The notes under the pieces were generated by a model, which saw only the letters and a program-made list of their open reading frames with translations, did no database searches and was not told the DNA's origin. Below are positions 1 through 64,000 of a stretch of 64,000 nt of DNA, in pieces (position 1 is the first letter of the stretch; the number at the start of each line of letters is the position of its first letter). The translations under genes were made by a program, and so were the position numbers. The DNA is from Salinimicrobium sediminilitoris (GTDB taxonomy: Bacteria; Bacteroidota; Bacteroidia; Flavobacteriales; Flavobacteriaceae): contig NZ_JAIVCC010000005.1 in NCBI RefSeq assembly GCF_020866905.1, positions 186,001-250,000 on the forward strand, in the 5' to 3' direction.

Positions 1-37
1 AAAAAAAGCCACAAAGATCTTGTCTCTGTGGCTTTTT
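1..37 (-). terminator. Terminator after pyk, possibly bidirectional
   Basis: A stem GCCACA/TGTGGC with a short loop is flanked by A-rich sequence on the left (T-rich when read on the minus strand) and by a T run on the right, so it can stop transcription in both directions. It lies about 40 bases past the pyk stop codon. Confidence 0.75.
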
Positions 38-41
38 CTTA

Positions 42-77
42 TCTAAATTCTCCAGTCTACAGTCTAAAATCTCACAT
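42..77. repeat. Degenerate AGTCTnnn repeat
   Basis: Between the pyk stop and its terminator the sequence consists of loosely repeated units such as TCTAAATT, AGTCTAC, AGTCTAAAA and TCACATCTA. Similar degenerate GTCT-rich strings occur in intergenic DNA of flavobacteria as I know it; a related string is present near 25880-25912. No function can be inferred from sequence. Confidence 0.35.
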
Positions 78-1508
78 CTATTCTATTTCCGAGATCCTCA
101 GCGTATTTACCATTCCTTTATTGGTGATTGGCATAGCTGCAAGGTTGATCGTAAAATCACCTTTTTCAACGAATTTAAATTCTGTTGCGATCCTGTTGAT
201 ATCGTCTATAGTTTCATCTGTACTCACCATCTTATCGTAATAAAAAGCACGTACTCCCCACAGCAGACTCAATTGGTTAAGAATTCTTTTGTTGGAGGTG
301 AAAACCAAAATATTGGATTCAGGTCTCCAGGCAGAGATCTGGAATGCGGTATAACCACTATTGGTAAGGGTACAAATAGCTTGTGCCTTGATCTCATTGG
401 CCATATGAGCTGCATGGTAACAAATTGATTTAGTAATGTATCTCTTTGTACGCACATGTGGTGGTTCATGAGGAACTTTAATAAGTGGTGAATTTTCAAC
501 ACTCATAATAATTTGGCTCATTTTCTCGATCACCTGCACAGGATAATTCCCCACAGAAGTCTCTCCACTCAACATCACAGCATCGGCCCCATCCATAACC
601 GAGTTGGCTACATCGTTAACCTCTGCCCTTGTAGGGGTAAGGCTGGTGATCATGGTTTCCATCATCTGGGTGGCAATAATAACCGGAATTCTCGCCTTTT
701 TAGCCTTTAAAACAAGTTGCTTCTGAATAAGAGGTACTTCCTGCGCCGGAATTTCCACTCCAAGATCTCCACGTGCTACCATAAGACCATCACAGTAAGC
801 TACGATCTTATCGATATTATCTACACCTTCGGGCTTTTCAATTTTGGCAATTATCGGGATCTTTTCATCTGTATGTTCCTTAATAAGGTTTTGAAGCTCA
901 ATAAGGTCATCGCTATTCCTAACGAAAGAAAGCGCAATCCAGTCCACACCCTGCTTTACTGCAAATTCGGCGTCCTGAATGTCTTTTTCTGTAAGAGCGG
1001 GAAGGGAGATCGATGTATTTGGAAGGTTAACTCCTTTTTTCGACCTAAGCGGTCCTCCCTGAACTACTTTAGCCAGAACCTCATCTTTCTTATTGGTGCT
1101 TACTACCTCAAAAATTAGTTTCCCATCATCCAGTAAAATACGTTCTCCGGCTTTTACGTCCTGAGGAAATTCGTCATAGTTCATATAGACCCGGGAAGAT
1201 GTTCCTTCAAACTCCTCTCCCGTGGCAAAAGTGATTTCGTCTCCTTTTGAAACCACAACTTCCTCCCTCATTTTTCCAACCCTGAGTTTTGGCCCCTGCA
1301 GGTCACCCAGAATGGCTGTGGTAAAGCCCAGTTCTTCATTGAGCTCACGTATAATTTTCATACGTTGCTTTACATCTTCATAATCGGCATGAGAAAAATT
1401 GATCCTGAACACGTTCACACCTGCTAGCATCATATCTCTCAATACATCTTTAGAACTTGAGGCCGGCCCGAGGGTGGCCACAATCTTAGTCTTTTTCGTA
1501 TTCGGCAT
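78..1508 (-). CDS. pyk: Pyruvate kinase
   Basis: This 476-residue protein converts phosphoenolpyruvate and ADP to pyruvate and ATP, the last step of glycolysis, in the cytoplasm. The N-terminus shows the family start KTKIVATLGPASS. The middle carries the active-site stretch IIAKIEKPEGVDNID, then ARGDLGVEIP and the strongly conserved block MMETMITSLTPTRAEVNDVAN that ends in DGADAVMLSGETSVGNYP. The C-terminal allosteric-type domain is present and length is normal for the family. Its ATG shares one base with the stop codon of the upstream IPExxxVDY gene, so the two are translationally coupled and follow rnc. A terminator lies just downstream. Confidence 0.98.
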   Translation of the reverse strand: MPNTKKTKIVATLGPASSSKDVLRDMMLAGVNVFRINFSHADYEDVKQRMKIIRELNEELGFTTAILGDLQGPKLRVGKMREEVVVSKGDEITFATGEEFEGTSSRVYMNYDEFPQDVKAGERILLDDGKLIFEVVSTNKKDEVLAKVVQGGPLRSKKGVNLPNTSISLPALTEKDIQDAEFAVKQGVDWIALSFVRNSDDLIELQNLIKEHTDEKIPIIAKIEKPEGVDNIDKIVAYCDGLMVARGDLGVEIPAQEVPLIQKQLVLKAKKARIPVIIATQMMETMITSLTPTRAEVNDVANSVMDGADAVMLSGETSVGNYPVQVIEKMSQIIMSVENSPLIKVPHEPPHVRTKRYITKSICYHAAHMANEIKAQAICTLTNSGYTAFQISAWRPESNILVFTSNKRILNQLSLLWGVRAFYYDKMVSTDETIDDINRIATEFKFVEKGDFTINLAAMPITNKGMVNTLRISEIE

Positions 1509-1996
1509 TAGTCAAATATTAAATTTTCTTTTGTTTTTATGCGATGAAAATCAATGGCATAAGCGGTAGAAACCTGCGGGATCTCAAGGATCCTGGAGAT
1601 GAGCATTTTTGTTGATATTGCATCCAGTTCATCTTCGATCTTCACCAAAAAATCTACCTGCTTGAATTCCGGTAATAAAAATGATTTTTTGACAGCCAGT
1701 TGATCTCCAAAAAAAAGAGAATCTAAATCTGACCCTGACCTGCCTTCCTGTCTGGCGACATTGTTCACCAGATGATAGGTGCAATATTTCTGCAGATCTT
1801 CATAAATAAAATGGGCGAATAAAATGCTTTCTTTCCCTTTATGAAGATCAATGTCTTTTGGCGTTCTGGCCAACTTTAGGTCTATATGCTTGTTCAACAG
1901 GTAAGCCAGCTTGAATTCCTCTACCGAAGAATGTATTGCAAGTAGCTTATAAGGCTGTTCAAAAACTTCATCTAAAACCAGTTTGTGCGCCGGCAT
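1508..1996 (-). CDS. IPExxxVDY family protein
   Basis: This 162-residue soluble protein belongs to a family of unknown function found in Bacteroidota and named after a C-terminal motif; here that motif reads IPQVSTAYAID, a degenerate version. The N-terminal part (YKLLAIHSSVEEFKLAYLLNKHIDLKLAR) is typical of the family. There is no signal peptide and no membrane segment. It sits between rnc and pyk, an order that I recall as usual in flavobacteria, and overlaps the pyk start by one base, so it is probably co-expressed with pyk. No biochemical role is known to me. Only a weak promoter-like box (TATCTTTA, near 2028) precedes it. Confidence 0.8.
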   Translation of the reverse strand: MPAHKLVLDEVFEQPYKLLAIHSSVEEFKLAYLLNKHIDLKLARTPKDIDLHKGKESILFAHFIYEDLQKYCTYHLVNNVARQEGRSGSDLDSLFFGDQLAVKKSFLLPEFKQVDFLVKIEDELDAISTKMLISRILEIPQVSTAYAIDFHRIKTKENLIFD

Positions 1997-2105
1997 ATGA
2001 TTTTACATCAAAGGATAAAGATAATTATTGTATCGTAGATAATTAATTTTTTTGGGCCTTATTTTCAGAATATCTTACGAAAACGTTATAGTTTCTGTGA
2101 TATTT

Positions 2106-2843
2106 TTAAGATGTGGAAATTTTCGTCTGGAAGGCATAATAGGCCCTTTTAGATGCTTTTTCTTCAGCTTTCTTCTTTGAAGTTGCCCGGGCTTTGGCCA
2201 CAACCCTGTTATCAATTCGAAGTTTAACGGCAAAATGTTTTAATTCATCCTTTCCCGTGTCCTCGTAAACTTCGTAGTTAAATTCCTTTTTTTCCTTTTG
2301 ACACCACTCGATGAGAAGACCTTTGTAACTAATCACAGTACCTTCCAACTGTTCTATATCTACATAAGGTTCTATTACTCTTTCATAGATGAACTTACTG
2401 GTGTACCTGTAACCTCTGTCAAGATAAATAGCCCCTATTAGGGCTTCAAAGAGGTTGCCGTGAATATTTGTGCCAAATTGTTCGGTTGGAATGTTAGTAT
2501 TGATGTGTTTGATCAAATCCAGATCTTTGCCTAACTCATTAAGATGTTTGCGACTTACGATCTTGGACCTCATCTTGGTAAGATAGCCTTCATTACCGCC
2601 GGGAACTTCATTGAACAGGTGGGAGGCGATAACTGCACTAAGCATGGCATCTCCAAGGAACTCCATTCTTTCAAAATTAATGGCATTCCCTTCGGCGTCT
2701 TTCTGGTTTAGAGACCGGTGTGTAAAGGCTTTTTTATAATGTGAAATGTTACGAGGTTTGAAACCCATGATCTTTGTCAATTCGACAAAAAAATTCCCGC
2801 CTCTGGAAGAGCGGGAATTTAATATGTTTCTTATAACACTCAT
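2106..2843 (-). CDS. rnc: Ribonuclease III
   Basis: This 245-residue endonuclease cleaves double-stranded RNA and matures rRNA precursors. The catalytic signature FERMEFLGDAML lies at residues 57-68 and the second acidic motif NLFEALIGAIYLDRGY follows. The C-terminal third (from about residue 180) is a double-stranded-RNA-binding domain ending in a basic helix (ATSKKKAEEKASKRA). Length is normal. It starts 6 bases after fabF ends, giving the acpP-fabF-rnc order known from many bacteria, and so is probably read from the promoter in front of acpP. Confidence 0.97.
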   Translation of the reverse strand: MSVIRNILNSRSSRGGNFFVELTKIMGFKPRNISHYKKAFTHRSLNQKDAEGNAINFERMEFLGDAMLSAVIASHLFNEVPGGNEGYLTKMRSKIVSRKHLNELGKDLDLIKHINTNIPTEQFGTNIHGNLFEALIGAIYLDRGYRYTSKFIYERVIEPYVDIEQLEGTVISYKGLLIEWCQKEKKEFNYEVYEDTGKDELKHFAVKLRIDNRVVAKARATSKKKAEEKASKRAYYAFQTKISTS

Positions 2844-2849
2844 GATATT

Positions 2850-4103
2850 TTACTCGTCCAGCTTCTTGAATAGCACGCAGGCGTTATGACCACCAAAGCC
2901 AAATGTATTGCTCATGGCCACTTTCACTTCCCTTTTTTGCGCCTTATTCAAAGTGAGGTTAAGTTCTGGATCGATATTTTCATCCTGTACCTCGTGGTTG
3001 ATCGTAGGCGGAACAACTCCATGTTTCATGGCGAGAATTGATGCAATCGCTTCAACAGCTCCGGCAGCACCCAAAAGGTGACCGGTCATCGATTTGGTCG
3101 AATTGATATTAATGTTTTTTGCATGCTCTCCAAACACCTTCTTGATAGCCTTAAGTTCGGCCACATCCCCAAGCGGAGTAGATGTTCCGTGGGTATTAAT
3201 GTGATCTACATCTTCGGGCTTAAGTTCGGCATTTTTCAGGCAGTTCTCCATTACAGCAACAACTCCAATCCCTTCGGGATGTGGGGCAGTCATGTGGTAA
3301 GCATCCGAAGACAACCCTCCACCAACTACTTCTGCATAAATCTTTGCGCCTCTGGCTTTTGCATGCTCATATTCTTCCAGAATCAAAGCACCTGCACCTT
3401 CACCTAAGACGAATCCATCACGAGTCGCATCGAATGGTCTCGAAGCGGTCTCGGGACTTTCATTGCGGGTTGAAAGGGCATGCATGGCATTAAATCCACC
3501 CATTCCTGCGGGAGCGACAGCTGCCTCACTACCTCCGGTAACAATTACATCACTGTAACCTAACCTGATGGTATTAAGGGCATCGATAAGCGCATTTGCA
3601 GCAGAAGCACAAGCCGAAACAGTAGTATAGTTCGGGCCCATAAAGCCGTGCTTAATCGAGATATTTCCCGGCGCGATATCAGCAATCATTTTCGGAATGA
3701 AGAAGGGATTGAACCTTGGGGTTCCATCACCTTTTCCAAAAGCCAAAACCTCATCCTGAAATGTTTCAAGACCTCCAATCCCTGCACCCCAAATGACTCC
3801 AACGCGAAGTTTATCTATAGTGTCAAGATTGAGCCCCGAATCTTTTATAGCCTCATCTGAAGCTACTAAAGCATACTGGGCAAACTTGTCTAATTTTCTG
3901 GCCTCTTTTCGATCAAAATAATCTTCAGCTTTGAAGTTCTTGATCTCACAAGCGAATTTAGTTTTGAATTTTTCGGCATCAAAGTATGTAATGGGTGCAG
4001 ACCCGCTTTTACCGTTTACAAGACCTTCCCAATATTCATCAATATTCTTTCCAATTGGGGTAAGGGCACCTAATCCAGTTACTACAACTCGCTTTAACTC
4101 CAT
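2850..4103 (-). CDS. fabF: 3-oxoacyl-ACP synthase II (KAS II)
   Basis: This 417-residue condensing enzyme extends acyl-ACP with malonyl-ACP in type II fatty acid synthesis in the cytoplasm. The nucleophilic cysteine is visible in TVSACASAANAL (Cys165), the first active-site histidine in INTHGTSTPLGD and the second in KSMTGHLLGAAG, with the gatekeeper-type NTFGFGGHNA near the C-terminus. Length matches FabF. It lies 16 bases downstream of acpP, whose product is its substrate carrier, and 6 bases upstream of rnc. Confidence 0.98.
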   Translation of the reverse strand: MELKRVVVTGLGALTPIGKNIDEYWEGLVNGKSGSAPITYFDAEKFKTKFACEIKNFKAEDYFDRKEARKLDKFAQYALVASDEAIKDSGLNLDTIDKLRVGVIWGAGIGGLETFQDEVLAFGKGDGTPRFNPFFIPKMIADIAPGNISIKHGFMGPNYTTVSACASAANALIDALNTIRLGYSDVIVTGGSEAAVAPAGMGGFNAMHALSTRNESPETASRPFDATRDGFVLGEGAGALILEEYEHAKARGAKIYAEVVGGGLSSDAYHMTAPHPEGIGVVAVMENCLKNAELKPEDVDHINTHGTSTPLGDVAELKAIKKVFGEHAKNININSTKSMTGHLLGAAGAVEAIASILAMKHGVVPPTINHEVQDENIDPELNLTLNKAQKREVKVAMSNTFGFGGHNACVLFKKLDE

Positions 4104-4119
4104 AAGGATATGTTACTTT

Positions 4120-4356
4120 TTATTTTTTTGCGTCTTCAATATAAGAGATTGCCTGACCCACAGTAGCAATGTTCTCTGCCTGGTCGTCTGGGATCTGGAT
4201 ATCAAATTCTTTCTCAAACTCCATGATCAACTCTACAGTGTCTAATGAATCAGCGCCCAAGTCGTTGGTGAAGCTAGCTTCGTTTACTACTTCATTCTCG
4301 TCAACTCCTAACTTGTCAACGATAATCGCTTTTACTCTTGATGCAATGTCTGACAT
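4120..4356 (-). CDS. acpP: Acyl carrier protein
   Basis: This acidic 78-residue protein carries growing fatty acyl chains on a phosphopantetheine arm. The attachment serine is Ser37 in the motif [11 protein letters not shown] chose the ATG that gives [12 protein letters not shown], because ACPs are 75-80 residues long; an 11-residue upstream extension is open but does not resemble the family. It is the first gene of acpP-fabF-rnc. A TATTTTTG promoter box lies 31 bases upstream. Confidence 0.97.
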
Positions 4357-4386
4357 AACTTGTGTTTTTAATTTTAAATTAAGTGG

Positions 4387-4394
4387 CAAAAATA
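4387..4394 (-). promoter_or_regulatory. Promoter -7 box for acpP-fabF-rnc
   Basis: On the minus strand the bases read TATTTTTG, an exact match to the Bacteroidota -7 consensus TAnnTTTG, placing the likely start about 24 bases before the acpP ATG. No clear -33 TTG is seen. Confidence 0.5.
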
Positions 4395-4504
4395 AAAAAC
4401 TTTATTTTAAAACCTGTTTTTACTTGAAAAATGTGATGGTAAATTACATAATTTCCGCCTAAAGCCAGTATTTTTACCTGCTAATAATTGTTAAGACGCT
4501 TCTC

Positions 4505-5107
4505 TTGCAAAAAGTTGAGAATTCCCCAAAAAAGAAAATCGTGATCTTCGCCTCGGGTAATGGATCTAATGCTGAAAATATAATCAAATATTTTCTGAAG
4601 CAAGGAACTGCAGAAGTCGTGGCCGTATTTTCAAATAACCGTACTGCAAAAGTTTTGCGACGGGCCCATGACCTGGAGGTAAAAGCCCTGCATTTTGATC
4701 GCGAGGCACTATATGAAAGCGATGATGTTCTTAATTTACTAAAGGATATAAAACCCGACCTCATTGTACTGGCCGGTTTCCTGTGGATGTTTCCGAAAAA
4801 AATAATTAAACGTTTCCCTAACAAAGTGATCAATATTCACCCTGCCCTGCTTCCCAAATATGGAGGAAAAGGCATGTACGGAATGAACGTTCATAAAGCC
4901 ATTTTAGAGCAGAAAGAGGTGGAAACAGGAATTAGCATTCATTATGTGAATGATAAATATGACGAGGGAGAGCTTATTTTTCAAACAACAACAGCTATTG
5001 AAGCAAAAGATACTGTTGAAGATATAGCTGAAAAAATTCATCAGCTGGAACTTGAGTATTTCCCGAAGGTGATCGAGAATCTTTTATTTTCTTCAGAAGA
5101 TGCATAA
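4505..5107 (+). CDS. purN: Phosphoribosylglycinamide formyltransferase
   Basis: This 200-residue enzyme transfers a formyl group from 10-formyltetrahydrofolate to GAR in step 3 of purine synthesis. It shows the phosphate-binding start IVIFASGNGSNAENII, the catalytic region INIHPALLPKYGGKGMYG and the folate-site segment HYVNDKYDEGELIFQ with its aspartate. The reading frame starts with TTG; no ATG precedes the conserved core, so a TTG start is likely. It is divergent from acpP (148 bases apart) and its last 8 bases overlap rnhA, suggesting a two-gene transcript. Confidence 0.95.
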   Translation: MQKVENSPKKKIVIFASGNGSNAENIIKYFLKQGTAEVVAVFSNNRTAKVLRRAHDLEVKALHFDREALYESDDVLNLLKDIKPDLIVLAGFLWMFPKKIIKRFPNKVINIHPALLPKYGGKGMYGMNVHKAILEQKEVETGISIHYVNDKYDEGELIFQTTTAIEAKDTVEDIAEKIHQLELEYFPKVIENLLFSSEDA

Positions 5108-5582
5108 CGCCCAGGTTCACATTTATACAGACGGCGCCGCAAGAGGAAATCCCGGCCCGGGTGGCTACGGAATTGTGATGGAATGGGTGGGAAAACCTTA
5201 CCGGAAAGAATTCTCTAAAGGCTTCAAACATACAACCAACAACCGCATGGAACTTCTTGCAGTTATTGAAGCCTTGAAAAAGCTGAAAAATCCTGAAACG
5301 ACGGTTATCGTTTTCACAGATTCAAAATATGTGGCCGATGCTGTCGAGAAAGGCTGGGTCTTCAACTGGGAAAAAAAGGGATTTAAAGACCGAAAGAATT
5401 CTGACATGTGGATCGAATTTCTCAAGGAGTACCGCAAGCATAAAGTAAGATTTAAATGGATCAAGGGACATAACGAACACCCTCAAAATGAGCGTTGTGA
5501 TGCTTTAGCCGTGAAAGCATCAAAAGGAAACCGCCTTTTAATAGACACAGGATTTGAAGACGATTCAAAAAGCCTTTTTTAA
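5100..5582 (+). CDS. rnhA: Ribonuclease HI
   Basis: This 160-residue enzyme cuts the RNA strand of RNA-DNA hybrids. The four catalytic carboxylates are visible: Asp11 in IYTDGAARGNPG, Glu51 in NNRMELLAV, Asp74 in VFTDSKYV and the last aspartate in NERCDALA. The C-terminal region has the active-site histidine stretch IKGHNEHPQNE. The length is that of a single-domain RNase HI with no extra binding domain. Its ATG lies inside the 3' end of purN, so translation is probably coupled. Confidence 0.97.
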   Translation: MHNAQVHIYTDGAARGNPGPGGYGIVMEWVGKPYRKEFSKGFKHTTNNRMELLAVIEALKKLKNPETTVIVFTDSKYVADAVEKGWVFNWEKKGFKDRKNSDMWIEFLKEYRKHKVRFKWIKGHNEHPQNERCDALAVKASKGNRLLIDTGFEDDSKSLF

Positions 5583-5597
5583 GACCTTTCCATTTTA

Positions 5598-5625
5598 TTG
5601 CTTGAAAAACAAAACCGTATATTTG
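5598..5625 (+). promoter_or_regulatory. Promoter of the PfkB-family kinase
   Basis: TTG at 5598-5600 is followed after 17 bases by an exact -7 box TATATTTG at 5618-5625, matching the Bacteroidota promoter layout. The start codon of the kinase lies 22 bases downstream. Confidence 0.65.
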
Positions 5626-5647
5626 CACCTCATTTTTAAAGAACACT

Positions 5648-6571
5648 ATGAATAAATTATTAATAGTGGGTACCGTTGCTTTTGATGCCATCGAGACCCC
5701 TTTTGGTAAAACAGATAAAATCCTTGGCGGGGCGGCAACTTACATCGGTCTCTCTGCTGCACAATTTGATATTGAAAGTGCAATTGTTTCTGTAGTCGGA
5801 GAAGATTTCCCGCAGGAATACCTCGATCTCCTTAAGAACAGGAGTATTGACCTAAAAGGTACTGAAATCGTAAAGGGAGGAAAAACCTTCTTTTGGAGCG
5901 GAAAATATCATAATGATTTAAACTCCCGTGACACCCTGGACACACAGCTAAATGTCTTAGCCGACTTCCAGCCTGTAGTACCGGAAAATTTCAAGGCACC
6001 AGGTGTGGTGATGCTTGGAAACCTGCACCCATTGGTACAGCTAAGCGTTCTTGAACAAATTGAAAGACCAAAGTTAGTAGTGCTCGACACAATGAACTTC
6101 TGGATGGACAATACCTGGGATGATCTTATGAAAGTGATTAGTAAAGTTGATGCCCTTACTATTAATGATGAGGAAGCAAGACAGCTTACAGATGAATATT
6201 CTCTTGTAAAGGCCGCCCGTAAGATCGCCGAAATGGGTCCTAAATACGTAGTGATCAAAAAAGGCGAACACGGGGCACTTTTGTTCCATAACGAGCAGAT
6301 TTTTTTCGCACCTGCTTTACCATTGGAAGAAGTTTTTGATCCCACAGGAGCAGGAGATACCTTTGCCGGTGGTTTCACAGGATATCTGGCCCATACAGGT
6401 GACATATCTTTTAAGAACATGAAGAATGCAGTGATCTATGGTTCTAACCTTGCTTCTTTTTGTGTTGAAAAATTTGGTACAGAGAGGATGCAGGATCTAA
6501 CCAAAGAAGATGTGCATCAACGCCTGGAAGAGTTTAAAGCTCTAACACAATTCCAGATAAAACTTACTTAA
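5648..6571 (+). CDS. PfkB-family carbohydrate/nucleoside kinase
   Basis: This 307-residue cytoplasmic kinase belongs to the ribokinase (PfkB) fold. The N-terminal sugar-binding glycine motif is GGAATYIGLSAAQFD and the C-terminal ATP/anion-hole signature is DPTGAGDTFAGGF with the catalytic aspartate. The substrate cannot be told from sequence; ribose, adenosine and other sugars are all handled by this family. It has its own promoter, is followed by a strong terminator, and then by a PurF-like gene. That pairing is why a role near phosphoribosyl or nucleoside metabolism is worth considering, but this is inference. Confidence 0.9.
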   Translation: MNKLLIVGTVAFDAIETPFGKTDKILGGAATYIGLSAAQFDIESAIVSVVGEDFPQEYLDLLKNRSIDLKGTEIVKGGKTFFWSGKYHNDLNSRDTLDTQLNVLADFQPVVPENFKAPGVVMLGNLHPLVQLSVLEQIERPKLVVLDTMNFWMDNTWDDLMKVISKVDALTINDEEARQLTDEYSLVKAARKIAEMGPKYVVIKKGEHGALLFHNEQIFFAPALPLEEVFDPTGAGDTFAGGFTGYLAHTGDISFKNMKNAVIYGSNLASFCVEKFGTERMQDLTKEDVHQRLEEFKALTQFQIKLT

Positions 6572-6578
6572 TAATTCT

Positions 6579-6603
6579 GCCCTGTAATTTCAGGGCTTTT
6601 TTT
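6579..6603 (+). terminator. Terminator between kinase and PurF-like gene
   Basis: A perfect 6-bp stem GCCCTG/CAGGGC with loop TAATTT is followed by seven T residues. It ends only 32 bases before the start codon of the PurF-like gene, so that gene either has its promoter in the kinase 3' end, depends on read-through, or is controlled at this site. Confidence 0.85.
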
Positions 6604-6635
6604 ATGACTAAACCCAGGTCAAATAACAACAGTTT

Positions 6636-8534
6636 ATGAGTGATGCTTTAAAACACGAATGCGGAATTGCCCAGCTGCGCCTTCTTAAACCTTTGGAATA
6701 CTATAAGGAGAAGTACGGTACAGCATTTTATGGGGTGAACAAAATGTACCTGATGATGGAGAAGCAGCATAACCGTGGCCAGGACGGCGCCGGTCTTGCG
6801 AGCATTAAGCTCAACACTCAGCCGGGTGACCGCTACATTAGCCGTATCAGGTCCAATGCAGCACAGCCCATTCAGGATATTTTTGCCCAGATCAATGATC
6901 GTATCAATGAAGAGATAAAACAACATCCTGAGTACGCAGATGATGTTGCCTTGCAGAAGAAGTATATCCCTTACCTGGGCGAATTGTTCCTGGGTCATGT
7001 GAGGTATGGCACCTTTGGTAAGAACAGTGTTGAAAACGTACACCCCTTTCTTCGCCAGAACAACTGGATGCACAGGAACCTCATCGTGGCAGGAAATTTT
7101 AACATGACCAATGTTCACCAGCTCTTCAACAATCTTGTTGAGTTAGGTCAACACCCAAAGGAGAAAGCAGATACTGTCACTGTAATGGAAAAGATTGGGC
7201 ATTTTTTGGATGATGAAGTTCGTAAACTGTATAAGAAACTAAAGAATGAAGGTTACTCGAAGGTAGAAGCTTCCCCGCTAATTGCCGAGCAGTTAAAAGT
7301 TAGCAAGATCCTTAGAAAATCGGCTAAGAACTGGGATGGCGGCTATGCCATGGCCGGCCTTTTAGGTCATGGGGATTCCTTTGTACTTCGGGATCCTGCA
7401 GGTATTAGACCGTGTTATTATTATCGCGATGACGAGGTTGTGGTAGTCGCTTCAGAAAGACCTGTCATTCAAACCGTCTTTAACGTTGATTTTGATAAAG
7501 TAGAAGAGTTACCACCGGGGCATGCGATCATCACCAAGAAAAATGGAGAGGTTCGTATCAAACAGATCCTTGAGCCATTGGAGAGAAAAGCCTGTTCCTT
7601 TGAGCGTATCTATTTTTCCCGCGGAAGTGATGCCGAGATCTACAAGGAGCGAAAAATGCTTGGAAAGCTGTTAATGCCCGAAGTGCTGAAGGCAATAGAT
7701 CACGATACCGTGAACACCGTGTTCTCTTTTATTCCCAATACAGCTGAAACCTCCTTCTACGGAATGGTGGAAGCGGCCCAGGATGAGCTTAACAAGCAGA
7801 AGAATGACACTATTCTTGCCGAAAAAGAAACCTTGACCGATGCTCGTTTACAGGAGATCCTTGCCCACAGGTTAAGGACCGAAAAGATCGCTATTAAAGA
7901 TGCAAAACTACGCACTTTTATTACCGAAGACAGCAGTCGTGACGACCTGGTGGCTCACGTTTATGACGTAACCTATGGCGTGGTAAAACCGGAAGACAAC
8001 CTGGTAATCATTGATGACAGTATTGTACGGGGTACTACTTTGAAGAAGAGTATCCTTAAGATGATGGACAGAACCAATCCAAAAAAGATCATCGTTATTT
8101 CTTCTGCTCCTCAAATACGTTATCCAGATTGCTACGGAATAGATATGGCAAGACTGGAGAATTTAGTGGCTTTTCAGGCCGCGCTCGCACTTCTGAAGGA
8201 AAACGATCAACTTCACATTGTGGAAGAGGTATATGAGAAATGTAAAAAGCAGGTAGATCTTGATGATAAGGAAGTGAAAAATTTTGTCAAAGAAATCTAT
8301 GCTCCTTTTACCGATGAACAAATTTCGGATAAGATAGCAGAACTGCTGAGCGATGAAAGCATTAAAGCTGAAGTAAAAATCATATTCCAATCTGTAGAAA
8401 ACCTTCACAAGGCATGCCCAAAAAACCTTGGAGACTGGTATTTTACAGGAGATTATCCAACTTTTGGAGGAAACAGGGTAGTCAATCGTGCATTTATAAA
8501 TTTTTACGAAGGAAGTACTGATAGAGCCTATTAA
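6636..8534 (+). CDS. Amidophosphoribosyltransferase-like protein (PurF paralogue, long form)
   Basis: This 632-residue protein has the two PurF domains. The N-terminal glutamine amidohydrolase starts at Cys9 (HECGIA), which would be the nucleophile after removal of an 8-residue leader, and continues with NRGQDGAGLAS and LGHVRYGTFG. The phosphoribosyltransferase PRPP loop is VIIDDSIVRGTTLKK near residue 457. It is about 130 residues longer than classical PurF (roughly 470-510), with extra sequence between the domains and a long C-terminal extension. PurF makes phosphoribosylamine from PRPP and glutamine; whether this one does, or is a specialised paralogue, cannot be decided here. Confidence 0.85.
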   Translation: MSDALKHECGIAQLRLLKPLEYYKEKYGTAFYGVNKMYLMMEKQHNRGQDGAGLASIKLNTQPGDRYISRIRSNAAQPIQDIFAQINDRINEEIKQHPEYADDVALQKKYIPYLGELFLGHVRYGTFGKNSVENVHPFLRQNNWMHRNLIVAGNFNMTNVHQLFNNLVELGQHPKEKADTVTVMEKIGHFLDDEVRKLYKKLKNEGYSKVEASPLIAEQLKVSKILRKSAKNWDGGYAMAGLLGHGDSFVLRDPAGIRPCYYYRDDEVVVVASERPVIQTVFNVDFDKVEELPPGHAIITKKNGEVRIKQILEPLERKACSFERIYFSRGSDAEIYKERKMLGKLLMPEVLKAIDHDTVNTVFSFIPNTAETSFYGMVEAAQDELNKQKNDTILAEKETLTDARLQEILAHRLRTEKIAIKDAKLRTFITEDSSRDDLVAHVYDVTYGVVKPEDNLVIIDDSIVRGTTLKKSILKMMDRTNPKKIIVISSAPQIRYPDCYGIDMARLENLVAFQAALALLKENDQLHIVEEVYEKCKKQVDLDDKEVKNFVKEIYAPFTDEQISDKIAELLSDESIKAEVKIIFQSVENLHKACPKNLGDWYFTGDYPTFGGNRVVNRAFINFYEGSTDRAY

Positions 8535-8630
8535 AAAGGTTTTTTTCCGACGCTTTTAACGTACTTTGTGCAGTTTGACTAAAATACATGCAGTTCATCT
8601 AAAAAGCTCTCACAGACTCAGAATAAAGTC

Positions 8631-8638
8631 TATTTTTA
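8631..8638 (+). promoter_or_regulatory. Promoter-like -7 box of repeat RNA copy A
   Basis: TATTTTTA resembles TAnnTTTG with one change in the last base. It predicts a start at about 8645, the fourth base of the repeat, the same repeat base as predicted for copy B. No -33 TTG is evident. Confidence 0.4.
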
Positions 8639-8644
8639 CGAAGC

Positions 8645-8711
8645 CATAACATAAGTAGGTTAAGTTCATGGTAGATTTGGGGCAAAAAAGGTGGAGCTTT
8701 CCACCTTTTTT
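8645..8711 (+). ncRNA. Candidate small RNA, copy A of a twin element
   Basis: The segment 8642-8712 is almost identical to the reverse complement of 45481-45553. It consists of about 40 bases of conserved unstructured sequence followed by a 12-bp stem (8684-8695 with 8700-8711) with loop GCTT and a T run, that is, an intrinsic terminator. Copy B has one extra A and one extra T on opposite sides of this stem, so pairing is kept. An ATG inside would run into different frames in the two copies, which argues for RNA and against a peptide. It lies between the PurF-like gene and the DUF2490 gene. The gap 8535-8859 holds nothing else except a palindrome and the DUF2490 promoter. Confidence 0.65.
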
Positions 8712-8770
8712 ATTTTATATAAGTTCCAATTACTTCTCCTCTCAAGTTTCCAACATTAGAAATAAGACCT

Positions 8771-8790
8771 CCCAAAAAAGGCATTTTTGA
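8771..8790. repeat. Intergenic palindrome copy
   Basis: CCAAAAAAGGCATTTTTGA is a near match to the recurring palindrome TCAAAAATGNCATTTTTGA. A second copy (8861-8880) overlaps the first codons of the downstream DUF2490 gene. Confidence 0.45.
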
Positions 8791-8836
8791 AGAGTAATTA
8801 CCAGGGGAATTTCTTTTAGACAATACCGTTATTCCT

Positions 8837-8844
8837 TAACTTTA
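8837..8844 (+). promoter_or_regulatory. Possible -7 box for the DUF2490 gene
   Basis: TAACTTTA differs from TAnnTTTG only in the last base and is 15 bases before the GTG start codon; there is no recognisable -33 element. Confidence 0.35.
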
Positions 8845-8859
8845 AGGGAAATTACTAAC

Positions 8860-9528
8860 GTGTCAAAAAGGGCATTTTTACTACTGTTTCTGTTCTACAG
8901 CTCCTCTTTTTCGGCACAGAATCCCGATGAGCTTACAGGTAGCTGGATCGAGCTCATTGGACAGCATGAATTATCTGAAAAATGGTGCCTGGGAACTACA
9001 GCTATTTCTCAACATTACAGGGTTTTTGACGATTTTCAGTTTTTACTGCTTCGCACCGGTCTTGCCTATCGCTTTTCAGGGAACGCATTGGTTTCTGTGG
9101 GCTACGATTACTTCTATTCGAAATCATATTCAGAAGATAGACCAATCGTGCAACACAGAGCCTGGGGAGAGTTTAATCTTAACAGTCGTTACTCTAACTT
9201 CGCAATTTCCCATCGGTACCGCTTTGAGTCATTATGGACGAGACAGGAGCCTCAATATGACCTGTCCCACAGACTACGCTACAGATTAAAGGTGGAGCAT
9301 CCGCTTTACAAAAGTATATACCTGTCTGTCTTCAATGAGATCTTTATCAACGTGGGTAGGCCATATTTTAATCAAAACAGAATGGCCCTGGGGCTGGGTT
9401 ATCGTCTAAATCCAAACCTCCGTGTAGAGCTCGGCTATTTAAAGCTGCATTTTGATCGTGCCCATTATGATCGGTTAAGGCTAGCTATGTTTTTCAAAAC
9501 AGACCTGTTTTCGAGGGAGATAAAGTGA
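8860..9528 (+). CDS. DUF2490 family outer-membrane protein
   Basis: This 222-residue protein starts with GTG and a signal peptide of about 19 residues (KRAFLLLFLFYSSSFSAQ). The remainder is rich in aromatic residues alternating with polar ones (for example LAYRFSGNALVSVGYDYFYS and HRYRFESLW), the pattern of a small outer-membrane beta barrel, and matches what I know of DUF2490. Its function is unknown. It stands alone between the small-RNA repeat and a terminator shared with the convergent mmdB gene. The N-terminal codons overlap a copy of the intergenic palindrome. Confidence 0.8.
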   Translation: MSKRAFLLLFLFYSSSFSAQNPDELTGSWIELIGQHELSEKWCLGTTAISQHYRVFDDFQFLLLRTGLAYRFSGNALVSVGYDYFYSKSYSEDRPIVQHRAWGEFNLNSRYSNFAISHRYRFESLWTRQEPQYDLSHRLRYRLKVEHPLYKSIYLSVFNEIFINVGRPYFNQNRMALGLGYRLNPNLRVELGYLKLHFDRAHYDRLRLAMFFKTDLFSREIK

Positions 9529-9542
9529 GGAGCCTAAATAGA

Positions 9543-9569
9543 AAGTCCCGGTTCTACCCGGGACTTTTT
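9543..9569. terminator. Bidirectional terminator between DUF2490 and mmdB
   Basis: A GC-rich stem AGTCCCGG/CCGGGACT with a 6-base loop has As on the left and five Ts on the right, and lies between two convergent genes. Confidence 0.8.
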
Positions 9570-9588
9570 CACAACTATCATTTCTAAT

Positions 9589-10842
9589 TTACATTAAGAA
9601 ACTTATCATAATACCTGCCGCAACAGCAGAACCTATCACGCCGCTCACGTTTGGAGCCATGGCGTGCATGAGCAAGTGATTTGAAGGGTCACTTTTAATC
9701 CCTTCCTGTTGTACTACCCTCGCACTATCTGGCACGGCAGAAACCCCTGCAGCTCCAATTAAAGGATTAATTTTATTATTTGTACTTAGGAACAAGTTCA
9801 TCACTTTAGCAAAGATTAGTCCCCCGGCTGTTGCGATAATAAAAGAAACAGCACCCAGGGCAAAGATTTTAATTGAACTTCCGGTAAGGAATACACTTGC
9901 CTGTGTTGATGCACCCACAGTAACCCCCAACAGAATGGTTACAATATCGATCATTTTGGTTCTCGCTGTATCGGCTAAACGATCTGTCACCCCACTTTCT
10001 TTGAGGATATTTCCGAAGAAAAGCATTCCTAAAAGCGGTATGGCCGATGGAGAAATGAAGGTAGTAAGCAACAAACCTATGATTGGGAACAGGATCTTTT
10101 CAGTTTTAGAAACTGCGCGCGGTGGCTTCATTTTTATAAGCCTTTCCTTTTTTGAAATTAAAAGTCTCATTATAGGAGGCTGGATAACGGGCACCAGGGC
10201 CATGTATGAATAAGCTGCAATGGCTATACTACCAATTAAATGCGGGGCCATTTTTGCCGAGGCAAATATTGCGGTGGGACCATCTGCTCCTCCAATTATT
10301 GATATTGCACCCGCTTCATGAATTTCAAAACCCAGGGCAACAGCACCAACAAAGGTCCCGAAAACCCCTATCTGTGCAGCTGCACCCAACAACATAAGAC
10401 GCGGATTGGAAATAAGAGAGGAAAAATCGGTCATTGCACCAATTCCCAGGAAGATAAGCGGGGGATAAATCCCCTGCGTCACCCCGAAGTACAGATAATT
10501 AAGTACAGAACCCGATTCATAGATTCCTACTCCTGCACCTGCAGGGAAAGGAATATTCCCCAGAAGAATCCCGGTTCCAATTGGAATCAACAGTAAAGGT
10601 TCATAATGAAACCTAATGGCAAGGAATATAAAGAAGAGGCCGACGACAATCATAATTATATTCCCAAAGCTCACATTTGAGAAACCTGTATATTCCCAGA
10701 AGTGGCGTAGCCCTTCTAAAAGACCACCAGTTTCTTCAGGTAATTCAGACATTATTGTCTGGGCCATCAAATTCCCGCCAAAAATGAGAGGAATAAGATA
10801 TAAAACACCCAGTATGCTTATAACGGTTAGAAATTTTTTCAC
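9589..10842 (-). CDS. mmdB: Na+-translocating decarboxylase beta subunit
   Basis: This 417-residue integral membrane protein is the Na+-pumping subunit of biotin-dependent decarboxylases. It has about ten hydrophobic spans and the conserved segment IIGGADGPTAIF, whose aspartate is required for Na+ transport in the characterised enzymes. Family members serve oxaloacetate, methylmalonyl-CoA or glutaconyl-CoA decarboxylases; here the carboxyltransferase subunit in the same operon is of the acyl-CoA type, so methylmalonyl-CoA is the likely substrate. It is the last gene of mce-mmdA-oadG-mmdC-mmdB and lies 54 bases after mmdC. Confidence 0.93.
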   Translation of the reverse strand: MKKFLTVISILGVLYLIPLIFGGNLMAQTIMSELPEETGGLLEGLRHFWEYTGFSNVSFGNIIMIVVGLFFIFLAIRFHYEPLLLIPIGTGILLGNIPFPAGAGVGIYESGSVLNYLYFGVTQGIYPPLIFLGIGAMTDFSSLISNPRLMLLGAAAQIGVFGTFVGAVALGFEIHEAGAISIIGGADGPTAIFASAKMAPHLIGSIAIAAYSYMALVPVIQPPIMRLLISKKERLIKMKPPRAVSKTEKILFPIIGLLLTTFISPSAIPLLGMLFFGNILKESGVTDRLADTARTKMIDIVTILLGVTVGASTQASVFLTGSSIKIFALGAVSFIIATAGGLIFAKVMNLFLSTNNKINPLIGAAGVSAVPDSARVVQQEGIKSDPSNHLLMHAMAPNVSGVIGSAVAAGIMISFLM

Positions 10843-10896
10843 AATAACTTGGTTTTGAGGATTAGGGAGCAGCTTTTATTCTTCTGAATAAAAATC

Positions 10897-11325
10897 TTAC
10901 CCTATCACAAGTAGAAGATCGTTTTGAAGTACAGCATCTCCTTCCTTTACTTTTATTTCTTTTACTACCCCTGCCTGGTCTGCCAAAACATCATTTTCCA
11001 TCTTCATAGCTTCCAGGATGAGCAGGGAATCACCTTTTGCTACAGTATCTCCAACTTTAACCTTTAGCTTAAAGATACTTCCCGGTAGCGGGGCCTCTAC
11101 AGGAAATCCACCAGCAGATTGTTTCTTTTCTATTCGACCTTCCCCGGGCTGCCTTACTACGCTTTCCCTTACCAGTTTTGGAGTTTTTACAGGCTTTTTC
11201 TTTTCCTGGTGGACTTCCACTACATACTCTGTCCCATTCACATGAATGGTAGCAAGATCGTCTTCAATATCCTGTATATCGACCGAATATTTATTTCCGT
11301 TTATTGTAAAATCAAATTTTTTCAT
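10897..11325 (-). CDS. mmdC: Biotin carrier subunit of the decarboxylase
   Basis: This 142-residue protein carries the carboxyl group on biotin between the carboxyltransferase and the membrane pump. The biotinylation site is Lys108 in EAMKMEN, inside a C-terminal biotinyl domain (about residues 75-142). An N-terminal segment of about 40 residues and a Lys/Pro-rich linker (EKKKPVKTPK) precede it. It lies 10 bases after the OadG-like gene in the same operon. Confidence 0.93.
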   Translation of the reverse strand: MKKFDFTINGNKYSVDIQDIEDDLATIHVNGTEYVVEVHQEKKKPVKTPKLVRESVVRQPGEGRIEKKQSAGGFPVEAPLPGSIFKLKVKVGDTVAKGDSLLILEAMKMENDVLADQAGVVKEIKVKEGDAVLQNDLLLVIG

Positions 11326-11335
11326 TTTGAATAAA

Positions 11336-11707
11336 TTATCGGGGATTATTGTTTACTCCGTAAATTTTAGAACTCCATGGGGAATAGGTACGGGCAACAC
11401 GTTTTATAGTTATTATACCACTTTCTTCGTCGTGCTGCTCCTTAAAATAAAGGGTTAAGGCCAAACCAATTGCGGCACTTACCTCCCCGGAAATATATTT
11501 TTCCTCTTTGGCATCTCCATTCCTCCTTGCAGCGGCTTTTTCCCTTACCTCTCTTATCTTCTTACTAAGACCAAGATTTAAGACCCGCGGCATACTTTTA
11601 AAAAGGAACATGAGCATAAGGAGAGCAAAAAACACAACTGTATAACCTACTCCTGTGATGATCCATATTTGTGACCAGTCTACTACAGACGTTGTTGTTT
11701 CTTCCAT
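11336..11707 (-). CDS. OadG-like small membrane subunit
   Basis: This 123-residue protein has one N-terminal membrane span (IWIITGVGYTVVFFALLMLM) and a charged cytoplasmic tail, the layout of the gamma/delta subunit that assembles the Na+-pumping decarboxylase. I chose the ATG giving MEETTTS; a TTG three codons upstream is open but less likely. The C-terminal part (EVSAAIGLALTLYF and beyond) is longer than in enteric OadG. It lies between mmdA and mmdC with gaps of about 10 bases, so it belongs to the complex by context. Confidence 0.85.
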   Translation of the reverse strand: MEETTTSVVDWSQIWIITGVGYTVVFFALLMLMFLFKSMPRVLNLGLSKKIREVREKAAARRNGDAKEEKYISGEVSAAIGLALTLYFKEQHDEESGIITIKRVARTYSPWSSKIYGVNNNPR

Positions 11708-11717
11708 AATAATCAAA

Positions 11718-13277
11718 CTATAGTGGGATATTACTGTGTTTTTTAGGAGGATTGGTAACCTTCTTGGTTTGCAGAGTTTGAAGCCCTCTAATGATCCTGA
11801 AACGGGTATTACGCGGTTCTATCACATCATCTATATATCCATAAGCAGCTGCCTGATACGGATTGGCAAATTTCTCCTGATATTCCTGTTCTTTTTCTGC
11901 CTTGTATTTTGCTCTGGCTTCCGGATCTTTGATCTCACTCATCGCTCTTCCCTCGAGTACCTCAATGGCTCCCGAAGCTCCCATTACAGCAATTTCAGCC
12001 GATGGCCATGCATAATTGAGATCCCCACGAAGTTGCTTACAACTCATAACATCATGCGCTCCTCCATAAGATTTCCTCAGTGTGATAGTGATTTTGGGAA
12101 CAGTAGCCTCTCCATACGCAAACATTAATTTTGCACCATGGATAATAATACCTGCATATTCCTGTCCGCTGCCGGGTAGAAATCCAGGGACATCGACCAG
12201 GGTTAAAATCGGAATATTAAAAGCGTCACAGAATCTCACAAACCTGGCTGCTTTCCTGGAAGCATCACTATCGAGAACACCGGCAAGGAAATTAGGTTGA
12301 TTCGCTACAATCCCAATGGATTCTCCATTCATCCTGGCAAAACCAACAATGATGTTCTTTGCATAATTCCTGTGCACCTCCAAAAATTCTCCTTCATCTA
12401 CTATGCTGTAGACCACCTCCTGCATGTCGTAAGGTTGATTGGTATTATCCGGTATGATCGTGTTTAAAAAGTCGTCCCGCCTGTCTATGGGATCATTATT
12501 ACTAAAAATGGGTGCTTCCTCCAGGTTGTTCTGCGGAAGATATGAAAGCAGCTTTCTTATAAGCAATAAACCATTTTCTTCGCTGGACACCTTAAAGTGG
12601 GATACGCCCGATTTTGAGGAGTGAATATTGGCCCCGCCAAGATTTTCAACAGAAATGTCTTCCCCGGTTACCGTTTTTACCACTTTAGGACCGGTTACGA
12701 ACATATAGCTGTTCTCTTCGGTCATCATTACAAAATCGGTAAGAGCAGGAGAATAAACAGCTCCCCCCGCACAGGGACCAAAAATGGCAGATATCTGCGG
12801 AATCACTCCCGAAGCGAGAATATTGCGTTCAAAAATTTCAGCATAGCCGGCCAGAGAGGTGACCCCTTCCTGGATACGGGCTCCTCCACTGTCATTTATC
12901 CCAATAACCGGGGCTCCCGCTTTCATGGCCATATCCATGACCTTACATATTTTCTGAGCAAAGGTTTCAGAAAGAGATCCTCCAAAGACGGTAAAATCCT
13001 GAGAAAACACATAAACTACTCTCCCGTCTATTGTTCCATGCCCGGTCACAACACCATCTCCAAGAAATTTGGTTTTTTCCATTCCAAAATTCGTGGACCT
13101 GTGGGTGACAAACATGTCAAATTCTTCAAAACTCCCATCGTCCAGAAGTATGTCGATCCTTTCCCTGGCAGTTAATTTCCCTTTTCCATGCTGGGCATCT
13201 ATACGCTTCTGCCCACCACCCAATCGGGCTATTTCCCGTTTTTGGATCAATTCGTTTACTTTATCCTGACTTGTCAT
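11718..13277 (-). CDS. mmdA: Acyl-CoA carboxyltransferase subunit (methylmalonyl-CoA decarboxylase alpha)
   Basis: This 519-residue crotonase-fold carboxyltransferase moves CO2 between (S)-methylmalonyl-CoA and biotin. It shows the acyl-CoA-binding stretch [11 protein letters not shown], the oxyanion segment [18 protein letters not shown] and the biotin-side segment [12 protein letters not shown], and has the length of PccB/MmdA. On its own it could equally act in a propionyl-CoA carboxylase, but no separate propionyl-CoA biotin carboxylase is nearby, while Na+-pump subunits follow in the operon. It is 11 bases after mce. Confidence 0.93.
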
Positions 13278-13288
13278 TTTTTTCTAGA

Positions 13289-13699
13289 TTATTTTACCGG
13301 TTCCTCACAGAGTTCTGTCAACACCCCAAAAGTGGATTTTGGGTGCAGAAAAGCTATGTTCAAGCCTTCTGCTCCTTTTCTTGGAGTTCTGTCTATTAAC
13401 TTCACATCTTTTTGTTCCAGTTCCTCCAGCCTTGCAGGCAGGTCCTTTACCGCAAAAGCAATATGATGCACGCCCTGGCCTTTCTTTTCAAGGAATTTTC
13501 CTATTGGTCCCTCAGGATCTGTGGATTCTAATAGTTCTATTTTAGTCTGACCCACTTTAAAAAAAGCTGTTTTCACCTTCTGGTCTTTAACCTCCTCCAC
13601 AGAGTAGCATTTTAACCCAAAGGTTTTTTCGTAAAAGGGAATGGCCTCTTCAAGGCTTTCAACTGCAATACCTATATGTTCTATATGCGTTGGTTCCAT
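13289..13699 (-). CDS. mce: Methylmalonyl-CoA epimerase
   Basis: This 136-residue VOC-fold metalloenzyme interconverts (R)- and (S)-methylmalonyl-CoA, linking MutAB to the decarboxylase. Metal ligands are visible in the N-terminal HIEHIGIAV, the central HHIAFAV and the C-terminal ELCEE. Length is typical. It is the first gene of the minus-strand operon. A terminator-like hairpin and a structured leader lie immediately upstream (see 13737-13957), suggesting control by premature termination. Confidence 0.95.
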   Translation of the reverse strand: MEPTHIEHIGIAVESLEEAIPFYEKTFGLKCYSVEEVKDQKVKTAFFKVGQTKIELLESTDPEGPIGKFLEKKGQGVHHIAFAVKDLPARLEELEQKDVKLIDRTPRKGAEGLNIAFLHPKSTFGVLTELCEEPVK

Positions 13700-13736
13700 G
13701 ACTTATATGATTTTTAAATAGATTTCAGTTTTGAGC

Positions 13737-13761
13737 AAAAAAAAATCGCACAAGGCGATTT
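13737..13761 (-). terminator. Terminator-like hairpin in front of mce
   Basis: Read on the minus strand, a 7-bp stem AAATCGC/GCGATTT with a 5-base loop runs into nine Ts. It ends 37 bases before the mce start codon, where a terminator would only make sense as an attenuator or as the end of a separate small RNA. Confidence 0.7.
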
Positions 13762-13943
13762 CTATTTTCTTCCGGTAAACTAATAATTTCTCTGCCTCGA
13801 CAGGAAAAGATAACACGGGGCACATTTTGGCCACCCAGGGAAAAATGAGAGGCAGCGCAATTCTCAAATTTTGATATGAAAAGCGCAACCTAAACGAATG
13901 TGAAATGTGTCTTATTAGGTGTACCATTTTGATACATTTTTTT
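13743..13943 (-). ncRNA. Candidate structured leader or small RNA upstream of mce
   Basis: On the minus strand a TATCTTTA box (13950-13957) with TTG 14 bases further upstream could start an RNA at about 13943. This RNA contains a 5-bp hairpin near 13921-13935, an ACCTAA/TTAGGT hairpin (13888-13920), a closing stem CTGCCTC/GAGGCAG (13849-13855 with 13792-13798) around about 50 bases, and then the terminator hairpin at 13743-13761. The order aptamer-like fold, terminator, gene is what an attenuator or riboswitch looks like. I do not recognise a known class. The remaining gap to mutA shows no convincing gene. Confidence 0.45.
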
Positions 13944-14450
13944 GCATTATAAAGATAACGAAACTTTAACTCAACGTGACCTGAATTTCTCAACAATTTT
14001 ATTGAAATTAACGCAAACGTTGTAGTAATGACAAGACTTTTCAATGGATCTCTAAAAAACCCTTACCACAAATTTCAACGAAAACCTTTTCTTAAAAAAT
14101 GATTAAAATCATTGGCTTTTAGCCATCGAATCCTAAAACTTATATTTAACTTTACGGGAAAGATTTTCAGAATTCCTGTAAAGGGAAAACAGCTGAACGG
14201 AAAAAAATATTCCTGTAGCTGGAAAGAATTTGAAACGAAAAACGCAAAGAGAAAATCTTCTCCTGTTTTTCTTAATTCTACCTTCGGGACAGCCTGGAAA
14301 CTTTTACAACTAAGATTTAGATTGTGAACTTCTTGTTCCACTATAGCAAAGATCGACAGCCGGCTAACAAAATTTACAGCCAGACCAGACTTTTGCAGTT
14401 TCTCAACCTTCTAAAGGATTTACCGGGCAAACAAAAATTAGGCATCACCC

Positions 14451-14470
14451 TTTCAAAAAAGGCATTTTTA
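14451..14470. repeat. Intergenic palindrome copy upstream of mutA
   Basis: TTTCAAAAAAGGCATTTTTA is a near match to the recurring palindrome TCAAAAATGNCATTTTTGA and lies 86 bases before the mutA start. Confidence 0.45.
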
Positions 14471-14499
14471 AGAAATTTACTAAAGAACACTAATAGTAT

Positions 14500-14524
14500 A
14501 GATTACGAGACGGTCCCGTAATCT
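14500..14524 (+). promoter_or_regulatory. Leader hairpin or operator before mutA
   Basis: A perfect 8-bp inverted repeat AGATTACG/CGTAATCT with a 9-base spacer lies 32 bases before the mutA ATG and has no T run, so it is not a terminator. It may be a protein-binding site or an mRNA leader hairpin. Confidence 0.45.
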
Positions 14525-14555
14525 CTCACGCAGCAATGCAATCACTTTCATTAAA

Positions 14556-15962
14556 ATGAAAACAATGAAGGAATCATTATTTCAAGAATTTCCTGAAGTT
14601 TCAGCAGAACATTGGAAAAACAAGGTCATAGCAGACCTTAAAGGAGCTGATTATGATAAAAGTCTGATCTTTGATTCTCCTCACGGAGTTAAAGTGAAAC
14701 CTTTTTACACTTCTGAAGATATAAAAGGCAGCATACAATTACCTCCACCTAAGCCCTGGAGCATCTGCGAGCAGATCATTGAAGAAACTGCCGGGGAAGC
14801 AAATCGAAAGGCTGCTTATGCACTGGAAAAAGGAGCTGAAAGCCTATGGCTCGTAATTCCCAATGAAGACATAGCTCCTGAAGCTCTTTTCCAAGACCTG
14901 GACCTGGAGAAAGTCCAGATCTTTGTAAGGATGCAGTTTCTTTCCGGGGACTATGTGGAAAACCTGAATAGCTTCCTGAAGGGAAAAAAGAACAAAATCC
15001 ACCTGCAAATAGACATCATTGGCAATTTGGCCAAAACCGGAAATTATTTCTTAGGTAAAAAAGAAGATTTTAAGGCCTTAAATTCTTTATTTTTGAAAAC
15101 CTCCGCTTTTAAGTCTGTTGTAAGTGTAGACGCCGCCCTTTACCAGAATGCGGGAGCTACGATTCCTCAACAGCTGGCATATGCTTTGTCTCATTTGAAT
15201 GAGTATTTAAATATACTGTCTCAAAAAGGGCAGATTTCAGAAGGATTTTTGCCACAGTTCATCTTAGCTACAGGAGGCAATTATTTCTTTGAAATAGCAA
15301 AAATAAGGGCTTTAAGATGGTTATATGCTACCCTCGCAAATAAATATAAGCTCCCTGGAGAATGTATGATCCTTTCACAGCCAACGAAAAGAGATAAAAC
15401 CCTTTACGATTATAATGTGAACCTGCTAAGAACTACCACCCAAAGTATGAGTGCGATCCTGGGGGGAGCCGATGTTGTGTGCAATCACCCTTATGACATT
15501 GTTTTTCACAAATCTAATGAATTCGGGGAGCGCATTGCCCGCAACCAGTTACTTGTAATGAAGCATGAGGCTTACCTCAACAAAGCAGCCAATGCATCAG
15601 ATGGGGCGTATTACATTGAAACCCTCACCCGTGAATTTGCAGAAGCTGGTTTACAGATCTTCCGGGAAGTTGAAAAAGAGGGTGGATTCCTGAAGATGCT
15701 CAGGCAGGGGAGTATTCAGCAAAAAATCGAACAGAGTGCAGAGAAAGAGCAGCAACTTTTTGATGATGGCCAATTGATCCTGATAGGCACCAACAAGTTC
15801 ACCAACCTTCAGGAGAATATGGGGCAGGACCTCGAGCTGGACCCATTCAAAAAAACAACTTCAGCCAACATGGAAATTGAACCTATTTTTGAGAAAAGAT
15901 TAAGTGAGAAGCAGGAACAGGAAAGGCTTCAAAAGGAACATGCCGAACTAACCCAAAGCTAA
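14556..15962 (+). CDS. mutA: Methylmalonyl-CoA mutase small subunit
   Basis: This 468-residue subunit pairs with MutB in the adenosylcobalamin-dependent isomerisation of succinyl-CoA and (R)-methylmalonyl-CoA. It has the mutase barrel (for example [21 protein letters not shown] and [19 protein letters not shown]) but is shorter than MutB and lacks the C-terminal cobalamin motif, as expected of the non-catalytic subunit. A second ATG lies three codons in. It is 5 bases upstream of mutB. Confidence 0.95.
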
Positions 15963-15967
15963 CAACC

Positions 15968-18097
15968 ATGGAAAGAAAATCATTAGAAAATATAGCACTT
16001 TTGGAGCCTGAGGCAATCACACTTCCCAGGGCTGCCCAACAGGACCAATTACCTACTAAAAATGGCCCTACGGGTAAAGTTTATACCCCTAAAGACATAG
16101 AGGAAATTGAGCACCTAAAATATGCTGCAGGTATCCCACCCTTCCTGCGAGGACCATATAGCACAATGTACGTTATTAGACCGTGGACTATTCGCCAATA
16201 CGCCGGATTCTCCACTGCCGAAGAAAGCAACGCATTTTACCGAAGGAATCTCGCAGCCGGACAAAAAGGTTTGTCTGTTGCATTTGATCTACCCACTCAC
16301 CGCGGCTACGATAGCGACCACGAGCGTGTTGTGGGAGATGTTGGAAAAGCGGGAGTTGCCATAGATTCGGTTGAGGATATGAAGATCCTTTTCGATAAGA
16401 TCCCCCTGGACCAGATGTCAGTTTCCATGACCATGAATGGGGCAGTACTTCCCATTCTGGCATTTTACATAGTGGCCGCCGAAGAGCAGGGAGTAAAACC
16501 CGGGCTGCTTCAGGGAACCATTCAAAATGACATTTTAAAGGAGTTTATGGTAAGGAACACTTATATCTATCCGCCTACTCCTTCCATGAAGATCATTTCA
16601 GACATTTTTGAATATACTTCTAAGAACATGCCCCGCTTCAACAGCATTAGTATATCGGGGTATCATATGCAGGAGGCCGGTGCTACCAGTGAGATCGAGC
16701 TGGCTTACACCCTTGCAGACGGGCTGGAATATATTAGAAAAGGTCTTGATGCGGGCATGGATATCGACAGCTTTGCTCCCAGGCTTTCATTTTTCTGGGC
16801 CATTGGTATGGACCACTTCACAGAGATCGCAAAAATGCGTGCTGCCAGGATGCTGTGGGCAAAACTCGTGAAACAGTTTAATCCAAAGAATGAAAAGTCT
16901 CTCGCCCTTAGAACCCACAGTCAAACCAGCGGCTGGAGTTTAACAGAACAGGATCCTTTTAACAACGTCGCCAGGACCAGTATTGAAGCAGCGGCGGCTG
17001 CATTTGGTGGAACCCAGAGTCTACATACCAACGCACTGGATGAGGCTATCGCCCTGCCCACAGATTTCTCTGCCCGTATTGCAAGAAATACACAACTACA
17101 CCTTCAGCAGGAAACCCAGATCACCAAGACAGTAGATCCCTGGGCAGGTAGTTACTTTGTAGAGAGTCTTACCCAGGAAATAGCTGAAAAAGCCTGGGAA
17201 CTCATTCAGGAAGTGGAAGAATTGGGAGGAATGACCAAAGCCATTGAAGCCGGAATTCCAAAAATGAGAATTGAAGAGGCTGCAGCAATAAAACAGGCTA
17301 GAATTGATAGCGGGCAGGATATTATTGTAGGGGTAAATAAATACCGCAGGGAAAAAGAAGACCCGATTGTTACCCTGGAGGTCGATAACCAAAATGTACG
17401 CAGGCAACAAGTAGAACGCCTAAGGCAGCTTAGGGAAGAGAGGAACAATGAAGAAGTAAAAGCAGCACTTGAAAAACTGACCTCTGCAGCACGATCTGGC
17501 GAAGAAAACTTATTGGCTCTGGCTGTAGATGCTGCCCGGAAACGAGCTACTCTAGGCGAAATAAGTGACGCCCTTGAAAAAATCTACGGCAGGTATAAAG
17601 CTCAAATAAAATCAATAAGCGGTGTATACTCAAAAGAGATAAAAGACGATTCTTCCTTTAAAAAAGCAAGGGAAATGGCCGATCAATTCGCTGAACAGGA
17701 AGGCCGCCGCCCCAGGATCATGATAGCAAAAATGGGACAGGATGGACACGATCGTGGTGCAAAAGTCGTGGCGACCGGTTATGCAGACGTTGGCTTTGAC
17801 GTGGACATTGGACCACTTTTCCAAACTCCCGCAGAAGCTGCAAAACAAGCGGTAGAAAATGACGTGCATATCCTTGGAGTCTCTTCCCTGGCCGCCGGTC
17901 ACAAAACCCTTGTTCCCCAGGTGATCGAGGAGCTAAGAAAATATGGTCGCGAAGATATTATGGTCATAGTGGGAGGAGTGATCCCATCACAGGACTACCA
18001 GTACCTCTTTGATGCCGGCGCAGTCGCAGTATTTGGCCCCGGCACTAAAATTAGTGAAACGGCCATTAAACTTTTGGAGATCCTTATTGAAGAATAA
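15968..18097 (+). CDS. mutB: Methylmalonyl-CoA mutase large (catalytic) subunit
   Basis: This 709-residue subunit binds adenosylcobalamin and catalyses the carbon-skeleton rearrangement. The N-terminal barrel shows [18 protein letters not shown] and [13 protein letters not shown]. The C-terminal domain (about residue 570 onward) has the base-off cobalamin motif DGHDRGAKV, with the lower-ligand histidine at about residue 594, then [14 protein letters not shown] and VGGVIP. Length is normal. It follows mutA directly, and a CoA transferase follows 42 bases later. Confidence 0.98.
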
Positions 18098-18139
18098 CCA
18101 TCATGATTAGCACCAATTACAAATTAAAATTCCAATATT

Positions 18140-19417
18140 ATGAGAAATACCCTCAATATAGTATCGCCTGCAGAAGCTGTTTCGGTAGTAAAATCGGGTA
18201 ACCGTGTCTTTCTGCAAGGGGCCGCAATGACTCCGAATATTCTTATCAATGCCCTTACCGAGAGATATAGAGAACTTAGTGATGTGGAATTCATTCATAT
18301 TCACACCGAAGGTCCGGCCCCATACACTCAACCGCCTTATAGCGAATCCTTTAAAACCAACAGCTGTTTTGTTGCAGGTAATGTGAGGAAGGCAGTTAAT
18401 TCTAGTATAGGAGCATATATCCCAATATTTCTAAGTGAGATCCATCTTCTTTTCAGAAGGAATATCTTACCTCTTGATGTTGCTGTTATCCAGGTTTCTC
18501 CGCCAGACGAGCACGGATACTGTTCCCTTGGAGTTTCTGTTGATATTACTTTACCTGCGGTGCAGACCGCAAAAAAGGTAATAGCTCAGATAAATCCGCA
18601 GGTTCCACGAACACATGGAGACGGAATTATTCATGTGAGTCAAATTTATGCTGCCATTGAAGTAGATCATCCAATTCATACCCATGATCTAACTACCTCT
18701 TCAGAAATTGAAGAAAAAGTAGGAGAATATGTTGCCGGTTTAGTTGAAGATGGTGCCACTTTACAAATGGGAATAGGTGGAATTCCAAACGTGGTACTTT
18801 CTAAATTAATGAATCATAAGCGGCTGGGAATTCATACCGAATTATTTTCAGATGGTGTTCTGCCTCTAATTGAAAAGGGAATAATTACCGGCGAAGAAAA
18901 GAAGATCAAGACCGGCAAGATCGTGACCTGTTTTGCAGCGGGAAGCCAGAAGCTATATGATTTTATTGATGATAATCCCGTGGTGCATTTTAAAGAATCT
19001 GCTTATACCAACGATTCTGCCATCATCCGGCAAAATCCTAAAGTGACAGCTATTAACTCGGCCATTGAGATAGATCTCACAGGGCAGGTTTGTGCAGACA
19101 CCATTGGAAAATATCATTTTTCAGGAGTCGGCGGACAGATGGATTTCATTCGGGGAGCATCTCTATCTGAAGGTGGGAAAGCCATCTTCGCAATGCCTTC
19201 TGTAACTAATAAGGGTATTTCGAAGATCGTTCCTACGTTGAAAGAAGGCGCCGGAGTCACTACCACAAGGGCGCATGTGCATTATGTGGCCACAGAATTC
19301 GGCGTAGTTAATCTCTTCGGAAAAAACCTAAAAGAACGCGCAAAAGCTTTAATTTCAATTGCCCATCCGGCCCACCGTGAAGAGCTTGAAAAGGCCTTTT
19401 TTGAGATGGCGTATTGA
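18140..19417 (+). CDS. Acetyl-CoA hydrolase/transferase family CoA transferase
   Basis: This 425-residue class I CoA transferase shows the family glycine loop QMGIGGIPNVV and the segment HTELFSDGVLPL, with YHFSGVGGQMDFIRGA further on. Related enzymes move CoA between acetate, succinate and propionate or 4-hydroxybutyrate. Its position directly after mutAB and before sdhCAB suggests succinyl-CoA:acetate or propionyl-CoA:succinate transfer, but specificity cannot be read from sequence. A terminator-like hairpin separates it from sdhC. Confidence 0.88.
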   Translation: MRNTLNIVSPAEAVSVVKSGNRVFLQGAAMTPNILINALTERYRELSDVEFIHIHTEGPAPYTQPPYSESFKTNSCFVAGNVRKAVNSSIGAYIPIFLSEIHLLFRRNILPLDVAVIQVSPPDEHGYCSLGVSVDITLPAVQTAKKVIAQINPQVPRTHGDGIIHVSQIYAAIEVDHPIHTHDLTTSSEIEEKVGEYVAGLVEDGATLQMGIGGIPNVVLSKLMNHKRLGIHTELFSDGVLPLIEKGIITGEEKKIKTGKIVTCFAAGSQKLYDFIDDNPVVHFKESAYTNDSAIIRQNPKVTAINSAIEIDLTGQVCADTIGKYHFSGVGGQMDFIRGASLSEGGKAIFAMPSVTNKGISKIVPTLKEGAGVTTTRAHVHYVATEFGVVNLFGKNLKERAKALISIAHPAHREELEKAFFEMAY

Positions 19418-19456
19418 ACAATTGATTTTTAAATCGATCGGGAAGCCACGTAGGGA

Positions 19457-19493
19457 GCAACTACTTTAGGAGAGCACCTGAAGTAGTTGTTTT
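19457..19493 (+). terminator. Hairpin between CoA transferase and sdhC
   Basis: A perfect 9-bp stem CAACTACTT/AAGTAGTTG encloses a further AGG/CCT pairing and is followed by four Ts. The short T run makes it a weak terminator, so partial read-through into sdhCAB is possible. Confidence 0.6.
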
Positions 19494-19531
19494 CTATACA
19501 TCAGCTTTCTGACTGCAATTATAAAATAACC

Positions 19532-20203
19532 ATGATTTTTATAAAAAATTCGATTACCCGAAAAAACCTGATGGCGATCACGGGTCTGTTTTTATCCTTC
19601 TTTTTAATCATCCATCTCCTGGGGAATTTACAGCTGTTGCTACCCGCAGAAGAAGCGCAGCTCCAGTATAACTCCTATAGCCATTTATTGGGTGGTAATA
19701 TTCTTGTGAAACTGGTAGCCTACGTCCTTTACCTGTGCATAATACTGCACACCCTGGATGCTATCTATCTTTCATACAAAAGAAAAAAGGCCAACGGGGT
19801 TTCCTATTCGTACGACCGCCGCGGCAGGGCCAGCAGCTGGTACTCTCGGAATATGATGGCCCTTGGGATTATTATTTTTGTTTTCCTGGTCATTCACTTT
19901 AAAGATTTTTGGTACCACTACAAATTTGGAGAACTTCCCTTAGACGCGAACGGCAATAAAGATCTATATACGCTGGTGGTATTGGCTTTTGAGCAACTGT
20001 GGTATGTTATCCTCTACATCATTGCCATTCTTGCCCTTGGTTACCACTTACTTCACGGGGTTTTTAGCGCCCATAGAACCATAGGTCTTTACCATCCCAT
20101 GTACAACAGGATTGTGAAGGTTCTTGGGGTTGTTTTCGCAGTAACTATAACCATTGGTTATATTATTATTCCCCTCTTTTTATATTTTAATCTACAATCA
20201 TGA
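19532..20203 (+). CDS. sdhC: Succinate dehydrogenase/fumarate reductase cytochrome b subunit
   Basis: This 223-residue membrane anchor carries heme b and connects the SdhAB catalytic head to the quinone pool. It has five hydrophobic spans with conserved histidines ([47 protein letters not shown]), the single-subunit b558 type seen in Bacteroidota and Bacillus. I use the ATG giving [18 protein letters not shown], because a TTG 15 codons upstream falls inside the hairpin region. It overlaps sdhA by 4 bases. Confidence 0.93.
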
Positions 20204-22122
20204 GTCAAACTATAAAAGCACCTATTCCTGAAGGCCCTTTGGCTGAAAAATGGAGTAATTATAAATCCAAAGCCAAACTGGTAAGTCCTAATAACCGGAA
20301 AAAGCTGGAGGTAATCGTCGTAGGTACAGGACTGGCGGGAGCCTCGGCAGCTGCATCTTTAGCCGAAATGGGATATAATGTAAAAAGTTTCTGTTTTCAG
20401 GACTCGCCGCGCAGGGCACATTCAGTTGCTGCACAAGGTGGTGTGAATGCCGCCAAGAATTATAAAAATGATGGCGACAGTGTCTACAGAATGTTCTACG
20501 ACACCCTAAAAGGAGGAGATTTTCGTTCCCGGGAAGCCAACACTTACCGTTTGGCCGAATGCTCGGCAAATCTTATTGATCAGGCCGTGGCCCAGGGAGT
20601 TCCCTTTGGTAGGGAATATGGAGGATACTTAAGAAACCGCTCCTTTGGGGGCGTACAGGTGTCCCGAACTTTTTATGCCAGGGGACAAACGGGACAGCAA
20701 TTGCTGTTAGGTTCGTACCAGGCATTATTGCGTCAACAGCATTCAGGAAAAGTAAAACTTTATGCCAGGCATGAAATGCTCGATGTAGTCATCATAGATG
20801 GAAAAGCCCGTGGAATAATTGCACGTAACCTGGATACAGGAGAAATTGAAAGGCATGGTGCTCACACAGTAGTGCTGGCCTCCGGCGGATTCGGAAAGAT
20901 CTATTACCTGTCAACACTGGCCATGGGCTGCAATGCTTCGGCAATATGGCGTGCTCACAAAAAAGGAGCTTATATGGCTAATCCCAGCTGGACCCAGATT
21001 CATCCTACCAGCCTTCCTCAAAGCGGAGAACATCAGTCAAAACTAACCTTGATGAGCGAATCCCTGAGAAATGACGGACGCATCTGGGTTCCGATAGATA
21101 AAAATGAAACCCGCCTTCCCGGGGAAATTCCGGAAGAGGATAGAGACTATTATCTGGAACGAAAATACCCTTCATTTGGAAACCTTGCTCCCCGGGACAT
21201 CTCCTCAAGAGCAGCCAAGGAACAAATTGATCTTGGGAAAGGAGTAGGACCTCTCAAAAATGCCGTTTACCTGGACTTTTCCCGGGCTATTAAAGAGTAT
21301 GGGAAAGACGTCATTGCCGAGCGTTATGGTAATCTCTTTACCATGTACAAAAAAATAACCGGAATAGACGCCTACAAAGAACCTATGAAAATATCCCCTG
21401 CGGCCCATTTCTCTATGGGCGGACTTTGGGTGGATTACGAACTTATGACCTCTGTTCCCGGCCTCTTTGCCATTGGAGAAGCAAATTTTTCTGATCATGG
21501 GGCTAATAGACTGGGAGCGAATTCCCTGCTGCAGGCCTGTGTAGATGGTTATTTTATTCTGCCTTATACGCTTCAGAATTTTCTGGCAGATCAAATAAAT
21601 ATCCCAAAAACAGATGTGACCCATCCTGCTTTTGAAGAAAGTGAGCGGCTGGTAAAAGATCAAATGCAGAATTTTCTTAACTCCAAAGGCAAAAAAACAG
21701 CCGAAGAATTCCATAAGGAACTGGGAAAAGAGCTGTATGATAAATGCGGGCTTCTAAGAACAAAGGAAGGATTAGAAAAAGCGATAGAAAACATTCAAAA
21801 ATTAAGAGAAGAATATAAAGTGAACTTGTTAGTGCCGGGAACTGCAGAAGAAGTTAACAGTGAACTTGAAAAGGCCGGTCGCGTCTCAGATTACATGGAG
21901 CTCGCAGAGCTTATGTGCATTGATGCTCTTCAAAGAGAAGAGTCCTGCGGAGCTCATTTTAGAGCAGAATATCAAACTAAAGAAGGCGAAGCTAAACGGG
22001 ATGATGAGAATTTCTGTTATTCCGCAGCATGGGAGTGGACAGGAAATGCATCTTCCCCGGTTCTAAACAAAGAACCTCTGGTATTTGAGACAGTAAAACC
22101 ATCGGTGAGAAGTTATAAATAG
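20200..22122 (+). CDS. sdhA: Succinate dehydrogenase/fumarate reductase flavoprotein subunit
   Basis: This 640-residue subunit oxidises succinate to fumarate (or the reverse) with covalently bound FAD. The dinucleotide-binding start is [20 protein letters not shown], the FAD-linking histidine is His74 in [14 protein letters not shown], and the substrate-site segments [14 protein letters not shown] and [12 protein letters not shown] are present. Length fits the b558-type enzyme. It overlaps sdhC by ATGA and is followed by sdhB after 5 bases. Direction of catalysis cannot be decided from sequence. Confidence 0.97.
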
Positions 22123-22127
22123 AAGTT

Positions 22128-22874
22128 ATGAAAATCACACTAGAGATTTGGCGTCAAAGGGATGCCGTGAGTAAAGGAGAGTTTAAAGAATATCATCTTG
22201 ATGATGTAAGCCGGGATATGTCTTTTCTTGAAATGCTTGATACTCTCAATATAAAACTAATAAAGCAGGGGGAGTTGCCGGTGGAATTTGACCATGATTG
22301 CCGGGAGGGGATCTGCGGTCAATGCGGGGTTATGATCAACGGGATTGCACACGGTCCCCTGAAAAATACTACGACCTGCCAACTCCACATGAGGTCCTTT
22401 AAAGATGGAGATACGATCTATGTGGAGCCATTTAAAGCTGCCGCATTTCCAATTGTACGGGATCTTAAGGTCAACAGGTCTGCCCTTGATCATATAATTG
22501 CTGCCGGTGGCTATGTTTCTGTTGACACGGGACAGGCGCCCGAAGCAAATTCCATCCCCGTTACTTTTGAACAGGCAGAATCGGCTTTTGACGCTGCAGC
22601 CTGTATAGGCTGCGGAGCATGTGTGGCAAGTTGTAAAAACTCAAGTGCTGCATTATTTACCAGCGCAAAAATCTCTCACCTGTCACAACTACCCCAGGGA
22701 GATAAGGAGACCTCAACCCGGGTTGTGAGCATGGTCAATCAAATGGAAGAGGAAGGATTTGGATATTGTACAAATACGGAAGCCTGCCAGGTAGAATGTC
22801 CCGAAGATATCTCGGTTCTCAATATTGCACGAATGAACTACGAGTACAACAAAGCCAGGTTGGTAAAAAAATAA
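22128..22874 (+). CDS. sdhB: Succinate dehydrogenase/fumarate reductase iron-sulfur subunit
   Basis: This 248-residue subunit passes electrons from FAD to heme b through three clusters. The [2Fe-2S] cysteines are in DCREGICGQCGVM with a distal cysteine in TTTCQLH. The C-terminal half binds the other two clusters through CIGCGACVASCKN and the later cysteines in YCTNTEACQVECPED. It is the last gene of the plus-strand block and is followed by a strong terminator. Confidence 0.97.
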   Translation: MKITLEIWRQRDAVSKGEFKEYHLDDVSRDMSFLEMLDTLNIKLIKQGELPVEFDHDCREGICGQCGVMINGIAHGPLKNTTTCQLHMRSFKDGDTIYVEPFKAAAFPIVRDLKVNRSALDHIIAAGGYVSVDTGQAPEANSIPVTFEQAESAFDAAACIGCGACVASCKNSSAALFTSAKISHLSQLPQGDKETSTRVVSMVNQMEEEGFGYCTNTEACQVECPEDISVLNIARMNYEYNKARLVKK

Positions 22875-22891
22875 ATTATCTATGGACCTCT

Positions 22892-22925
22892 AAAAATGGG
22901 AGCATCTATGGTGCTCCCATTTTTA
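22892..22925 (+). terminator. Terminator after sdhB
   Basis: A 13-bp stem AAAAATGGGAGCA/TGCTCCCATTTTT closes a 7-base loop and ends in Ts, 18 bases after the sdhB stop. Confidence 0.88.
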
Positions 22926-22945
22926 ATATGTTATATCAAAAATAA

Positions 22946-22973
22946 GACCGCCCGAAGAGTCTTCGGGCGGTTT
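22946..22973 (-). terminator. Terminator after pckA
   Basis: A 12-bp GC-rich stem ACCGCCCGAAGA/TCTTCGGGCGGT lies 21 bases past the pckA stop and, read on the minus strand, is followed by a T-rich stretch. Confidence 0.8.
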
Positions 22974-22994
22974 CAAAAGTTGGTTAGTTATTGG

Positions 22995-24629
22995 TTAAAA
23001 TTCTGCATCCATGTGGTGGTGCTCGTCAATTAGAGGTCCGCCTTCAATGATCTGCCTGGAAGCTTCCGCAGAGAATTTCTCGAAGTTGAGGTGGAAACTA
23101 TGTGCCAGCTGAATCGATTTTTGGATATAAGCTCCTTTTTGAAGCCATGTATTCAACGGGTTCAGCATTTCTGAAGGTACATTGTGACAATACTTTGGCA
23201 TATGAAGGCCAAAGATAGGGTGCATCTCAAAATCTACATTTTGTAATTCTCCTTTAAGGATGGAAGTGATCATAGCCCGGGTGTATCTAAGTTTGATCCT
23301 AGATCCCACTCCGTAAGGACCTCCACTCCATCCGGTATTGATAAGCCATACATTAACTCCTGCCTCTTTCATCTTTTTACTCAGCATTTCTGCATAGACG
23401 GTTGGGTGCAGAGGCATAAACGGTGCACCAAAACAAGCCGAGAAAGAAGGCACAGGTTCATTAATTCCCGCCTCTGTTCCTGCAACTTTGGCTGTATAAC
23501 CCGATATGAAATGGTACGCAGCCTGTCCTGGTGTTAATTTAGAAACAGGAGGCAACACTCCAAAAGCATCACATGTAAGAAAGAAAATATTCTTTGGGTT
23601 CTTTGCGTAAGATGGCCATTGGATGTTGTCAATGTGTTGCAAAGGATAACTTACACGGGTATTCTGGGTAATGCTGGCATCAAGAAAATCCACTTCTTTT
23701 GTGCCTTTTTTGAAGACCACATTTTCCAGTAAAGCTCCCGGTTTTATTGCGCGATAAATATCTGGTTCAGATTCTTCTGTGAGTCCAATGACCTTTGCAT
23801 AACAACCGCCTTCAAAATTGAAGATCACATTTTCAGATGTCCAGCCGTGTTCATCGTCACCAATAAGTTTTCTATCGGGATCTGCAGAAAGGGTTGTTTT
23901 TCCTGTTCCCGATAATCCGAAGAAAATTGCGGTATCGCCTTCCTCTCCCACATTGGCAGAGCAGTGCATTGGTAAAACTTCTTTTTCAATGGGAAGGATG
24001 AGGTTAAGGGCAGAGAAAATCCCTTTTTTCATCTCTCCGGTATAAGCAGATCCGCCGACAAGTGCAACTTTTCGGGTGAAATCAAGAATGCTGAAGTTAC
24101 CCTGGCGTAGACCATATTTTTCGGGCTCTGCTTCTACATAACCCGGGGCACAAACTACCAGCCATTCCTCAGAAAAATTGGCAAGATCTTCCTGCTCGAG
24201 ACGAAGGAACATATTCTTAACAAAGAAAGCAGACCATGGATATTCGGCTATGGTGCGCACATTCATGCGATAATCTGGATGGGAACAAACATAACCATCG
24301 TGAACATATACTTCTTTGCCTGAAAGATATTCGGTTACCTTGTCGTAAAGCTGTCCAAAATTTTCTGAAGACAGAGGCTTGTTAATATTTCCCCACCACA
24401 CTTTGTCGCGGGTATAATCATCCTTTACCAGGAAACGATCTTGAGGGGATCTACCGGTAAAAGTTCCTGTATTTACACTAAGAGTACCATTTTCGGTTTC
24501 TGTACCCATGCCTTTGCGCACAGTGATTTCCTGCAGTGATTCTCCCGAAAGGTTCCAGTGGATCCTGCAATTTTTCAAACCGTATCCTTCGAGGTTAACC
24601 GTTTGAGGTTTGTCTAAAACATTTTTCAT
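22995..24629 (-). CDS. pckA: Phosphoenolpyruvate carboxykinase (ATP)
   Basis: This 544-residue cytoplasmic enzyme interconverts oxaloacetate plus ATP with phosphoenolpyruvate, CO2 and ADP. The kinase-type P-loop is GLSGTGKTTLSADP near residue 240, followed by LIGDDEHGWTSENVIFNFEGGCYAK with metal ligands, and NTGWSGGPYGVG. Length is that of the ATP-type enzyme. It converges on sdhB. In gluconeogenesis it makes PEP; in fermenting Bacteroides relatives it runs toward oxaloacetate and succinate, which would fit this block. Confidence 0.98.
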   Translation of the reverse strand: MKNVLDKPQTVNLEGYGLKNCRIHWNLSGESLQEITVRKGMGTETENGTLSVNTGTFTGRSPQDRFLVKDDYTRDKVWWGNINKPLSSENFGQLYDKVTEYLSGKEVYVHDGYVCSHPDYRMNVRTIAEYPWSAFFVKNMFLRLEQEDLANFSEEWLVVCAPGYVEAEPEKYGLRQGNFSILDFTRKVALVGGSAYTGEMKKGIFSALNLILPIEKEVLPMHCSANVGEEGDTAIFFGLSGTGKTTLSADPDRKLIGDDEHGWTSENVIFNFEGGCYAKVIGLTEESEPDIYRAIKPGALLENVVFKKGTKEVDFLDASITQNTRVSYPLQHIDNIQWPSYAKNPKNIFFLTCDAFGVLPPVSKLTPGQAAYHFISGYTAKVAGTEAGINEPVPSFSACFGAPFMPLHPTVYAEMLSKKMKEAGVNVWLINTGWSGGPYGVGSRIKLRYTRAMITSILKGELQNVDFEMHPIFGLHMPKYCHNVPSEMLNPLNTWLQKGAYIQKSIQLAHSFHLNFEKFSAEASRQIIEGGPLIDEHHHMDAEF

Positions 24630-24729
24630 GATTCAAGTATTGAGAGGTTATAATTGTGCCATATATTCGCTGGCGGTAATAAGTGGTTAAAAGTTCCGGA
24701 AGCAAAGAGTCGCTGCTCTTCATCTAATT

Positions 24730-25509
24730 CTAATCCAGTACCAGTAGGGGAACATTTGAATGCAAAGTGAGCAACCTGGTTAGACGGCCGGGAGAAGCCT
24801 CGCTACCCGGTAAGTGGGTTTTAGGCATTATAGCCAGCATATCCATGTCGTTCTTTGCGATATACTCCAGAATTCCCTTTTCTATATCTCCATTTTCGTG
24901 GAAACTGTGGTGAGAATAGAACATTTCAAGGAAGTAATTAAGGGTGTTCTCATTGCTCTCGTCATCTTCACTGTATCCCATAGCCATTTCTTTTTGTTGT
25001 ATGGTTAACACATGAACCTGGGCTTTGTGCTTGCGGGATACTTCCAGGAGAACATATAGAGGAAACCTGTCGGCTATTTTTTCATTTCCAAGGGAAAGGA
25101 TGATGGTGTTCAACCTGAATTTTCTGTATTTTTCAGGGATTACAAGTACAGGAAGATCTGCTTCCTGAACCAGACGCGATGTAGTGGTTGCTATATTTTC
25201 TTCCTCCAGGTTGGCTCCCCTCGTTCCCATAATAATGAGATCAATTTTCAACTCTTTTTGAAGCTGAATAATGGAAGGTACCAGCTCCCCTGTTTTAACC
25301 ATGGTATGAATTTCAGGAAACAATGGTTTATTGTATTTTTGAATGATCTTTTTGAAGTTTTCTTCTGAAGCTTTAAGATCATTATTTCCGTCGGCTATGT
25401 TCAGCAGAAATAAATTGATCAGGGGATCCTTATCTGCAAATTTCACAGCATATTCCAAAGCATTTTTAGATACTTCAGAAAAGTCGAAAGGGATTAGGAT
25501 ATTTTTCAT
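24730..25509 (-). CDS. Tandem universal stress protein
   Basis: This 259-residue protein contains two UspA-like units. The first is complete, starting MKNILIPFDFSEVSKNALEYA and ending with LIIMGTRGANLEEENIATTTSRLVQEADLPVLVIP, a nucleotide-binding loop with some drift. The second, from about residue 150, is more degenerate and ends HSNVPLLVLD. Such proteins respond to starvation and low oxygen. It lies 100 bases upstream of pckA on the same strand. An FNR-like inverted repeat lies about 82 bases upstream of its start codon. Confidence 0.88.
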   Translation of the reverse strand: MKNILIPFDFSEVSKNALEYAVKFADKDPLINLFLLNIADGNNDLKASEENFKKIIQKYNKPLFPEIHTMVKTGELVPSIIQLQKELKIDLIIMGTRGANLEEENIATTTSRLVQEADLPVLVIPEKYRKFRLNTIILSLGNEKIADRFPLYVLLEVSRKHKAQVHVLTIQQKEMAMGYSEDDESNENTLNYFLEMFYSHHSFHENGDIEKGILEYIAKNDMDMLAIMPKTHLPGSEASPGRLTRLLTLHSNVPLLVLD

Positions 25510-25590
25510 GGCTTTAAAATTGACGGAAAATGCTGCACATATTTCCTGATTAATATCACCTAAAGATACCCCTGAAAAAAGCTTCGTATC

Positions 25591-25604
25591 ATGACAAATA
25601 TCAT
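25591..25604. promoter_or_regulatory. Possible CRP/FNR-family site upstream of usp
   Basis: ATGACAAATATCAT matches the FNR-family consensus TTGATnnnnATCAA at 7 of 10 positions and overlaps a promoter-like GATATTTG read on the minus strand toward the usp gene. Confidence 0.3.
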
Positions 25605-25754
25605 TTGCAGATTGAAAGAAATCAACATTTTAGCCCCGAAAACGTTTGCATAAATTCCGGAAATGCTGCTGCAGAAAAATAAGTGTTAGAATTGACATTT
25701 TTGACACCCTTAAAAAGACAAAATATCGCTGCGCTACAAGAGACAAGAATCAAT

Positions 25755-25790
25755 ACAAAAAAGGAAAAATGGGAACTTTGTTTTTCCTTT
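25755..25790 (-). terminator. Terminator downstream of lpxH
   Basis: A perfect 10-bp stem AAAGGAAAAA/TTTTTCCTTT with an 11-base loop is followed by six Ts on the minus strand, 130 bases past the lpxH stop. The gap 25510-25918 otherwise holds a degenerate GTCTTGTCTC-like repeat (25880-25912), a half copy of the intergenic palindrome (25693-25704) and no convincing gene. Confidence 0.6.
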
Positions 25791-25918
25791 AGAATGTGGA
25801 GTGGTTAAATACAACGGAAAAAGTGTTTAAATAAAAACCCACAAAACTTTCTTTCAGTCCCTTTAAACAGATTATAGAAATGCCAGGTCTTGTCTCTTGG
25901 CTCTTACGTCTTAAAAAA

Positions 25919-26671
25919 TTACCACTCTTTAAGCTGAAGATCTTTCCCGTCAAAAACCCCGTAAGTGTAGAAATTGATCCAGTCACCCAGATTCATGTAA
26001 GTAGAATCGTCCTGAAGCTGAATATCCAGCGGAAGGTGCCGGTGTCCAAAAATAAAGTAGTGGTAATGCTGCGTCTCGAGCTTGCGCCGGCAATACTGTA
26101 TAAGCCATTCCTTTTCTTCTCCTAAAAATGCCACATCTTCTTCTCCCGAAATAGCCTTATTCTTAACCGAAAAATACTGCGCCAGTGGCATACCAATATC
26201 GGGATGAAGCCAGCGGTAAAGTCTTTTTGCAATGGGATTAGTGAATACTTTTTTCATGCGTTTAAAGCCCTTATCTCCAGGTCCCAGGCCGTCGCCGTGC
26301 CCTACGAGGAATTTTTTGTCATTGAAGATAAATTCCTTCGGCTTTCTAAAAACTGGAATATCAAGTTCTTTTTCAAAGTAGTCGTCCATCCAGAGATCGT
26401 GGTTCCCTACAAAGAAATATATGGGAATCCCCCTGTCCCTTAGTTGGGCCAGTTTACCCAGGACCCGCACGAATCCTTTTGGAACTACGTGCTTATACTC
26501 AAACCAGAAATCAAAAAGATCTCCCAGTAAAAAAATAGCCGCAGCATCTTCACTCACGTGATCGAGCCAGGCCACGAATTTTTCCTCCCGGGGACGGCTT
26601 TCTTCGGCTGTTGGAGCTCCCAGGTGGTTATCGCTGGAAAAATAGATCTTTTTACCCTCGGGTATCTGCAT
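25919..26671 (-). CDS. lpxH: UDP-2,3-diacylglucosamine diphosphatase
   Basis: This 250-residue calcineurin-type phosphoesterase makes lipid X in lipid A synthesis at the inner membrane. All metal-binding motifs are visible: SDNHLGAP, LLGDLFDFWFEY, FFVGNHDLWM, VGHGDGLGPGDKG and FGHRHLPL. Length is normal for the Bacteroidota enzyme. It stands alone and is divergent from the VOC dioxygenase gene; a TATCTTTA box at 26688-26695 is a possible promoter. Confidence 0.93.
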   Translation of the reverse strand: MQIPEGKKIYFSSDNHLGAPTAEESRPREEKFVAWLDHVSEDAAAIFLLGDLFDFWFEYKHVVPKGFVRVLGKLAQLRDRGIPIYFFVGNHDLWMDDYFEKELDIPVFRKPKEFIFNDKKFLVGHGDGLGPGDKGFKRMKKVFTNPIAKRLYRWLHPDIGMPLAQYFSVKNKAISGEEDVAFLGEEKEWLIQYCRRKLETQHYHYFIFGHRHLPLDIQLQDDSTYMNLGDWINFYTYGVFDGKDLQLKEW

Positions 26672-26776
26672 GTTAAGGATTTGCGGGTAAAGATAGTTTT
26701 TAAATTTCCGAAGTTAAAATCTTCAGAAAAAATGGCATCACACCCGGCTCTCCTTGGGGGTTTTATAGAATAAAAC

Positions 26777-26784
26777 TATCTTTA
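26777..26784 (+). promoter_or_regulatory. Possible -7 box for the dioxygenase-esterase pair
   Basis: TATCTTTA differs from TAnnTTTG in the last base only and lies 16 bases before the start codon. Confidence 0.35.
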
Positions 26785-26800
26785 AAAGAAACAGAGAAGC

Positions 26801-27754
26801 ATGAACAATTTGGTTACCGGTATTCATCATGTCACTGCTCTCGCAGGAGAGCCACAGTCAAACCTTGATTTTTATACAGGAATTCTTGGTCTGCGTATGG
26901 TCAAGAAAACAGTGAATTTTGATGCCCCCGATGTTTACCACTTTTATTACGGGGATGAGCAGGGAAAACCGGGATCTATAATGACCTTTTTCCCTTATGA
27001 GGGGATTCAAAAAGGCCGACATGGCATAGGAATGCTTAACATCACCACCTTCTCTGTACCGGCAGGTTCCCTGCTTTTCTGGGAGGAACGCTTAAAAAAA
27101 TACGATATCAATTTTAGACCCGCACAGGATCGTTTTGATGGCGAGGCTGTGATCTATTTTGAAGATCCCGATGGGCTTGGACTGGAGTTGGTTTTTAATG
27201 ATCGCGACAACAGGCCGGGCTGGACCTATGGCAATATCCCGTTGGAGCATTCCATTCGGGGATTTTACAGCGTAGAGATATGGCAGGAAGGATACGAACG
27301 CACGGCCGGTCTTCTTACCGAAGGGCTGGACCATAAGCTAATCGCCGAAAAAGGTAACCGCTTTCGCTTTGCGGCCACAGATGCTCCTGGAAATTATATT
27401 GATATCTTATGTAAACCCGACGCTCTTAGGGGGCTTGGAGGTGGCGGTACAGTGCATCATCTGGCTTTTTCAACAGCAAATAAAGAAAGTCAGCTAAAGG
27501 TTCGGGAAAAACTTACCAATTCTGGATACAATCCTACCCCGGTGCTCGACCGGCAATACTTTGAATCCATTTACTTCAGGGAACCCGGCGGAGTTCTATT
27601 TGAAGTTGCCACAGCCGAACCCGGTTTTGCTATTGATGAGCCGCAGGATAAACTGGGAGAAGCATTAAAACTTCCAGCACAGTACGAATCCCGCCGTAAT
27701 CTTATTGAAAAAGCAGTTAAACCTGTAAAACTCAACCCTTCAAATTTCAAGTAA
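26801..27754 (+). CDS. VOC-family ring-cleaving dioxygenase (MhqO-like)
   Basis: This 317-residue protein has two VOC units. The first starts IHHVTALAGEPQSNLDFYTGILGLRMVKKTVNFD with a metal-binding histidine, and the second has VHHLAFSTA and ends with FREPGGVLFEVATAEPGF, carrying the remaining histidine and glutamate ligands. It resembles MhqO/MhqE-type proteins that open hydroquinone rings and protect against quinones. Its stop codon shares a base with the start of an MhqD-like esterase gene, the same pairing as in Bacillus mhq operons, which supports a quinone-detoxification role by context. Confidence 0.85.
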   Translation: MNNLVTGIHHVTALAGEPQSNLDFYTGILGLRMVKKTVNFDAPDVYHFYYGDEQGKPGSIMTFFPYEGIQKGRHGIGMLNITTFSVPAGSLLFWEERLKKYDINFRPAQDRFDGEAVIYFEDPDGLGLELVFNDRDNRPGWTYGNIPLEHSIRGFYSVEIWQEGYERTAGLLTEGLDHKLIAEKGNRFRFAATDAPGNYIDILCKPDALRGLGGGGTVHHLAFSTANKESQLKVREKLTNSGYNPTPVLDRQYFESIYFREPGGVLFEVATAEPGFAIDEPQDKLGEALKLPAQYESRRNLIEKAVKPVKLNPSNFK

Positions 27755-28401
27755 TGTTACATAAGAAAAATTTCAAATACAATGGGACTCCTGTAGAACA
27801 AGCTAAAAAGGCTCTGATCATGGTGCATGGTCGCGGCGGTTTTGCCGAAGATATCCTGGCAGTAGCCGACCATCTTAAGGTAGAAGGCTTTGCGCTAATC
27901 GCTCCCCAGGCCTATAACAATAGCTGGTACCCACTTTCCTTTATGGCACCGGAACAGCAGAACCAACCCTGGCTTGATTCGGCAATAGAAATACTTCAGT
28001 TATTGGAAACCGAACTAAATGAAAAAGGGATCGAGTCCAGGGATATTTATTTTTTCGGCTTTTCACAGGGAGCCTGCCTCACGCTTGAATATGTAACGCG
28101 CAATGCCAAAAGATATGGCGGTGTTATTTCGATCATTGGCGGACTGATTGGAAAAAACATCAATACAGGAAATTACCTTACAGATTTTGAAAATACCCCC
28201 ATTTACCTTGGCACCAGTGATCCCGATGCCCACGTTCCTGTAGATCGGGTAAAGCAAACCGCAGAGATTTTAAACACAAAGAATGCCCGCGTAGAATTGC
28301 AGGTCCATAAGGATGCAGGTCACGTGATCCTTCCGGAAGAGCTGGGAAGGGCCAATAACTTTATTTTTGGGTATTCGGGAATGGAAAATGAAAAACCTTA
28401 G
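27754..28401 (+). CDS. Phospholipase/carboxylesterase family hydrolase (MhqD-like)
   Basis: This 215-residue alpha/beta hydrolase has the early oxyanion segment MVHGRGGFAEDIL, the nucleophile serine Ser104 in FGFSQGACLTLEY, an aspartate in GTSDPDAHVP and the histidine in KDAGHVILPEE. There is no signal peptide, so it is cytoplasmic. It overlaps the preceding dioxygenase gene by one base and the convergent queD gene by 4 bases at its 3' end. Confidence 0.88.
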   Translation: MLHKKNFKYNGTPVEQAKKALIMVHGRGGFAEDILAVADHLKVEGFALIAPQAYNNSWYPLSFMAPEQQNQPWLDSAIEILQLLETELNEKGIESRDIYFFGFSQGACLTLEYVTRNAKRYGGVISIIGGLIGKNINTGNYLTDFENTPIYLGTSDPDAHVPVDRVKQTAEILNTKNARVELQVHKDAGHVILPEELGRANNFIFGYSGMENEKP

Positions 28402-28850
28402 GAATTGTCTGCAGCAAACCACTCGGCATAGGAGGATTCCGTTTCCTGCAACTTAAGTCCAAAAAGTTTTATATGCTCCGGCAGGCGTTTCTGGATCTTT
28501 TCGGCAAAATCCTGTATCATATTCTCGCTGGTTGGCTGGTAGTCGACCAGGATCACGCTGTGGCCTCTTGTTTGTAATTCTTCAGCAAGCTCCACATGAG
28601 GCGTGTTCTTATTAAAAACCGTTGCATGATCAAACTTATCCACGATCTCCTGTTTCACGATCTTCTTTAGATCCCCAAAATCAATCACCATTCCCAGCTT
28701 CACATTATCCTCATCTTTAATAGGCTCGCCAATCACAGTGACACCCAGTTTATAGCTGTGTCCATGTACATTTCTACACTTGCCATCGTAGCCAAAAAGG
28801 GCGTGACCGGTTTCAAAAGTAAATTGTTTGGTGATGCGAATTAAAGCCAT
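28398..28850 (-). CDS. queD: 6-carboxytetrahydropterin synthase
   Basis: This 150-residue enzyme of queuosine/7-deazaguanine synthesis shows the zinc ligands His16 (FETGHALFG), His29 and His31, and the QueD-type CxxxHGH motif with Cys25 (CRNVHGHSYK). That motif separates it from eukaryotic 6-pyruvoyl-tetrahydropterin synthases. Length is slightly above E. coli QueD. It has a well-formed promoter and converges on the esterase gene with a 4-base overlap. No other queuosine gene is nearby. Confidence 0.93.
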   Translation of the reverse strand: MALIRITKQFTFETGHALFGYDGKCRNVHGHSYKLGVTVIGEPIKDEDNVKLGMVIDFGDLKKIVKQEIVDKFDHATVFNKNTPHVELAEELQTRGHSVILVDYQPTSENMIQDFAEKIQKRLPEHIKLFGLKLQETESSYAEWFAADNS

Positions 28851-28864
28851 GACAAATTTTTTTG

Positions 28865-28892
28865 CAAAGATAAAGCTTTTTGGCTGCCCAAA
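28865..28892 (-). promoter_or_regulatory. Promoter of queD
   Basis: On the minus strand TTTG is followed after 16 bases by an exact -7 box TATCTTTG (28865-28872), ending 15 bases before the queD ATG. Confidence 0.65.
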
Positions 28893-28941
28893 TTTTAACT
28901 ATTTCCTGCTGAAAAATTTTAATCTTTACTTGGGATACCCC

Positions 28942-28960
28942 TCAAAAATTGACATTTTGA
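28942..28960. repeat. Intergenic palindrome copy in a promoter
   Basis: TCAAAAATTGACATTTTGA belongs to the recurring palindrome family and ends three bases before the -7 box of the oxygenase gene, a position where a bound regulator would affect transcription. Confidence 0.5.
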
Positions 28961-28963
28961 AGA

Positions 28964-28971
28964 TACATTTG
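28964..28971 (+). promoter_or_regulatory. -7 box for the 2-oxoglutarate oxygenase gene
   Basis: TACATTTG matches TAnnTTTG exactly and lies 19 bases before the TTG start codon. Confidence 0.55.
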
Positions 28972-28990
28972 CAGCCTTAAAACTACTACT

Positions 28991-29611
28991 TTGGAGATAA
29001 TTGAAAACCCGGTTTATGAAAAGATCATTTCAGATCTCTCAGAGCAGCAATATTCTATTGTTGAAGACTTCTTTAGCCTTTCAGAAGTATTAGAGCTGCG
29101 CAATTCCCTCCTGCACAAATACGAAGAAGACAGTTTCAAGAAGGCCGCAATAGGAAACCGCACCAATGAGATCATAGCAAAATCAATTCGGGGGGATTTT
29201 ATCCTATGGCTTAATGAAGCTGAAGCAGCCCAGGCCGAAAAAGCCTTTTTTAGAAAGGTCAATGATTTTGTTGATTACCTCAACAGGACCTGTTACATGG
29301 GGATTCTTCACAAGGAATTTCATTACGCGCTTTACCCTGAAGGTACGTTTTATAAACGTCACCTGGACACCTTTCAAAATGATGACCGGAGGAAACTCTC
29401 TATGGTGTGTTACTTAAATGAACAGGACTGGCAACCGGAATATGGAGGAGAATTAGTAATCTTTACTAATGAAAATGGTGTGGAAACCCCCAAAAGTATA
29501 TATCCATTCCCGGGCAGAATGGTCATTTTTGAAAGCCAGATCCTGGAGCACGAAGTTAAGCCAGTTAAAACTGAAAGATTAAGTATTACCGGCTGGTTAA
29601 AAACCCGGTAA
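28991..29611 (+). CDS. 2-oxoglutarate/Fe(II) oxygenase (prolyl 4-hydroxylase type)
   Basis: This 206-residue cytoplasmic protein has the iron triad His124-x-Asp126 (YKRHLDTFQ) and His187 (ILEHEV), with Arg196 (ERLSITGW) to bind 2-oxoglutarate. The fold order and length match bacterial prolyl-4-hydroxylase-like proteins related to the PHD/EGLN oxygen sensors; the substrate is unknown. It starts with TTG, the only start compatible with the promoter box and a complete N-terminus. It converges on the small membrane-protein genes with a gap of one base. Confidence 0.85.
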   Translation: MEIIENPVYEKIISDLSEQQYSIVEDFFSLSEVLELRNSLLHKYEEDSFKKAAIGNRTNEIIAKSIRGDFILWLNEAEAAQAEKAFFRKVNDFVDYLNRTCYMGILHKEFHYALYPEGTFYKRHLDTFQNDDRRKLSMVCYLNEQDWQPEYGGELVIFTNENGVETPKSIYPFPGRMVIFESQILEHEVKPVKTERLSITGWLKTR

Positions 29612-29612
29612 C

Positions 29613-29744
29613 TTACTTCCTGGTTTTCTTGATAAGAACCACTACAACCAGTAGCAAGGCGATCATCAACCACCAGCCATAGCCGCTTAGAAACCTAAGA
29701 ATATCAAAGGTTTCCTCGTTTACAGGTAGATCTTCCTGCCTCAA
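29613..29744 (-). CDS. 43-residue single-span membrane protein
   Basis: This short frame starts with TTG overlapping the stop of the upstream 58-residue gene and ends in TAA one base from the oxygenase stop. It encodes an acidic N-terminus (RQEDLPVNEETFDILRF), a membrane span (GWWLMIALLLVVVVLI) and a basic tail KKTRK. The clean amphipathic layout and coupled start support it as a real gene. I do not recognise a family. It is the third of three tiny membrane genes behind the enoyl-CoA hydratase-like gene. Confidence 0.55.
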   Translation of the reverse strand: MRQEDLPVNEETFDILRFLSGYGWWLMIALLLVVVVLIKKTRK

Positions 29745-29917
29745 CGTCTATTTCTTTTGCGCCACGCATAACGGGCATAAAAAAACACTACTAGAACAAT
29801 GAGGATCCCAACGAGGTACATCCATTGATCCTCCAGGAAGTGTTCCAATGAAAATCCATACCCTTCCCTCTCGCTGGCCGGCCTGTCTTTGGGTAAATGC
29901 TCCTGCTGAAAATTCAT
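29741..29917 (-). CDS. 58-residue single-span membrane protein
   Basis: The frame starts with ATG and encodes a charged N-terminus (QQEHLPKDRPASERE), a membrane span (WMYLVGILIVLVVFFY) and a very basic tail ending RYAWRKRNRR, so the tail should face the cytoplasm. Its stop overlaps the start of the 43-residue gene, a sign of coupling. No family is recognised. The gap to the preceding 60-residue gene contains a copy of the intergenic palindrome. Confidence 0.6.
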   Translation of the reverse strand: MNFQQEHLPKDRPASEREGYGFSLEHFLEDQWMYLVGILIVLVVFFYARYAWRKRNRR

Positions 29918-29933
29918 AGTGTCAATTTTAGGC

Positions 29934-29953
29934 GCCTAAAAAGGCATTTTTAA
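29934..29953. repeat. Intergenic palindrome copy
   Basis: CGCCTAAAAAGGCATTTTTA is a divergent copy of the recurring palindrome. It sits between, and slightly overlaps, the end of the 60-residue gene. Confidence 0.35.
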
Positions 29954-30132
29954 ATCAGTTCTCTTTTCTTTTTTCTGAAAAAGGCCAGATAAAGAATTAC
30001 AGCCAAAATCACAACGGCTGCTGTTACTACTTCCCAGAAGTTGGAACCTACAAAATAACCAATTTCATAGCCTACTTTGTAAGCTTTGGATTTCTCAACT
30101 TCCTGAATGGCAAAAATTGCTAGTGAATACAT
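29950..30132 (-). CDS. 60-residue single-span membrane protein
   Basis: The protein begins MYSLAIFAIQEVEKSKAYK, has a glycine/aromatic segment VGYEIGYFVGSNFWE and then one membrane span (VVTAAVVILAVILYLAFF) followed by a basic stop-transfer tail RKKKREL. I chose the internal ATG because it starts one base after the stop of the enoyl-CoA hydratase-like gene; a 9-residue extension into that gene is possible. No family is recognised. It heads the trio of small membrane proteins. Confidence 0.65.
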   Translation of the reverse strand: MYSLAIFAIQEVEKSKAYKVGYEIGYFVGSNFWEVVTAAVVILAVILYLAFFRKKKRELI

Positions 30133-30133
30133 T

Positions 30134-30901
30134 TTATTTCCTGAATTTTGATAAAGCATATCTGGTAAATTCTGAAAGGACCAGCTCTCCGGAAATTGCT
30201 GCCCTTTCCTGTAGCAGCGAATCCCATTTTTGAGTTCCTTCCCAAAGCACTTTCTTCATCTCCTCAAGTGCCGCCGGATTGTAAGACGCCAGTTTCTCTG
30301 CAAAGAACTCCAGCTCCCTGTCCATTTCCTCAATCGAATCGAAAACCCGTGCATAAAGGCCCTTTTCCTGAGCCCAATAAGCATTTTTCCAGTCCTGGGC
30401 GGCAAGAGTAAGTTCTGCAAGGGCTGCCACTCCCATTTTCCTTTCCACAGCCGGGGCGATCACGAACGGTCCTATTCCTATACTTAATTCCGATAATTTA
30501 ATAGCTGCCTGTTCCGTAGCAAAACAGTAGTCACAAGCTGCCGCAAGTCCTACTCCGCCCCCCACAGTTTTCCCGTGGATGCGGCCAATTATAAGCTTTT
30601 TACAGCTGCGCATTGCATTTATGACATTGGCAAATCCCGAAAAGAAAACTTTCCCTTGCTGCATGTTCTCTACCGCCAGGAGTTCATCAAAAGATGCACC
30701 TGCACAAAAAGCCTTTTCTCCTTCAGATTTCAGGATGATAACTTTCACTTCTTCATCTTCAGAAAGTTTTTCCAGTTCCTTGGTGAGCCGTTCCAGTAAA
30801 ACTCCGGGAAAGGAATTACTGGCTGGATGCCCAAATTCTAAAGAGGCGATTCCATTGTGAACATTTGTATATAGACTTCCGTTTTCCCTGGTTGTGGTCA
30901 T
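30134..30901 (-). CDS. Enoyl-CoA hydratase/isomerase family protein
   Basis: This 255-residue crotonase-fold protein has the oxyanion-hole segments EGEKAFCAGASFDEL and GRIHGKTVGGGVGLAAACDYCFA. One of the two catalytic glutamates of true hydratases, normally in GGGxEL, is replaced by glycine (GGGVGL), while the second is retained in SELSIGIGPF. So it may be an isomerase, hydrolase or a hydratase relative with altered chemistry. It is followed directly by three small membrane-protein genes that are probably on the same transcript. Confidence 0.85.
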   Translation of the reverse strand: MTTTRENGSLYTNVHNGIASLEFGHPASNSFPGVLLERLTKELEKLSEDEEVKVIILKSEGEKAFCAGASFDELLAVENMQQGKVFFSGFANVINAMRSCKKLIIGRIHGKTVGGGVGLAAACDYCFATEQAAIKLSELSIGIGPFVIAPAVERKMGVAALAELTLAAQDWKNAYWAQEKGLYARVFDSIEEMDRELEFFAEKLASYNPAALEEMKKVLWEGTQKWDSLLQERAAISGELVLSEFTRYALSKFRK

Positions 30902-30945
30902 TCTTTAAATCTTTTTCCTGTAAAGTTACATTTTTTAAGATGATA

Positions 30946-32517
30946 TTACGATCCTGCAGGATAGACGTAATTCGCCTCAAAACTCAGCGGAATTCCCAGC
31001 CACCAGTAAACCAGCAGAAATATCGTCCAGGCAACTAAAAATATAACCGAATAAGGTAACATCATTGATATCAACGTCCCAATTCCCATTTTTTTCACAT
31101 AACGTTGACCAAAAACCACTACCAGTGGGAAATATGGCAACAATGGAGTAATAATATTGGAAACTGAATCCCCTACCCTATAAGCAGCCTGGGTAAGGTC
31201 GGGTGAGATCCCCAGTTGCATCAACATAGGCACAAAAATAGGTGCAATGAGTGCCCATTTGGCCGATGCAGATCCCACCATTAAATTGACAAAAGAACTT
31301 AATATCACGATCCCTACAATTGTGACCTGCCCAGGCAAATCGAGTGCCTGAAGGAAATTTGCACCCTTAATGGCAATCAACAAACCTATATTAGAACGTG
31401 AAAAAGCATCTATAAAAAGTGCAACAAAAAAGGCCATTACAATATAGTATCCCATACTTTCCATAGACTTTTTCATGCTTTGTATCAAATCCCCCGAAGA
31501 TTTATACCTGCCAGATACAAACCCGAAAACAAGTCCCGGAATCAATAACAGTATAAAGATCAAAGGTACGATCGCCTTCATTAGAGGCGCATGAAATGAA
31601 GTGAGGGACTGGACTTCGGGATCAACCATCCCCGGACCTCTAAGAGCCGAGTCTTCGGGATATGCCCACAAAACGAGACCTATAATTCCAAGTACCATAG
31701 CCAAAAATCCCATCCAAAAAGCTTTACTTTCCCTGGAAGTTACACTTTCCATCTTAGGCATTTGATCTTCATCCCCATCAACTTCCATCTTAGAAAGCCT
31801 TGGCTCCACAATTTTGTCTGTGATCCACCATCCAATCAGTACGATCAACAAAGTTGAAGCAGAGGTGAAATACCAGTTATTCAAGGGGTTTAAGTTGATA
31901 TCGGGATCTAATATTCTCGCCGCTTCCAGAGTGAAACTCATGATAAGCGGATCAATAGCCGAAGGGATAAAGTTTGCCGAAAATCCTCCCGAAACACCGG
32001 CAAAAGCTGCTGCAATTCCTGCTAGAGGATGACGACCGGCGGCATAGAATATTACCCCTCCCAGTGGGATTACAAGCACGTAACCCGCATCTGCAGCTGT
32101 GTGACTCACGATGGCTATCAAAATTAGCATTGGAGTAAGCAGCTTTTTGGGCGTAAAGTTTAAAAGTTTTTTCAGTCCCGCGTCAATCCATCCCGAATGT
32201 TCTGCTACCCCCACTCCCAGCATGGCAACCAGAACAATTCCCAGGGGCGCAAAAAGCACAAAGGTATTCACCATATTAGCTAAGAATGCGGCCAATTGGT
32301 CTCCTGTAAGCAGATTTTGTACGTTCAGACTGTTTCCGGTCATTGGGTGAGTTTCTCCAAAATCAAACGGCGACAGGATTGCAGATAGCACCCAGATGAA
32401 GATCAATAAATAGAAGAAAAGTATAGCAGGATCGGGTAGTTTGTTACCCATTTTTTCAACTACATCCAGGGCTTTATTTAAAATGCCCTTTTTAGGAGAA
32501 GTAACTGTTTCTTGCAT
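30946..32517 (-). CDS. AbgT-family transporter
   Basis: This 523-residue inner-membrane protein has about eleven hydrophobic spans and the AbgT family features KLPDPAILFFYLL near the N-terminus, VSHTAADAGYVLVIPLGG and the C-terminal repeat region VGSASAKWALIAPIFVPMLM and DSVSNIITPLLPYFP. Members import p-aminobenzoyl-glutamate or export antimetabolites such as sulfonamides. I use the ATG giving MQETVTS; a TTG 18 codons upstream is open but its product lacks family similarity. It is a single gene. Confidence 0.93.
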   Translation of the reverse strand: MQETVTSPKKGILNKALDVVEKMGNKLPDPAILFFYLLIFIWVLSAILSPFDFGETHPMTGNSLNVQNLLTGDQLAAFLANMVNTFVLFAPLGIVLVAMLGVGVAEHSGWIDAGLKKLLNFTPKKLLTPMLILIAIVSHTAADAGYVLVIPLGGVIFYAAGRHPLAGIAAAFAGVSGGFSANFIPSAIDPLIMSFTLEAARILDPDINLNPLNNWYFTSASTLLIVLIGWWITDKIVEPRLSKMEVDGDEDQMPKMESVTSRESKAFWMGFLAMVLGIIGLVLWAYPEDSALRGPGMVDPEVQSLTSFHAPLMKAIVPLIFILLLIPGLVFGFVSGRYKSSGDLIQSMKKSMESMGYYIVMAFFVALFIDAFSRSNIGLLIAIKGANFLQALDLPGQVTIVGIVILSSFVNLMVGSASAKWALIAPIFVPMLMQLGISPDLTQAAYRVGDSVSNIITPLLPYFPLVVVFGQRYVKKMGIGTLISMMLPYSVIFLVAWTIFLLVYWWLGIPLSFEANYVYPAGS

Positions 32518-32637
32518 GTTTAATGAAATAGTTGTTAATGAATTGCTAAAATAAGGATTATTCAAAAACAACAGCTAATCTTAATGCCACAACTCACAAA
32601 AAATATTAGCCTTTTGCTACGGGCAAATTCTCCGTTT

Positions 32638-33963
32638 TTAAACCTCTCTATGAAGATATTTCCTCCGGAATTTAATAACCAGAGCACTGCTCCTTATAAG
32701 CATCCATACAAAAAATGCGATCCAGATCGCATAAAGCTTCAGTCCTAAATAATCTCCTATTAACAACGCCGGGGTGAACCCGAGGAAGGTTGCTGCGAGT
32801 AATACATTCCGAAGATATTTTGCCTCTCCCAGGCCTTTAAAGATGCCGTCAAACATAAAAGCAATTGCATTTACCGGCTGCATGACCAAAACCATCCAAA
32901 AAACTGAAGTAAACAGCACCAGCACCGAGGCTTCCTTGCTGAATATTAGACCTATTTCCTCATAGAAAAGGGCACAAATGCCTATCAAAGTAACGGCAAT
33001 GATAAGGGAATATTTACTTATTTTCTTGCTAAGCAGCCAAAGTCCCTTATAATCTCTGGCTCCAAGAAGACGCCCGCCCATAGCATTCCCTGCATTTGCA
33101 TAGCCGTCAATAAAGAAGCTGAAGAAAAGCCAAATGTTCATGAGAATACTCTGGGCTGCGATAAAATTCTTTCCATACCCTGTTGCGTAAGCATTGGCAA
33201 GATAAATGGCAAAATTGAGAGCGGCCGTTCGAACAAAAAGATTCCCGCTCATCAAAAGAAGTGCCCTCATCTGCGGATTAATGTTGCGACTAAGCCCAAG
33301 ATGAAAAGGAGTCTTTTTAAAGAAAAAGTACAAAGCCATTATAAGCATCACCAACTGGGCGATCACACTGGCATACCCTGCACCTTCCAGGTGCAGGGCA
33401 GGGATCCATCCATCAATACCGTATACCAGTGCAAAATCAAGCCCCACATTTAAAATTGCCCCGGTGAGACTGCATTTCATAGCCCATAAAGTATTCTGGA
33501 GCCCCCTAAATACTCCAAAGAGCGCAAAGGTGACTAAAGTGAGCGGATAGCCTATGGCCCGTATCTGATAGTAATCGGCAGCGTAGTTGAGCACCAGGCC
33601 TTCGGCATTATAAGCACTAAAGATAGCGGCTGAAAAATATGCAGTAACAGCATAGATAAGAAGACTCAGTAGAAAATTGAAGAAAATAGCCTGAGGGACC
33701 AGGGTTTTTACCGCATGTAACCTTCCGGCTCCAAAATGTTGTGACACCAGGGCAGAAATAGCTGTTTTGGTCTGAGCCACGATCCAGATAATGGCCGATA
33801 AAAAGGAACCCACGATTCCTGCTGCCGCGAGAGCTTCAACGGGATCCTGCTCCACGTTGCCAATAATAGCAATATCGGTTAAAGAAATTAGAGGTTCGGC
33901 GATGCCTGCAATAATTGCGGGAATTGCCAGCTGGTTTATACTTTTGAAGGTTACTGCAGCCAT
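32638..33963 (-). CDS. MATE-family efflux transporter (DinF type)
   Basis: This 441-residue membrane protein has twelve predicted spans in two similar halves. Family features include the N-terminal AIPAIIAGIAEPLISLTDIAIIGN, the repeated QTKTAISALVSQHFGAG and AGNAMGGRLLGARDYKG, and a proline-containing first helix. MATE proteins export cationic drugs or metabolites using Na+ or H+ gradients; the substrate is unknown. Its start shares one base with the stop of the upstream GNAT gene, so the two are co-expressed. Confidence 0.93.
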   Translation of the reverse strand: MAAVTFKSINQLAIPAIIAGIAEPLISLTDIAIIGNVEQDPVEALAAAGIVGSFLSAIIWIVAQTKTAISALVSQHFGAGRLHAVKTLVPQAIFFNFLLSLLIYAVTAYFSAAIFSAYNAEGLVLNYAADYYQIRAIGYPLTLVTFALFGVFRGLQNTLWAMKCSLTGAILNVGLDFALVYGIDGWIPALHLEGAGYASVIAQLVMLIMALYFFFKKTPFHLGLSRNINPQMRALLLMSGNLFVRTAALNFAIYLANAYATGYGKNFIAAQSILMNIWLFFSFFIDGYANAGNAMGGRLLGARDYKGLWLLSKKISKYSLIIAVTLIGICALFYEEIGLIFSKEASVLVLFTSVFWMVLVMQPVNAIAFMFDGIFKGLGEAKYLRNVLLAATFLGFTPALLIGDYLGLKLYAIWIAFFVWMLIRSSALVIKFRRKYLHREV

Positions 33964-34466
33964 TACTGCAATATTTTTTCATAACAGTAAAATGGATGCT
34001 CGCTTTGCTTCGGAAAATAAATGTTTCCGAGCCTGTTATAACCCCTTGCCTCATAAAACCGCTGATTCCGCTCATTTTGACTGAAGGTGTCCAGCCTCAC
34101 TGATATATAGCCATTCTCCCGGGCGAATTCCTCGGCAAAATCCATCAATTTGCGACCATTACCGCTGCCCCAGCTCCCAGGATCTGTAGCCAGGCGGTGC
34201 ACGTAGAGATTGTTGGCGTTGGGGGTGAGCCATTCTATGGGTAAATACTCGTCGTCCATTTCGCAAGTGAGAACAACAATTCCCTGCAGCTCCTCCTTTT
34301 CTTCAAGAACAAACAATTCCCTTTTCTCAATATCTGCCCGTAACTTTTCCAATGAAGGATAATGTTCATTCCATTGAAAAATGGCCTTTTCCTGCATGCT
34401 TTGAGCGCAAGCTTCGGTAAGGCTTTTAATCGCGGCTAAATCTTTTAAATTGGCTGTTCTAATCAT
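33963..34466 (-). CDS. GNAT-family N-acetyltransferase
   Basis: This 167-residue acetyltransferase has the acetyl-CoA-binding motif LATDPGSWGSGNGRKLMDFAEE and the C-terminal SQNERNQRFYEARGYNRLGN. The substrate is not evident. It is translationally coupled to the MATE transporter, which suggests a resistance or export function, but that is only context. An exact -7 box lies 20 bases upstream. Confidence 0.88.
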   Translation of the reverse strand: MIRTANLKDLAAIKSLTEACAQSMQEKAIFQWNEHYPSLEKLRADIEKRELFVLEEKEELQGIVVLTCEMDDEYLPIEWLTPNANNLYVHRLATDPGSWGSGNGRKLMDFAEEFARENGYISVRLDTFSQNERNQRFYEARGYNRLGNIYFPKQSEHPFYCYEKILQ

Positions 34467-34485
34467 GAGGAGATGGCTTCCTCCA

Positions 34486-34493
34486 CAAAAATA
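34486..34493 (-). promoter_or_regulatory. -7 box for the GNAT-MATE operon
   Basis: On the minus strand the bases read TATTTTTG, an exact match to TAnnTTTG; no -33 element is clear. Confidence 0.45.
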
Positions 34494-34539
34494 ATTTTAT
34501 AGAAAGAAATAAAGCCTTTATACATTGAAATATATTTTA

Positions 34540-34547
34540 TAAATTTG
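34540..34547 (+). promoter_or_regulatory. -7 box for tRNA-Ala
   Basis: TAAATTTG matches TAnnTTTG exactly and lies 10 bases before the mature tRNA, so the predicted primary transcript has only a few bases of 5' leader. Confidence 0.55.
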
Positions 34548-34557
34548 CCGTCACATT

Positions 34558-34631
34558 GGGGGATTAGCTCAGCTGGCTAGAGCGTTTGGCTGGCAGCCAA
34601 AAGGTCATCGGTTCGACTCCGATATTCTCCA
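34558..34631 (+). tRNA. tRNA-Ala (anticodon GGC)
   Basis: All arms can be drawn: acceptor GGGGGAT with ATTCTCC, D stem GCTC/GAGC, anticodon stem TTTGG/CCAAA around loop CTGGCAG (anticodon GGC at 34592-34594), and T stem ATCGG/CCGAT. The G3-U70 pair that marks alanine tRNAs is present. The gene ends at the discriminator A; CCA is not encoded and must be added by nucleotidyltransferase. It stands alone with its own promoter box and terminator. Confidence 0.97.
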
Positions 34632-34633
34632 CG

Positions 34634-34662
34634 AAAAACCACTGCTTTGCAGTGGTTTTTTT
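34634..34662 (+). terminator. Terminator after tRNA-Ala
   Basis: A 12-bp stem AAAAACCACTGC/GCAGTGGTTTTT with loop TTT continues into a T run directly after the tRNA. Confidence 0.9.
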
Positions 34663-34728
34663 GTTTTTTCTCTCCGTTATTACAGAGTTCAGAGGTTTAA
34701 AAGACTTCTTCAGTCTATGGTAATGTCC

Positions 34729-34745
34729 CAAAAATGCCATTTTTG
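34729..34745. repeat. Best intergenic palindrome copy
   Basis: CAAAAATGCCATTTTTG is a perfect 17-bp palindrome around a central C and is the best copy of the recurring motif. It lies between the tRNA terminator and the 3' end of a minus-strand hydrolase gene. Confidence 0.6.
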
Positions 34746-34750
34746 AAACA

Positions 34751-35602
34751 TTATTTTTTCACAAATTCCGTAGCCTTCTTAATGATCTTCTCCATAACTG
34801 GTGGCAGTTCATTTTGGTTCCATGGATGAGCAGCTTCAAAAACATGGTCACTACCTTCCAGCAGGAATAATTCAGAATTAGTAGACCACTCATGAAGATT
34901 ATGTGCATCTTCAACTGCAACTGTCGGATCTTTGGTCCCATGAACAATGAGGTAAGGGATATTTAGCTTTTTGGCCGAGCTGGATATGGTCAACCTTTCC
35001 TCATTTTGTTTGAAATCTTCATAGAAATCGAACAAGTGTGGCATTTTCTGTTTGGTCCGGGAATTCTCTATATAGGAAATGCCTTTTTGCCGCCAGGCCT
35101 CCAGCTCTTCCCCTTTAGGAAACCTGTCTCCAAAGTCACTTACTGCAGCAAGTGAAATAAGCTTTTGAATTCGGCTATCTTCAGCAGCTTTAACTACCAC
35201 AATTCCGCCGCCCCGGGAGTGACCTATAAGGGTGAATCGGGAGAGATCGGTAATGTTGGCGTATGGGAAATCTTCACTGCTTATCCAGTCAATGAGCACC
35301 TTAAGATCGTCAAGTTCCTTGGTGTAGGTATTCTCACCAAAGGCATCGAGGTCGGGGAAGTCAATGGGTTCTTCAAGGGTGCCGCCGTTAAAAGCAAAAT
35401 TGAATTTCACGAACAGAAATCCATTTTTTGCAAATTCCTCGGCCATTAAATTCCATGCGCCCCAGTCCTTAAATCCTTTATAACCGTGGCAGAATAATAG
35501 AACCGGCTTATTTTCTCCTTCTTCAGCATAAAAAACATCTGTAGGAATAGGACGCCCATGTAAACCGGGCAGGCTTATATTCTTCTCTTTCTTAATTACC
35601 AT
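34751..35602 (-). CDS. Alpha/beta hydrolase
   Basis: This 283-residue cytoplasmic hydrolase has the oxyanion segment LFCHGYKGFKDWG, the nucleophile motif LIGHSRGGGIVV, an acidic residue in HGTKDPTVAVEDAH and the histidine in EGSDHVFEAAHPW. It resembles the dienelactone-hydrolase/BAAT-like branch; the substrate is unknown. Its start overlaps the end of the AddB-like gene by 7 bases, so it is probably on the same transcript. Confidence 0.88.
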   Translation of the reverse strand: MVIKKEKNISLPGLHGRPIPTDVFYAEEGENKPVLLFCHGYKGFKDWGAWNLMAEEFAKNGFLFVKFNFAFNGGTLEEPIDFPDLDAFGENTYTKELDDLKVLIDWISSEDFPYANITDLSRFTLIGHSRGGGIVVVKAAEDSRIQKLISLAAVSDFGDRFPKGEELEAWRQKGISYIENSRTKQKMPHLFDFYEDFKQNEERLTISSSAKKLNIPYLIVHGTKDPTVAVEDAHNLHEWSTNSELFLLEGSDHVFEAAHPWNQNELPPVMEKIIKKATEFVKK

Positions 35603-38355
35603 GCATTTTGTTTTAATTCTTTTTCTACAAAAGGAACTTCGGGATCACATATCTCTAAAATAAGGTTTTTCAGCTGTACTTTAAACTCTTCCAGGGTTTC
35701 TACAGTGACATCTGTATCTTTTTTGGCTCCGTAGCCTTTTTTATCCTTTTTGGTGAACTTGAGAAATCCTTCTTTCAGATTTTTAAAGGAGATCACTCCT
35801 GCCTCGGAAACCTCCGGCAATGGATCTTTATCGTTCATCATTAGGGCATAAGTGAGGATCTGGAAAGGTTTGCTGTATTTGTCATAATCTGAGGTGATTT
35901 CCTCCCAGTCTACAACCTCTACCTTATTCTGCTCCACTTTTCCGGTTTTGTAATCTATGATCCTTACCTTTCCATTAAATTCATCCACACGATCTACAGT
36001 TCCCTTTAAAAACACAGGGAAATCAAGGCCGTCAATTGCTAATTGGATCTTCAGCTTTTGTTCGATTTTGAGGATCTTCAGCGTATTTCCTGCCTTTAAA
36101 TTTTTGATTTCAGATCTTAAAAAATTCCGCACATAGCGACGGGCAACTTCAAAAATGAGCAGGTTCTTTCCTTTGTCCAGTGGTGCTTTGGTATAATGCT
36201 CTCTAAACTGCTTTTCAATCTCTGCATTAGTCTCTTTTAATGCCTGCTCAAGCTTTGTAATTGTTATTTCCTCATTTAGCCACTGCCGGTAAAAAGTCTC
36301 CAGGGTGTCGTGCACCACGCTTCCCAGAGTATTATATGCCACTGTCTCCTCCACTTCTTCCCGCTCTTTGAGTCCCAGAACGTATTGCTTATAAAAATCC
36401 AGCGGATTTCTCATATAGGTGGTAAGGGCCGATGGAGAGAACCCTTCTGCCGCCCTTTCTTTTATCTTCTCCAACACACCTGCCGACTTATCAATTGTTT
36501 TAAGTTGTGCCGGTACGGGAGGCACAACAGGGCTTATATTGAAATTTTCTATGTTGTGGTTTTCATTGTTTTCCATTTCAAGTTGCAACAAAAACCTGCT
36601 TTTCTCTCCGGCATTGAGTCCGTCACTTTCTGTATTATACAACAAATGAACGCTCTGGGCCCTTTGCAGCAAATGATAGAAATGATAAGTATAAACTGCA
36701 TCCTTTTCTTTGTAAGTAGGCAATTTATAAGAGCATTTAAGATCAAACGGAATAAAGGAATTACTGCTTTTACCTGCCGGAAGCACGCCCTCATTTACCG
36801 AAGTAAGAATGACATTTTTGAAATCCAGAACCCGTGACTCCAGCATCCCCATAAGCTGCAATCCTGTAAATGGTTTTCCACGGAAGTCGACGGTTTTGGA
36901 GGACAGCAAATCTTTGTAAATAGAGGACAGGATCTTTATAGAATTAATGTAAGGATACTCCTGAAGTAAATTGTTTAGTTGGTTGAGCAGTAAATGCAGT
37001 TGATAGAGAAACTCAAGGGTAATTTTATCCCGGTCCTTATCGAGTTTATCCTTAAAGATCATCACCAATTCCTGAAGCGAATCCAGGGCGATACGCGGCT
37101 CATTCTTCCAGTCCCCAAAACAGATTTTAAAAAGCTGTTTTAGCTCCTGCGGAACTATAGCTAGTATTTCTTCTTCTTTTAGGTATACCAGGTTATTTTT
37201 CCTGATATTTTCCAGCATACTGCGGGAATAACCATCTGTTACCTGTTGTACAAGTGGGTGACTTAGCACAAGCATAAGATCCTTGTAATAATGGGTGCCG
37301 TCCCCCTGCACTGTATGGATTTTTAATAAATGTTCAAAAAGAAAGGCTATAGGAGCGTTTTGCAGGGCAAATCCCATAGTTATATTCACCTCATCCACGT
37401 TGGGAGGCAGGGAATTTAAAACCGGAAGTAACATACTTTCATCCCCAAGAACCACAGCCGTTTGTTGTAACTCCTCCGGTGACATTTTAGACAGCAGTTC
37501 CCCCACATATTTGGCCTGTCCAATGTTCTTGGGAACACCTACCATCTTGATGTTTTTAGACCCCTGATAGGACCTGGAAATTTTAGTAGGTTTATTTTCC
37601 TTGTAGTAGGGCCAGGAATTGAAATAATTTCTCAAAAATAGTGAGACATCATGCTGTTCATCCTTCAGGAAAACTTCATCCACATCCCAGAATACTTCAG
37701 CTTTTCCTGCAGCAAGAAGAGATTGAAAGATATTTTGTTCTGCACTGTTAAGGGCATTAAATCCAATGAAAACAAAAGATCCTGAAGCAGCCTCAGCATA
37801 TTCAATAACCTTTTCGGAAGCCCGTCTGTAAACCATTCCCTGGTAAGCCAGCTCCTTTTTTTCAAGTTGTTTTTGAAGTGCCTCATAATATTCGGGAAGT
37901 TTATTCCAGAAAAGCAGGTAATTCTCCATGAGAGGCGTTCGCTCTTCCTGGAGATACCAGTGATTCATCTCCTGAATGCTTCCCAGGTAGCCAAAAAAGG
38001 ACTGGTAATCAACAAGGTACCGGTCAATTTCATTAAAATCATATAAAAGGGTTTGTGCCCAGGTGGAAAAGGTTTCAAATCCTTCCCTGTTTTCTTTAGG
38101 CGTACAGGCAAGATAAGCCGAATAAAATTCGAAGAGAGAAGTGACATTATCAATAGATTTTAAGCCGGCTACTTCTTCAGCAAAATCTTCAATACTCAAA
38201 ACTCTTGGGGCAAACATAGGTGCCGAAGACAGCTTTGAAAGCCGGTTAATGAGAAAAGCACCTGCCCGTTTGCTTGGTAATACAAATGTGGTTTCAGAAA
38301 TCGTGGTTTTTCGGTCCAGTAGCTCCTGAAGTACCTGTTCAATAAATGATGTCAT
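35596..38355 (-). CDS. AddB-like PD-(D/E)XK nuclease/helicase-like protein
   Basis: This 919-residue protein has an inactivated helicase-like N-terminal region starting FVLPSKRAGAFLINRL and a C-terminal RecB-type nuclease domain with the catalytic VRIIDYKTGKVEQN near residue 790. It is the likely partner of the AddA-like protein at 41436-44612 in repair of double-strand breaks. The cysteines that bind an iron-sulfur cluster in Bacillus AddB are not seen around the nuclease domain. Its start codon lies 15 bases after the ompA terminator hairpin, so its own promoter or read-through is needed. Confidence 0.85.
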   Translation of the reverse strand: MTSFIEQVLQELLDRKTTISETTFVLPSKRAGAFLINRLSKLSSAPMFAPRVLSIEDFAEEVAGLKSIDNVTSLFEFYSAYLACTPKENREGFETFSTWAQTLLYDFNEIDRYLVDYQSFFGYLGSIQEMNHWYLQEERTPLMENYLLFWNKLPEYYEALQKQLEKKELAYQGMVYRRASEKVIEYAEAASGSFVFIGFNALNSAEQNIFQSLLAAGKAEVFWDVDEVFLKDEQHDVSLFLRNYFNSWPYYKENKPTKISRSYQGSKNIKMVGVPKNIGQAKYVGELLSKMSPEELQQTAVVLGDESMLLPVLNSLPPNVDEVNITMGFALQNAPIAFLFEHLLKIHTVQGDGTHYYKDLMLVLSHPLVQQVTDGYSRSMLENIRKNNLVYLKEEEILAIVPQELKQLFKICFGDWKNEPRIALDSLQELVMIFKDKLDKDRDKITLEFLYQLHLLLNQLNNLLQEYPYINSIKILSSIYKDLLSSKTVDFRGKPFTGLQLMGMLESRVLDFKNVILTSVNEGVLPAGKSSNSFIPFDLKCSYKLPTYKEKDAVYTYHFYHLLQRAQSVHLLYNTESDGLNAGEKSRFLLQLEMENNENHNIENFNISPVVPPVPAQLKTIDKSAGVLEKIKERAAEGFSPSALTTYMRNPLDFYKQYVLGLKEREEVEETVAYNTLGSVVHDTLETFYRQWLNEEITITKLEQALKETNAEIEKQFREHYTKAPLDKGKNLLIFEVARRYVRNFLRSEIKNLKAGNTLKILKIEQKLKIQLAIDGLDFPVFLKGTVDRVDEFNGKVRIIDYKTGKVEQNKVEVVDWEEITSDYDKYSKPFQILTYALMMNDKDPLPEVSEAGVISFKNLKEGFLKFTKKDKKGYGAKKDTDVTVETLEEFKVQLKNLILEICDPEVPFVEKELKQNAW

Positions 38356-38369
38356 GCCCTAAAAATAAA

Positions 38370-38396
38370 AAACGCCCCGGTCATACCGGGGCGTTT
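38370..38396. terminator. Terminator after ompA
   Basis: An 11-bp GC-rich stem AAACGCCCCGG/CCGGGGCGTTT with a 5-base loop, followed by Ts on the minus strand, lies between ompA and the AddB-like gene. Confidence 0.88.
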
Positions 38397-38420
38397 CTTC
38401 AAAAGAATTTAATAACAATT

Positions 38421-39812
38421 CTACATTCCAGAATTGTCGTCTTTCATAACCTTATCATCTTCAAGAGTGATCTCAACCCTTCTGTTTTCCTGTCTACCTT
38501 TAGCAGTATTGTTGGAAGCAATTGGATTATTTTCACCATATCCTTCTGCAGTAAGTCTTTCACGTGCAATTCCTCTTGCAACAAGAGCTTCTCTTACAGA
38601 TTCTGCTCTTTCTCTTGATAACTGCATGTTATAAGACTCACTACCGGTGCTGTCTGTATGACCTCCTATGTGGAAGATCGTATTAGAATACTCACCCATA
38701 ATGTCTGCAATAGCCTGAAGGGTTTCTTCTGACTCTTCGCGAATTGTAGCCTTATTCAAGTCAAAAAGGATTGTTCTTGAATACTCGTTCAATTCTTCAA
38801 TTACTTCTACAGTTGGTTCTGGACATCCATTATTTGCAGCAGTTCCTGCTACTTCTGGACATTCATCATCTTTGTCAAGAACACCGTCGTTATCCATGTC
38901 TTCCCATGGGCAACCGTTATTTTCTTCCGGACCGGCTTCATTAGGACACTCATCGTCTCCGTCTCTAATTCCATCACCGTCAGCATCAGGACATCCGTTC
39001 ATTTCAGGAAGACCTGCTACAGTAGGACATTCATCCTGTGGATCGGCAACGCCGTCACCATCTGTATCAGGACATCCATTGTATTGAGCCAAACCTGCTT
39101 CGTTAGGACATTCGTCCATTCTGTCTTGGATTCCGTCACCGTCTGAGTCAGGACAACCGTTGAATTGCTCTAAACCGGCAACTTCTGGACATTCATCATT
39201 TTTGTCATAGATTCCATCACCATCAGTATCTTTTCCACCAAAGGCAAATTTGATTCCTGCTGCATGTTGGAAGTGTGACTCCATGTTGTCATCAAAACCG
39301 TGCTTATAGATAGTCTGAACTGATAATGCAAGGTGATCTGTAAACCAGAAGTTTAATCCTACTGTTCCATCAAGTGTTGCAAAACCTTCATCATCAAGCC
39401 AGGTATATCCACCACCAACTCCGACAATAGGATCTAACCAACCTGCGTTGGCGTCATTGCGAAAGCTGTAGTTAAAAGTACCATCAAGACCATAATACAT
39501 TAGATCATCACGACCTTCATCTCCAAATTTGCTGATCTGGTTAACAGAACCAGCAGCTTCAAAATAGAATCCTGCTCCAATGTTACGAGCTACAGAAACT
39601 CTGGAAAGACCAGCAAGTATGTTCCAGTGATCACCAGTATTGAAGAATTCATCAAAATATCCACCTAAAGGAGCATCCTCCCCTGTTGGATAAAAGTCCA
39701 CCGCGTTAACTCCTAAACCTAAAGCCCAGGGATTATTGTTATCCTGCGCCTGCATAGTGCTGAAGCTCAGGATGCATAGTGAAGCCAATAATAACTTGTG
39801 TAGATGTTTCAT
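38421..39812 (-). CDS. OmpA-family protein with thrombospondin type 3 repeats
   Basis: This 463-residue outer-membrane protein has a signal peptide ending near residue 22 (FSTMQAQ), an N-terminal beta barrel (about 25-195), five calcium-binding thrombospondin-3-like repeats of the form DxDGDGIxDxxDECP...NGCP, and a C-terminal OmpA domain that binds peptidoglycan (FHIGGHTDSTGS, LSRERAESVREALV). It anchors the outer membrane to the wall and is typical of abundant Bacteroidota porin-like proteins. It has the best-formed promoter in the window and its own terminator. Confidence 0.95.
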   Translation of the reverse strand: MKHLHKLLLASLCILSFSTMQAQDNNNPWALGLGVNAVDFYPTGEDAPLGGYFDEFFNTGDHWNILAGLSRVSVARNIGAGFYFEAAGSVNQISKFGDEGRDDLMYYGLDGTFNYSFRNDANAGWLDPIVGVGGGYTWLDDEGFATLDGTVGLNFWFTDHLALSVQTIYKHGFDDNMESHFQHAAGIKFAFGGKDTDGDGIYDKNDECPEVAGLEQFNGCPDSDGDGIQDRMDECPNEAGLAQYNGCPDTDGDGVADPQDECPTVAGLPEMNGCPDADGDGIRDGDDECPNEAGPEENNGCPWEDMDNDGVLDKDDECPEVAGTAANNGCPEPTVEVIEELNEYSRTILFDLNKATIREESEETLQAIADIMGEYSNTIFHIGGHTDSTGSESYNMQLSRERAESVREALVARGIARERLTAEGYGENNPIASNNTAKGRQENRRVEITLEDDKVMKDDNSGM

Positions 39813-39846
39813 ATTGAAGTGTTTAATTTTAATTAGTTAGCAGAAA

Positions 39847-39877
39847 CAAAAGTAGACCGATATTCAGTATTGACAAA
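39847..39877 (-). promoter_or_regulatory. Promoter of ompA
   Basis: On the minus strand TTTG (39874-39877) is followed after exactly 19 bases by TACTTTTG (39847-39854), the textbook Bacteroidota layout. The gap 39813-40211 also holds a 14-bp palindrome TTTGAGGCCTCAAA (39935-39948), a short AGGTTC/GAACCT hairpin (39983-39996) and the kbl 3' hairpin, but no gene that I can support. Confidence 0.8.
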
Positions 39878-40157
39878 GCTTAATTTAATAAAGTTTTCTT
39901 AATAAGGGCTTGACTATCGGCGGATACAGGGGATTTTGAGGCCTCAAATTTTCAGAAAAATTCATATTTTTAACAAAAAATTAGGTTCAAGAACCTCACT
40001 TTTTTAACTCATAAATAATTGGTTACAGAAGAAAACGCTGTTTCTTCCCGAAGCAAAGGGAGAGTATTTTAAGAGATTCACTGGTAATACCTAATAAATA
40101 TTTACTTTACCAGATGTAAACAGCCGCGTGTCCTGAAGTTTTGCCACAAAGAATAAG

Positions 40158-40200
40158 ATACCAAAAGGATGTTTTGCTGCAAAAAACATCCTTTTGGTAT
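40158..40200 (-). terminator. Long perfect hairpin after kbl
   Basis: An 18-bp perfect inverted repeat ATACCAAAAGGATGTTTT/AAAACATCCTTTTGGTAT with a 7-base loop lies 11 bases past the kbl stop. The sequence after it on the minus strand is only moderately T-rich (CTTATTCTTTG), so it may act as an mRNA 3'-end stabiliser rather than a pure intrinsic terminator. Confidence 0.65.
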
Positions 40201-40211
40201 TGCATCTACTA

Positions 40212-41405
40212 CTATATGATATCTGATTCTTTTCCCACTTTTACGAAGGCTGCAATGGCTTTATCCAAATGCTCCTTTGTATGTGCGGCCGAAAGCTGCA
40301 CGCGAATACGGGCCTTCCCTTTTGGCACAACAGGATAAAAGAATCCAATCACGTAAATTCCCTCGTCGAGAAGTTTGTCTGCCATTTCCTGGGACAATTT
40401 TGCATCATGGAGCATCACCGGAACAATTGCTGCCTCCCCGTCTATAATCTCAAACCCGGCGTTTTTAATTCCTTCTTTGAAATATTTCGTGTTCTCCTTT
40501 ACCTTTTTTCTAAGAGAATTATCCTTTGCCAGCATATCAAATACCTTTATTGAGGCTCCAACAATTGCCGGGGCAAGGGAGTTAGAGAAAAGATAAGGTC
40601 TTGACCTTTGACGAAGAAGCTCGATAATTTCTTTTTTGGCTACTGTATAACCGCCCATTGCCCCTCCCAGAGCCTTGCCAAGTGTGCCGGTAATAATATC
40701 AATACGACCAAGCACTCCTTTTTCCTCTAGTGTTCCAATTCCATCCTGGCCAATAAATCCTGTAGCATGACACTCATCGATCATCACCAGCGCATCATAC
40801 TTATCGGCAAGGTCGCAGATCTTATCAAGGGGAGCCACCAGGCCGTCCATAGAAAAAACGCCATCGGTAACGATGATCTTGAATCGGGCACCTTTTTCGT
40901 TAGCCGTTTTTAGCTGCTGTTCGAGATCCTCCATATTACCGTTCGCATAGCGGTACCTTGCTGCCTTGCAAAGGCGCACCCCGTCAATAATTGAAGCATG
41001 GTTAAGGGAATCTGAAATAATTGCATCTTCAGGGCCTAACAAAGGTTCGAAAACTCCGCCGTTGGCATCAAAAGCAGCTGCATATAAAATGGTGTCCTCC
41101 ATTCCGTAGAAATCGGCTATTTTACGTTCCAGCTCCTTGTGTATATCCTGCGTACCACAAATGAAGCGAACGCTGGACATCCCGAAACCATGGGAATCGA
41201 GGGTATCTTTTGCCGCCTGTATAACTTCGGGATGAGATGAAAGCCCCAGGTAGTTGTTGGCACAAAAGTTAAGAACCTTTTTACCACCTTCCAGAGTGAT
41301 CTCTGCTCCCTGGGGAGAGGTGATAATCCGTTCTTTTTTATAAAGTCCTTCTTCTTTTATTTGTTCTATTTCTTTCTTTAAATAATCCTTTAATGATCCG
41401 TACAT
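40212..41405 (-). CDS. kbl: 2-amino-3-ketobutyrate CoA ligase (glycine C-acetyltransferase)
   Basis: This 397-residue PLP enzyme cleaves 2-amino-3-oxobutyrate with CoA to glycine and acetyl-CoA in threonine breakdown. It shows the alpha-oxoamine synthase features [26 protein letters not shown] (PLP-ring histidine and aspartate) and the PLP lysine in [14 protein letters not shown]. Length is typical of Kbl. Threonine dehydrogenase is not next to it. It lies between the AddA-like and ompA genes and has its own promoter box. Confidence 0.95.
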
Positions 41406-41420
41406 AATGGTGATTTTTTA

Positions 41421-41428
41421 CAAAATTA
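41421..41428 (-). promoter_or_regulatory. -7 box for kbl
   Basis: On the minus strand the bases read TAATTTTG, an exact TAnnTTTG match located 15 bases before the kbl ATG, just past the AddA-like stop codon. Confidence 0.5.
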
Positions 41429-41435
41429 CATTCTT

Positions 41436-44400
41436 TTAAACAAAACTTACTTCGATCTTCTGGTTAATGTATACCAGCATCTTTTTTGCGACCCTGTAGT
41501 TCATTTCTTCTAGAATCCGGCCGTATTCATTTATCTGTTCGCGATGCTGTGGGCTTTCGGCACCGGTTTTATAATCAATGATGCTTACAATATTTCCTGA
41601 GAAATTCAACCTGTCTGGACGCAAAAGCGCTCCATCTTCAGAGATCATTTCCCTTTCATTATAATTCACAACTCCCTCTTTGTAATACTCCCTCAACTCT
41701 TCATGTTTTATAACATCAAAAATGCTCTTTTGAAGTTCTTCTTTTTCTTCGGAAGAAAAAAGTCCTTCATTTTTGGCATTTTCGAGTACCCGCTCTACAT
41801 CTGCTTCGGTATTAATCCTGGCAAAAAGATCATGAATCAGCTGCCCTTTTTCAATGGCTTCCTTCTGTTTTGAATTCCACATTAGACCCGAACGGGTAAT
41901 GATGGAAATCCCGTTACTCTCGGTAGGTGAAGAGAAAAAATATTCCTGCTCCAGTGATTCTACCGCCTCCTTCTCTCCCATAAGGACCTCATGGCGGTTT
42001 CCAAAATGGTATTCACTACTGCCGTCCCATTTCCCAATAGAACGTAAATAAGAGATCAACAAGCCCGAGAAGCGGCCGGTATTCTCCATACCTTTTTTAT
42101 CAAGGTCCATTTTGGAGATCACATACAACTGTTGTTCTGGACGGGTCATTGCGACATAAAGGACGTTGAGAGCATCAAGCTGACTATTACATGACAGCTC
42201 ATGATAAATGTGTGGCGCCTCTCCTTCCCATTCTTTCATTTTTTCGGCTGCACGCAGGTAAGCGATGTTTACATTAGAACCAAAATCCCCCGGCAGGTCC
42301 ATCCAAAAATGTTCTCTGGCAGTATCACTAATCTGAGTATTGGCGAAAGGGTAAATCACCACCGGAAACTCTAGTCCCTTCGCCTTGTGAATCGTCATTA
42401 TTTGCACCGCATCTTCTCCCTGCGGCACCACGATGCTCAATTCATCTTTTTTGCGCTCCCACTGTTCCAAAAATGAGAAAAAACCGGCACCTTCTGTACT
42501 TGAAACTTCATAAACAAAATCCAGGAAGAACTGCAGGTAGGCATCAGATACTGCTTCAAGGGAAAAAGCCCTGATAATATATTCCACTGCTTCATATACA
42601 GACATTGCCGTGGCTGCCCGGGGAGAAAATTGAAATCCATTATTGGATAGGCCCTGAAAAAACTGTTCCCCTTCTGGTTGCAGGTGCTCCATAAGGAAAT
42701 CAAACTCATTTTCTACCTCGATGGAATTATTCAAAAGATGGTCGAGGATCTCGAATTTCAAAGTTCTATCCCCGGGATCCAGGCAGTACTGCAAAACCGA
42801 TGTAATAAAATTCACTTTTGGAGACCTGCTTACGAGCAAACTTTCGGCAGAAATTACAGGAATGGAATGTTCACTCAAAAAGTTGGCTACAGCAATACTT
42901 TCTTTTCGGGTGCGGGTAAGGATACAAATACCAGAAAGACTATTTCCTTTACCCTGTACTTCAGTTATAATTTCCAGCACTCTTTTAGGGTACGCCTCCA
43001 TTTCTTCGGAAGCATTTTCGGCTTCTATAAAGGAGAGATTTACATAGCCTTCTCGTTTACTCACAAGCCCCTGACCGCTGTTGAGAAAAAGATCTTTATG
43101 CGTTTCATTCAGAAAAAACCCGGAAGCAAATCTGAAAAAATCATTATTGAATTCCACTACCGTTTTTGCACTGCGGTAATTATTAGGAAGCACGAGCATT
43201 TCAATATCTTCGATGCTAAAGGGGTGTCGCTTTTGACATAACTCCATGAACTGCTCGGCTTTTCCCCCACGCCACCTGTAAATGGACTGCTTTGCATCCC
43301 CTACGAGTGTAAGGGAGCCATGCTCCCCAACAGGATGTTCAATAGAAAGCGTATTGTCCACCAGCGGGATCAAATTTTCCCACTGTAATTGTGAAGTGTC
43401 CTGGAACTCATCAATGAAATAGTGACGGTACCGGTCCCCCAGCCGTTCATAGATGAAAGGTGCAGGCTGATCTTTGACGGCTTTCCCTATTGTCGCATTA
43501 AATTCTGAAATTAGGACTATTGAGTTCTCAGCCTTTATTTCTTCGATCTGCGCCTGGATAGCATTTAACAAAGATAATGGCACAAGATTTTTTTCCACCG
43601 CATCCAGGAACTGAAGCCTTGTGATATTCTTCTTCACTCTCTCGTACATTTCAACTATTTGCGGCTGAAGGGTGTCGAGTATCTGTTTTTTATGAGAGTC
43701 TAATTTGCTTGCGTAAAGAGCTTTTTCCGCCAGATCCCTTTGCCAGCCTGCGGAAAAATTGACATTAAAATCCCCTTTTTGAAGCTTCAGAAAAAATTTC
43801 GGGCAATATCCACCGCTGAAGCATCCATTGTCAAGTTCATTTTCTTCCAGTAACTGAAAGAACTCATTAGTTGTTCTCCCGATATTTTCCTCCAGGCTTT
43901 TTTGACGCTCTTTAATTTCCGTTTTTAAATTTTCAAAGTCAGATAGCTTTAGAGTCTTTAAAATTTGGAGGAATTTGCCGCTGGTTTCCTGCGTTAGCAA
44001 GCGACCGATAGAATATAGATCACGGGCTATGTCCCAGCTCTTATCATCATCTGTCCTTGAAAGCACAAAATTAACCAGTACCCGGGTTATAGCTTTATCA
44101 TTACCCGCTTTGCTTATTAGCCTGTCCACAGCCTCGGTTAAGACCTCATCTGTTCGAAGCTCCACTTCAAAATTGAGAGGTAAGCCCAGGTCTTTGGCGA
44201 AAGTTCTCAACACCCGATGGGTAAAACCATCAATGGTAGAAACTTCAAAGGCAGCATAATTGTGAATGATGTTCTTTAGGGTTTCCCTGCTCTTCTCCTG
44301 AATTTTATCAGCAGACATTCCCGAACTGGAAGAAAGATCTTCCAGTAAAGCCTGTTCTTTTGCCGATTTTTCGGCATTTGCCAGGGAATTAAGGCTTTCA

Positions 44401-44612
44401 ATGATCCTTGATTTCATTTCCCCCACGGCTTTATTCGTAAAAGTTATGGCAAGGATGTTCTTATAACTGTCTACCCTGGGGGAGGACAATAATAGTAGAA
44501 GATATTCTTTAACAAGGGTATAGGTCTTTCCGGAACCGGCCGAAGCATTGTAGATTCTAAAGATATTGGACTGCCTCAAATTTTTTTCACTAAAGTAAGA
44601 AATGGTTCTCAA
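41436..44612 (-). CDS. AddA-like UvrD/RecB-type helicase-nuclease
   Basis: This 1058-residue protein is a superfamily 1A helicase: Walker A NASAGSGKTYTLVKEYLLL, Walker B HYFIDEFQDTSQLQWENL, motif III GDAKQSIYRWRGG, motif V MTIHKAKGLEFPVVIYP and motif VI VLYVAMTRPEQQLYVIS. A C-terminal nuclease domain shows LRPDRLNFSG and SIIDYKTG. It is the expected partner of the AddB-like protein, but the two genes are separated by kbl and ompA. The frame begins with TTG; no better start precedes the Walker A region. Confidence 0.9.
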   Translation of the reverse strand: MRTISYFSEKNLRQSNIFRIYNASAGSGKTYTLVKEYLLLLLSSPRVDSYKNILAITFTNKAVGEMKSRIIESLNSLANAEKSAKEQALLEDLSSSSGMSADKIQEKSRETLKNIIHNYAAFEVSTIDGFTHRVLRTFAKDLGLPLNFEVELRTDEVLTEAVDRLISKAGNDKAITRVLVNFVLSRTDDDKSWDIARDLYSIGRLLTQETSGKFLQILKTLKLSDFENLKTEIKERQKSLEENIGRTTNEFFQLLEENELDNGCFSGGYCPKFFLKLQKGDFNVNFSAGWQRDLAEKALYASKLDSHKKQILDTLQPQIVEMYERVKKNITRLQFLDAVEKNLVPLSLLNAIQAQIEEIKAENSIVLISEFNATIGKAVKDQPAPFIYERLGDRYRHYFIDEFQDTSQLQWENLIPLVDNTLSIEHPVGEHGSLTLVGDAKQSIYRWRGGKAEQFMELCQKRHPFSIEDIEMLVLPNNYRSAKTVVEFNNDFFRFASGFFLNETHKDLFLNSGQGLVSKREGYVNLSFIEAENASEEMEAYPKRVLEIITEVQGKGNSLSGICILTRTRKESIAVANFLSEHSIPVISAESLLVSRSPKVNFITSVLQYCLDPGDRTLKFEILDHLLNNSIEVENEFDFLMEHLQPEGEQFFQGLSNNGFQFSPRAATAMSVYEAVEYIIRAFSLEAVSDAYLQFFLDFVYEVSSTEGAGFFSFLEQWERKKDELSIVVPQGEDAVQIMTIHKAKGLEFPVVIYPFANTQISDTAREHFWMDLPGDFGSNVNIAYLRAAEKMKEWEGEAPHIYHELSCNSQLDALNVLYVAMTRPEQQLYVISKMDLDKKGMENTGRFSGLLISYLRSIGKWDGSSEYHFGNRHEVLMGEKEAVESLEQEYFFSSPTESNGISIITRSGLMWNSKQKEAIEKGQLIHDLFARINTEADVERVLENAKNEGLFSSEEKEELQKSIFDVIKHEELREYYKEGVVNYNEREMISEDGALLRPDRLNFSGNIVSIIDYKTGAESPQHREQINEYGRILEEMNYRVAKKMLVYINQKIEVSFV

Positions 44613-44759
44613 TTGACTCCTTTCATTACTCCCTGTTTAATTGAATTATTTTCAAGGAGTTGAATATTCTCTTTTGTTATTCTAATTTAATTTTCAAAAA
44701 AAGCAAAAGCTTTAAGGATTTTATAACGTTTTATAATTTTAATTAAATGAGTTTATCTC

Positions 44760-44767
44760 TAATTTTG
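44760..44767 (+). promoter_or_regulatory. -7 box for sodA
   Basis: TAATTTTG matches TAnnTTTG exactly, 37 bases before the sodA ATG, in a very AT-rich leader. Confidence 0.5.
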
Positions 44768-44804
44768 AAGTTGACCTAATTAATAATATTAAAAACATAT
44801 AACT

Positions 44805-45413
44805 ATGGCTTTCGAGTTACCAAAATTAAAATATGGATTTGATGCATTAGAGCCTCACATTGACGCTAGAACAATGGAGATTCACCACGATAAGCATCAT
44901 GCAGGATATACCAGCAAATTAAATGATGCCGTGAAAGGAACAGATATGGAAGGCAAGAATATTGAAAATATTCTTTCTAATCTGGATATGGAAAATAAAG
45001 CGGTACGTAATAATGGAGGTGGATATTTCAACCACAACCTATACTGGGAAATAATGGGCCCAAATGGTGGCGGAAAACCCCAGGGAGATCTTGCCTCTGC
45101 AATAGACAAGGATTTTGGCTCTTTTGATGCCTTTAAAGACGAATTTTCAAAGGCCGGTGCCACTCAATTTGGATCGGGATGGGCTTGGCTTTGCGTGCAG
45201 GAAGGTGGTAAACTGGAGGTATGTTCTTCGGCAAACCAGGACAACCCACTAATGCCCGGAGTTGGTTGCGGCGGACACCCAATCCTGGGGATGGATGTTT
45301 GGGAACACGCTTACTATCTTAAATATCAAAATCAGCGTCCGGCTTACATTGAAGCTTTCTTCAATGTGATCAACTGGGAAGAAGTATCTAAAAGATATGC
45401 ACAGCACAAATAA
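44805..45413 (+). CDS. sodA: Superoxide dismutase (Fe/Mn family)
   Basis: This 202-residue cytoplasmic enzyme converts superoxide to oxygen and peroxide. Metal ligands are His27, a second histidine in GGGYFNHNLYW, and the aspartate and histidine of MDVWEHAYYLKYQ. The segment SANQDNPLM carries a glutamine at the position typical of manganese enzymes, which favours Mn over Fe, though cambialistic use is possible. It is monocistronic with a strong terminator. Confidence 0.96.
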   Translation: MAFELPKLKYGFDALEPHIDARTMEIHHDKHHAGYTSKLNDAVKGTDMEGKNIENILSNLDMENKAVRNNGGGYFNHNLYWEIMGPNGGGKPQGDLASAIDKDFGSFDAFKDEFSKAGATQFGSGWAWLCVQEGGKLEVCSSANQDNPLMPGVGCGGHPILGMDVWEHAYYLKYQNQRPAYIEAFFNVINWEEVSKRYAQHK

Positions 45414-45446
45414 TTAAACCACGCATAGGTTTTTGATTGTGTCCAG

Positions 45447-45475
45447 AGCTGCCGTTTAAACGGCAGCTTTTTTTT
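45447..45475 (+). terminator. Terminator after sodA
   Basis: A stem AGCTGCCG/CGGCAGCT with loop TTTAAA is followed by eight Ts, about 33 bases after the sodA stop. Confidence 0.9.
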
Positions 45476-45481
45476 GCGCAT

Positions 45482-45550
45482 AAAAAAAGGTGGATAGCTC
45501 CACCTTTTTTTGCCCCAAATCTACCATGAACTTAACCTACTTATGTTATG
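45482..45550 (-). ncRNA. Candidate small RNA, copy B of the twin element
   Basis: This is the minus-strand copy of the element at 8642-8712. The two differ by one loop base (GCTA instead of GCTT) and by one extra A and one extra T on opposite sides of the terminator stem, which keeps the pairing. The stem runs 45482-45511. Upstream, the promoter has both boxes with normal spacing. It lies between sodA and recJ, converging on the sodA terminator. A short stretch near 45633 (TTCAACTTAACCTGTAAG) resembles part of the element. Confidence 0.7.
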
Positions 45551-45556
45551 GCTCTT

Positions 45557-45585
45557 CTAAAGTAGATAAACTTCTCTCTTTCAAA
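45557..45585 (-). promoter_or_regulatory. Promoter of repeat RNA copy B
   Basis: On the minus strand TTTG (45582-45585) is followed after 17 bases by TACTTTAG (45557-45564), which differs from TAnnTTTG at one base. The predicted start falls at the same base of the repeat as in copy A. Confidence 0.55.
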
Positions 45586-45673
45586 AACTTTATTAGACCA
45601 ACTACTGGGATAATTGTTAAAGAGCATGTGTTCAACTTAACCTGTAAGAATTAGCTAACAGCCTGATAGAAAA

Positions 45674-47371
45674 CTAATTAATATCAATATCTTTTAACTT
45701 TAACTGAAGGCTGATATTTCCCTGGAACTCATTTTCCTCAATGCAATAGGCTGCTTTTACTTTCTTAGCTTCACTTAAAAGTTCACACTTTTTACCAAGA
45801 TCGAACCCAATGGCATCAAAGCTTCGATCATTACCTCTTTGGAAGAAACGTGCTTTAAGATGTTTATCCTCTCCCCCAACACAGCGCGCATACCCGGTAT
45901 CTTTTAAATTTTTTGTCATAAAAACCGGAGACATATTACCCGGGCCAAAAGGAGCAAATTGTTTAAGGATCCTGTGGAATTTTGAGGTGATATCTCCGAG
46001 TTCTAATTCGGCATCTATTTGGATTTCGGGAGTCAACAGCCGCGGATCTATTGTTGCTGAAACCACCTCTTCAAATTTCTTTTTGAAGTTTTCGTATTGC
46101 TCAGATAGCAAAGTTAATCCGGCAGCATATTTATGCCCCCCGAATTGTTCAATGAATTCACTGCATCCTTCAAGAGCATCATAAACATCAAACCCGCGTA
46201 CCGAACGTGCCGAGGCAGCAAGTTTTTCCCCGCTACGGGTGAATACCAGCGTAGGCCGGTAATAGGTCTCGGTAAGCCTGGAGGCTACAATCCCAATAAC
46301 CCCCTTGTGCCAGGTCTCCCGGTAAACTACCGTGGTGTTTCTTTCCTGCTCACTAAGTTCTTCGATCTGGGCCAGAGCTTCTTTAGTTATGAGCTTATCT
46401 GTATCCCTGCGGGTGGTGTTGTATTCTTCGATTTCAGCTGCGAACATCCTAGCCTGTACCATATCTTCTTCAGTAAGCAGGTTGACAGCATGGAGCCCGT
46501 GCTTCATTCTTCCCGCAGCATTGATACGTGGTGCAACTATAAAAACCACATCTGTAAGTGTTAGTTGCTCTTTTTTCACTTGTTCCAATATCGCACTAAA
46601 ACCTGCACGGGGTGCGACATTAATTACTTGCAGACCGTGGTAAGCCAGGATTCGGTTTTCTCCCGTCACCGGCACAATGTCGGCACCTATGGCTGTAGCT
46701 ACCAGGTCCAGGTATGGTATGAGAATTTCAAAAGGCTCTCCCCGCTTTTGATTAAAAGCCTGAAGCAATTTAAAACCTACGCCACAACCACAGAGTTCCT
46801 TATAAGGATATTCACAATCCTGCCTCTTTGGATCCAAAACTGCCACCGCAGCGGGAATTTCTGCTCCCGGCCTGTGATGGTCACAAATTATAAAGTCAAT
46901 ACCTTTTTGACCGGCATAAGCCACTTTTTCAATAGCTTTAATCCCGCAGTCAAGGGCGATGATGAGGCTAATATCATTATCTGCCGCGAAGTCTATACCT
47001 TTATAGGACACTCCATATCCTTCTCCGTACCGGTCTGGAATGTAGGTGGCAACATTAGGATATATTTTTTTTAGATATGATGAAACCAGGGCTACACTTG
47101 TAGTGCCGTCCACATCGTAGTCACCAAAGACCATTATATTTTCACCTTTTTGAAGGGCAAGTTCGATCCTGTTCACTGCTTTCTCCATATCCTTCATTAA
47201 AAAAGGATCATGGAGATCCTCAAGGCTGGGCCTGAAGAATTTCTTTGCCTCTTCGAATGTAGAAATCCCGCGCTGGACCAGTAATGAAGCAATGGGTTTT
47301 TCGACACCTAAAGCTTCCTGCAGATGTTCAACAATGGAAGGATCGGGTTTAGGTTTAAGTGTCCAGCGCAT
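45674..47371 (-). CDS. recJ: Single-stranded-DNA exonuclease RecJ
   Basis: This 565-residue exonuclease degrades single-stranded DNA 5' to 3' in recombination and mismatch repair. The DHH-family motifs are visible: MVFGDYDVDGTTSVALV, IIALDCGIKA, FIICDHHRPGAEIP and, in the second domain, APRINAAGRMKHGLHAV, plus FGGHKYAAGLTL. Length is normal. It is a single gene with its own promoter box. Confidence 0.96.
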   Translation of the reverse strand: MRWTLKPKPDPSIVEHLQEALGVEKPIASLLVQRGISTFEEAKKFFRPSLEDLHDPFLMKDMEKAVNRIELALQKGENIMVFGDYDVDGTTSVALVSSYLKKIYPNVATYIPDRYGEGYGVSYKGIDFAADNDISLIIALDCGIKAIEKVAYAGQKGIDFIICDHHRPGAEIPAAVAVLDPKRQDCEYPYKELCGCGVGFKLLQAFNQKRGEPFEILIPYLDLVATAIGADIVPVTGENRILAYHGLQVINVAPRAGFSAILEQVKKEQLTLTDVVFIVAPRINAAGRMKHGLHAVNLLTEEDMVQARMFAAEIEEYNTTRRDTDKLITKEALAQIEELSEQERNTTVVYRETWHKGVIGIVASRLTETYYRPTLVFTRSGEKLAASARSVRGFDVYDALEGCSEFIEQFGGHKYAAGLTLLSEQYENFKKKFEEVVSATIDPRLLTPEIQIDAELELGDITSKFHRILKQFAPFGPGNMSPVFMTKNLKDTGYARCVGGEDKHLKARFFQRGNDRSFDAIGFDLGKKCELLSEAKKVKAAYCIEENEFQGNISLQLKLKDIDIN

Positions 47372-47384
47372 GAAGTTTTTTTTT

Positions 47385-47392
47385 CAAAAGTA
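47385..47392 (-). promoter_or_regulatory. -7 box for recJ
   Basis: On the minus strand the bases read TACTTTTG, an exact match, 13 bases before the recJ ATG, with a TTG 14 bases further upstream. Confidence 0.5.
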
Positions 47393-47536
47393 CATATTGT
47401 TGCGATCAATTTGCTTCCTACACAACTTCAGAAAATAAGAAATGAAGAAAATTCTTTCCAAAGAAGAGGCTTCGATAATGACATTTTTGGGAGATTATAT
47501 ATTTATTTTCAATAATTTAGCTTCAAAGCTACACTT

Positions 47537-47884
47537 ATGAGAAATTTTGTTTTTGTTTTAATTTCTGTTTTCCTCTTTGGTTGCAGCGGGGATTCCCTGA
47601 AGACTGGAAAGATAGCCGATACTTATTCGGTTTCTAACACGGAAACCTTAGAGATCTTCTTAACGGAAGCAATTCCCATTGAAGGCGGATACAATATTTC
47701 TCAGCAGGCAGAACATTTTACTGTAAGTGAGATCCAATACCGGGATAAAGGAATTTATTATGTCTATGTCCCTGAAGCCGATTTTACCGGAGAAGATGTA
47801 GTAAAAATTACCAGAGCAGATTCAAATGGCGCGACGGTTTATGCCAAGACAGTGACCACGTATAACATTGATGTGACAGAATAA
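47537..47884 (+). CDS. Small putative lipoprotein
   Basis: This 115-residue protein has a lipoprotein signal (RNFVFVLISVFLFGCSG) with the lipobox cysteine at residue 16. The mature part is about 100 residues, beta-rich by inspection (for example GIYYVYVPEADFTGEDVVKI), and resembles an Ig-like or cadherin-type strand pattern, but I do not recognise a family. It ends one base before the convergent rsmI stop. A half copy of the intergenic palindrome (47478-47489) lies upstream. Confidence 0.7.
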   Translation: MRNFVFVLISVFLFGCSGDSLKTGKIADTYSVSNTETLEIFLTEAIPIEGGYNISQQAEHFTVSEIQYRDKGIYYVYVPEADFTGEDVVKITRADSNGATVYAKTVTTYNIDVTE

Positions 47885-48556
47885 CTATTTCTTACCGGCA
47901 ATTACAAGGACAATTTCCCCCTTAGGCGGCTTTTTTTCGTAGTATTCCAGTACTTCTACAGCTGTTCCTCTTACTGTCTCCTCATGTAGTTTAGAAATTT
48001 CCCTGGAAACAGAAACCTCTCGGTCTTCTCCAAAATATTCCTTTATCTGTCCAAGAGTCTTCAAAAGCTTATGTGGCGATTCATAAAGGATCATGGTTCT
48101 TGTTTCCTGCGCAAGGATTTCCAGGCGTGTCTGCCTTCCTTTTTTCACCGGAAGAAAACCTTCGAAAACGAATTTATCATTTGGCAACCCACTATTCACA
48201 AGCGCCGGAACAAAGGCAGTGGCCCCTGGCAAACAATCTACTTCAATACCGGCTTCCACACAGGCGCGGGTTAATAAAAATCCCGGATCGCTAATGGCCG
48301 GGGTGCCGGCATCACTAATAAGCGCAATAGTTTTTCCATTCTGGATTTGCCGCACCACATTCTCCACCGTCTTATGCTCATTGTGCATATGGTGGCTCTG
48401 CATGGGAGTGTTAATTTCGAAATGTTTTAGAAGTTTTCCGCTGTTACGGGTATCTTCAGCCAGGATAAGATCGGCTTCTTTTAGAATCCTTATGGCGCGA
48501 AAAGTAATGTCTTCCAGGTTGCCAATGGGCGTTGGCACAAGATATAATTTAGCCAT
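47885..48556 (-). CDS. rsmI: 16S rRNA (cytidine-2'-O)-methyltransferase
   Basis: This 223-residue SAM-dependent enzyme methylates C1402 of 16S rRNA. It shows the family start LYLVPTPIGNLEDITFRAI, ILAEDTRNSGKLLKHF, and the SAM-site ALISDAGTPAISDPG with CLPGATAFVPALVNSGLP. It is shorter than the E. coli enzyme at the C-terminus, as is common in Bacteroidota. It lies 8 bases after the coiled hypothetical gene and so shares its transcript. Confidence 0.95.
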   Translation of the reverse strand: MAKLYLVPTPIGNLEDITFRAIRILKEADLILAEDTRNSGKLLKHFEINTPMQSHHMHNEHKTVENVVRQIQNGKTIALISDAGTPAISDPGFLLTRACVEAGIEVDCLPGATAFVPALVNSGLPNDKFVFEGFLPVKKGRQTRLEILAQETRTMILYESPHKLLKTLGQIKEYFGEDREVSVSREISKLHEETVRGTAVEVLEYYEKKPPKGEIVLVIAGKK

Positions 48557-48564
48557 ACAACCTG

Positions 48565-49395
48565 TTACTCGAAGTTCTTTTCAACTATAGCCAAAAACCT
48601 GCTTTCATAATCTTCTTTTCCTTCCCAGTTATTATAATCTGGTTTGACCATGTTAGCGACAAAATTAAAGGCTTCTTCTTTCGACCTGATGGTTATGAGT
48701 TGCGAAAGAACCCGGTTATAGTCGGAAGTACTTCCGTCAAAAAGATGTTTCACAAAGGCCATGCGATCATTAAGGCCGATATTTATACCTTTTTTGAGAC
48801 GGTCATTAAGAGAACGTGGTTTATCCCGGGGTGATCCTGCCCTGTTTACCGGCTCAAACTGCGGTAGGTTATCATAATGAACCCCGCCAATATCGTTCAT
48901 GTCATTCTTCTTGTAATCACGTGATTCAACATGTGCAAAAAGATCATCCACCTGCTGAGTTTCGGGTGGCATCTGGGCAACTATATCTTTTATCTTTTCG
49001 GTATTGGGTTCTGTGATCTCTTCAGAATCATTGTACTCAAGACCGGTAGGATTGTATTCGTCAGGTTCCGGAGAATCTTCTTCCTGCTTTACGGGCTCAG
49101 CCTGCTTTTCCTGGGTTTTTTCCTCCTGTTTTTTTTCTGCCGGTGCTTTTACAGTTTCCTTTTCTTCTTTTGGAGCTTCTACTTTCTGCGCAGTTTTCAC
49201 TACTTCCTGCTGCCTTATTTCAGCAGCGGTATAAAGGTTTGATTCTGTAAAATTATACACCGTTAATTTCTCGTACAACCTCCTGGCCAGTTCTTTTAAC
49301 TCACCGGTAGAGACCTGTTCCTGGTCTTTTAAAAGAGCAACTTTTTCGGCCAAAGCTACTAATTCCTCTTTCAACTGCTTTTTCATAACTTTCAT
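48565..49395 (-). CDS. Conserved hypothetical protein, Lys/Glu-rich
   Basis: This 276-residue soluble protein has three parts: an N-terminal helical region ([18 protein letters not shown]), a low-complexity Lys/Glu/Pro/Gln linker (about residues 70-125), and a conserved-looking C-terminal domain (about 195-276, starting [20 protein letters not shown]). I recall this C-terminal sequence from other flavobacterial hypothetical proteins next to rsmI but know no function. A second ATG lies three codons in. There is no signal peptide. Confidence 0.8.
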
Positions 49396-49426
49396 GCTTG
49401 CAACCCAAATGCGGTTGTATTTTTAA

Positions 49427-49434
49427 TAAATTTG
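49427..49434 (+). promoter_or_regulatory. -7 box for tdk
   Basis: TAAATTTG is an exact match to TAnnTTTG. Its position rules out the upstream GTG at 49432 as a start and supports the ATG at 49486, giving a leader of about 45 bases. Confidence 0.55.
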
Positions 49435-49485
49435 TGTCACCTTTATCAAAAGCGATGTCCGCTTTTTGGTCTTGAAAAATACAAA

Positions 49486-50154
49486 ATGTTTCTCGAAAAT
49501 ACAGTAAATCATAAGGAGCAATTTGGGTGGATTGAAGTTATATGCGGTTCGATGTTCTCGGGAAAGACCGAAGAGCTTATTCGCAGGCTCAAACGCGCCA
49601 AATTTGCCAAACAAAAGGTTGAGATCTTTAAACCTGCAATAGATGTTCGCTATAATGAAGAGATGGTTGTTTCACATGACTCAAATGAAATAAGATCCAC
49701 GCCTGTACCTGCTGCCGCCAATATTAGGTTGCTGGCAGATGACTGCGATGTTGTAGGCATTGATGAGGCTCAATTTTTTGACCAGGAGATCGTCTCTGTG
49801 TGCAATGATCTTGCAAACAGAGGTGTAAGAGTAATAGTAGCGGGTCTTGATATGGATTTTAAAGGCAATCCATTTGGTCCCATGCCTAATCTTATGGCCA
49901 CAGCCGAATATGTAACGAAGGTCCATGCCGTATGCACCCGCACGGGTAACCTGGCCCAATTCAGCTATCGCAAAACTTCTAATGAAGATCTGGTGATGCT
50001 GGGGGAGACCGAAGAATATGAGCCCCTTAGCCGGGGCGCTTTTTACAAGGCACGATTAAAGGAAAAATTAAGAAATTTCGAGGTGAAAGACCCTGAGGAA
50101 TTAAAAGATACAAAAAGAAGTGAGCATGCCGAAAGCCAGGGAGACCGTACTTGA
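49486..50154 (+). CDS. tdk: Thymidine kinase (type II)
   Basis: This 222-residue enzyme phosphorylates thymidine for salvage. The P-loop is GSMFSGKT at residues 21-28, followed by the Walker-B-like GIDEAQFFD and the lasso region [17 protein letters not shown]. The structural zinc site is degraded: the first pair reads CTRTG (one cysteine instead of two) and the C-terminal cysteine pair is missing ([10 protein letters not shown]). The start is chosen from the promoter position and family alignment. It overlaps alr by about 29 bases. Confidence 0.93.
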
Positions 50155-51235
50155 GATTGACCTCAATGCCTTAGCGCATAACTACAATTACATAAGATCA
50201 AAAATTGATAAAGACGTTAAATTCATGGCCGTTGTCAAAGCCTTTGGCTACGGAAGTGATGTTACCGGGATAGCACAAAAACTTGTGGAACTCGGTGCAG
50301 ACTATTTTGCGGTTGCCTATACCTCTGAAGGTATTGCTCTTAGGGAAGCTGGCATAGAAACACCAATTCTTGTACTCCATCCTCAGTCTGCAAATTTTGA
50401 AGCTGTAATTGACCATTGTCTGGAACCCAGCCTTTACAGTGAATTTGTGCTAGAGGAATTCATTAAAACAGCCGAAAAGCAGCAACAAAAGAACTATCCG
50501 GTACATATTAAATTCAATACCGGGTTGAACCGGTTGGGTTTTTCAGAAAAAGAAACTTCTGTAGTGAGAGACTTACTAAAAGGAACATCGGCTGTCAAGG
50601 CAACCTCTTTCTTTTCTCATCTTGCAGCAAGCGAAGACTGGCGGGAAAGGGAATTCACCCTAATGCAGATCCATACCTTTCGCAAAATTGCCGTTAAACT
50701 ATACGATGAATTGGGTTATAGGCCATTGTTGCACATTTGTAATACTTCGGGAGTTATAAACTATCCCAAAGCGCATTTCGATATGATTCGATCGGGAATT
50801 GGACTGTACGGGTTTGGCAACGATGAATCCGAAGATCAAAAACTTAAGCCCATAGGCACCTTAAAGACTATAGTTTCTCAAATCCATACTATGGAAAAGG
50901 GAGAAACTTTGGGGTACAACCGTGCCTTTACTGCCCAAAAAACCACCAGGACAGCTACCCTGCCTATTGGCCATGCCGATGGGATCAACAGGCAATACGG
51001 TAATGGCCGTGCCGGTGTCCTTATCAATGGTAAATATGCACCTATTATAGGTAATATTTGTATGGACATGATCATGGTGGATGTTACAGGAATAGATTGC
51101 GAAGAAGGGGATGAAGTAATTATTTTTGGAGGATCTCAACATGCTACAGAATTTGCAGCAAAGGGAAATACAATCTCTTATGAGCTTATTACCGGCATCT
51201 CCCAAAGAGTAAAGAGAATAATCGTTAATAATTAA
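50126..51235 (+). CDS. alr: Alanine racemase
   Basis: This 369-residue PLP enzyme makes D-alanine for peptidoglycan. The PLP lysine is Lys38 in [11 protein letters not shown], which deviates from the common KANAYGHG. The second catalytic tyrosine lies in [10 protein letters not shown] and the phosphate-binding region in [28 protein letters not shown] two codons upstream is an alternative start. The gene begins inside the 3' end of tdk, so the two are translated from one mRNA. Confidence 0.93.
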
Positions 51236-51270
51236 TCCTTATTTTTAACCTGCAAATTTCAATTAAAACT

Positions 51271-51699
51271 ATGGCATTTTTTAAAGATTTCAAGACCTTT
51301 TTAATGAAAGGTGATATTATCGCTCTTGCTACAGCAGTAGTTGTTGGAGGTGCGTTTAATAAAATAGTTTCTTCTGTTGTCGCAGATATCATCATGCCGC
51401 TTATAGGAGTAATCACAGGCGGAGTGGATTTCTCGCAGAAGTTCATTTCCCTTGATGGAAATGACTATGAAACTTTAGACGCTGCAAAAGAAGCCGAGGC
51501 TGCTGTTCTCACCTATGGAAATTTGATCCAGGCCATTATTTATTTTATTATTGTAGCCTTTTTCATTTTCTTGGTCCTACGTGCTTATGAAAGGACAAAG
51601 ACCCAGAAGGAGGCTCCAAAAGTGACCGAGCCAAAAGGACCGTCCCAGGAAGAATTGCTTACAGAAATAAGGGATGAACTAAGGAAAAATAACAGGTAA
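51271..51699 (+). CDS. mscL: Large-conductance mechanosensitive channel
   Basis: This 142-residue inner-membrane channel opens under membrane tension to release osmolytes. It has the amphipathic start [13 protein letters not shown], the pore-lining first span [27 protein letters not shown], a periplasmic loop, the second span [18 protein letters not shown] and a charged cytoplasmic helix ending [15 protein letters not shown]. It lies 35 bases after alr and may share its transcript. Confidence 0.96.
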
Positions 51700-51747
51700 A
51701 TCTTAAGCTACAACCATGTAAGCTTCAAAAGATTGAGCAGGATTTTC

Positions 51748-51755
51748 TATATTTG
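51748..51755 (+). promoter_or_regulatory. Orphan promoter -7 box
   Basis: TATATTTG is an exact match to TAnnTTTG, predicting a start at about 51762, but no reading frame follows before the terminator at 51813. Confidence 0.55.
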
Positions 51756-51761
51756 CCGAAA

Positions 51762-51842
51762 GACATAACTAAAGACACGTAGTAACCGCTACGCTACATA
51801 TCCTATTCCTAAACCCCCGAATAAATCGGGGGTCTTTTTTTT
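51762..51842 (+). ncRNA. Candidate small RNA between mscL and asd
   Basis: From the predicted start an RNA of about 80 bases contains a hairpin CGTAG/CTACG (51778-51782 with 51789-51793) and ends in a strong terminator, ACCCCCGA/TCGGGGGT (51813-51820 with 51826-51833) followed by CTTTTTTTT. No open frame of useful length is present. It could instead be the 3' end of the mscL transcript, but the promoter box in between argues for a separate unit. Confidence 0.5.
51813..51842 (+). terminator. Terminator between mscL and asd
   Basis: A perfect 8-bp GC-rich stem with a 5-base loop is followed by a run of eight Ts. Confidence 0.92.
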
Positions 51843-51942
51843 GCTTTAATATTCATATTTAACAATCTGTGTAAATTGGTTATAATAAATTGGAGTTTTT
51901 ATAATTTTCATTTCCCTATTCTTTTAATTACAAGCAGTACAA

Positions 51943-51950
51943 TACCTTTG
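51943..51950 (+). promoter_or_regulatory. -7 box for asd
   Basis: TACCTTTG is an exact match, predicting a leader of about 75 bases. That leader contains AGAGACC and GGTCCTCT segments that could pair with one bulge. It is too short for a lysine riboswitch. Confidence 0.5.
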
Positions 51951-52031
51951 CATCGTTAAAAAATAAGACCCCGGGAAGGAGAGACCAATTAGGTTTCCAA
52001 ACCCTTAAAGGTCCTCTAATAAATATAAATT

Positions 52032-53021
52032 ATGAAAGTAGCAGTAGTTGGTGCCACCGGGATGGTGGGACAGGTGATGTTAAAAGTGCTCGCAGAAAGA
52101 AATTTCCCGGTAACCGAATTATTACCGGTAGCTTCAGAAAGATCTGTGGGCAACAAAATAAATTTCAATAATAAGGAGTATGAAGTAATAGGCCTGGAAG
52201 AGGCAGTCGCACAAAAACCTGATATTGCTCTTTTTTCGGCGGGAGGGGAAACCTCTCTGAAATGGGCTCCAAAATTCGCAGAAGCAGGCACTACAGTGAT
52301 TGACAATTCTTCAGCCTGGAGAATGCACCCGGAAAAGAAACTTGTTGTGCCCGAGATAAATGCTTCAGAATTAACCAGAGAAGACAAGATTATTGCCAAT
52401 CCAAATTGTTCCACTATTCAAATGGTTATGGCTCTTGCTCCCCTGCACAAGAAATATGGAATTCAAAGGGTGGTGGTCTCGACCTATCAGTCCATTACAG
52501 GAACAGGAGTGAAAGCCGTTCAGCAATTAGAAAATGAATATAAGGGGGAACAGGGCGAAATGGCTTATCCTTACCCAATTCACCGCAATGCCATCCCTCA
52601 GTGTGATGTTTTTGAAGCAAATGGTTACACCAAGGAGGAGATGAAACTCACCAACGAAACCAAAAAGATCCTGAAGGATAACAGTGTCGAAGTTACAGCT
52701 ACTGCTATTCGAATTCCTGTAGTTGGCGGCCACAGCGAATCTGTCAATGTAACCTTCAAAAATGATTACGATATTAATGAGGTGCGAAGAATCCTCAAAG
52801 ATTTTCCCGGCGTTACGGTGCAGGACAATACAGATGTCAATACTTACCCAATGCCTATTTATGCCGAAGGTAAAGATGATGTTTTTGTGGGGCGCATTAG
52901 AAGGGACCTTTCTCAGCCAAATTCGTTAAATATGTGGATAGTAGCCGATAACCTGCGCAAGGGTGCGGCAACCAATGCGGTACAGATAGCCGAATACCTG
53001 GTTAAAAATGATCTTGTATAG
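52032..53021 (+). CDS. asd: Aspartate-semialdehyde dehydrogenase
   Basis: This 329-residue NADPH enzyme reduces aspartyl phosphate to aspartate semialdehyde for lysine, diaminopimelate, threonine and methionine synthesis. It has the nucleotide-binding start VAVVGATGMVGQVM, the phosphate-site SSAWRMHPE, the catalytic Cys126 in NPNCSTIQ, and the substrate arginine and histidine in RIPVVGGHSESVNV. Length is normal. It is followed by a copy of the intergenic palindrome and a terminator. Confidence 0.97.
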   Translation: MKVAVVGATGMVGQVMLKVLAERNFPVTELLPVASERSVGNKINFNNKEYEVIGLEEAVAQKPDIALFSAGGETSLKWAPKFAEAGTTVIDNSSAWRMHPEKKLVVPEINASELTREDKIIANPNCSTIQMVMALAPLHKKYGIQRVVVSTYQSITGTGVKAVQQLENEYKGEQGEMAYPYPIHRNAIPQCDVFEANGYTKEEMKLTNETKKILKDNSVEVTATAIRIPVVGGHSESVNVTFKNDYDINEVRRILKDFPGVTVQDNTDVNTYPMPIYAEGKDDVFVGRIRRDLSQPNSLNMWIVADNLRKGAATNAVQIAEYLVKNDLV

Positions 53022-53031
53022 AAAAAAGGTG

Positions 53032-53050
53032 TCAAAAGTGACATTTTTGA
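53032..53050. repeat. Intergenic palindrome copy after asd
   Basis: TCAAAAGTGACATTTTTGA matches the palindrome TCAAAAATGNCATTTTTGA with one change. It lies between the asd stop codon and its terminator, so it cannot be a promoter element of asd. Confidence 0.55.
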
Positions 53051-53064
53051 GAAGTTATATTTTA

Positions 53065-53093
53065 GGGCTGCATATTCCCGTGCAGCCTTTTTT
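53065..53093 (+). terminator. Terminator after asd
   Basis: A stem GGCTGCA/TGCAGCC with an 8-base loop is followed by six Ts. Confidence 0.88.
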
Positions 53094-53152
53094 AATACCA
53101 TACGATTTAGCAGAAAAATACCTATTTTAGGACCTGTCTTAAATTTTGAGAA

Positions 53153-55330
53153 ATGAAGAAAACAATAATTACTGTAATCGCTGCCGGAGCATTGATCTCT
53201 TGCGGAAGTTCACAACAACAACAGCCGGAACCACCCGTTCCGCCAACACCTCAAACCCCCTCAACTGCATTGGAATATCCTGAAACCCGCAAAGGCAATA
53301 CCGTAGACACATACTTTGGAACTCAGGTACAGGATCCCTACCGCTGGCTGGAAGATGACCGCAGCGCAGAGACCGAAGCCTGGGTAAAGGCACAAAATGA
53401 GGTCACATTTGATTATTTAGACCAAATTCCTTTTAGGGATGAACTTAAACAGAGACTAACCGAACTCTGGAACTATGAGAAACTAAGTGCTCCAAATGAA
53501 GAAGGTGGATGGATCTACTTCAGCAAGAATGATGGACTTCAAAACCAAAGTGTTATCTACCGTAAAAAGTCTGAAGATGCCACTCCTGAAGTCTTTTTAG
53601 ATCCGAATAAATTCAGTGAGGACGGCACTACTTCTCTCGCCGGAATGAATTTTTCTGAAGACGGAAAAAAACTGGCTTACAGTATATCTGAAGGTGGTAG
53701 CGACTGGAGAAAAGTGATTGTCATCGACGCCGAAACAAAAGAGGTTATTGAAGATACCCTTGTAAATGTAAAATTCAGCGGACTTTCCTGGAAAGGTAAT
53801 GAAGGTTTTTATTACTCGAGCTATGATAAACCTGAAGGAAGCGAACTTTCAGCAAAGACAGATCAGCACAAGCTGTATTACCATGAACTGGGAACACCCC
53901 AAAGTGAGGATAAAGTGATCTTTGGAGCTACTCCAGAGCAAAAACATCGTTACATAGGTGGAAATGTGTCCGAGGATAACCGTTACCTGTTTATTTCGGC
54001 CAGGAGTTCAACTTCAGGAGGAAAGCTTTTCATGATGGACCTTACCAAAGATAATCCTACCATTGACACTATTGTAGGACATGAAAAGAATGAGAGCTAT
54101 GTGATCGACAACCGTGACAGCAAACTTTTTATTGTCACCAATATGGATGCGCCAAACAGGAAGATCGTTACTGTTGATGCTGCAAACCCAACTCCCGAAA
54201 ATTGGAAAGACCTTATTCCTGAGACCGAAAACGTTCTTAGCCCCTCAACCGGTGGCGGGTACATTTTTGCAGAATACATGCAGGATGCAGTTTCGAATGT
54301 AAAACAGTATGACTACGAAGGAAAACTTGTTAGAGAAGTTGAGCTTCCGGGAATTGGTACCGTAGGCGGCTTTGGTGGTGAAAAGGATGAAAAAGATCTT
54401 TATTACAGCTTTACGAACTACGTCACCCCGGGCAGCATTTATAAATACAATGTTGAAAGCGGAACTTCTGAACTTTACAACAGCCCAAAAGTGGCTTTTA
54501 ATCCGGATGAATACACCAGTGAGCAGGTTTTTTATACCTCAAAAGACGGTACAAAGGTCCCAATGATCATCACTTACAAAAAGGGGACTACAATGAATGG
54601 AAAGAACCCAACCATCCTCTACGGTTATGGCGGATTCAATGTAAGTCTTACCCCTTCCTTTAGCATTGCGAATGCTGTATGGATGGAACAGGGAGGAATT
54701 TACGCTGTGCCTAACCTTCGCGGAGGTGGGGAATATGGAAAAGAATGGCATGACGCCGGTACTAAAATGCAGAAGCAAAATGTTTTTGACGATTTTATTG
54801 CAGCTGCCGAATATCTTATAGAAAACGATTATACATCCAGAGATTACCTCGCTATTAGGGGAGGTTCTAATGGAGGACTTTTAGTGGGAGCTACCATGAC
54901 CCAGCGTCCAGACCTGATGAAGGTGGCTTTACCCGCCGTAGGAGTGCTGGATATGCTTCGCTATCACACTTTCACCGCAGGTGCGGGATGGGCCTATGAT
55001 TATGGTACTTCTGAAGAAAGTGAAGAAATGTTCAATTATATAAAAGGTTACTCTCCCGTTCACAATGTGGAAAAAGGAGAGGAATATCCTGCCACCTTGA
55101 TTACCACAGGAGATCACGATGACCGTGTGGTCCCTGCTCATTCGTTTAAGTTTGCTGCCGAGCTTCAGGAAAAGCACGCGGGAGACGAGCCGGTGTTAAT
55201 AAGAATTGAGACCAATGCAGGTCACGGTGCAGGAACTCCTGTGAGTAAAATCATTGAACAATATGCAGATATTTTTGGGTTCACGTTATACAACATGGGA
55301 TTTGACCGTCTACCAAAAGATGAACAATAA
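53153..55330 (+). CDS. Prolyl oligopeptidase family serine peptidase (lipoprotein)
   Basis: This 725-residue S9A peptidase cleaves after proline in short peptides. It starts with a lipoprotein signal ([14 protein letters not shown]), so it is anchored in the periplasm or outer membrane, followed by a Gln/Pro-rich linker. The propeller domain (about 90-440) begins [13 protein letters not shown]. The hydrolase domain has the nucleophile in [13 protein letters not shown], the aspartate in [12 protein letters not shown] and the histidine in NAGHGAG. It is monocistronic with a terminator. Confidence 0.95.
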
Positions 55331-55356
55331 ATATTAGTAAATTTTATTACCTCTTC

Positions 55357-55383
55357 AAAAAGCCTTCGTGAGAAGGCTTTTTG
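55357..55383 (+). terminator. Terminator after the prolyl oligopeptidase
   Basis: A 10-bp stem AAAAGCCTTC/GAAGGCTTTT with loop GTGA continues into Ts. Confidence 0.88.
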
Positions 55384-55421
55384 CTTTTAAAGCCGTAAAT
55401 TTACTGCCCAATTGAAAGAAC

Positions 55422-56390
55422 ATGCTTAAGGTTAAAAATCTCTCTTTTGCTTACAGAGAAAAGCCGGTATTAAAGAACCTGAGCTTTAATATTGAAAAGG
55501 GGGAAAACGTCTCAATCATTGGTGCCAGCGGCTGTGGAAAAAGTACACTGCTCCAATCCATCTACGGGCTCCACCACGTGGACGGAAAGATCTTTTGGGA
55601 CGAAGAGCAATTACTGGGGCCAAATTTTAATATCGTTCCCGGTGAGGACTTTATGAAGTACCTCACCCAGGATTTTGATCTCATGCCACCTTTAAGTGTA
55701 GCCGAAAATGTGGGCAAATATCTTTCCAATGCCTTTCCGCGGAAAAAGCAACAAAGGGTAAATGAGCTCCTGCAACTGGTCGAAATGAAGGAGCTGGCAA
55801 GGGTAAAAGCAAGATTATTAAGTGGAGGGCAACAACAACGGGTAGCGCTAGCAAGAGCCCTGGCAAAATCGCCTGAAGTTCTACTCCTGGATGAGCCTTT
55901 TAGTCACATTGATCATTTTAGAAAGAACAAACTCCGCCGCAATCTCTTCACTCACCTAAAAAAAGCCGGCATCACCGTTTTGGTTGCCACACACGACAGT
56001 ACCGACGCCCTCTCATTTGCCGATAAGACTATCGCAATGAAAAATGGTAAGATCATCCAAATAGGAGAGCCTAAGGAGCTTTACAACAATCCTAAAAGTG
56101 CTTACGTGGCTTCCCTTTTTGGGGAAGTGAACGAGCTGCCTGCATCCCTTTTCTTTAAAGAACTACCTGCACGAAAAAGAGTGGTGCTTTATCCTCACGA
56201 AATTCAAATTACTAATAGCGGAAATTTCCAAGCCAGAGTGAAAAGATCCTTTTTCAAAGGCAATCATTTCCTTCTGGAAGTGGAGAGAGAAGGAGAAAAA
56301 ATTTTACTTGAGTCGACCCGTGATATCCTTCCAAACAAAATGGTTCACCTTTCCTTTAAAGATGAACTGCTGGAAAAAAGGTTGAGGTGA
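55422..56390 (+). CDS. ABC transporter ATP-binding protein
   Basis: This 322-residue ATPase has Walker A GASGCGKSTLLQ, the Q loop LTQDFDLMPPLS, the signature LSGGQQQRVALARAL, Walker B VLLLDEPFSHID and a switch histidine in VATHDSTDAL. The domain order and a C-terminal extension of about 80 residues (from KRVVLYPHEIQI) resemble TOBE-type regulatory domains of MalK/PotA-like importers. No permease or binding protein is adjacent, so partner and substrate are unknown. A TAAATTTA box at 55396 is a possible promoter. Confidence 0.9.
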   Translation: MLKVKNLSFAYREKPVLKNLSFNIEKGENVSIIGASGCGKSTLLQSIYGLHHVDGKIFWDEEQLLGPNFNIVPGEDFMKYLTQDFDLMPPLSVAENVGKYLSNAFPRKKQQRVNELLQLVEMKELARVKARLLSGGQQQRVALARALAKSPEVLLLDEPFSHIDHFRKNKLRRNLFTHLKKAGITVLVATHDSTDALSFADKTIAMKNGKIIQIGEPKELYNNPKSAYVASLFGEVNELPASLFFKELPARKRVVLYPHEIQITNSGNFQARVKRSFFKGNHFLLEVEREGEKILLESTRDILPNKMVHLSFKDELLEKRLR

Positions 56391-56522
56391 TTTAGGATCT
56401 GTCAGCGTTCCTGCATAAGACCCAATTCTTCCTTCAGGAGAGCCATCACCCGTGTTGTAGATCGCGTTTGAATATTAACCCCCCAGAAGAAATAGGTAAC
56501 TGAGTAACATATAGAGTCAGGA

Positions 56523-56978
56523 TTAAATAACCTTCTTTATTTGAAATTCTCTACCATTAAAGGTTACAAAATTCCCTTCAGTTTTTCCGTTTAAAGCCTT
56601 TGCTATTGGAGAACCCGCTCCCACTGCATAGTATTTCTCTCCTTCCACCGTTAATTCTCCCGCCGGGATTGCAATAAAATAATTTGCTAAAGAAGTCTTG
56701 ACCACACTACCAAAACCGGCAGCAGTATCCTTTCGGCTTCCAGGAATCATTCTCAATGTTTTTCTCAATTTGCTGAACTCCTGATGTTGCCCTGCCAACT
56801 TTTCGAATTCCAGGTGAAGCATGGCACGTCCTGTTTCATATTTGTCACCCATGGAGCACTTTGTTTCTAATTTGAGTGCAGCTTCGAGATCTTTAATGGC
56901 ATTCTGTACCGTATGAAGTTTTGACTCCACATAATCCTCACAGGCTTTTATAAGTTGTTCTTTTGTCGAGGTACTCAT
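56523..56978 (-). CDS. GreA/GreB-like C-terminal domain protein
   Basis: This 151-residue protein has an N-terminal helical segment (TKEQLIKACEDYVESKLHTVQNAIKDLEAAL) and a C-terminal Gre-type fold (GSVVKTSLANYFIAIPAGELTVEG and AVGAGSPIAKALNGKTEGNFV). In full Gre factors the coiled coil enters the RNA polymerase channel and carries acidic tip residues; here the coil region is short and atypical. Homologues in flavobacteria are sometimes misnamed 3-oxoacyl-ACP synthase. I use the ATG two bases after mtgA ends; it is the last gene of that operon. Confidence 0.75.
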   Translation of the reverse strand: MSTSTKEQLIKACEDYVESKLHTVQNAIKDLEAALKLETKCSMGDKYETGRAMLHLEFEKLAGQHQEFSKLRKTLRMIPGSRKDTAAGFGSVVKTSLANYFIAIPAGELTVEGEKYYAVGAGSPIAKALNGKTEGNFVTFNGREFQIKKVI

Positions 56979-56980
56979 TC

Positions 56981-57646
56981 CTAAAGTTCTAAAGGCCCCA
57001 GATTCCTCATTTGCCGCACTATCCACGACTGTCTTCCCTGTATGTAGCTGCTGGCCGGTTTAGCCCTGTACTGTCTTGGATTGGGAAGAATAGCTGCAAT
57101 GGCTGCTGCCTCATAAGCAGTAAGGTTTTCCGCACTCTTTCCAAACCAGGCTTGAGCGGCAGCCTCGGCACCATAAATCCCCTGCCCCATTTCAATGCTG
57201 TTGAGGTACACTTCCAGAATTCTTTCTTTACTCCAGAGAAGTTCTATCCAAAAGGTAAAATATACCTCCAGACCTTTCCTGAACCAGCTTCGCTGAGGCC
57301 ACAAAAAGACATTTTTAGCCGTTTGCTGGGAGATTGTACTCGCCCCTCTTACTCTCCTGCCTTTTTTGTTGTCCTCCATCGCCTTCTGAATAGCCTCGTA
57401 GTCAAAGCCGCTATGAACCGGAAAATTCTGATCTTCACTCGCGATCACGGCAAGCTTCAGGTTATCTGAGATCTTCTCCATAGCCACCCAGTCATGCTGA
57501 ATATCTTCTTCAGGGTTTTCAAAATATCTTATGGCCATTAGCGGAGTAAAAGGTACCGGCACCCACTTATAAATAACAACCATTAGAATACTGAAGAGGA
57601 ATAGGCCCAGCAAAAATTTCAGTAAAAATCTGAAGAATCTTTTCAT
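56981..57646 (-). CDS. mtgA: Monofunctional peptidoglycan glycosyltransferase
   Basis: This 221-residue inner-membrane enzyme polymerises lipid II into glycan strands. One N-terminal membrane span (FLLGLFLFSILMVVIY) is followed by the GT51 domain with the catalytic glutamate in ASEDQNFPVHSG, then GASTISQQTAKN and the second motif YLNSIEMGQGIYGAEAAAQ. It has no transpeptidase domain. It lies 2 bases after an FAD oxidoreductase gene and 2 bases before the GreA-like gene. Confidence 0.94.
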   Translation of the reverse strand: MKRFFRFLLKFLLGLFLFSILMVVIYKWVPVPFTPLMAIRYFENPEEDIQHDWVAMEKISDNLKLAVIASEDQNFPVHSGFDYEAIQKAMEDNKKGRRVRGASTISQQTAKNVFLWPQRSWFRKGLEVYFTFWIELLWSKERILEVYLNSIEMGQGIYGAEAAAQAWFGKSAENLTAYEAAAIAAILPNPRQYRAKPASSYIQGRQSWIVRQMRNLGPLEL

Positions 57647-57648
57647 AC

Positions 57649-58764
57649 TTAATCTATTAGATCGGCAAGTTCTTTACCTACGAGACTACCAATTGCAACC
57701 CCCATTCCGCCGAGACGCACCCCGCAAAACACATTTTTGGAAACTTTCTTGATAACAGGATTCTTTTGTTCCCCCATGCCCATTATTCCGCTCCAGCGTC
57801 TTTCGATCCTGAAAGGGGTACCGGGTAAAATTGTATTTTTTAATAGGCCTTCAAGCCGCTGCTGAATAAGAGCAGTGAGCGCAAGCTCTGTAGTTTCTTC
57901 ACCTTTAATATTAAGGTTCCTGCCACCCCCTAATAGAATCCTGTTGTTAATATTCCGGAAATAATAGTATCCTTTTTCAAGGTGAAAAGTTCCCTTTATA
58001 TGTAAATCTGGAATGGGTTCTGTGATCAACACCTGTGCGCGGGCAGGTTTTACTTCGGGTATTCCCAATTGTGCAGCAAAACCATTGGTGGCAATTAATA
58101 AATTACCGGTGTAGAAGCTAAAATGCTCGGTCTCCACTTCTACAGAATCACGTCCTTCCACAAAACCATTTACAGTGACCGAATTAAGGATCTTAACTCC
58201 TGCTGCATGCACCTTTTGTAATAAAGCATTCATCATTTTTCCCGTGTCCAGCTGACCTTCAAACCTGTTAAAGATCAAATTATCCTGAACTTTCCCAAAG
58301 CCAAACTTGTTGTTGGTTATGCTAAAAACATCCTCTCCAAAAATGGGATTTAAAAGGGTGTTTACTTTTGCCATTTTTGACACGCAGGCGTCATATAGTT
58401 TTCCTTCGTTTTGGGTGAATAGTTCATACCCGCCATTTACCTGAAGATCTATATTTTCGCTCCCCAGGTTTTCCCTGAGTAGATCAAGACCCTGCATTCG
58501 CTTCCTCACAAGGGCTACCATTTCCTCTTCGGAATGATGTTCCAGATCATCTAGGATTTCGCTAAGACTCCCAAAGCAGGCGAAACCTGCATTTTTAGTA
58601 CTTGCCCCATTAGGCAAAAGCCCTCTTTCCAGGACAACGATCTTAGCTTTGGGATACCGCGTTTTTAGCTGCAGGGCACAGTTGAGACCTGTAATCCCAC
58701 TGCCAACTACTGTAAAGTCAATATTTGAGAACCAGGAATCATGTTCCCAATAAGAAAAGCTCAT
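57649..58764 (-). CDS. FAD-dependent oxidoreductase (DAO family)
   Basis: This 371-residue flavoprotein has the FAD-binding start FTVVGSGITGLNCALQLK with the acidic end of strand two in VVLERG, then GASTKNAGFACFGS and a C-terminal RRWSGIMGMG...GVRLGGMGVAIG. It belongs to the D-amino-acid/glycine oxidase superfamily; the substrate is not evident. It starts 23 bases after the upstream hypothetical gene and is followed by mtgA after 2 bases. Confidence 0.9.
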   Translation of the reverse strand: MSFSYWEHDSWFSNIDFTVVGSGITGLNCALQLKTRYPKAKIVVLERGLLPNGASTKNAGFACFGSLSEILDDLEHHSEEEMVALVRKRMQGLDLLRENLGSENIDLQVNGGYELFTQNEGKLYDACVSKMAKVNTLLNPIFGEDVFSITNNKFGFGKVQDNLIFNRFEGQLDTGKMMNALLQKVHAAGVKILNSVTVNGFVEGRDSVEVETEHFSFYTGNLLIATNGFAAQLGIPEVKPARAQVLITEPIPDLHIKGTFHLEKGYYYFRNINNRILLGGGRNLNIKGEETTELALTALIQQRLEGLLKNTILPGTPFRIERRWSGIMGMGEQKNPVIKKVSKNVFCGVRLGGMGVAIGSLVGKELADLID

Positions 58765-58787
58765 AAAATATCATTTGGTAGCCAAAG

Positions 58788-59171
58788 TTATTCTTTTTTT
58801 GCCTCTTCTTTTACCTCTTCAGGTTTCTCTCTGGAAAGTTTAAGAGGTACGAGTGCTCCACCTTGCCTCAATGAGCCGGAAAGCCCCTCTTGTTGTAGTT
58901 TCCCTTTAAAATGAAACCCTCCAAGCTTTGGGGCCTTTACTTCCAATACATCATCTTCAAAAGTTGTAGACTCCACCGGAATATCAAAAGCATTTTGTGC
59001 GGGACTGTCTAAGGTAGTGGTATAGCCATCCTGAGTTTCAGAAATATGAAAGACAATTCCCATACTACGATCCTGCACCATCAATTCGCCATACCAATCG
59101 CCCGTGATCTCCTGTGCACTTACGGAAGTGCCTATGAATAAAAGAAATAACACTGAAATTAACTTCTTCAT
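58788..59171 (-). CDS. Secreted protein with hydrolase-associated N-terminal domain
   Basis: This 127-residue protein has a signal peptide ending near SVSAQ (residue 19) and a domain beginning ITGDWYGELMVQDRSMGIVFHI. In Bacteroidota a similar segment precedes alpha/beta hydrolase domains in secreted peptidases; here it stands alone with an acidic/lysine tail (EKPEEVKEEAKKE). The function is unknown. It probably heads the operon with the oxidoreductase, mtgA and GreA-like genes. Confidence 0.7.
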   Translation of the reverse strand: MKKLISVLFLLFIGTSVSAQEITGDWYGELMVQDRSMGIVFHISETQDGYTTTLDSPAQNAFDIPVESTTFEDDVLEVKAPKLGGFHFKGKLQQEGLSGSLRQGGALVPLKLSREKPEEVKEEAKKE

Positions 59172-59346
59172 AAATTTTAGGTTTAAAGAATTAATAAAGA
59201 CGATTATATTGCTCCGACTACCATCGTAGATAAAGATTTTTCTTAAGGTAAGAATTTATTGTTAAACCCCTGTAAAGGAAACCTTTTGCGAAAAACCCTG
59301 AAGAAGATATTGAAGTGTTGTAACCTTTTTTCGGCTGAAGGAAGAT

Positions 59347-59375
59347 AAAAAAAGCCCCTTTTAAAAAGGGGCTTG
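59347..59375 (-). terminator. Terminator after accC
   Basis: A stem AAGCCCC/GGGGCTT with an AT-rich loop is followed, on the minus strand, by a run of seven Ts. Confidence 0.85.
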
Positions 59376-59381
59376 AATAAG

Positions 59382-60728
59382 TTATTCTATTGGCTTCATC
59401 TTGAAGCTCTCCATGAACTTGGTTGTGTAATTCCCCGCAACATAATCGGGTTCATCCATTAACTGCCTGTGAAATGGAATTGTAGTTTTTACCCCTTCTA
59501 TCACAAACTCATCCAGGGCCCGTCTCATCTTGCTTATGGCTTCTTCGCGGGTTTGGGCAGTAGTGATTAGTTTGGCGATCATTGAATCGTAGTTCGGAGG
59601 GATCACATAGCCACTGTATACGTGAGTATCTATTCTTACCCCGTGACCTCCCGGCGCATGCAGGTTGGTGATCTTCCCGGGAGAAGGTCTAAAGTCATGA
59701 TAAGGATCCTCTGCATTGATACGACATTCGATAGAATGCAACTGCGGAAAATAATTCTTTCCAGAAATTGGCACACCTGCCGCAACAAGGATCTGCTCCC
59801 TAATAAGGTCGTAATCTATCACCTGTTCGGTAATTGGATGTTCCACCTGGATACGGGTATTCATCTCCATGAAATAGAAGTTCCTGTGCTTGTCCACAAG
59901 GAATTCAACTGTACCGGCACCTTCATACTTGATATATTCGGCTGCTTTTACGGCAGCATCTCCCATTTGCTTCCGGAGTTTATCGGTCATGAAAGGAGAA
60001 GGAGTTTCTTCTGTAAGCTTCTGGTGACGACGTTGCACAGAACAATCTCTTTCTGAAAGGTGACATGCCTTTCCAGAGCTGTCTCCTACGATCTGGATCT
60101 CAATGTGACGTGGCTCTTCAATAAGTTTTTCCATGTACATCCCGTCGTTTCCAAAAGCGGCACCTGCTTCCTGCCGGGCAGATTCCCATGCTTTTTTCAG
60201 ATCTTCTTTTTTCCAAACGGCACGCATTCCCTTACCTCCGCCTCCGGCTGTCGCCTTGAGCATCACAGGGTAACCCATATCTGCAGCAATTTTTTCGGCC
60301 TCCTGCAAAGATTCAAGAATCCCTTCAGAACCAGGCACGCAAGGTACTCCTGCAGCTCTCATGGTAGCTTTTGCCGTGGCTTTGTCCCCCATCTTCGCAA
60401 TCATTTCGGGACTGGCGCCTATAAATTTTATTTGGTGTTCGGCACAGATCTTTGAAAATTTGGCATTTTCTGAAAGAAATCCGTAACCTGGATGTATAGC
60501 ATCTGCATTGGTGATCTCTGCAGCTGCTATGATATTTGACATTTTTAAATAGGAAAGGTTGCTGGGAGGAGGGCCAATACAAACGGCTTCATCGGCAAAA
60601 CGCACATGAAGACTTTCGGCATCGGCCGTGGAATAAACCGCCACGGTTTTTATGCCCATCTCCCTACAGGTGCGAATAACGCGCAAGGCGATCTCTCCCC
60701 TGTTGGCAATCAATATTTTTTTAAACAT
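59382..60728 (-). CDS. accC: Biotin carboxylase subunit of acetyl-CoA carboxylase
   Basis: This 448-residue enzyme carboxylates biotin on AccB using ATP and bicarbonate. It shows the N-terminal [19 protein letters not shown], the ATP-grasp loop [15 protein letters not shown] and the active-site [18 protein letters not shown]. Length matches AccC. It lies 42 bases after accB in the order fabH-accB-accC, the first committed step of fatty-acid synthesis; the AccA and AccD subunits are not in the window. It could also serve the acyl-CoA carboxyltransferase at 11718-13277, but that is speculative. Confidence 0.97.
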
Positions 60729-60770
60729 ACCTGTATAGTTTTGGCTTTAAGGTAAACTGCTTACAGCAAT

Positions 60771-61265
60771 TTAAGACGGATCTACTAAAAATAGTGGTTG
60801 ATCAAATTCTACCGGTGAAGAATCATCCACCAATACCTTTACGATCTTTCCGGAAACTTCACTTTCAATCTCGTTGAAAAGTTTCATGGCCTCTATCACA
60901 CAAAGTACATCTCCCACTTTTACAGAGTTTCCAACTTCCACAAAAGGTTCTTTATCTGGAGATGGTTTTCTATAGAAAGTTCCAATGATAGGTGATTTGA
61001 TCGTGATATATCCTTTGTCTTCCTCACCAGCTGTATCACCGCCGCCAGATGGTGTACCCTCCTGCTGCTGTGGAGCCTGCTGTTGCTGTACAGGTTGTTG
61101 CATTTGGGGTGCAGATTGCATAGGTACCTGTTGCAAAATCGTGGTCTCCTTATCGTCAGAGCCGGTTTTGATGGTGATCTTTATATCATCCATTTCCAGC
61201 TTTACTTCACTGGCTCCAGACTTGGCCACGAACTTGATTAGATTCTGAATTTCTTTTAAATCCAT
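60771..61265 (-). CDS. accB: Biotin carboxyl carrier protein
   Basis: This 164-residue carrier has an N-terminal domain ([19 protein letters not shown]), a Gln/Pro-rich flexible linker (about residues 45-75) and a biotinyl domain with Lys128 in [11 protein letters not shown]. It includes the protruding thumb region expected of AccB ([14 protein letters not shown]). It lies 21 bases after fabH. Confidence 0.97.
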
Positions 61266-61286
61266 AATATTTAGTGTTGGGTGTTT

Positions 61287-62282
61287 TTAAGAATTATAAG
61301 CCCACTTAAGGTAAATAGAACCCCAGGTGAAACCTCCTCCAAAGGAAGCGAAAATTAAATTATCTCCTTTTTTGAATCGTTTTTCAAAATCGTTTAATAA
61401 TAACGGCAATGTAGCCGAAGTTGTATTACCATACCGCTGAATGTTCATAAGTACTTTTGAATCATCAAGTCCCATTCGGCTGGCAGTGGCGTCTATGATT
61501 CGGCGATTGGCCTGATGAGGCACCAGCCAGTTCACATCTTCATTAGTCAGGTTATTGCGCTCCATGATTTTGGCACTTACATCCGCCATATTGGTCACGG
61601 CAAATTTAAATACCGTTTTTCCATCCTGGTAAACGTAGTGCTGCTTATCGGCTACGGTTTGTGCGGTGGCAGGAATAAGTGAGCCACCGGCAGAAATCTT
61701 CAGAAATTCTCTCCCTGATCCATCACTCCTAAGAATCTCATCCTGAAGTCCCAGACCTTCATCATTAGGCTCAAACAAAACAGCACCGGCACCATCTCCA
61801 AAGATAATGCAGGTAGTTCTATCTGTATAGTCAATTATTGAAGACATTTTATCGGCTCCAATGACGAGAACTTTTTTATATCTGCCAGACTCAATATAGG
61901 CTGTTGCGGTAGACATTGCATAGAGAAAACCAGAGCAGGCCGCCTGCAAGTCATAAGCAAATGCGTTTACAGCACCAATTTCGGTAGCCACATAAACTCC
62001 TGTTGCCGCCACAGGAAGATCGGGGGTAGCAGTTGCTAAAATTACCAGATCGATCTCTGCGGGATCTATTCCCGATTTCTCCATAAGATCTTCGGCTGCC
62101 TTTATAGCGAGATAGGAAGTTCCTTTATCTGAATCTTTGAGGACGCGGCGCTCCTTAATACCTGTCCTCGAAGTAATCCACTCATCATTGGTATCAACCA
62201 TGGTTTCAAGGATCTTATTAGAAAGGACAAATTCCGGTACATATCCGCCTACAGCTGTAATCGCTGCTGTTGTTTTATTCAT
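61287..62282 (-). CDS. fabH: 3-oxoacyl-ACP synthase III
   Basis: This 331-residue enzyme starts fatty-acid chains by condensing acyl-CoA with malonyl-ACP. The catalytic Cys116 is in LQAACSGFLYAM, the histidine in WLVPHQANRRIIDA, and the asparagine region in GNTTSATLPLLL. In Bacteroidota such enzymes often accept branched primers. It lies between rpmF and accB; the rpmF terminator separates it from the ribosomal gene, so it needs its own promoter in 62283-62400, where TTAATTTGC strings on the minus strand are the only candidates. Confidence 0.97.
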   Translation of the reverse strand: MNKTTAAITAVGGYVPEFVLSNKILETMVDTNDEWITSRTGIKERRVLKDSDKGTSYLAIKAAEDLMEKSGIDPAEIDLVILATATPDLPVAATGVYVATEIGAVNAFAYDLQAACSGFLYAMSTATAYIESGRYKKVLVIGADKMSSIIDYTDRTTCIIFGDGAGAVLFEPNDEGLGLQDEILRSDGSGREFLKISAGGSLIPATAQTVADKQHYVYQDGKTVFKFAVTNMADVSAKIMERNNLTNEDVNWLVPHQANRRIIDATASRMGLDDSKVLMNIQRYGNTTSATLPLLLNDFEKRFKKGDNLIFASFGGGFTWGSIYLKWAYNS

Positions 62283-62403
62283 AAAAATGCATTTAATGCC
62301 TCTGTATGCTATCTAGATTACTGAAAAACAGCAAATTAATAATTGATCAAAATACAGCGGTGCAAATTAAGGTGTTTTTAGCACTTTATCAACTTAAAAC
62401 AAA

Positions 62404-62427
62404 AAACTCTCACAATGTGAGAGTTTG
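62404..62427 (-). terminator. Terminator after rpmF
   Basis: A 10-bp stem AAACTCTCAC/GTGAGAGTTT with loop of about four bases is followed by Ts on the minus strand. Confidence 0.85.
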
Positions 62428-62453
62428 GTATATGGTTTCAAAGCTCTTAATTA

Positions 62454-62651
62454 CTAAGCTTCTACTTCTTCTGTATTATCGATCAAAACCTGACCACGGT
62501 AATATAATTTACCTTCATGCCAGTGAGCTCTGTGGTACAAATGAGCTTCTCCTGTTGTAGGATCTGTAGCTATTTGTGGAACAGAAGCTTTGTAATGCGT
62601 TCTTCTTTTATCTCTTCTCGTTTTCGAGATCTTTCTTTTAGGATGTGCCAT
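62454..62651 (-). CDS. rpmF: 50S ribosomal protein L32
   Basis: This 65-residue basic ribosomal protein begins [20 protein letters not shown], the L32 hallmark. The zinc-binding cysteine pairs seen in some L32 proteins are absent, so this is the zinc-independent form. It lies 9 bases after the DUF177 gene, an association (yceD-rpmF) known across bacteria, with fabH downstream as in many genomes. Confidence 0.97.
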
Positions 62652-62660
62652 GGCTGCGTA

Positions 62661-63197
62661 TTATTTATCGTTTAATAAATTTTTCAATTTGTTCCAGCGG
62701 GGATCAATATCCTCCTCTGTTTTAGTCTCTTTTTCCCGCGGACTTAATTCGTCCAGTTTTTCAAGTACATCTGACTTTAAAGTGCCGTCCAGCACTCCAG
62801 GATGAACTCTTTTTGACGGAACGGCCAATACCAACATTTCATAAATATACTGCTGAATGTTTACCTCGTACTCACCATGTGGCAAGATCAAAATATCCTC
62901 GTTATCATCATTATATTCCTGCCCAAACTTTATGACCAGCAACAATTCACTTTCGATTGGCTGGTTATAAGGTTCATTGGTAAGGTCGCAATAAACGTTT
63001 ACCGTTCCCGATGCTTTAAAAGTGAGTTCCATCATCGTAGATTTCTTCTCCAAAAGGAGGTCTACCTTAATGTCGGCACTATTGAATTCATCGTAGTCAA
63101 AATGTTCAAAGAACTTATTGTCAATATCGTACTCGAACTGGTGTTTGCCTTGTTTAAGACCCACAAAAGGGATCGTAAACTCCTTTAGTTTCCTCAT
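62661..63197 (-). CDS. YceD/DUF177 family protein
   Basis: This 178-residue protein belongs to the YceD family implicated in 23S rRNA maturation and linked to rpmF. It shows the family segments FTIPFVGLKQGKHQFEYDID, VNVYCDLTNEPYNQPIE and ILILPHGEYEVNIQQYIYE; the usual CxRC metal-type pair is reduced to a single cysteine. The C-terminus IDPRWNKLKNLLND is typical. It is followed by rpmF after 9 bases and has an exact -7 promoter box upstream. Confidence 0.92.
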   Translation of the reverse strand: MRKLKEFTIPFVGLKQGKHQFEYDIDNKFFEHFDYDEFNSADIKVDLLLEKKSTMMELTFKASGTVNVYCDLTNEPYNQPIESELLLVIKFGQEYNDDNEDILILPHGEYEVNIQQYIYEMLVLAVPSKRVHPGVLDGTLKSDVLEKLDELSPREKETKTEEDIDPRWNKLKNLLNDK

Positions 63198-63242
63198 TTC
63201 ATCATCAGTTTCAAGTGCCTACCCCTCAGGATAAGGCGGGTG

Positions 63243-63250
63243 CAAAGATA
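63243..63250 (-). promoter_or_regulatory. -7 box for the DUF177-rpmF operon
   Basis: On the minus strand the bases read TATCTTTG, an exact match to TAnnTTTG, 45 bases before the DUF177 start codon. Confidence 0.6.
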
Positions 63251-63276
63251 TAAAAATTAATGAATTGCCTATTCTT

Positions 63277-63298
63277 TATAAACAAATTTTTGTTTATA
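63277..63298. terminator. AT-rich palindrome over the pdxA stop codon
   Basis: TATAAACAAA and TTTGTTTATA form a perfect 10-bp inverted repeat with only two bases between, covering the pdxA stop codon at 63294. With such a small loop it may be a DNA-binding palindrome rather than a terminator; no other terminator separates pdxA from the next promoter. Confidence 0.4.
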
Positions 63299-64000
63299 TC
63301 TTTTTCCCTTGTTTCTTTAGTACGTTTTGGGTGAGTTCTTCAAATTCCTGGCGGCTTTTGAAGATGTCCATTCCTTTGAATACGGCTTCTTTAAATGAAT
63401 GGTGATCTGCTTTATTTTTTCCCGCAATCTCATAGGCTGTACCATGATCGGGCGAGGTGCGCACCTTACTAAGACCGGCGGTAAAATTCACTCCGCTTCC
63501 AAAAGAGAGCGTTTTAAATGGAATTAAACCCTGATCATGATAGGCAGCAACAATAGCGTCAAAATTCTTATAGTTACCCGATCCAAAAAAACTGTCGGCA
63601 GAATAGGGGCCAAAAATGAGTTTTCCAGAGTTCTTTAATTTCTCCAGGGTAGGTTTCATGATCTCCTCATCTTCTTTTCCTATCACTCCGCTATCCCCAC
63701 TATGCGGATTAATCCCAAGCACCGCAATTTTAGGCTGCTGAACTTTAAAATCCTGCTGAAGGGTTTTATGAATGATCTTTATCTTCTTTTCAATTAACTG
63801 GGGTGTAATAGCCGAAGCAACATCTTTTACTGCCACATGATCTGTCAATAATCCCACTTTAAGGCTGTCGGTGATCATGAACATAAGGCTGTCACCACCT
63901 AGTTCCTTCGCCAGATAATCTGTATGTCCCGGGAACTTGAATTCTTCACTTTGAATGTTGTGTTTATTAATGGGCGCCGTGACAAGAATATCTATTTCCC
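63294..64000 (-). CDS. pdxA: 4-hydroxythreonine-4-phosphate dehydrogenase (3' part)
   Basis: The frame runs off the right edge of the window; about 235 C-terminal residues are visible of a family length near 330-360. PdxA oxidises 4-phosphohydroxy-L-threonine in pyridoxal phosphate synthesis. Visible motifs are VTAPINKHNI, the metal histidine in FPGHTDYLAKELGG, INPHSGDSGVIG, AAYHDQGLIPFKTLSF and FTAGLSKVRTSPDHGTA with the last metal histidine. A shorter frame starting at the internal methionine at 63884 would miss the first of these, so it is not the true gene. It is upstream of DUF177-rpmF on the same strand. Confidence 0.95.
   Translation of the reverse strand, partial: EIDILVTAPINKHNIQSEEFKFPGHTDYLAKELGGDSLMFMITDSLKVGLLTDHVAVKDVASAITPQLIEKKIKIIHKTLQQDFKVQQPKIAVLGINPHSGDSGVIGKEDEEIMKPTLEKLKNSGKLIFGPYSADSFFGSGNYKNFDAIVAAYHDQGLIPFKTLSFGSGVNFTAGLSKVRTSPDHGTAYEIAGKNKADHHSFKEAVFKGMDIFKSRQEFEELTQNVLKKQGKKI

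Follow-up and report, generated by a model that had tools for sequence, protein, structure and literature searches.

Why should a stretch of about 71 bp occur twice, almost unchanged and on opposite strands, in the 64,000 nucleotides of Salinimicrobium sediminilitoris DNA analysed here (referred to below, at its full length, as the window)? The two copies, A (8642-8712, forward strand) and B (45481-45553, reverse strand), had been described in an initial annotation as nearly identical elements that each end in an intrinsic terminator, and both statements are borne out: they align with 97% identity (E 4.4e-27), and the sequence that they have in common, GCCATAACATAAGTAGGTTAAGTTCATGGTAGATTTGGGGC, runs into such a terminator in each case. 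The differences between them are exactly those originally listed, namely one loop base (GCTT/GCTA) and an extra A and an extra T that pair with one another across the terminator stem. The description as a two-copy element holds for A and B themselves but needs extending, as a third copy, 85% identical, is present on another contig of the same genome (G000:C17:65859-65929).

The small RNA (sRNA) gene proposed for copy A runs from 8643 to about 8713 on the forward strand and comprises a hairpin (8643-8672), a linker (8673-8683, AGATTTGGGGC) and a terminator (approximately 8684-8713), its first RNA base being placed from the position of the -7 box considered below; that for copy B (45480-45552, reverse strand) has the same anatomy, with a terminator stem longer by one base pair. 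The predicted fold is a single 5′ hairpin followed by the terminator, with AGTAGGTTAAG exposed in the hairpin loop, and both copies fold better than shuffled sequences (z -3.19 and -3.76). What is conserved across copies of the sRNA is the loop, AGUAGGUUAAG, and the linker, GAUUUGGGG. The 469 copies fetched (from loci that overlap) show 36 distinct hairpins, and in this set the loop core is invariant by construction, having been fixed in the search pattern; it is invariant also in 47 aligned copies that were fetched by similarity or by a core match, and terminators are conserved in the listed and aligned copies alike. Over the 23 distinct rows of the hairpin alignment paired cells make up 94.6%, while no covariation beyond that of shuffles was found in these rows (93 of 500 shuffles equal or better). 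The compensating stem change to which the initial annotation had pointed is therefore real as regards the A/T pair, but it sits in the terminator, and the 5′ hairpin is without support from covariation.

A shared reading frame, said to be broken, is indeed interrupted by a 1-base indel between genera (GGTAGATTTGG / GGTAAGATTTGG), so that the element is most likely not coding, and a coding element was ruled out on this ground. A known RNA family was likewise excluded. Searching the whole window against Rfam 15 at gathering score gave a tRNA only, with no match for the sRNA (Flavo-1, to which it had been suggested that it might belong, included), and six sRNA loci gave only sub-threshold matches, in keeping with the original remark that no known family was recognisable. 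The tRNA gene in question, at 34558-34631, is the sole match of the window at that score. No earlier description of this RNA was found among the papers searched, as far as titles and abstract openings reveal, and the string AGTAGGTTAAGTT is absent from the paper texts searched.

Using BLAST, the sRNA was found in all 12 genomes of the genus and, in the wider search that had been proposed, in 239 of the 299 genomes of the Flavobacteriaceae. A covariance model built on its 5′ domain (R1) matched 34 of 246 genomes sampled from the order, the two matches outside the family (both in family f5, G501 and G511) being rejected because each falls within an open frame (325 and 199 aa respectively), and 29 of 247 sampled from the phylum; 23 of these 29 are family members with strong matches, and the other six, from outside the family (E 0.017-0.093), were taken as chance. 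Across these two samples, then, there is not credibly a homologue of the sRNA outside the Flavobacteriaceae. Sequence evidence thus speaks strongly for a gene that encodes a small regulatory RNA of about 70 nt, combining as it does wide conservation in the family with a fixed place in the genome, promoter classes of its own and a predicted target, which are taken up in turn below.

Promoters and a candidate regulator

The -7 box of Bacteroidota has the consensus TAnnTTTG. The initial annotation had proposed that a promoter-like box predicts the same start base in both copies, and this proved correct: boxes of the -7 type, TATTTTTA in copy A (8631-8638, forward strand) and TACTTTAG in copy B (45557-45564, reverse strand), lie at an identical distance from the same base of the RNA, their first letter being exactly 12 bases upstream of it. 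Further upstream each copy has two half-sites. In copy A these are a promoter-distal TTTGAC at -69 (8574-8579, forward strand) and a promoter-proximal TTCATC at -49 (8594-8599, forward strand); in copy B they are TTTAAC at -69 (45616-45621, reverse strand) and TTGGTC at -49 (45596-45601, reverse strand), the last of which fits the looser pattern TTNRNC but not TTN[AG][AT]C.

In all, 382 distinct upstream regions were compared, made up of a regulated class of 332 and a second class of 50. The stricter pattern occurs at both -71 to -67 and -51 to -47 in 233 of the 332 regulated copies, as against 0.16% of mononucleotide shuffles, and both half-sites are present in 0/50 of the second class; within a set of 86 upstream regions the spacing between half-sites peaks at 20 bp (74 pairs). 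A TA-nn-TT-n-[GA] box begins at -12 in 279/332 regulated copies. The second-class promoter is a nearly invariant 50 bp ending in CACAATACCAGTAATTTAG, and a copy carrying it is the last one in each of the 35 arrays that have one.

As to which kind of protein might read these sites, the half-site resembles the core bound by the LytTR protein AlgR, given as CCGTTCGTC in the available text of PMC4064291: a relaxed form, CCGTT[CT][AG]TC, is found in 24/332 regulated copies compared with 0.12% of shuffles, although the exact core is found in just 2/332. AgrA, also of LytTR type, is described in the accessible part of PMC4227749 as binding two direct repeats centred near -60, and a direct-repeat half-site pair of this type near -60 is present at the sRNA promoters. 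In two Flavobacterium contigs a gene for a REC+LytTR protein lies downstream of such repeats (L176:5597-6409 and L138:3386-4204); for these two genes a -7 box at the distance typical of the sRNA was not found (box scores -4.5 and -10.0). In their leader a CCCAAA-CTAC stretch may be capable of pairing with the sRNA directly. It would on these grounds be a LytTR-type regulator that controls the sRNA promoters.

The most durable of the rival explanations is that the half-sites belong to some other regulator that binds direct repeats, for instance one of AraC or OmpR type. LytTR proteins are not alone in using direct repeats spaced by two turns, none of the nine LytTR genes in the genome of the window has convincing half-site repeats, and the rarity of the exact AlgR core fits this alternative as well; on the other side stand the enrichment of the relaxed core, the REC+LytTR genes behind repeats in two contigs, and a repeat position that resembles that of AgrA, as far as PMC4227749 describes it in its available part. 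We regard a regulator of another type as unlikely, though well worth bearing in mind, and LytTR control as the better reading of the same sites.

Half-sites of this kind are met elsewhere also. An acyl-carrier-like gene, which we take to encode an acyl carrier protein, has two repeats resembling half-sites upstream of it, 20 bp from one another and close to its promoter region, at 11 loci (L105, L148, L202, L128, L184, L223, L191, L140, L159, L154 and L189).

Predicted pairing with CAP-domain lipoprotein mRNAs

Three weak R1 matches within family genomes turned out to lie in leaders of mRNAs, in antisense orientation with respect to the sRNA: those of L096/L240 and L100 encode CAP-domain lipoproteins (PF00188), and that of L097/L241 a 42-residue ORF. 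So as not to argue in a circle, we next collected homologues of the CAP proteins on the basis of protein similarity, and at E 1e-15 one is present in 170 of 249 family genomes. When the sRNA and CAP genes are counted together over these 249 genomes, kinship being ignored, 165 have both, 36 only the sRNA, five only CAP and 43 neither. The best 30 CAP loci yielded 28 usable starts, two without a usable frame being left out, and these score above 497 other gene starts in two-part pairing with the sRNA (Mann-Whitney p 2.8e-10), 16/28 lying above the 95% level and 8/28 above the 99% level; as orthologues of a small number of genes make up most of the background, such p values are indicative.

The pairing has a characteristic form. 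In the example of L305 the leader, CCCAAATCTAAATAACCTACTTATG, is complementary to the linker and the loop together, and the compact pairing site (here CCCAAAUCUAAAUAACCUACUUAUG) overlaps or abuts the AUG in many CAP mRNAs. Duplex energies were calculated for nine cases with 200 shuffles each, giving -35.9 for L290, -33.2 for L305 (where the AUG itself is paired in the predicted duplex) and -29.8 and -25.2 for L304 and L291, in all of which 0/200 shuffles were as low, and -24.7 for L308 (1/200). For the CAP mRNA of the window's own genome, L295, the value is -23.2 (1/200), and for its relatives L306 and L301 it is -24.1 (1/200) and -21.7 (2/200), while a control from a genome that lacks the RNA, L293, gave -11.1 (162/200). 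The complementarity, at the start codon region of a message whose gene is not linked to the sRNA genes, is conserved, but in the window's own genome it is weak by the two-part score, which 12% of other gene starts equal.

The CAP sites go together with the RNA. In genomes that carry the sRNA 24/40 CAP starts reach the 95% level, leaving 16/40 below it, and the median number of half-sites is 4.5; in genomes without it by BLAST 0/8 reach that level and there are 0-2 half-sites (p 8e-5 for the pairing site and 1e-5 for the half-sites), these eight starts coming from only three genomes (G014, G057 and G248), two of them of one genus.

Half-sites upstream of CAP genes, counted as TTN[AG][AT]CG on both strands of 230 nt, average 4.1 per 230 nt, compared with 0.49 upstream of other genes, and same-strand pairs 19-22 bp apart occur in 18/27 CAP genes versus 17/537 others (the RNA-less L293 excluded); three Salinimicrobium CAP leaders have two forward half-sites exactly 20 bp apart. 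It is likely, from these sites, that one regulator is common to the sRNA and CAP genes. The layout at CAP genes is nevertheless unlike that at the sRNA genes, with sites frequently near -123 and -81 relative to the AUG, inverted ones between them and distances that vary, and so the regulator could either activate or repress there. For 21/28 CAP genes a search of 230 nt turned up no strict TAnnTTTG box.

Could pairing instead activate the targets, by opening structure in the CAP leader? In some CAP leaders, e.g. those of L294 and L308, an upstream AGTAGG/GGTTAGG could, as judged by eye, fold onto the sRNA site, a possible cis-switch, and an activating role would fit the potential of these words, in several leaders, to pair with the very site to which the sRNA is complementary. 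That the AUG is itself paired in the predicted L305 duplex speaks against it, however, and we consider activation fairly improbable. CsrB and 6S are RNAs that act by binding and sequestering proteins, and it could be asked whether the present RNA does mainly this, pairing with CAP mRNAs being secondary; the strong conservation of both loop and linker in its many copies, and its redundancy, would fit this too. Against such a role, the CAP sites track the RNA (none being seen in the three genomes that lack it) and span the two conserved segments beside the AUG, so that protein binding seems quite improbable as the main activity, and repression of CAP mRNAs by pairing remains the preferred reading.

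Beyond CAP the yield was small. A pattern search of Salinimicrobium genomes gave 43 matches, of which 25 are copies of the sRNA, and the 18 others (against 10 in the control) were rejected, none being convincing and 16 overlapping, on either strand, an open frame of 142 aa or longer; two of the 18, L285 and L287, are situated before open frames. A two-part pattern applied to 159 genomes across the family gave 88 matches versus about 73 in the control (hand counts), so slight an excess that no regulon is established beyond CAP. As separate observations, L331, L325, L347 and L367 have CCAAATCT...AACCTA just upstream of the start, with half-site-like words further up, and are candidate extra targets; L331 and L325 read as secreted or lipoproteins.

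Some of the 88 matches have a striking arrangement. Transcripts with at least one sRNA-complementary site resembling GCCCCAAATCTATCsTAAATTTnAACTTATG occur in 11 genomes (L350-L354, L356, L358, L361, L362, L241 and L238) and end in an ORF of about 41 residues, the codons of which are again complementary to the sRNA. By a strict regular expression there are 2-3 separate sites in 6/9 of the decoy-like loci tested (rows double-counting overlaps), the remainder having been judged by eye. Where this was read (L241 and L238) the transcript lies downstream of a CoA-transferase gene, and half-site repeats were seen upstream of it in L241, L238 and L358. No multi-site transcript was found in the 900 bases searched after the CoA-transferase gene in any of 12 Salinimicrobium genomes. 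These multi-site transcripts are possibly decoys for the sRNA. L235, at about 1220-1600, has a short unit repeated twice, with part of a site complementary to the sRNA; half-sites precede it, a hairpin resembling a terminator is present, and the whole may represent a non-coding decoy.

Genomic place and the separation of the copies

A 20-base word located at least 118 contig stretches, and 80 among the matches listed were tallied. Within the 8 kb fetched for each, the purF cluster is a neighbour in 64 and the superoxide dismutase (sod) cluster in 62, with both present in 50 and neither in 4, and in 50/50 of the loci holding both the sRNA lies between them. One copy is present in 42 of the 80 loci, two in 19, three in nine, four in eight, and five and six in one each, these array numbers (1-6) being lower bounds as fetched stretches can end mid-array. 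The six copies are those of Zobellia uliginosa DSM 2061 (L118), and Maribacter sedimenticola DSM 19840 (L113) is among the genomes with four. That the element is instead the end of a mobile element, which the initial annotation had itself raised, or a functionless chance repeat would suit its multiple, near-identical copies, but with this constant place between purF and sod in all 50 informative loci, few copies per genome and a conserved promoter and terminator, a transposon end was ruled out and the chance of either is negligible.

Both neighbours of the ancestral array are present in the window. To the left of copy A is a gene with Pfam glutamine amidotransferase domains (6636-8534, forward strand), presumably purF, and beside copy B is the Fe/Mn superoxide dismutase gene (44805-45413, forward strand), the right neighbour. 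The order reads purF> copyA> ... <addB-like <ompA-like <kbl-like <addA-like sod> <copyB, and then recJ, some of these names being our assumption. Relative to other genera, the sod end of the block between the copies (8714-45479) is inverted; it holds sod, a UvrD-helicase gene, and kbl-like, OmpA-family and PD-(D/E)XK genes. The same two half-loci are seen in the other Salinimicrobium genomes, with the exception of G008 (74% complete, with one copy only).

The gene neighbourhoods of A and B, originally called unrelated, thus appear on comparison with other genera as two halves of one ancestral locus. From this gene order we infer that the copies were separated in Salinimicrobium by an inversion, one breakpoint of which fell within the sRNA array, and the twins are probably former tandem neighbours, because both half-loci are present in an order inverted with respect to other genera. 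Of the proposal of a duplicated small regulatory RNA, then, the RNA gene stands, whereas "duplicated" is better replaced by a tandem array that gene order suggests was split.

Proposed circuit and comparison with known systems

Putting these elements together, a LytTR-type response regulator on two half-sites 20 bp apart would switch on the tandem sRNA genes, and the same regulator would probably act at the CAP lipoprotein genes, by activation or repression. The RNA of about 70 nt would present its hairpin loop and its linker, both to one compact site on the CAP mRNA, and pairing, to judge from the position of the site, would cover the start codon and so prevent translation. Multiple regulated copies, with a fixed-promoter copy in many arrays, might set a dosage threshold; the Salinimicrobium inversion, having one end inside the array, would have split the two copies of the window. 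We infer transcription, LytTR control, translational repression, feed-forward wiring and decoy action from sequence. The core of this, namely that a redundant RNA under LytTR control acts by base pairing to block the translation of surface lipoproteins, we hold to be probable. A fuller version is offered much more tentatively, and is on balance doubtful: a three-part circuit in which one LytTR regulator would govern the sRNA array, the silenced lipoproteins and, in many genera, a multi-site decoy that titrates the sRNA, all through one promoter code, the fixed-promoter copy setting a floor, so that surface state would be a switch with an RNA threshold.

If true, this would provide a widespread sRNA of the Flavobacteriaceae, a family on whose sRNAs little was found in the literature searched, and one for which a conserved target is predicted, a promoter code can be given and the class of the regulator is open to test. 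It would, moreover, illustrate cleanly both how regulator sites can be common to an sRNA and the gene on which it acts and how a loop and a linker can pair together.

Several known systems invite comparison. According to the available text of PMC11697453, FopS/GibS of Bacteroides thetaiotaomicron are multi-copy paralogous sRNAs at many loci, with canonical sigma-ABfr promoters, that repress SusC-like transporters. As far as these descriptions go, the likeness lies in multi-copy Bacteroidota sRNAs that are about 65-70 nt long, are conserved in their 5′ region and pair near start codons of surface proteins, and the difference in the tandem arrangement at one syntenic place, the half-site promoters, the CAP sites and the loop-plus-linker pairing seen here. 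Rfp18, from the Rfp1-89 set of Flavobacterium psychrophilum, pairs through its third stem-loop, on the account in the accessible part of PMC9723704. It too, as described there, is a flavobacterial sRNA conserved beyond the species and with predicted pairing to mRNAs of secreted proteins, but the present RNA is predicted to fold as one 5′ hairpin and a terminator, in contrast, going by that description, to the use of a third stem-loop.

Further afield, the Qrr sRNAs of Vibrio are redundant copies activated by one response regulator, using LuxO/sigma-54 and Hfq; redundancy under a single response regulator would be shared (the latter being putative here), whereas the sites in our case are LytTR-like and combined with a TAnnTTTG-type box. 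Under the control of AgrA, a LytTR regulator, Staphylococcus makes RNAIII, a long RNA that is present in a single copy and has a coding function as well. As far as the accessible account of AgrA binding allows, the two have in common direct repeats centred near -60 at the gene of a regulatory RNA, and they differ in that the sRNA described here is about 70 nt long, multi-copy and most likely not coding.
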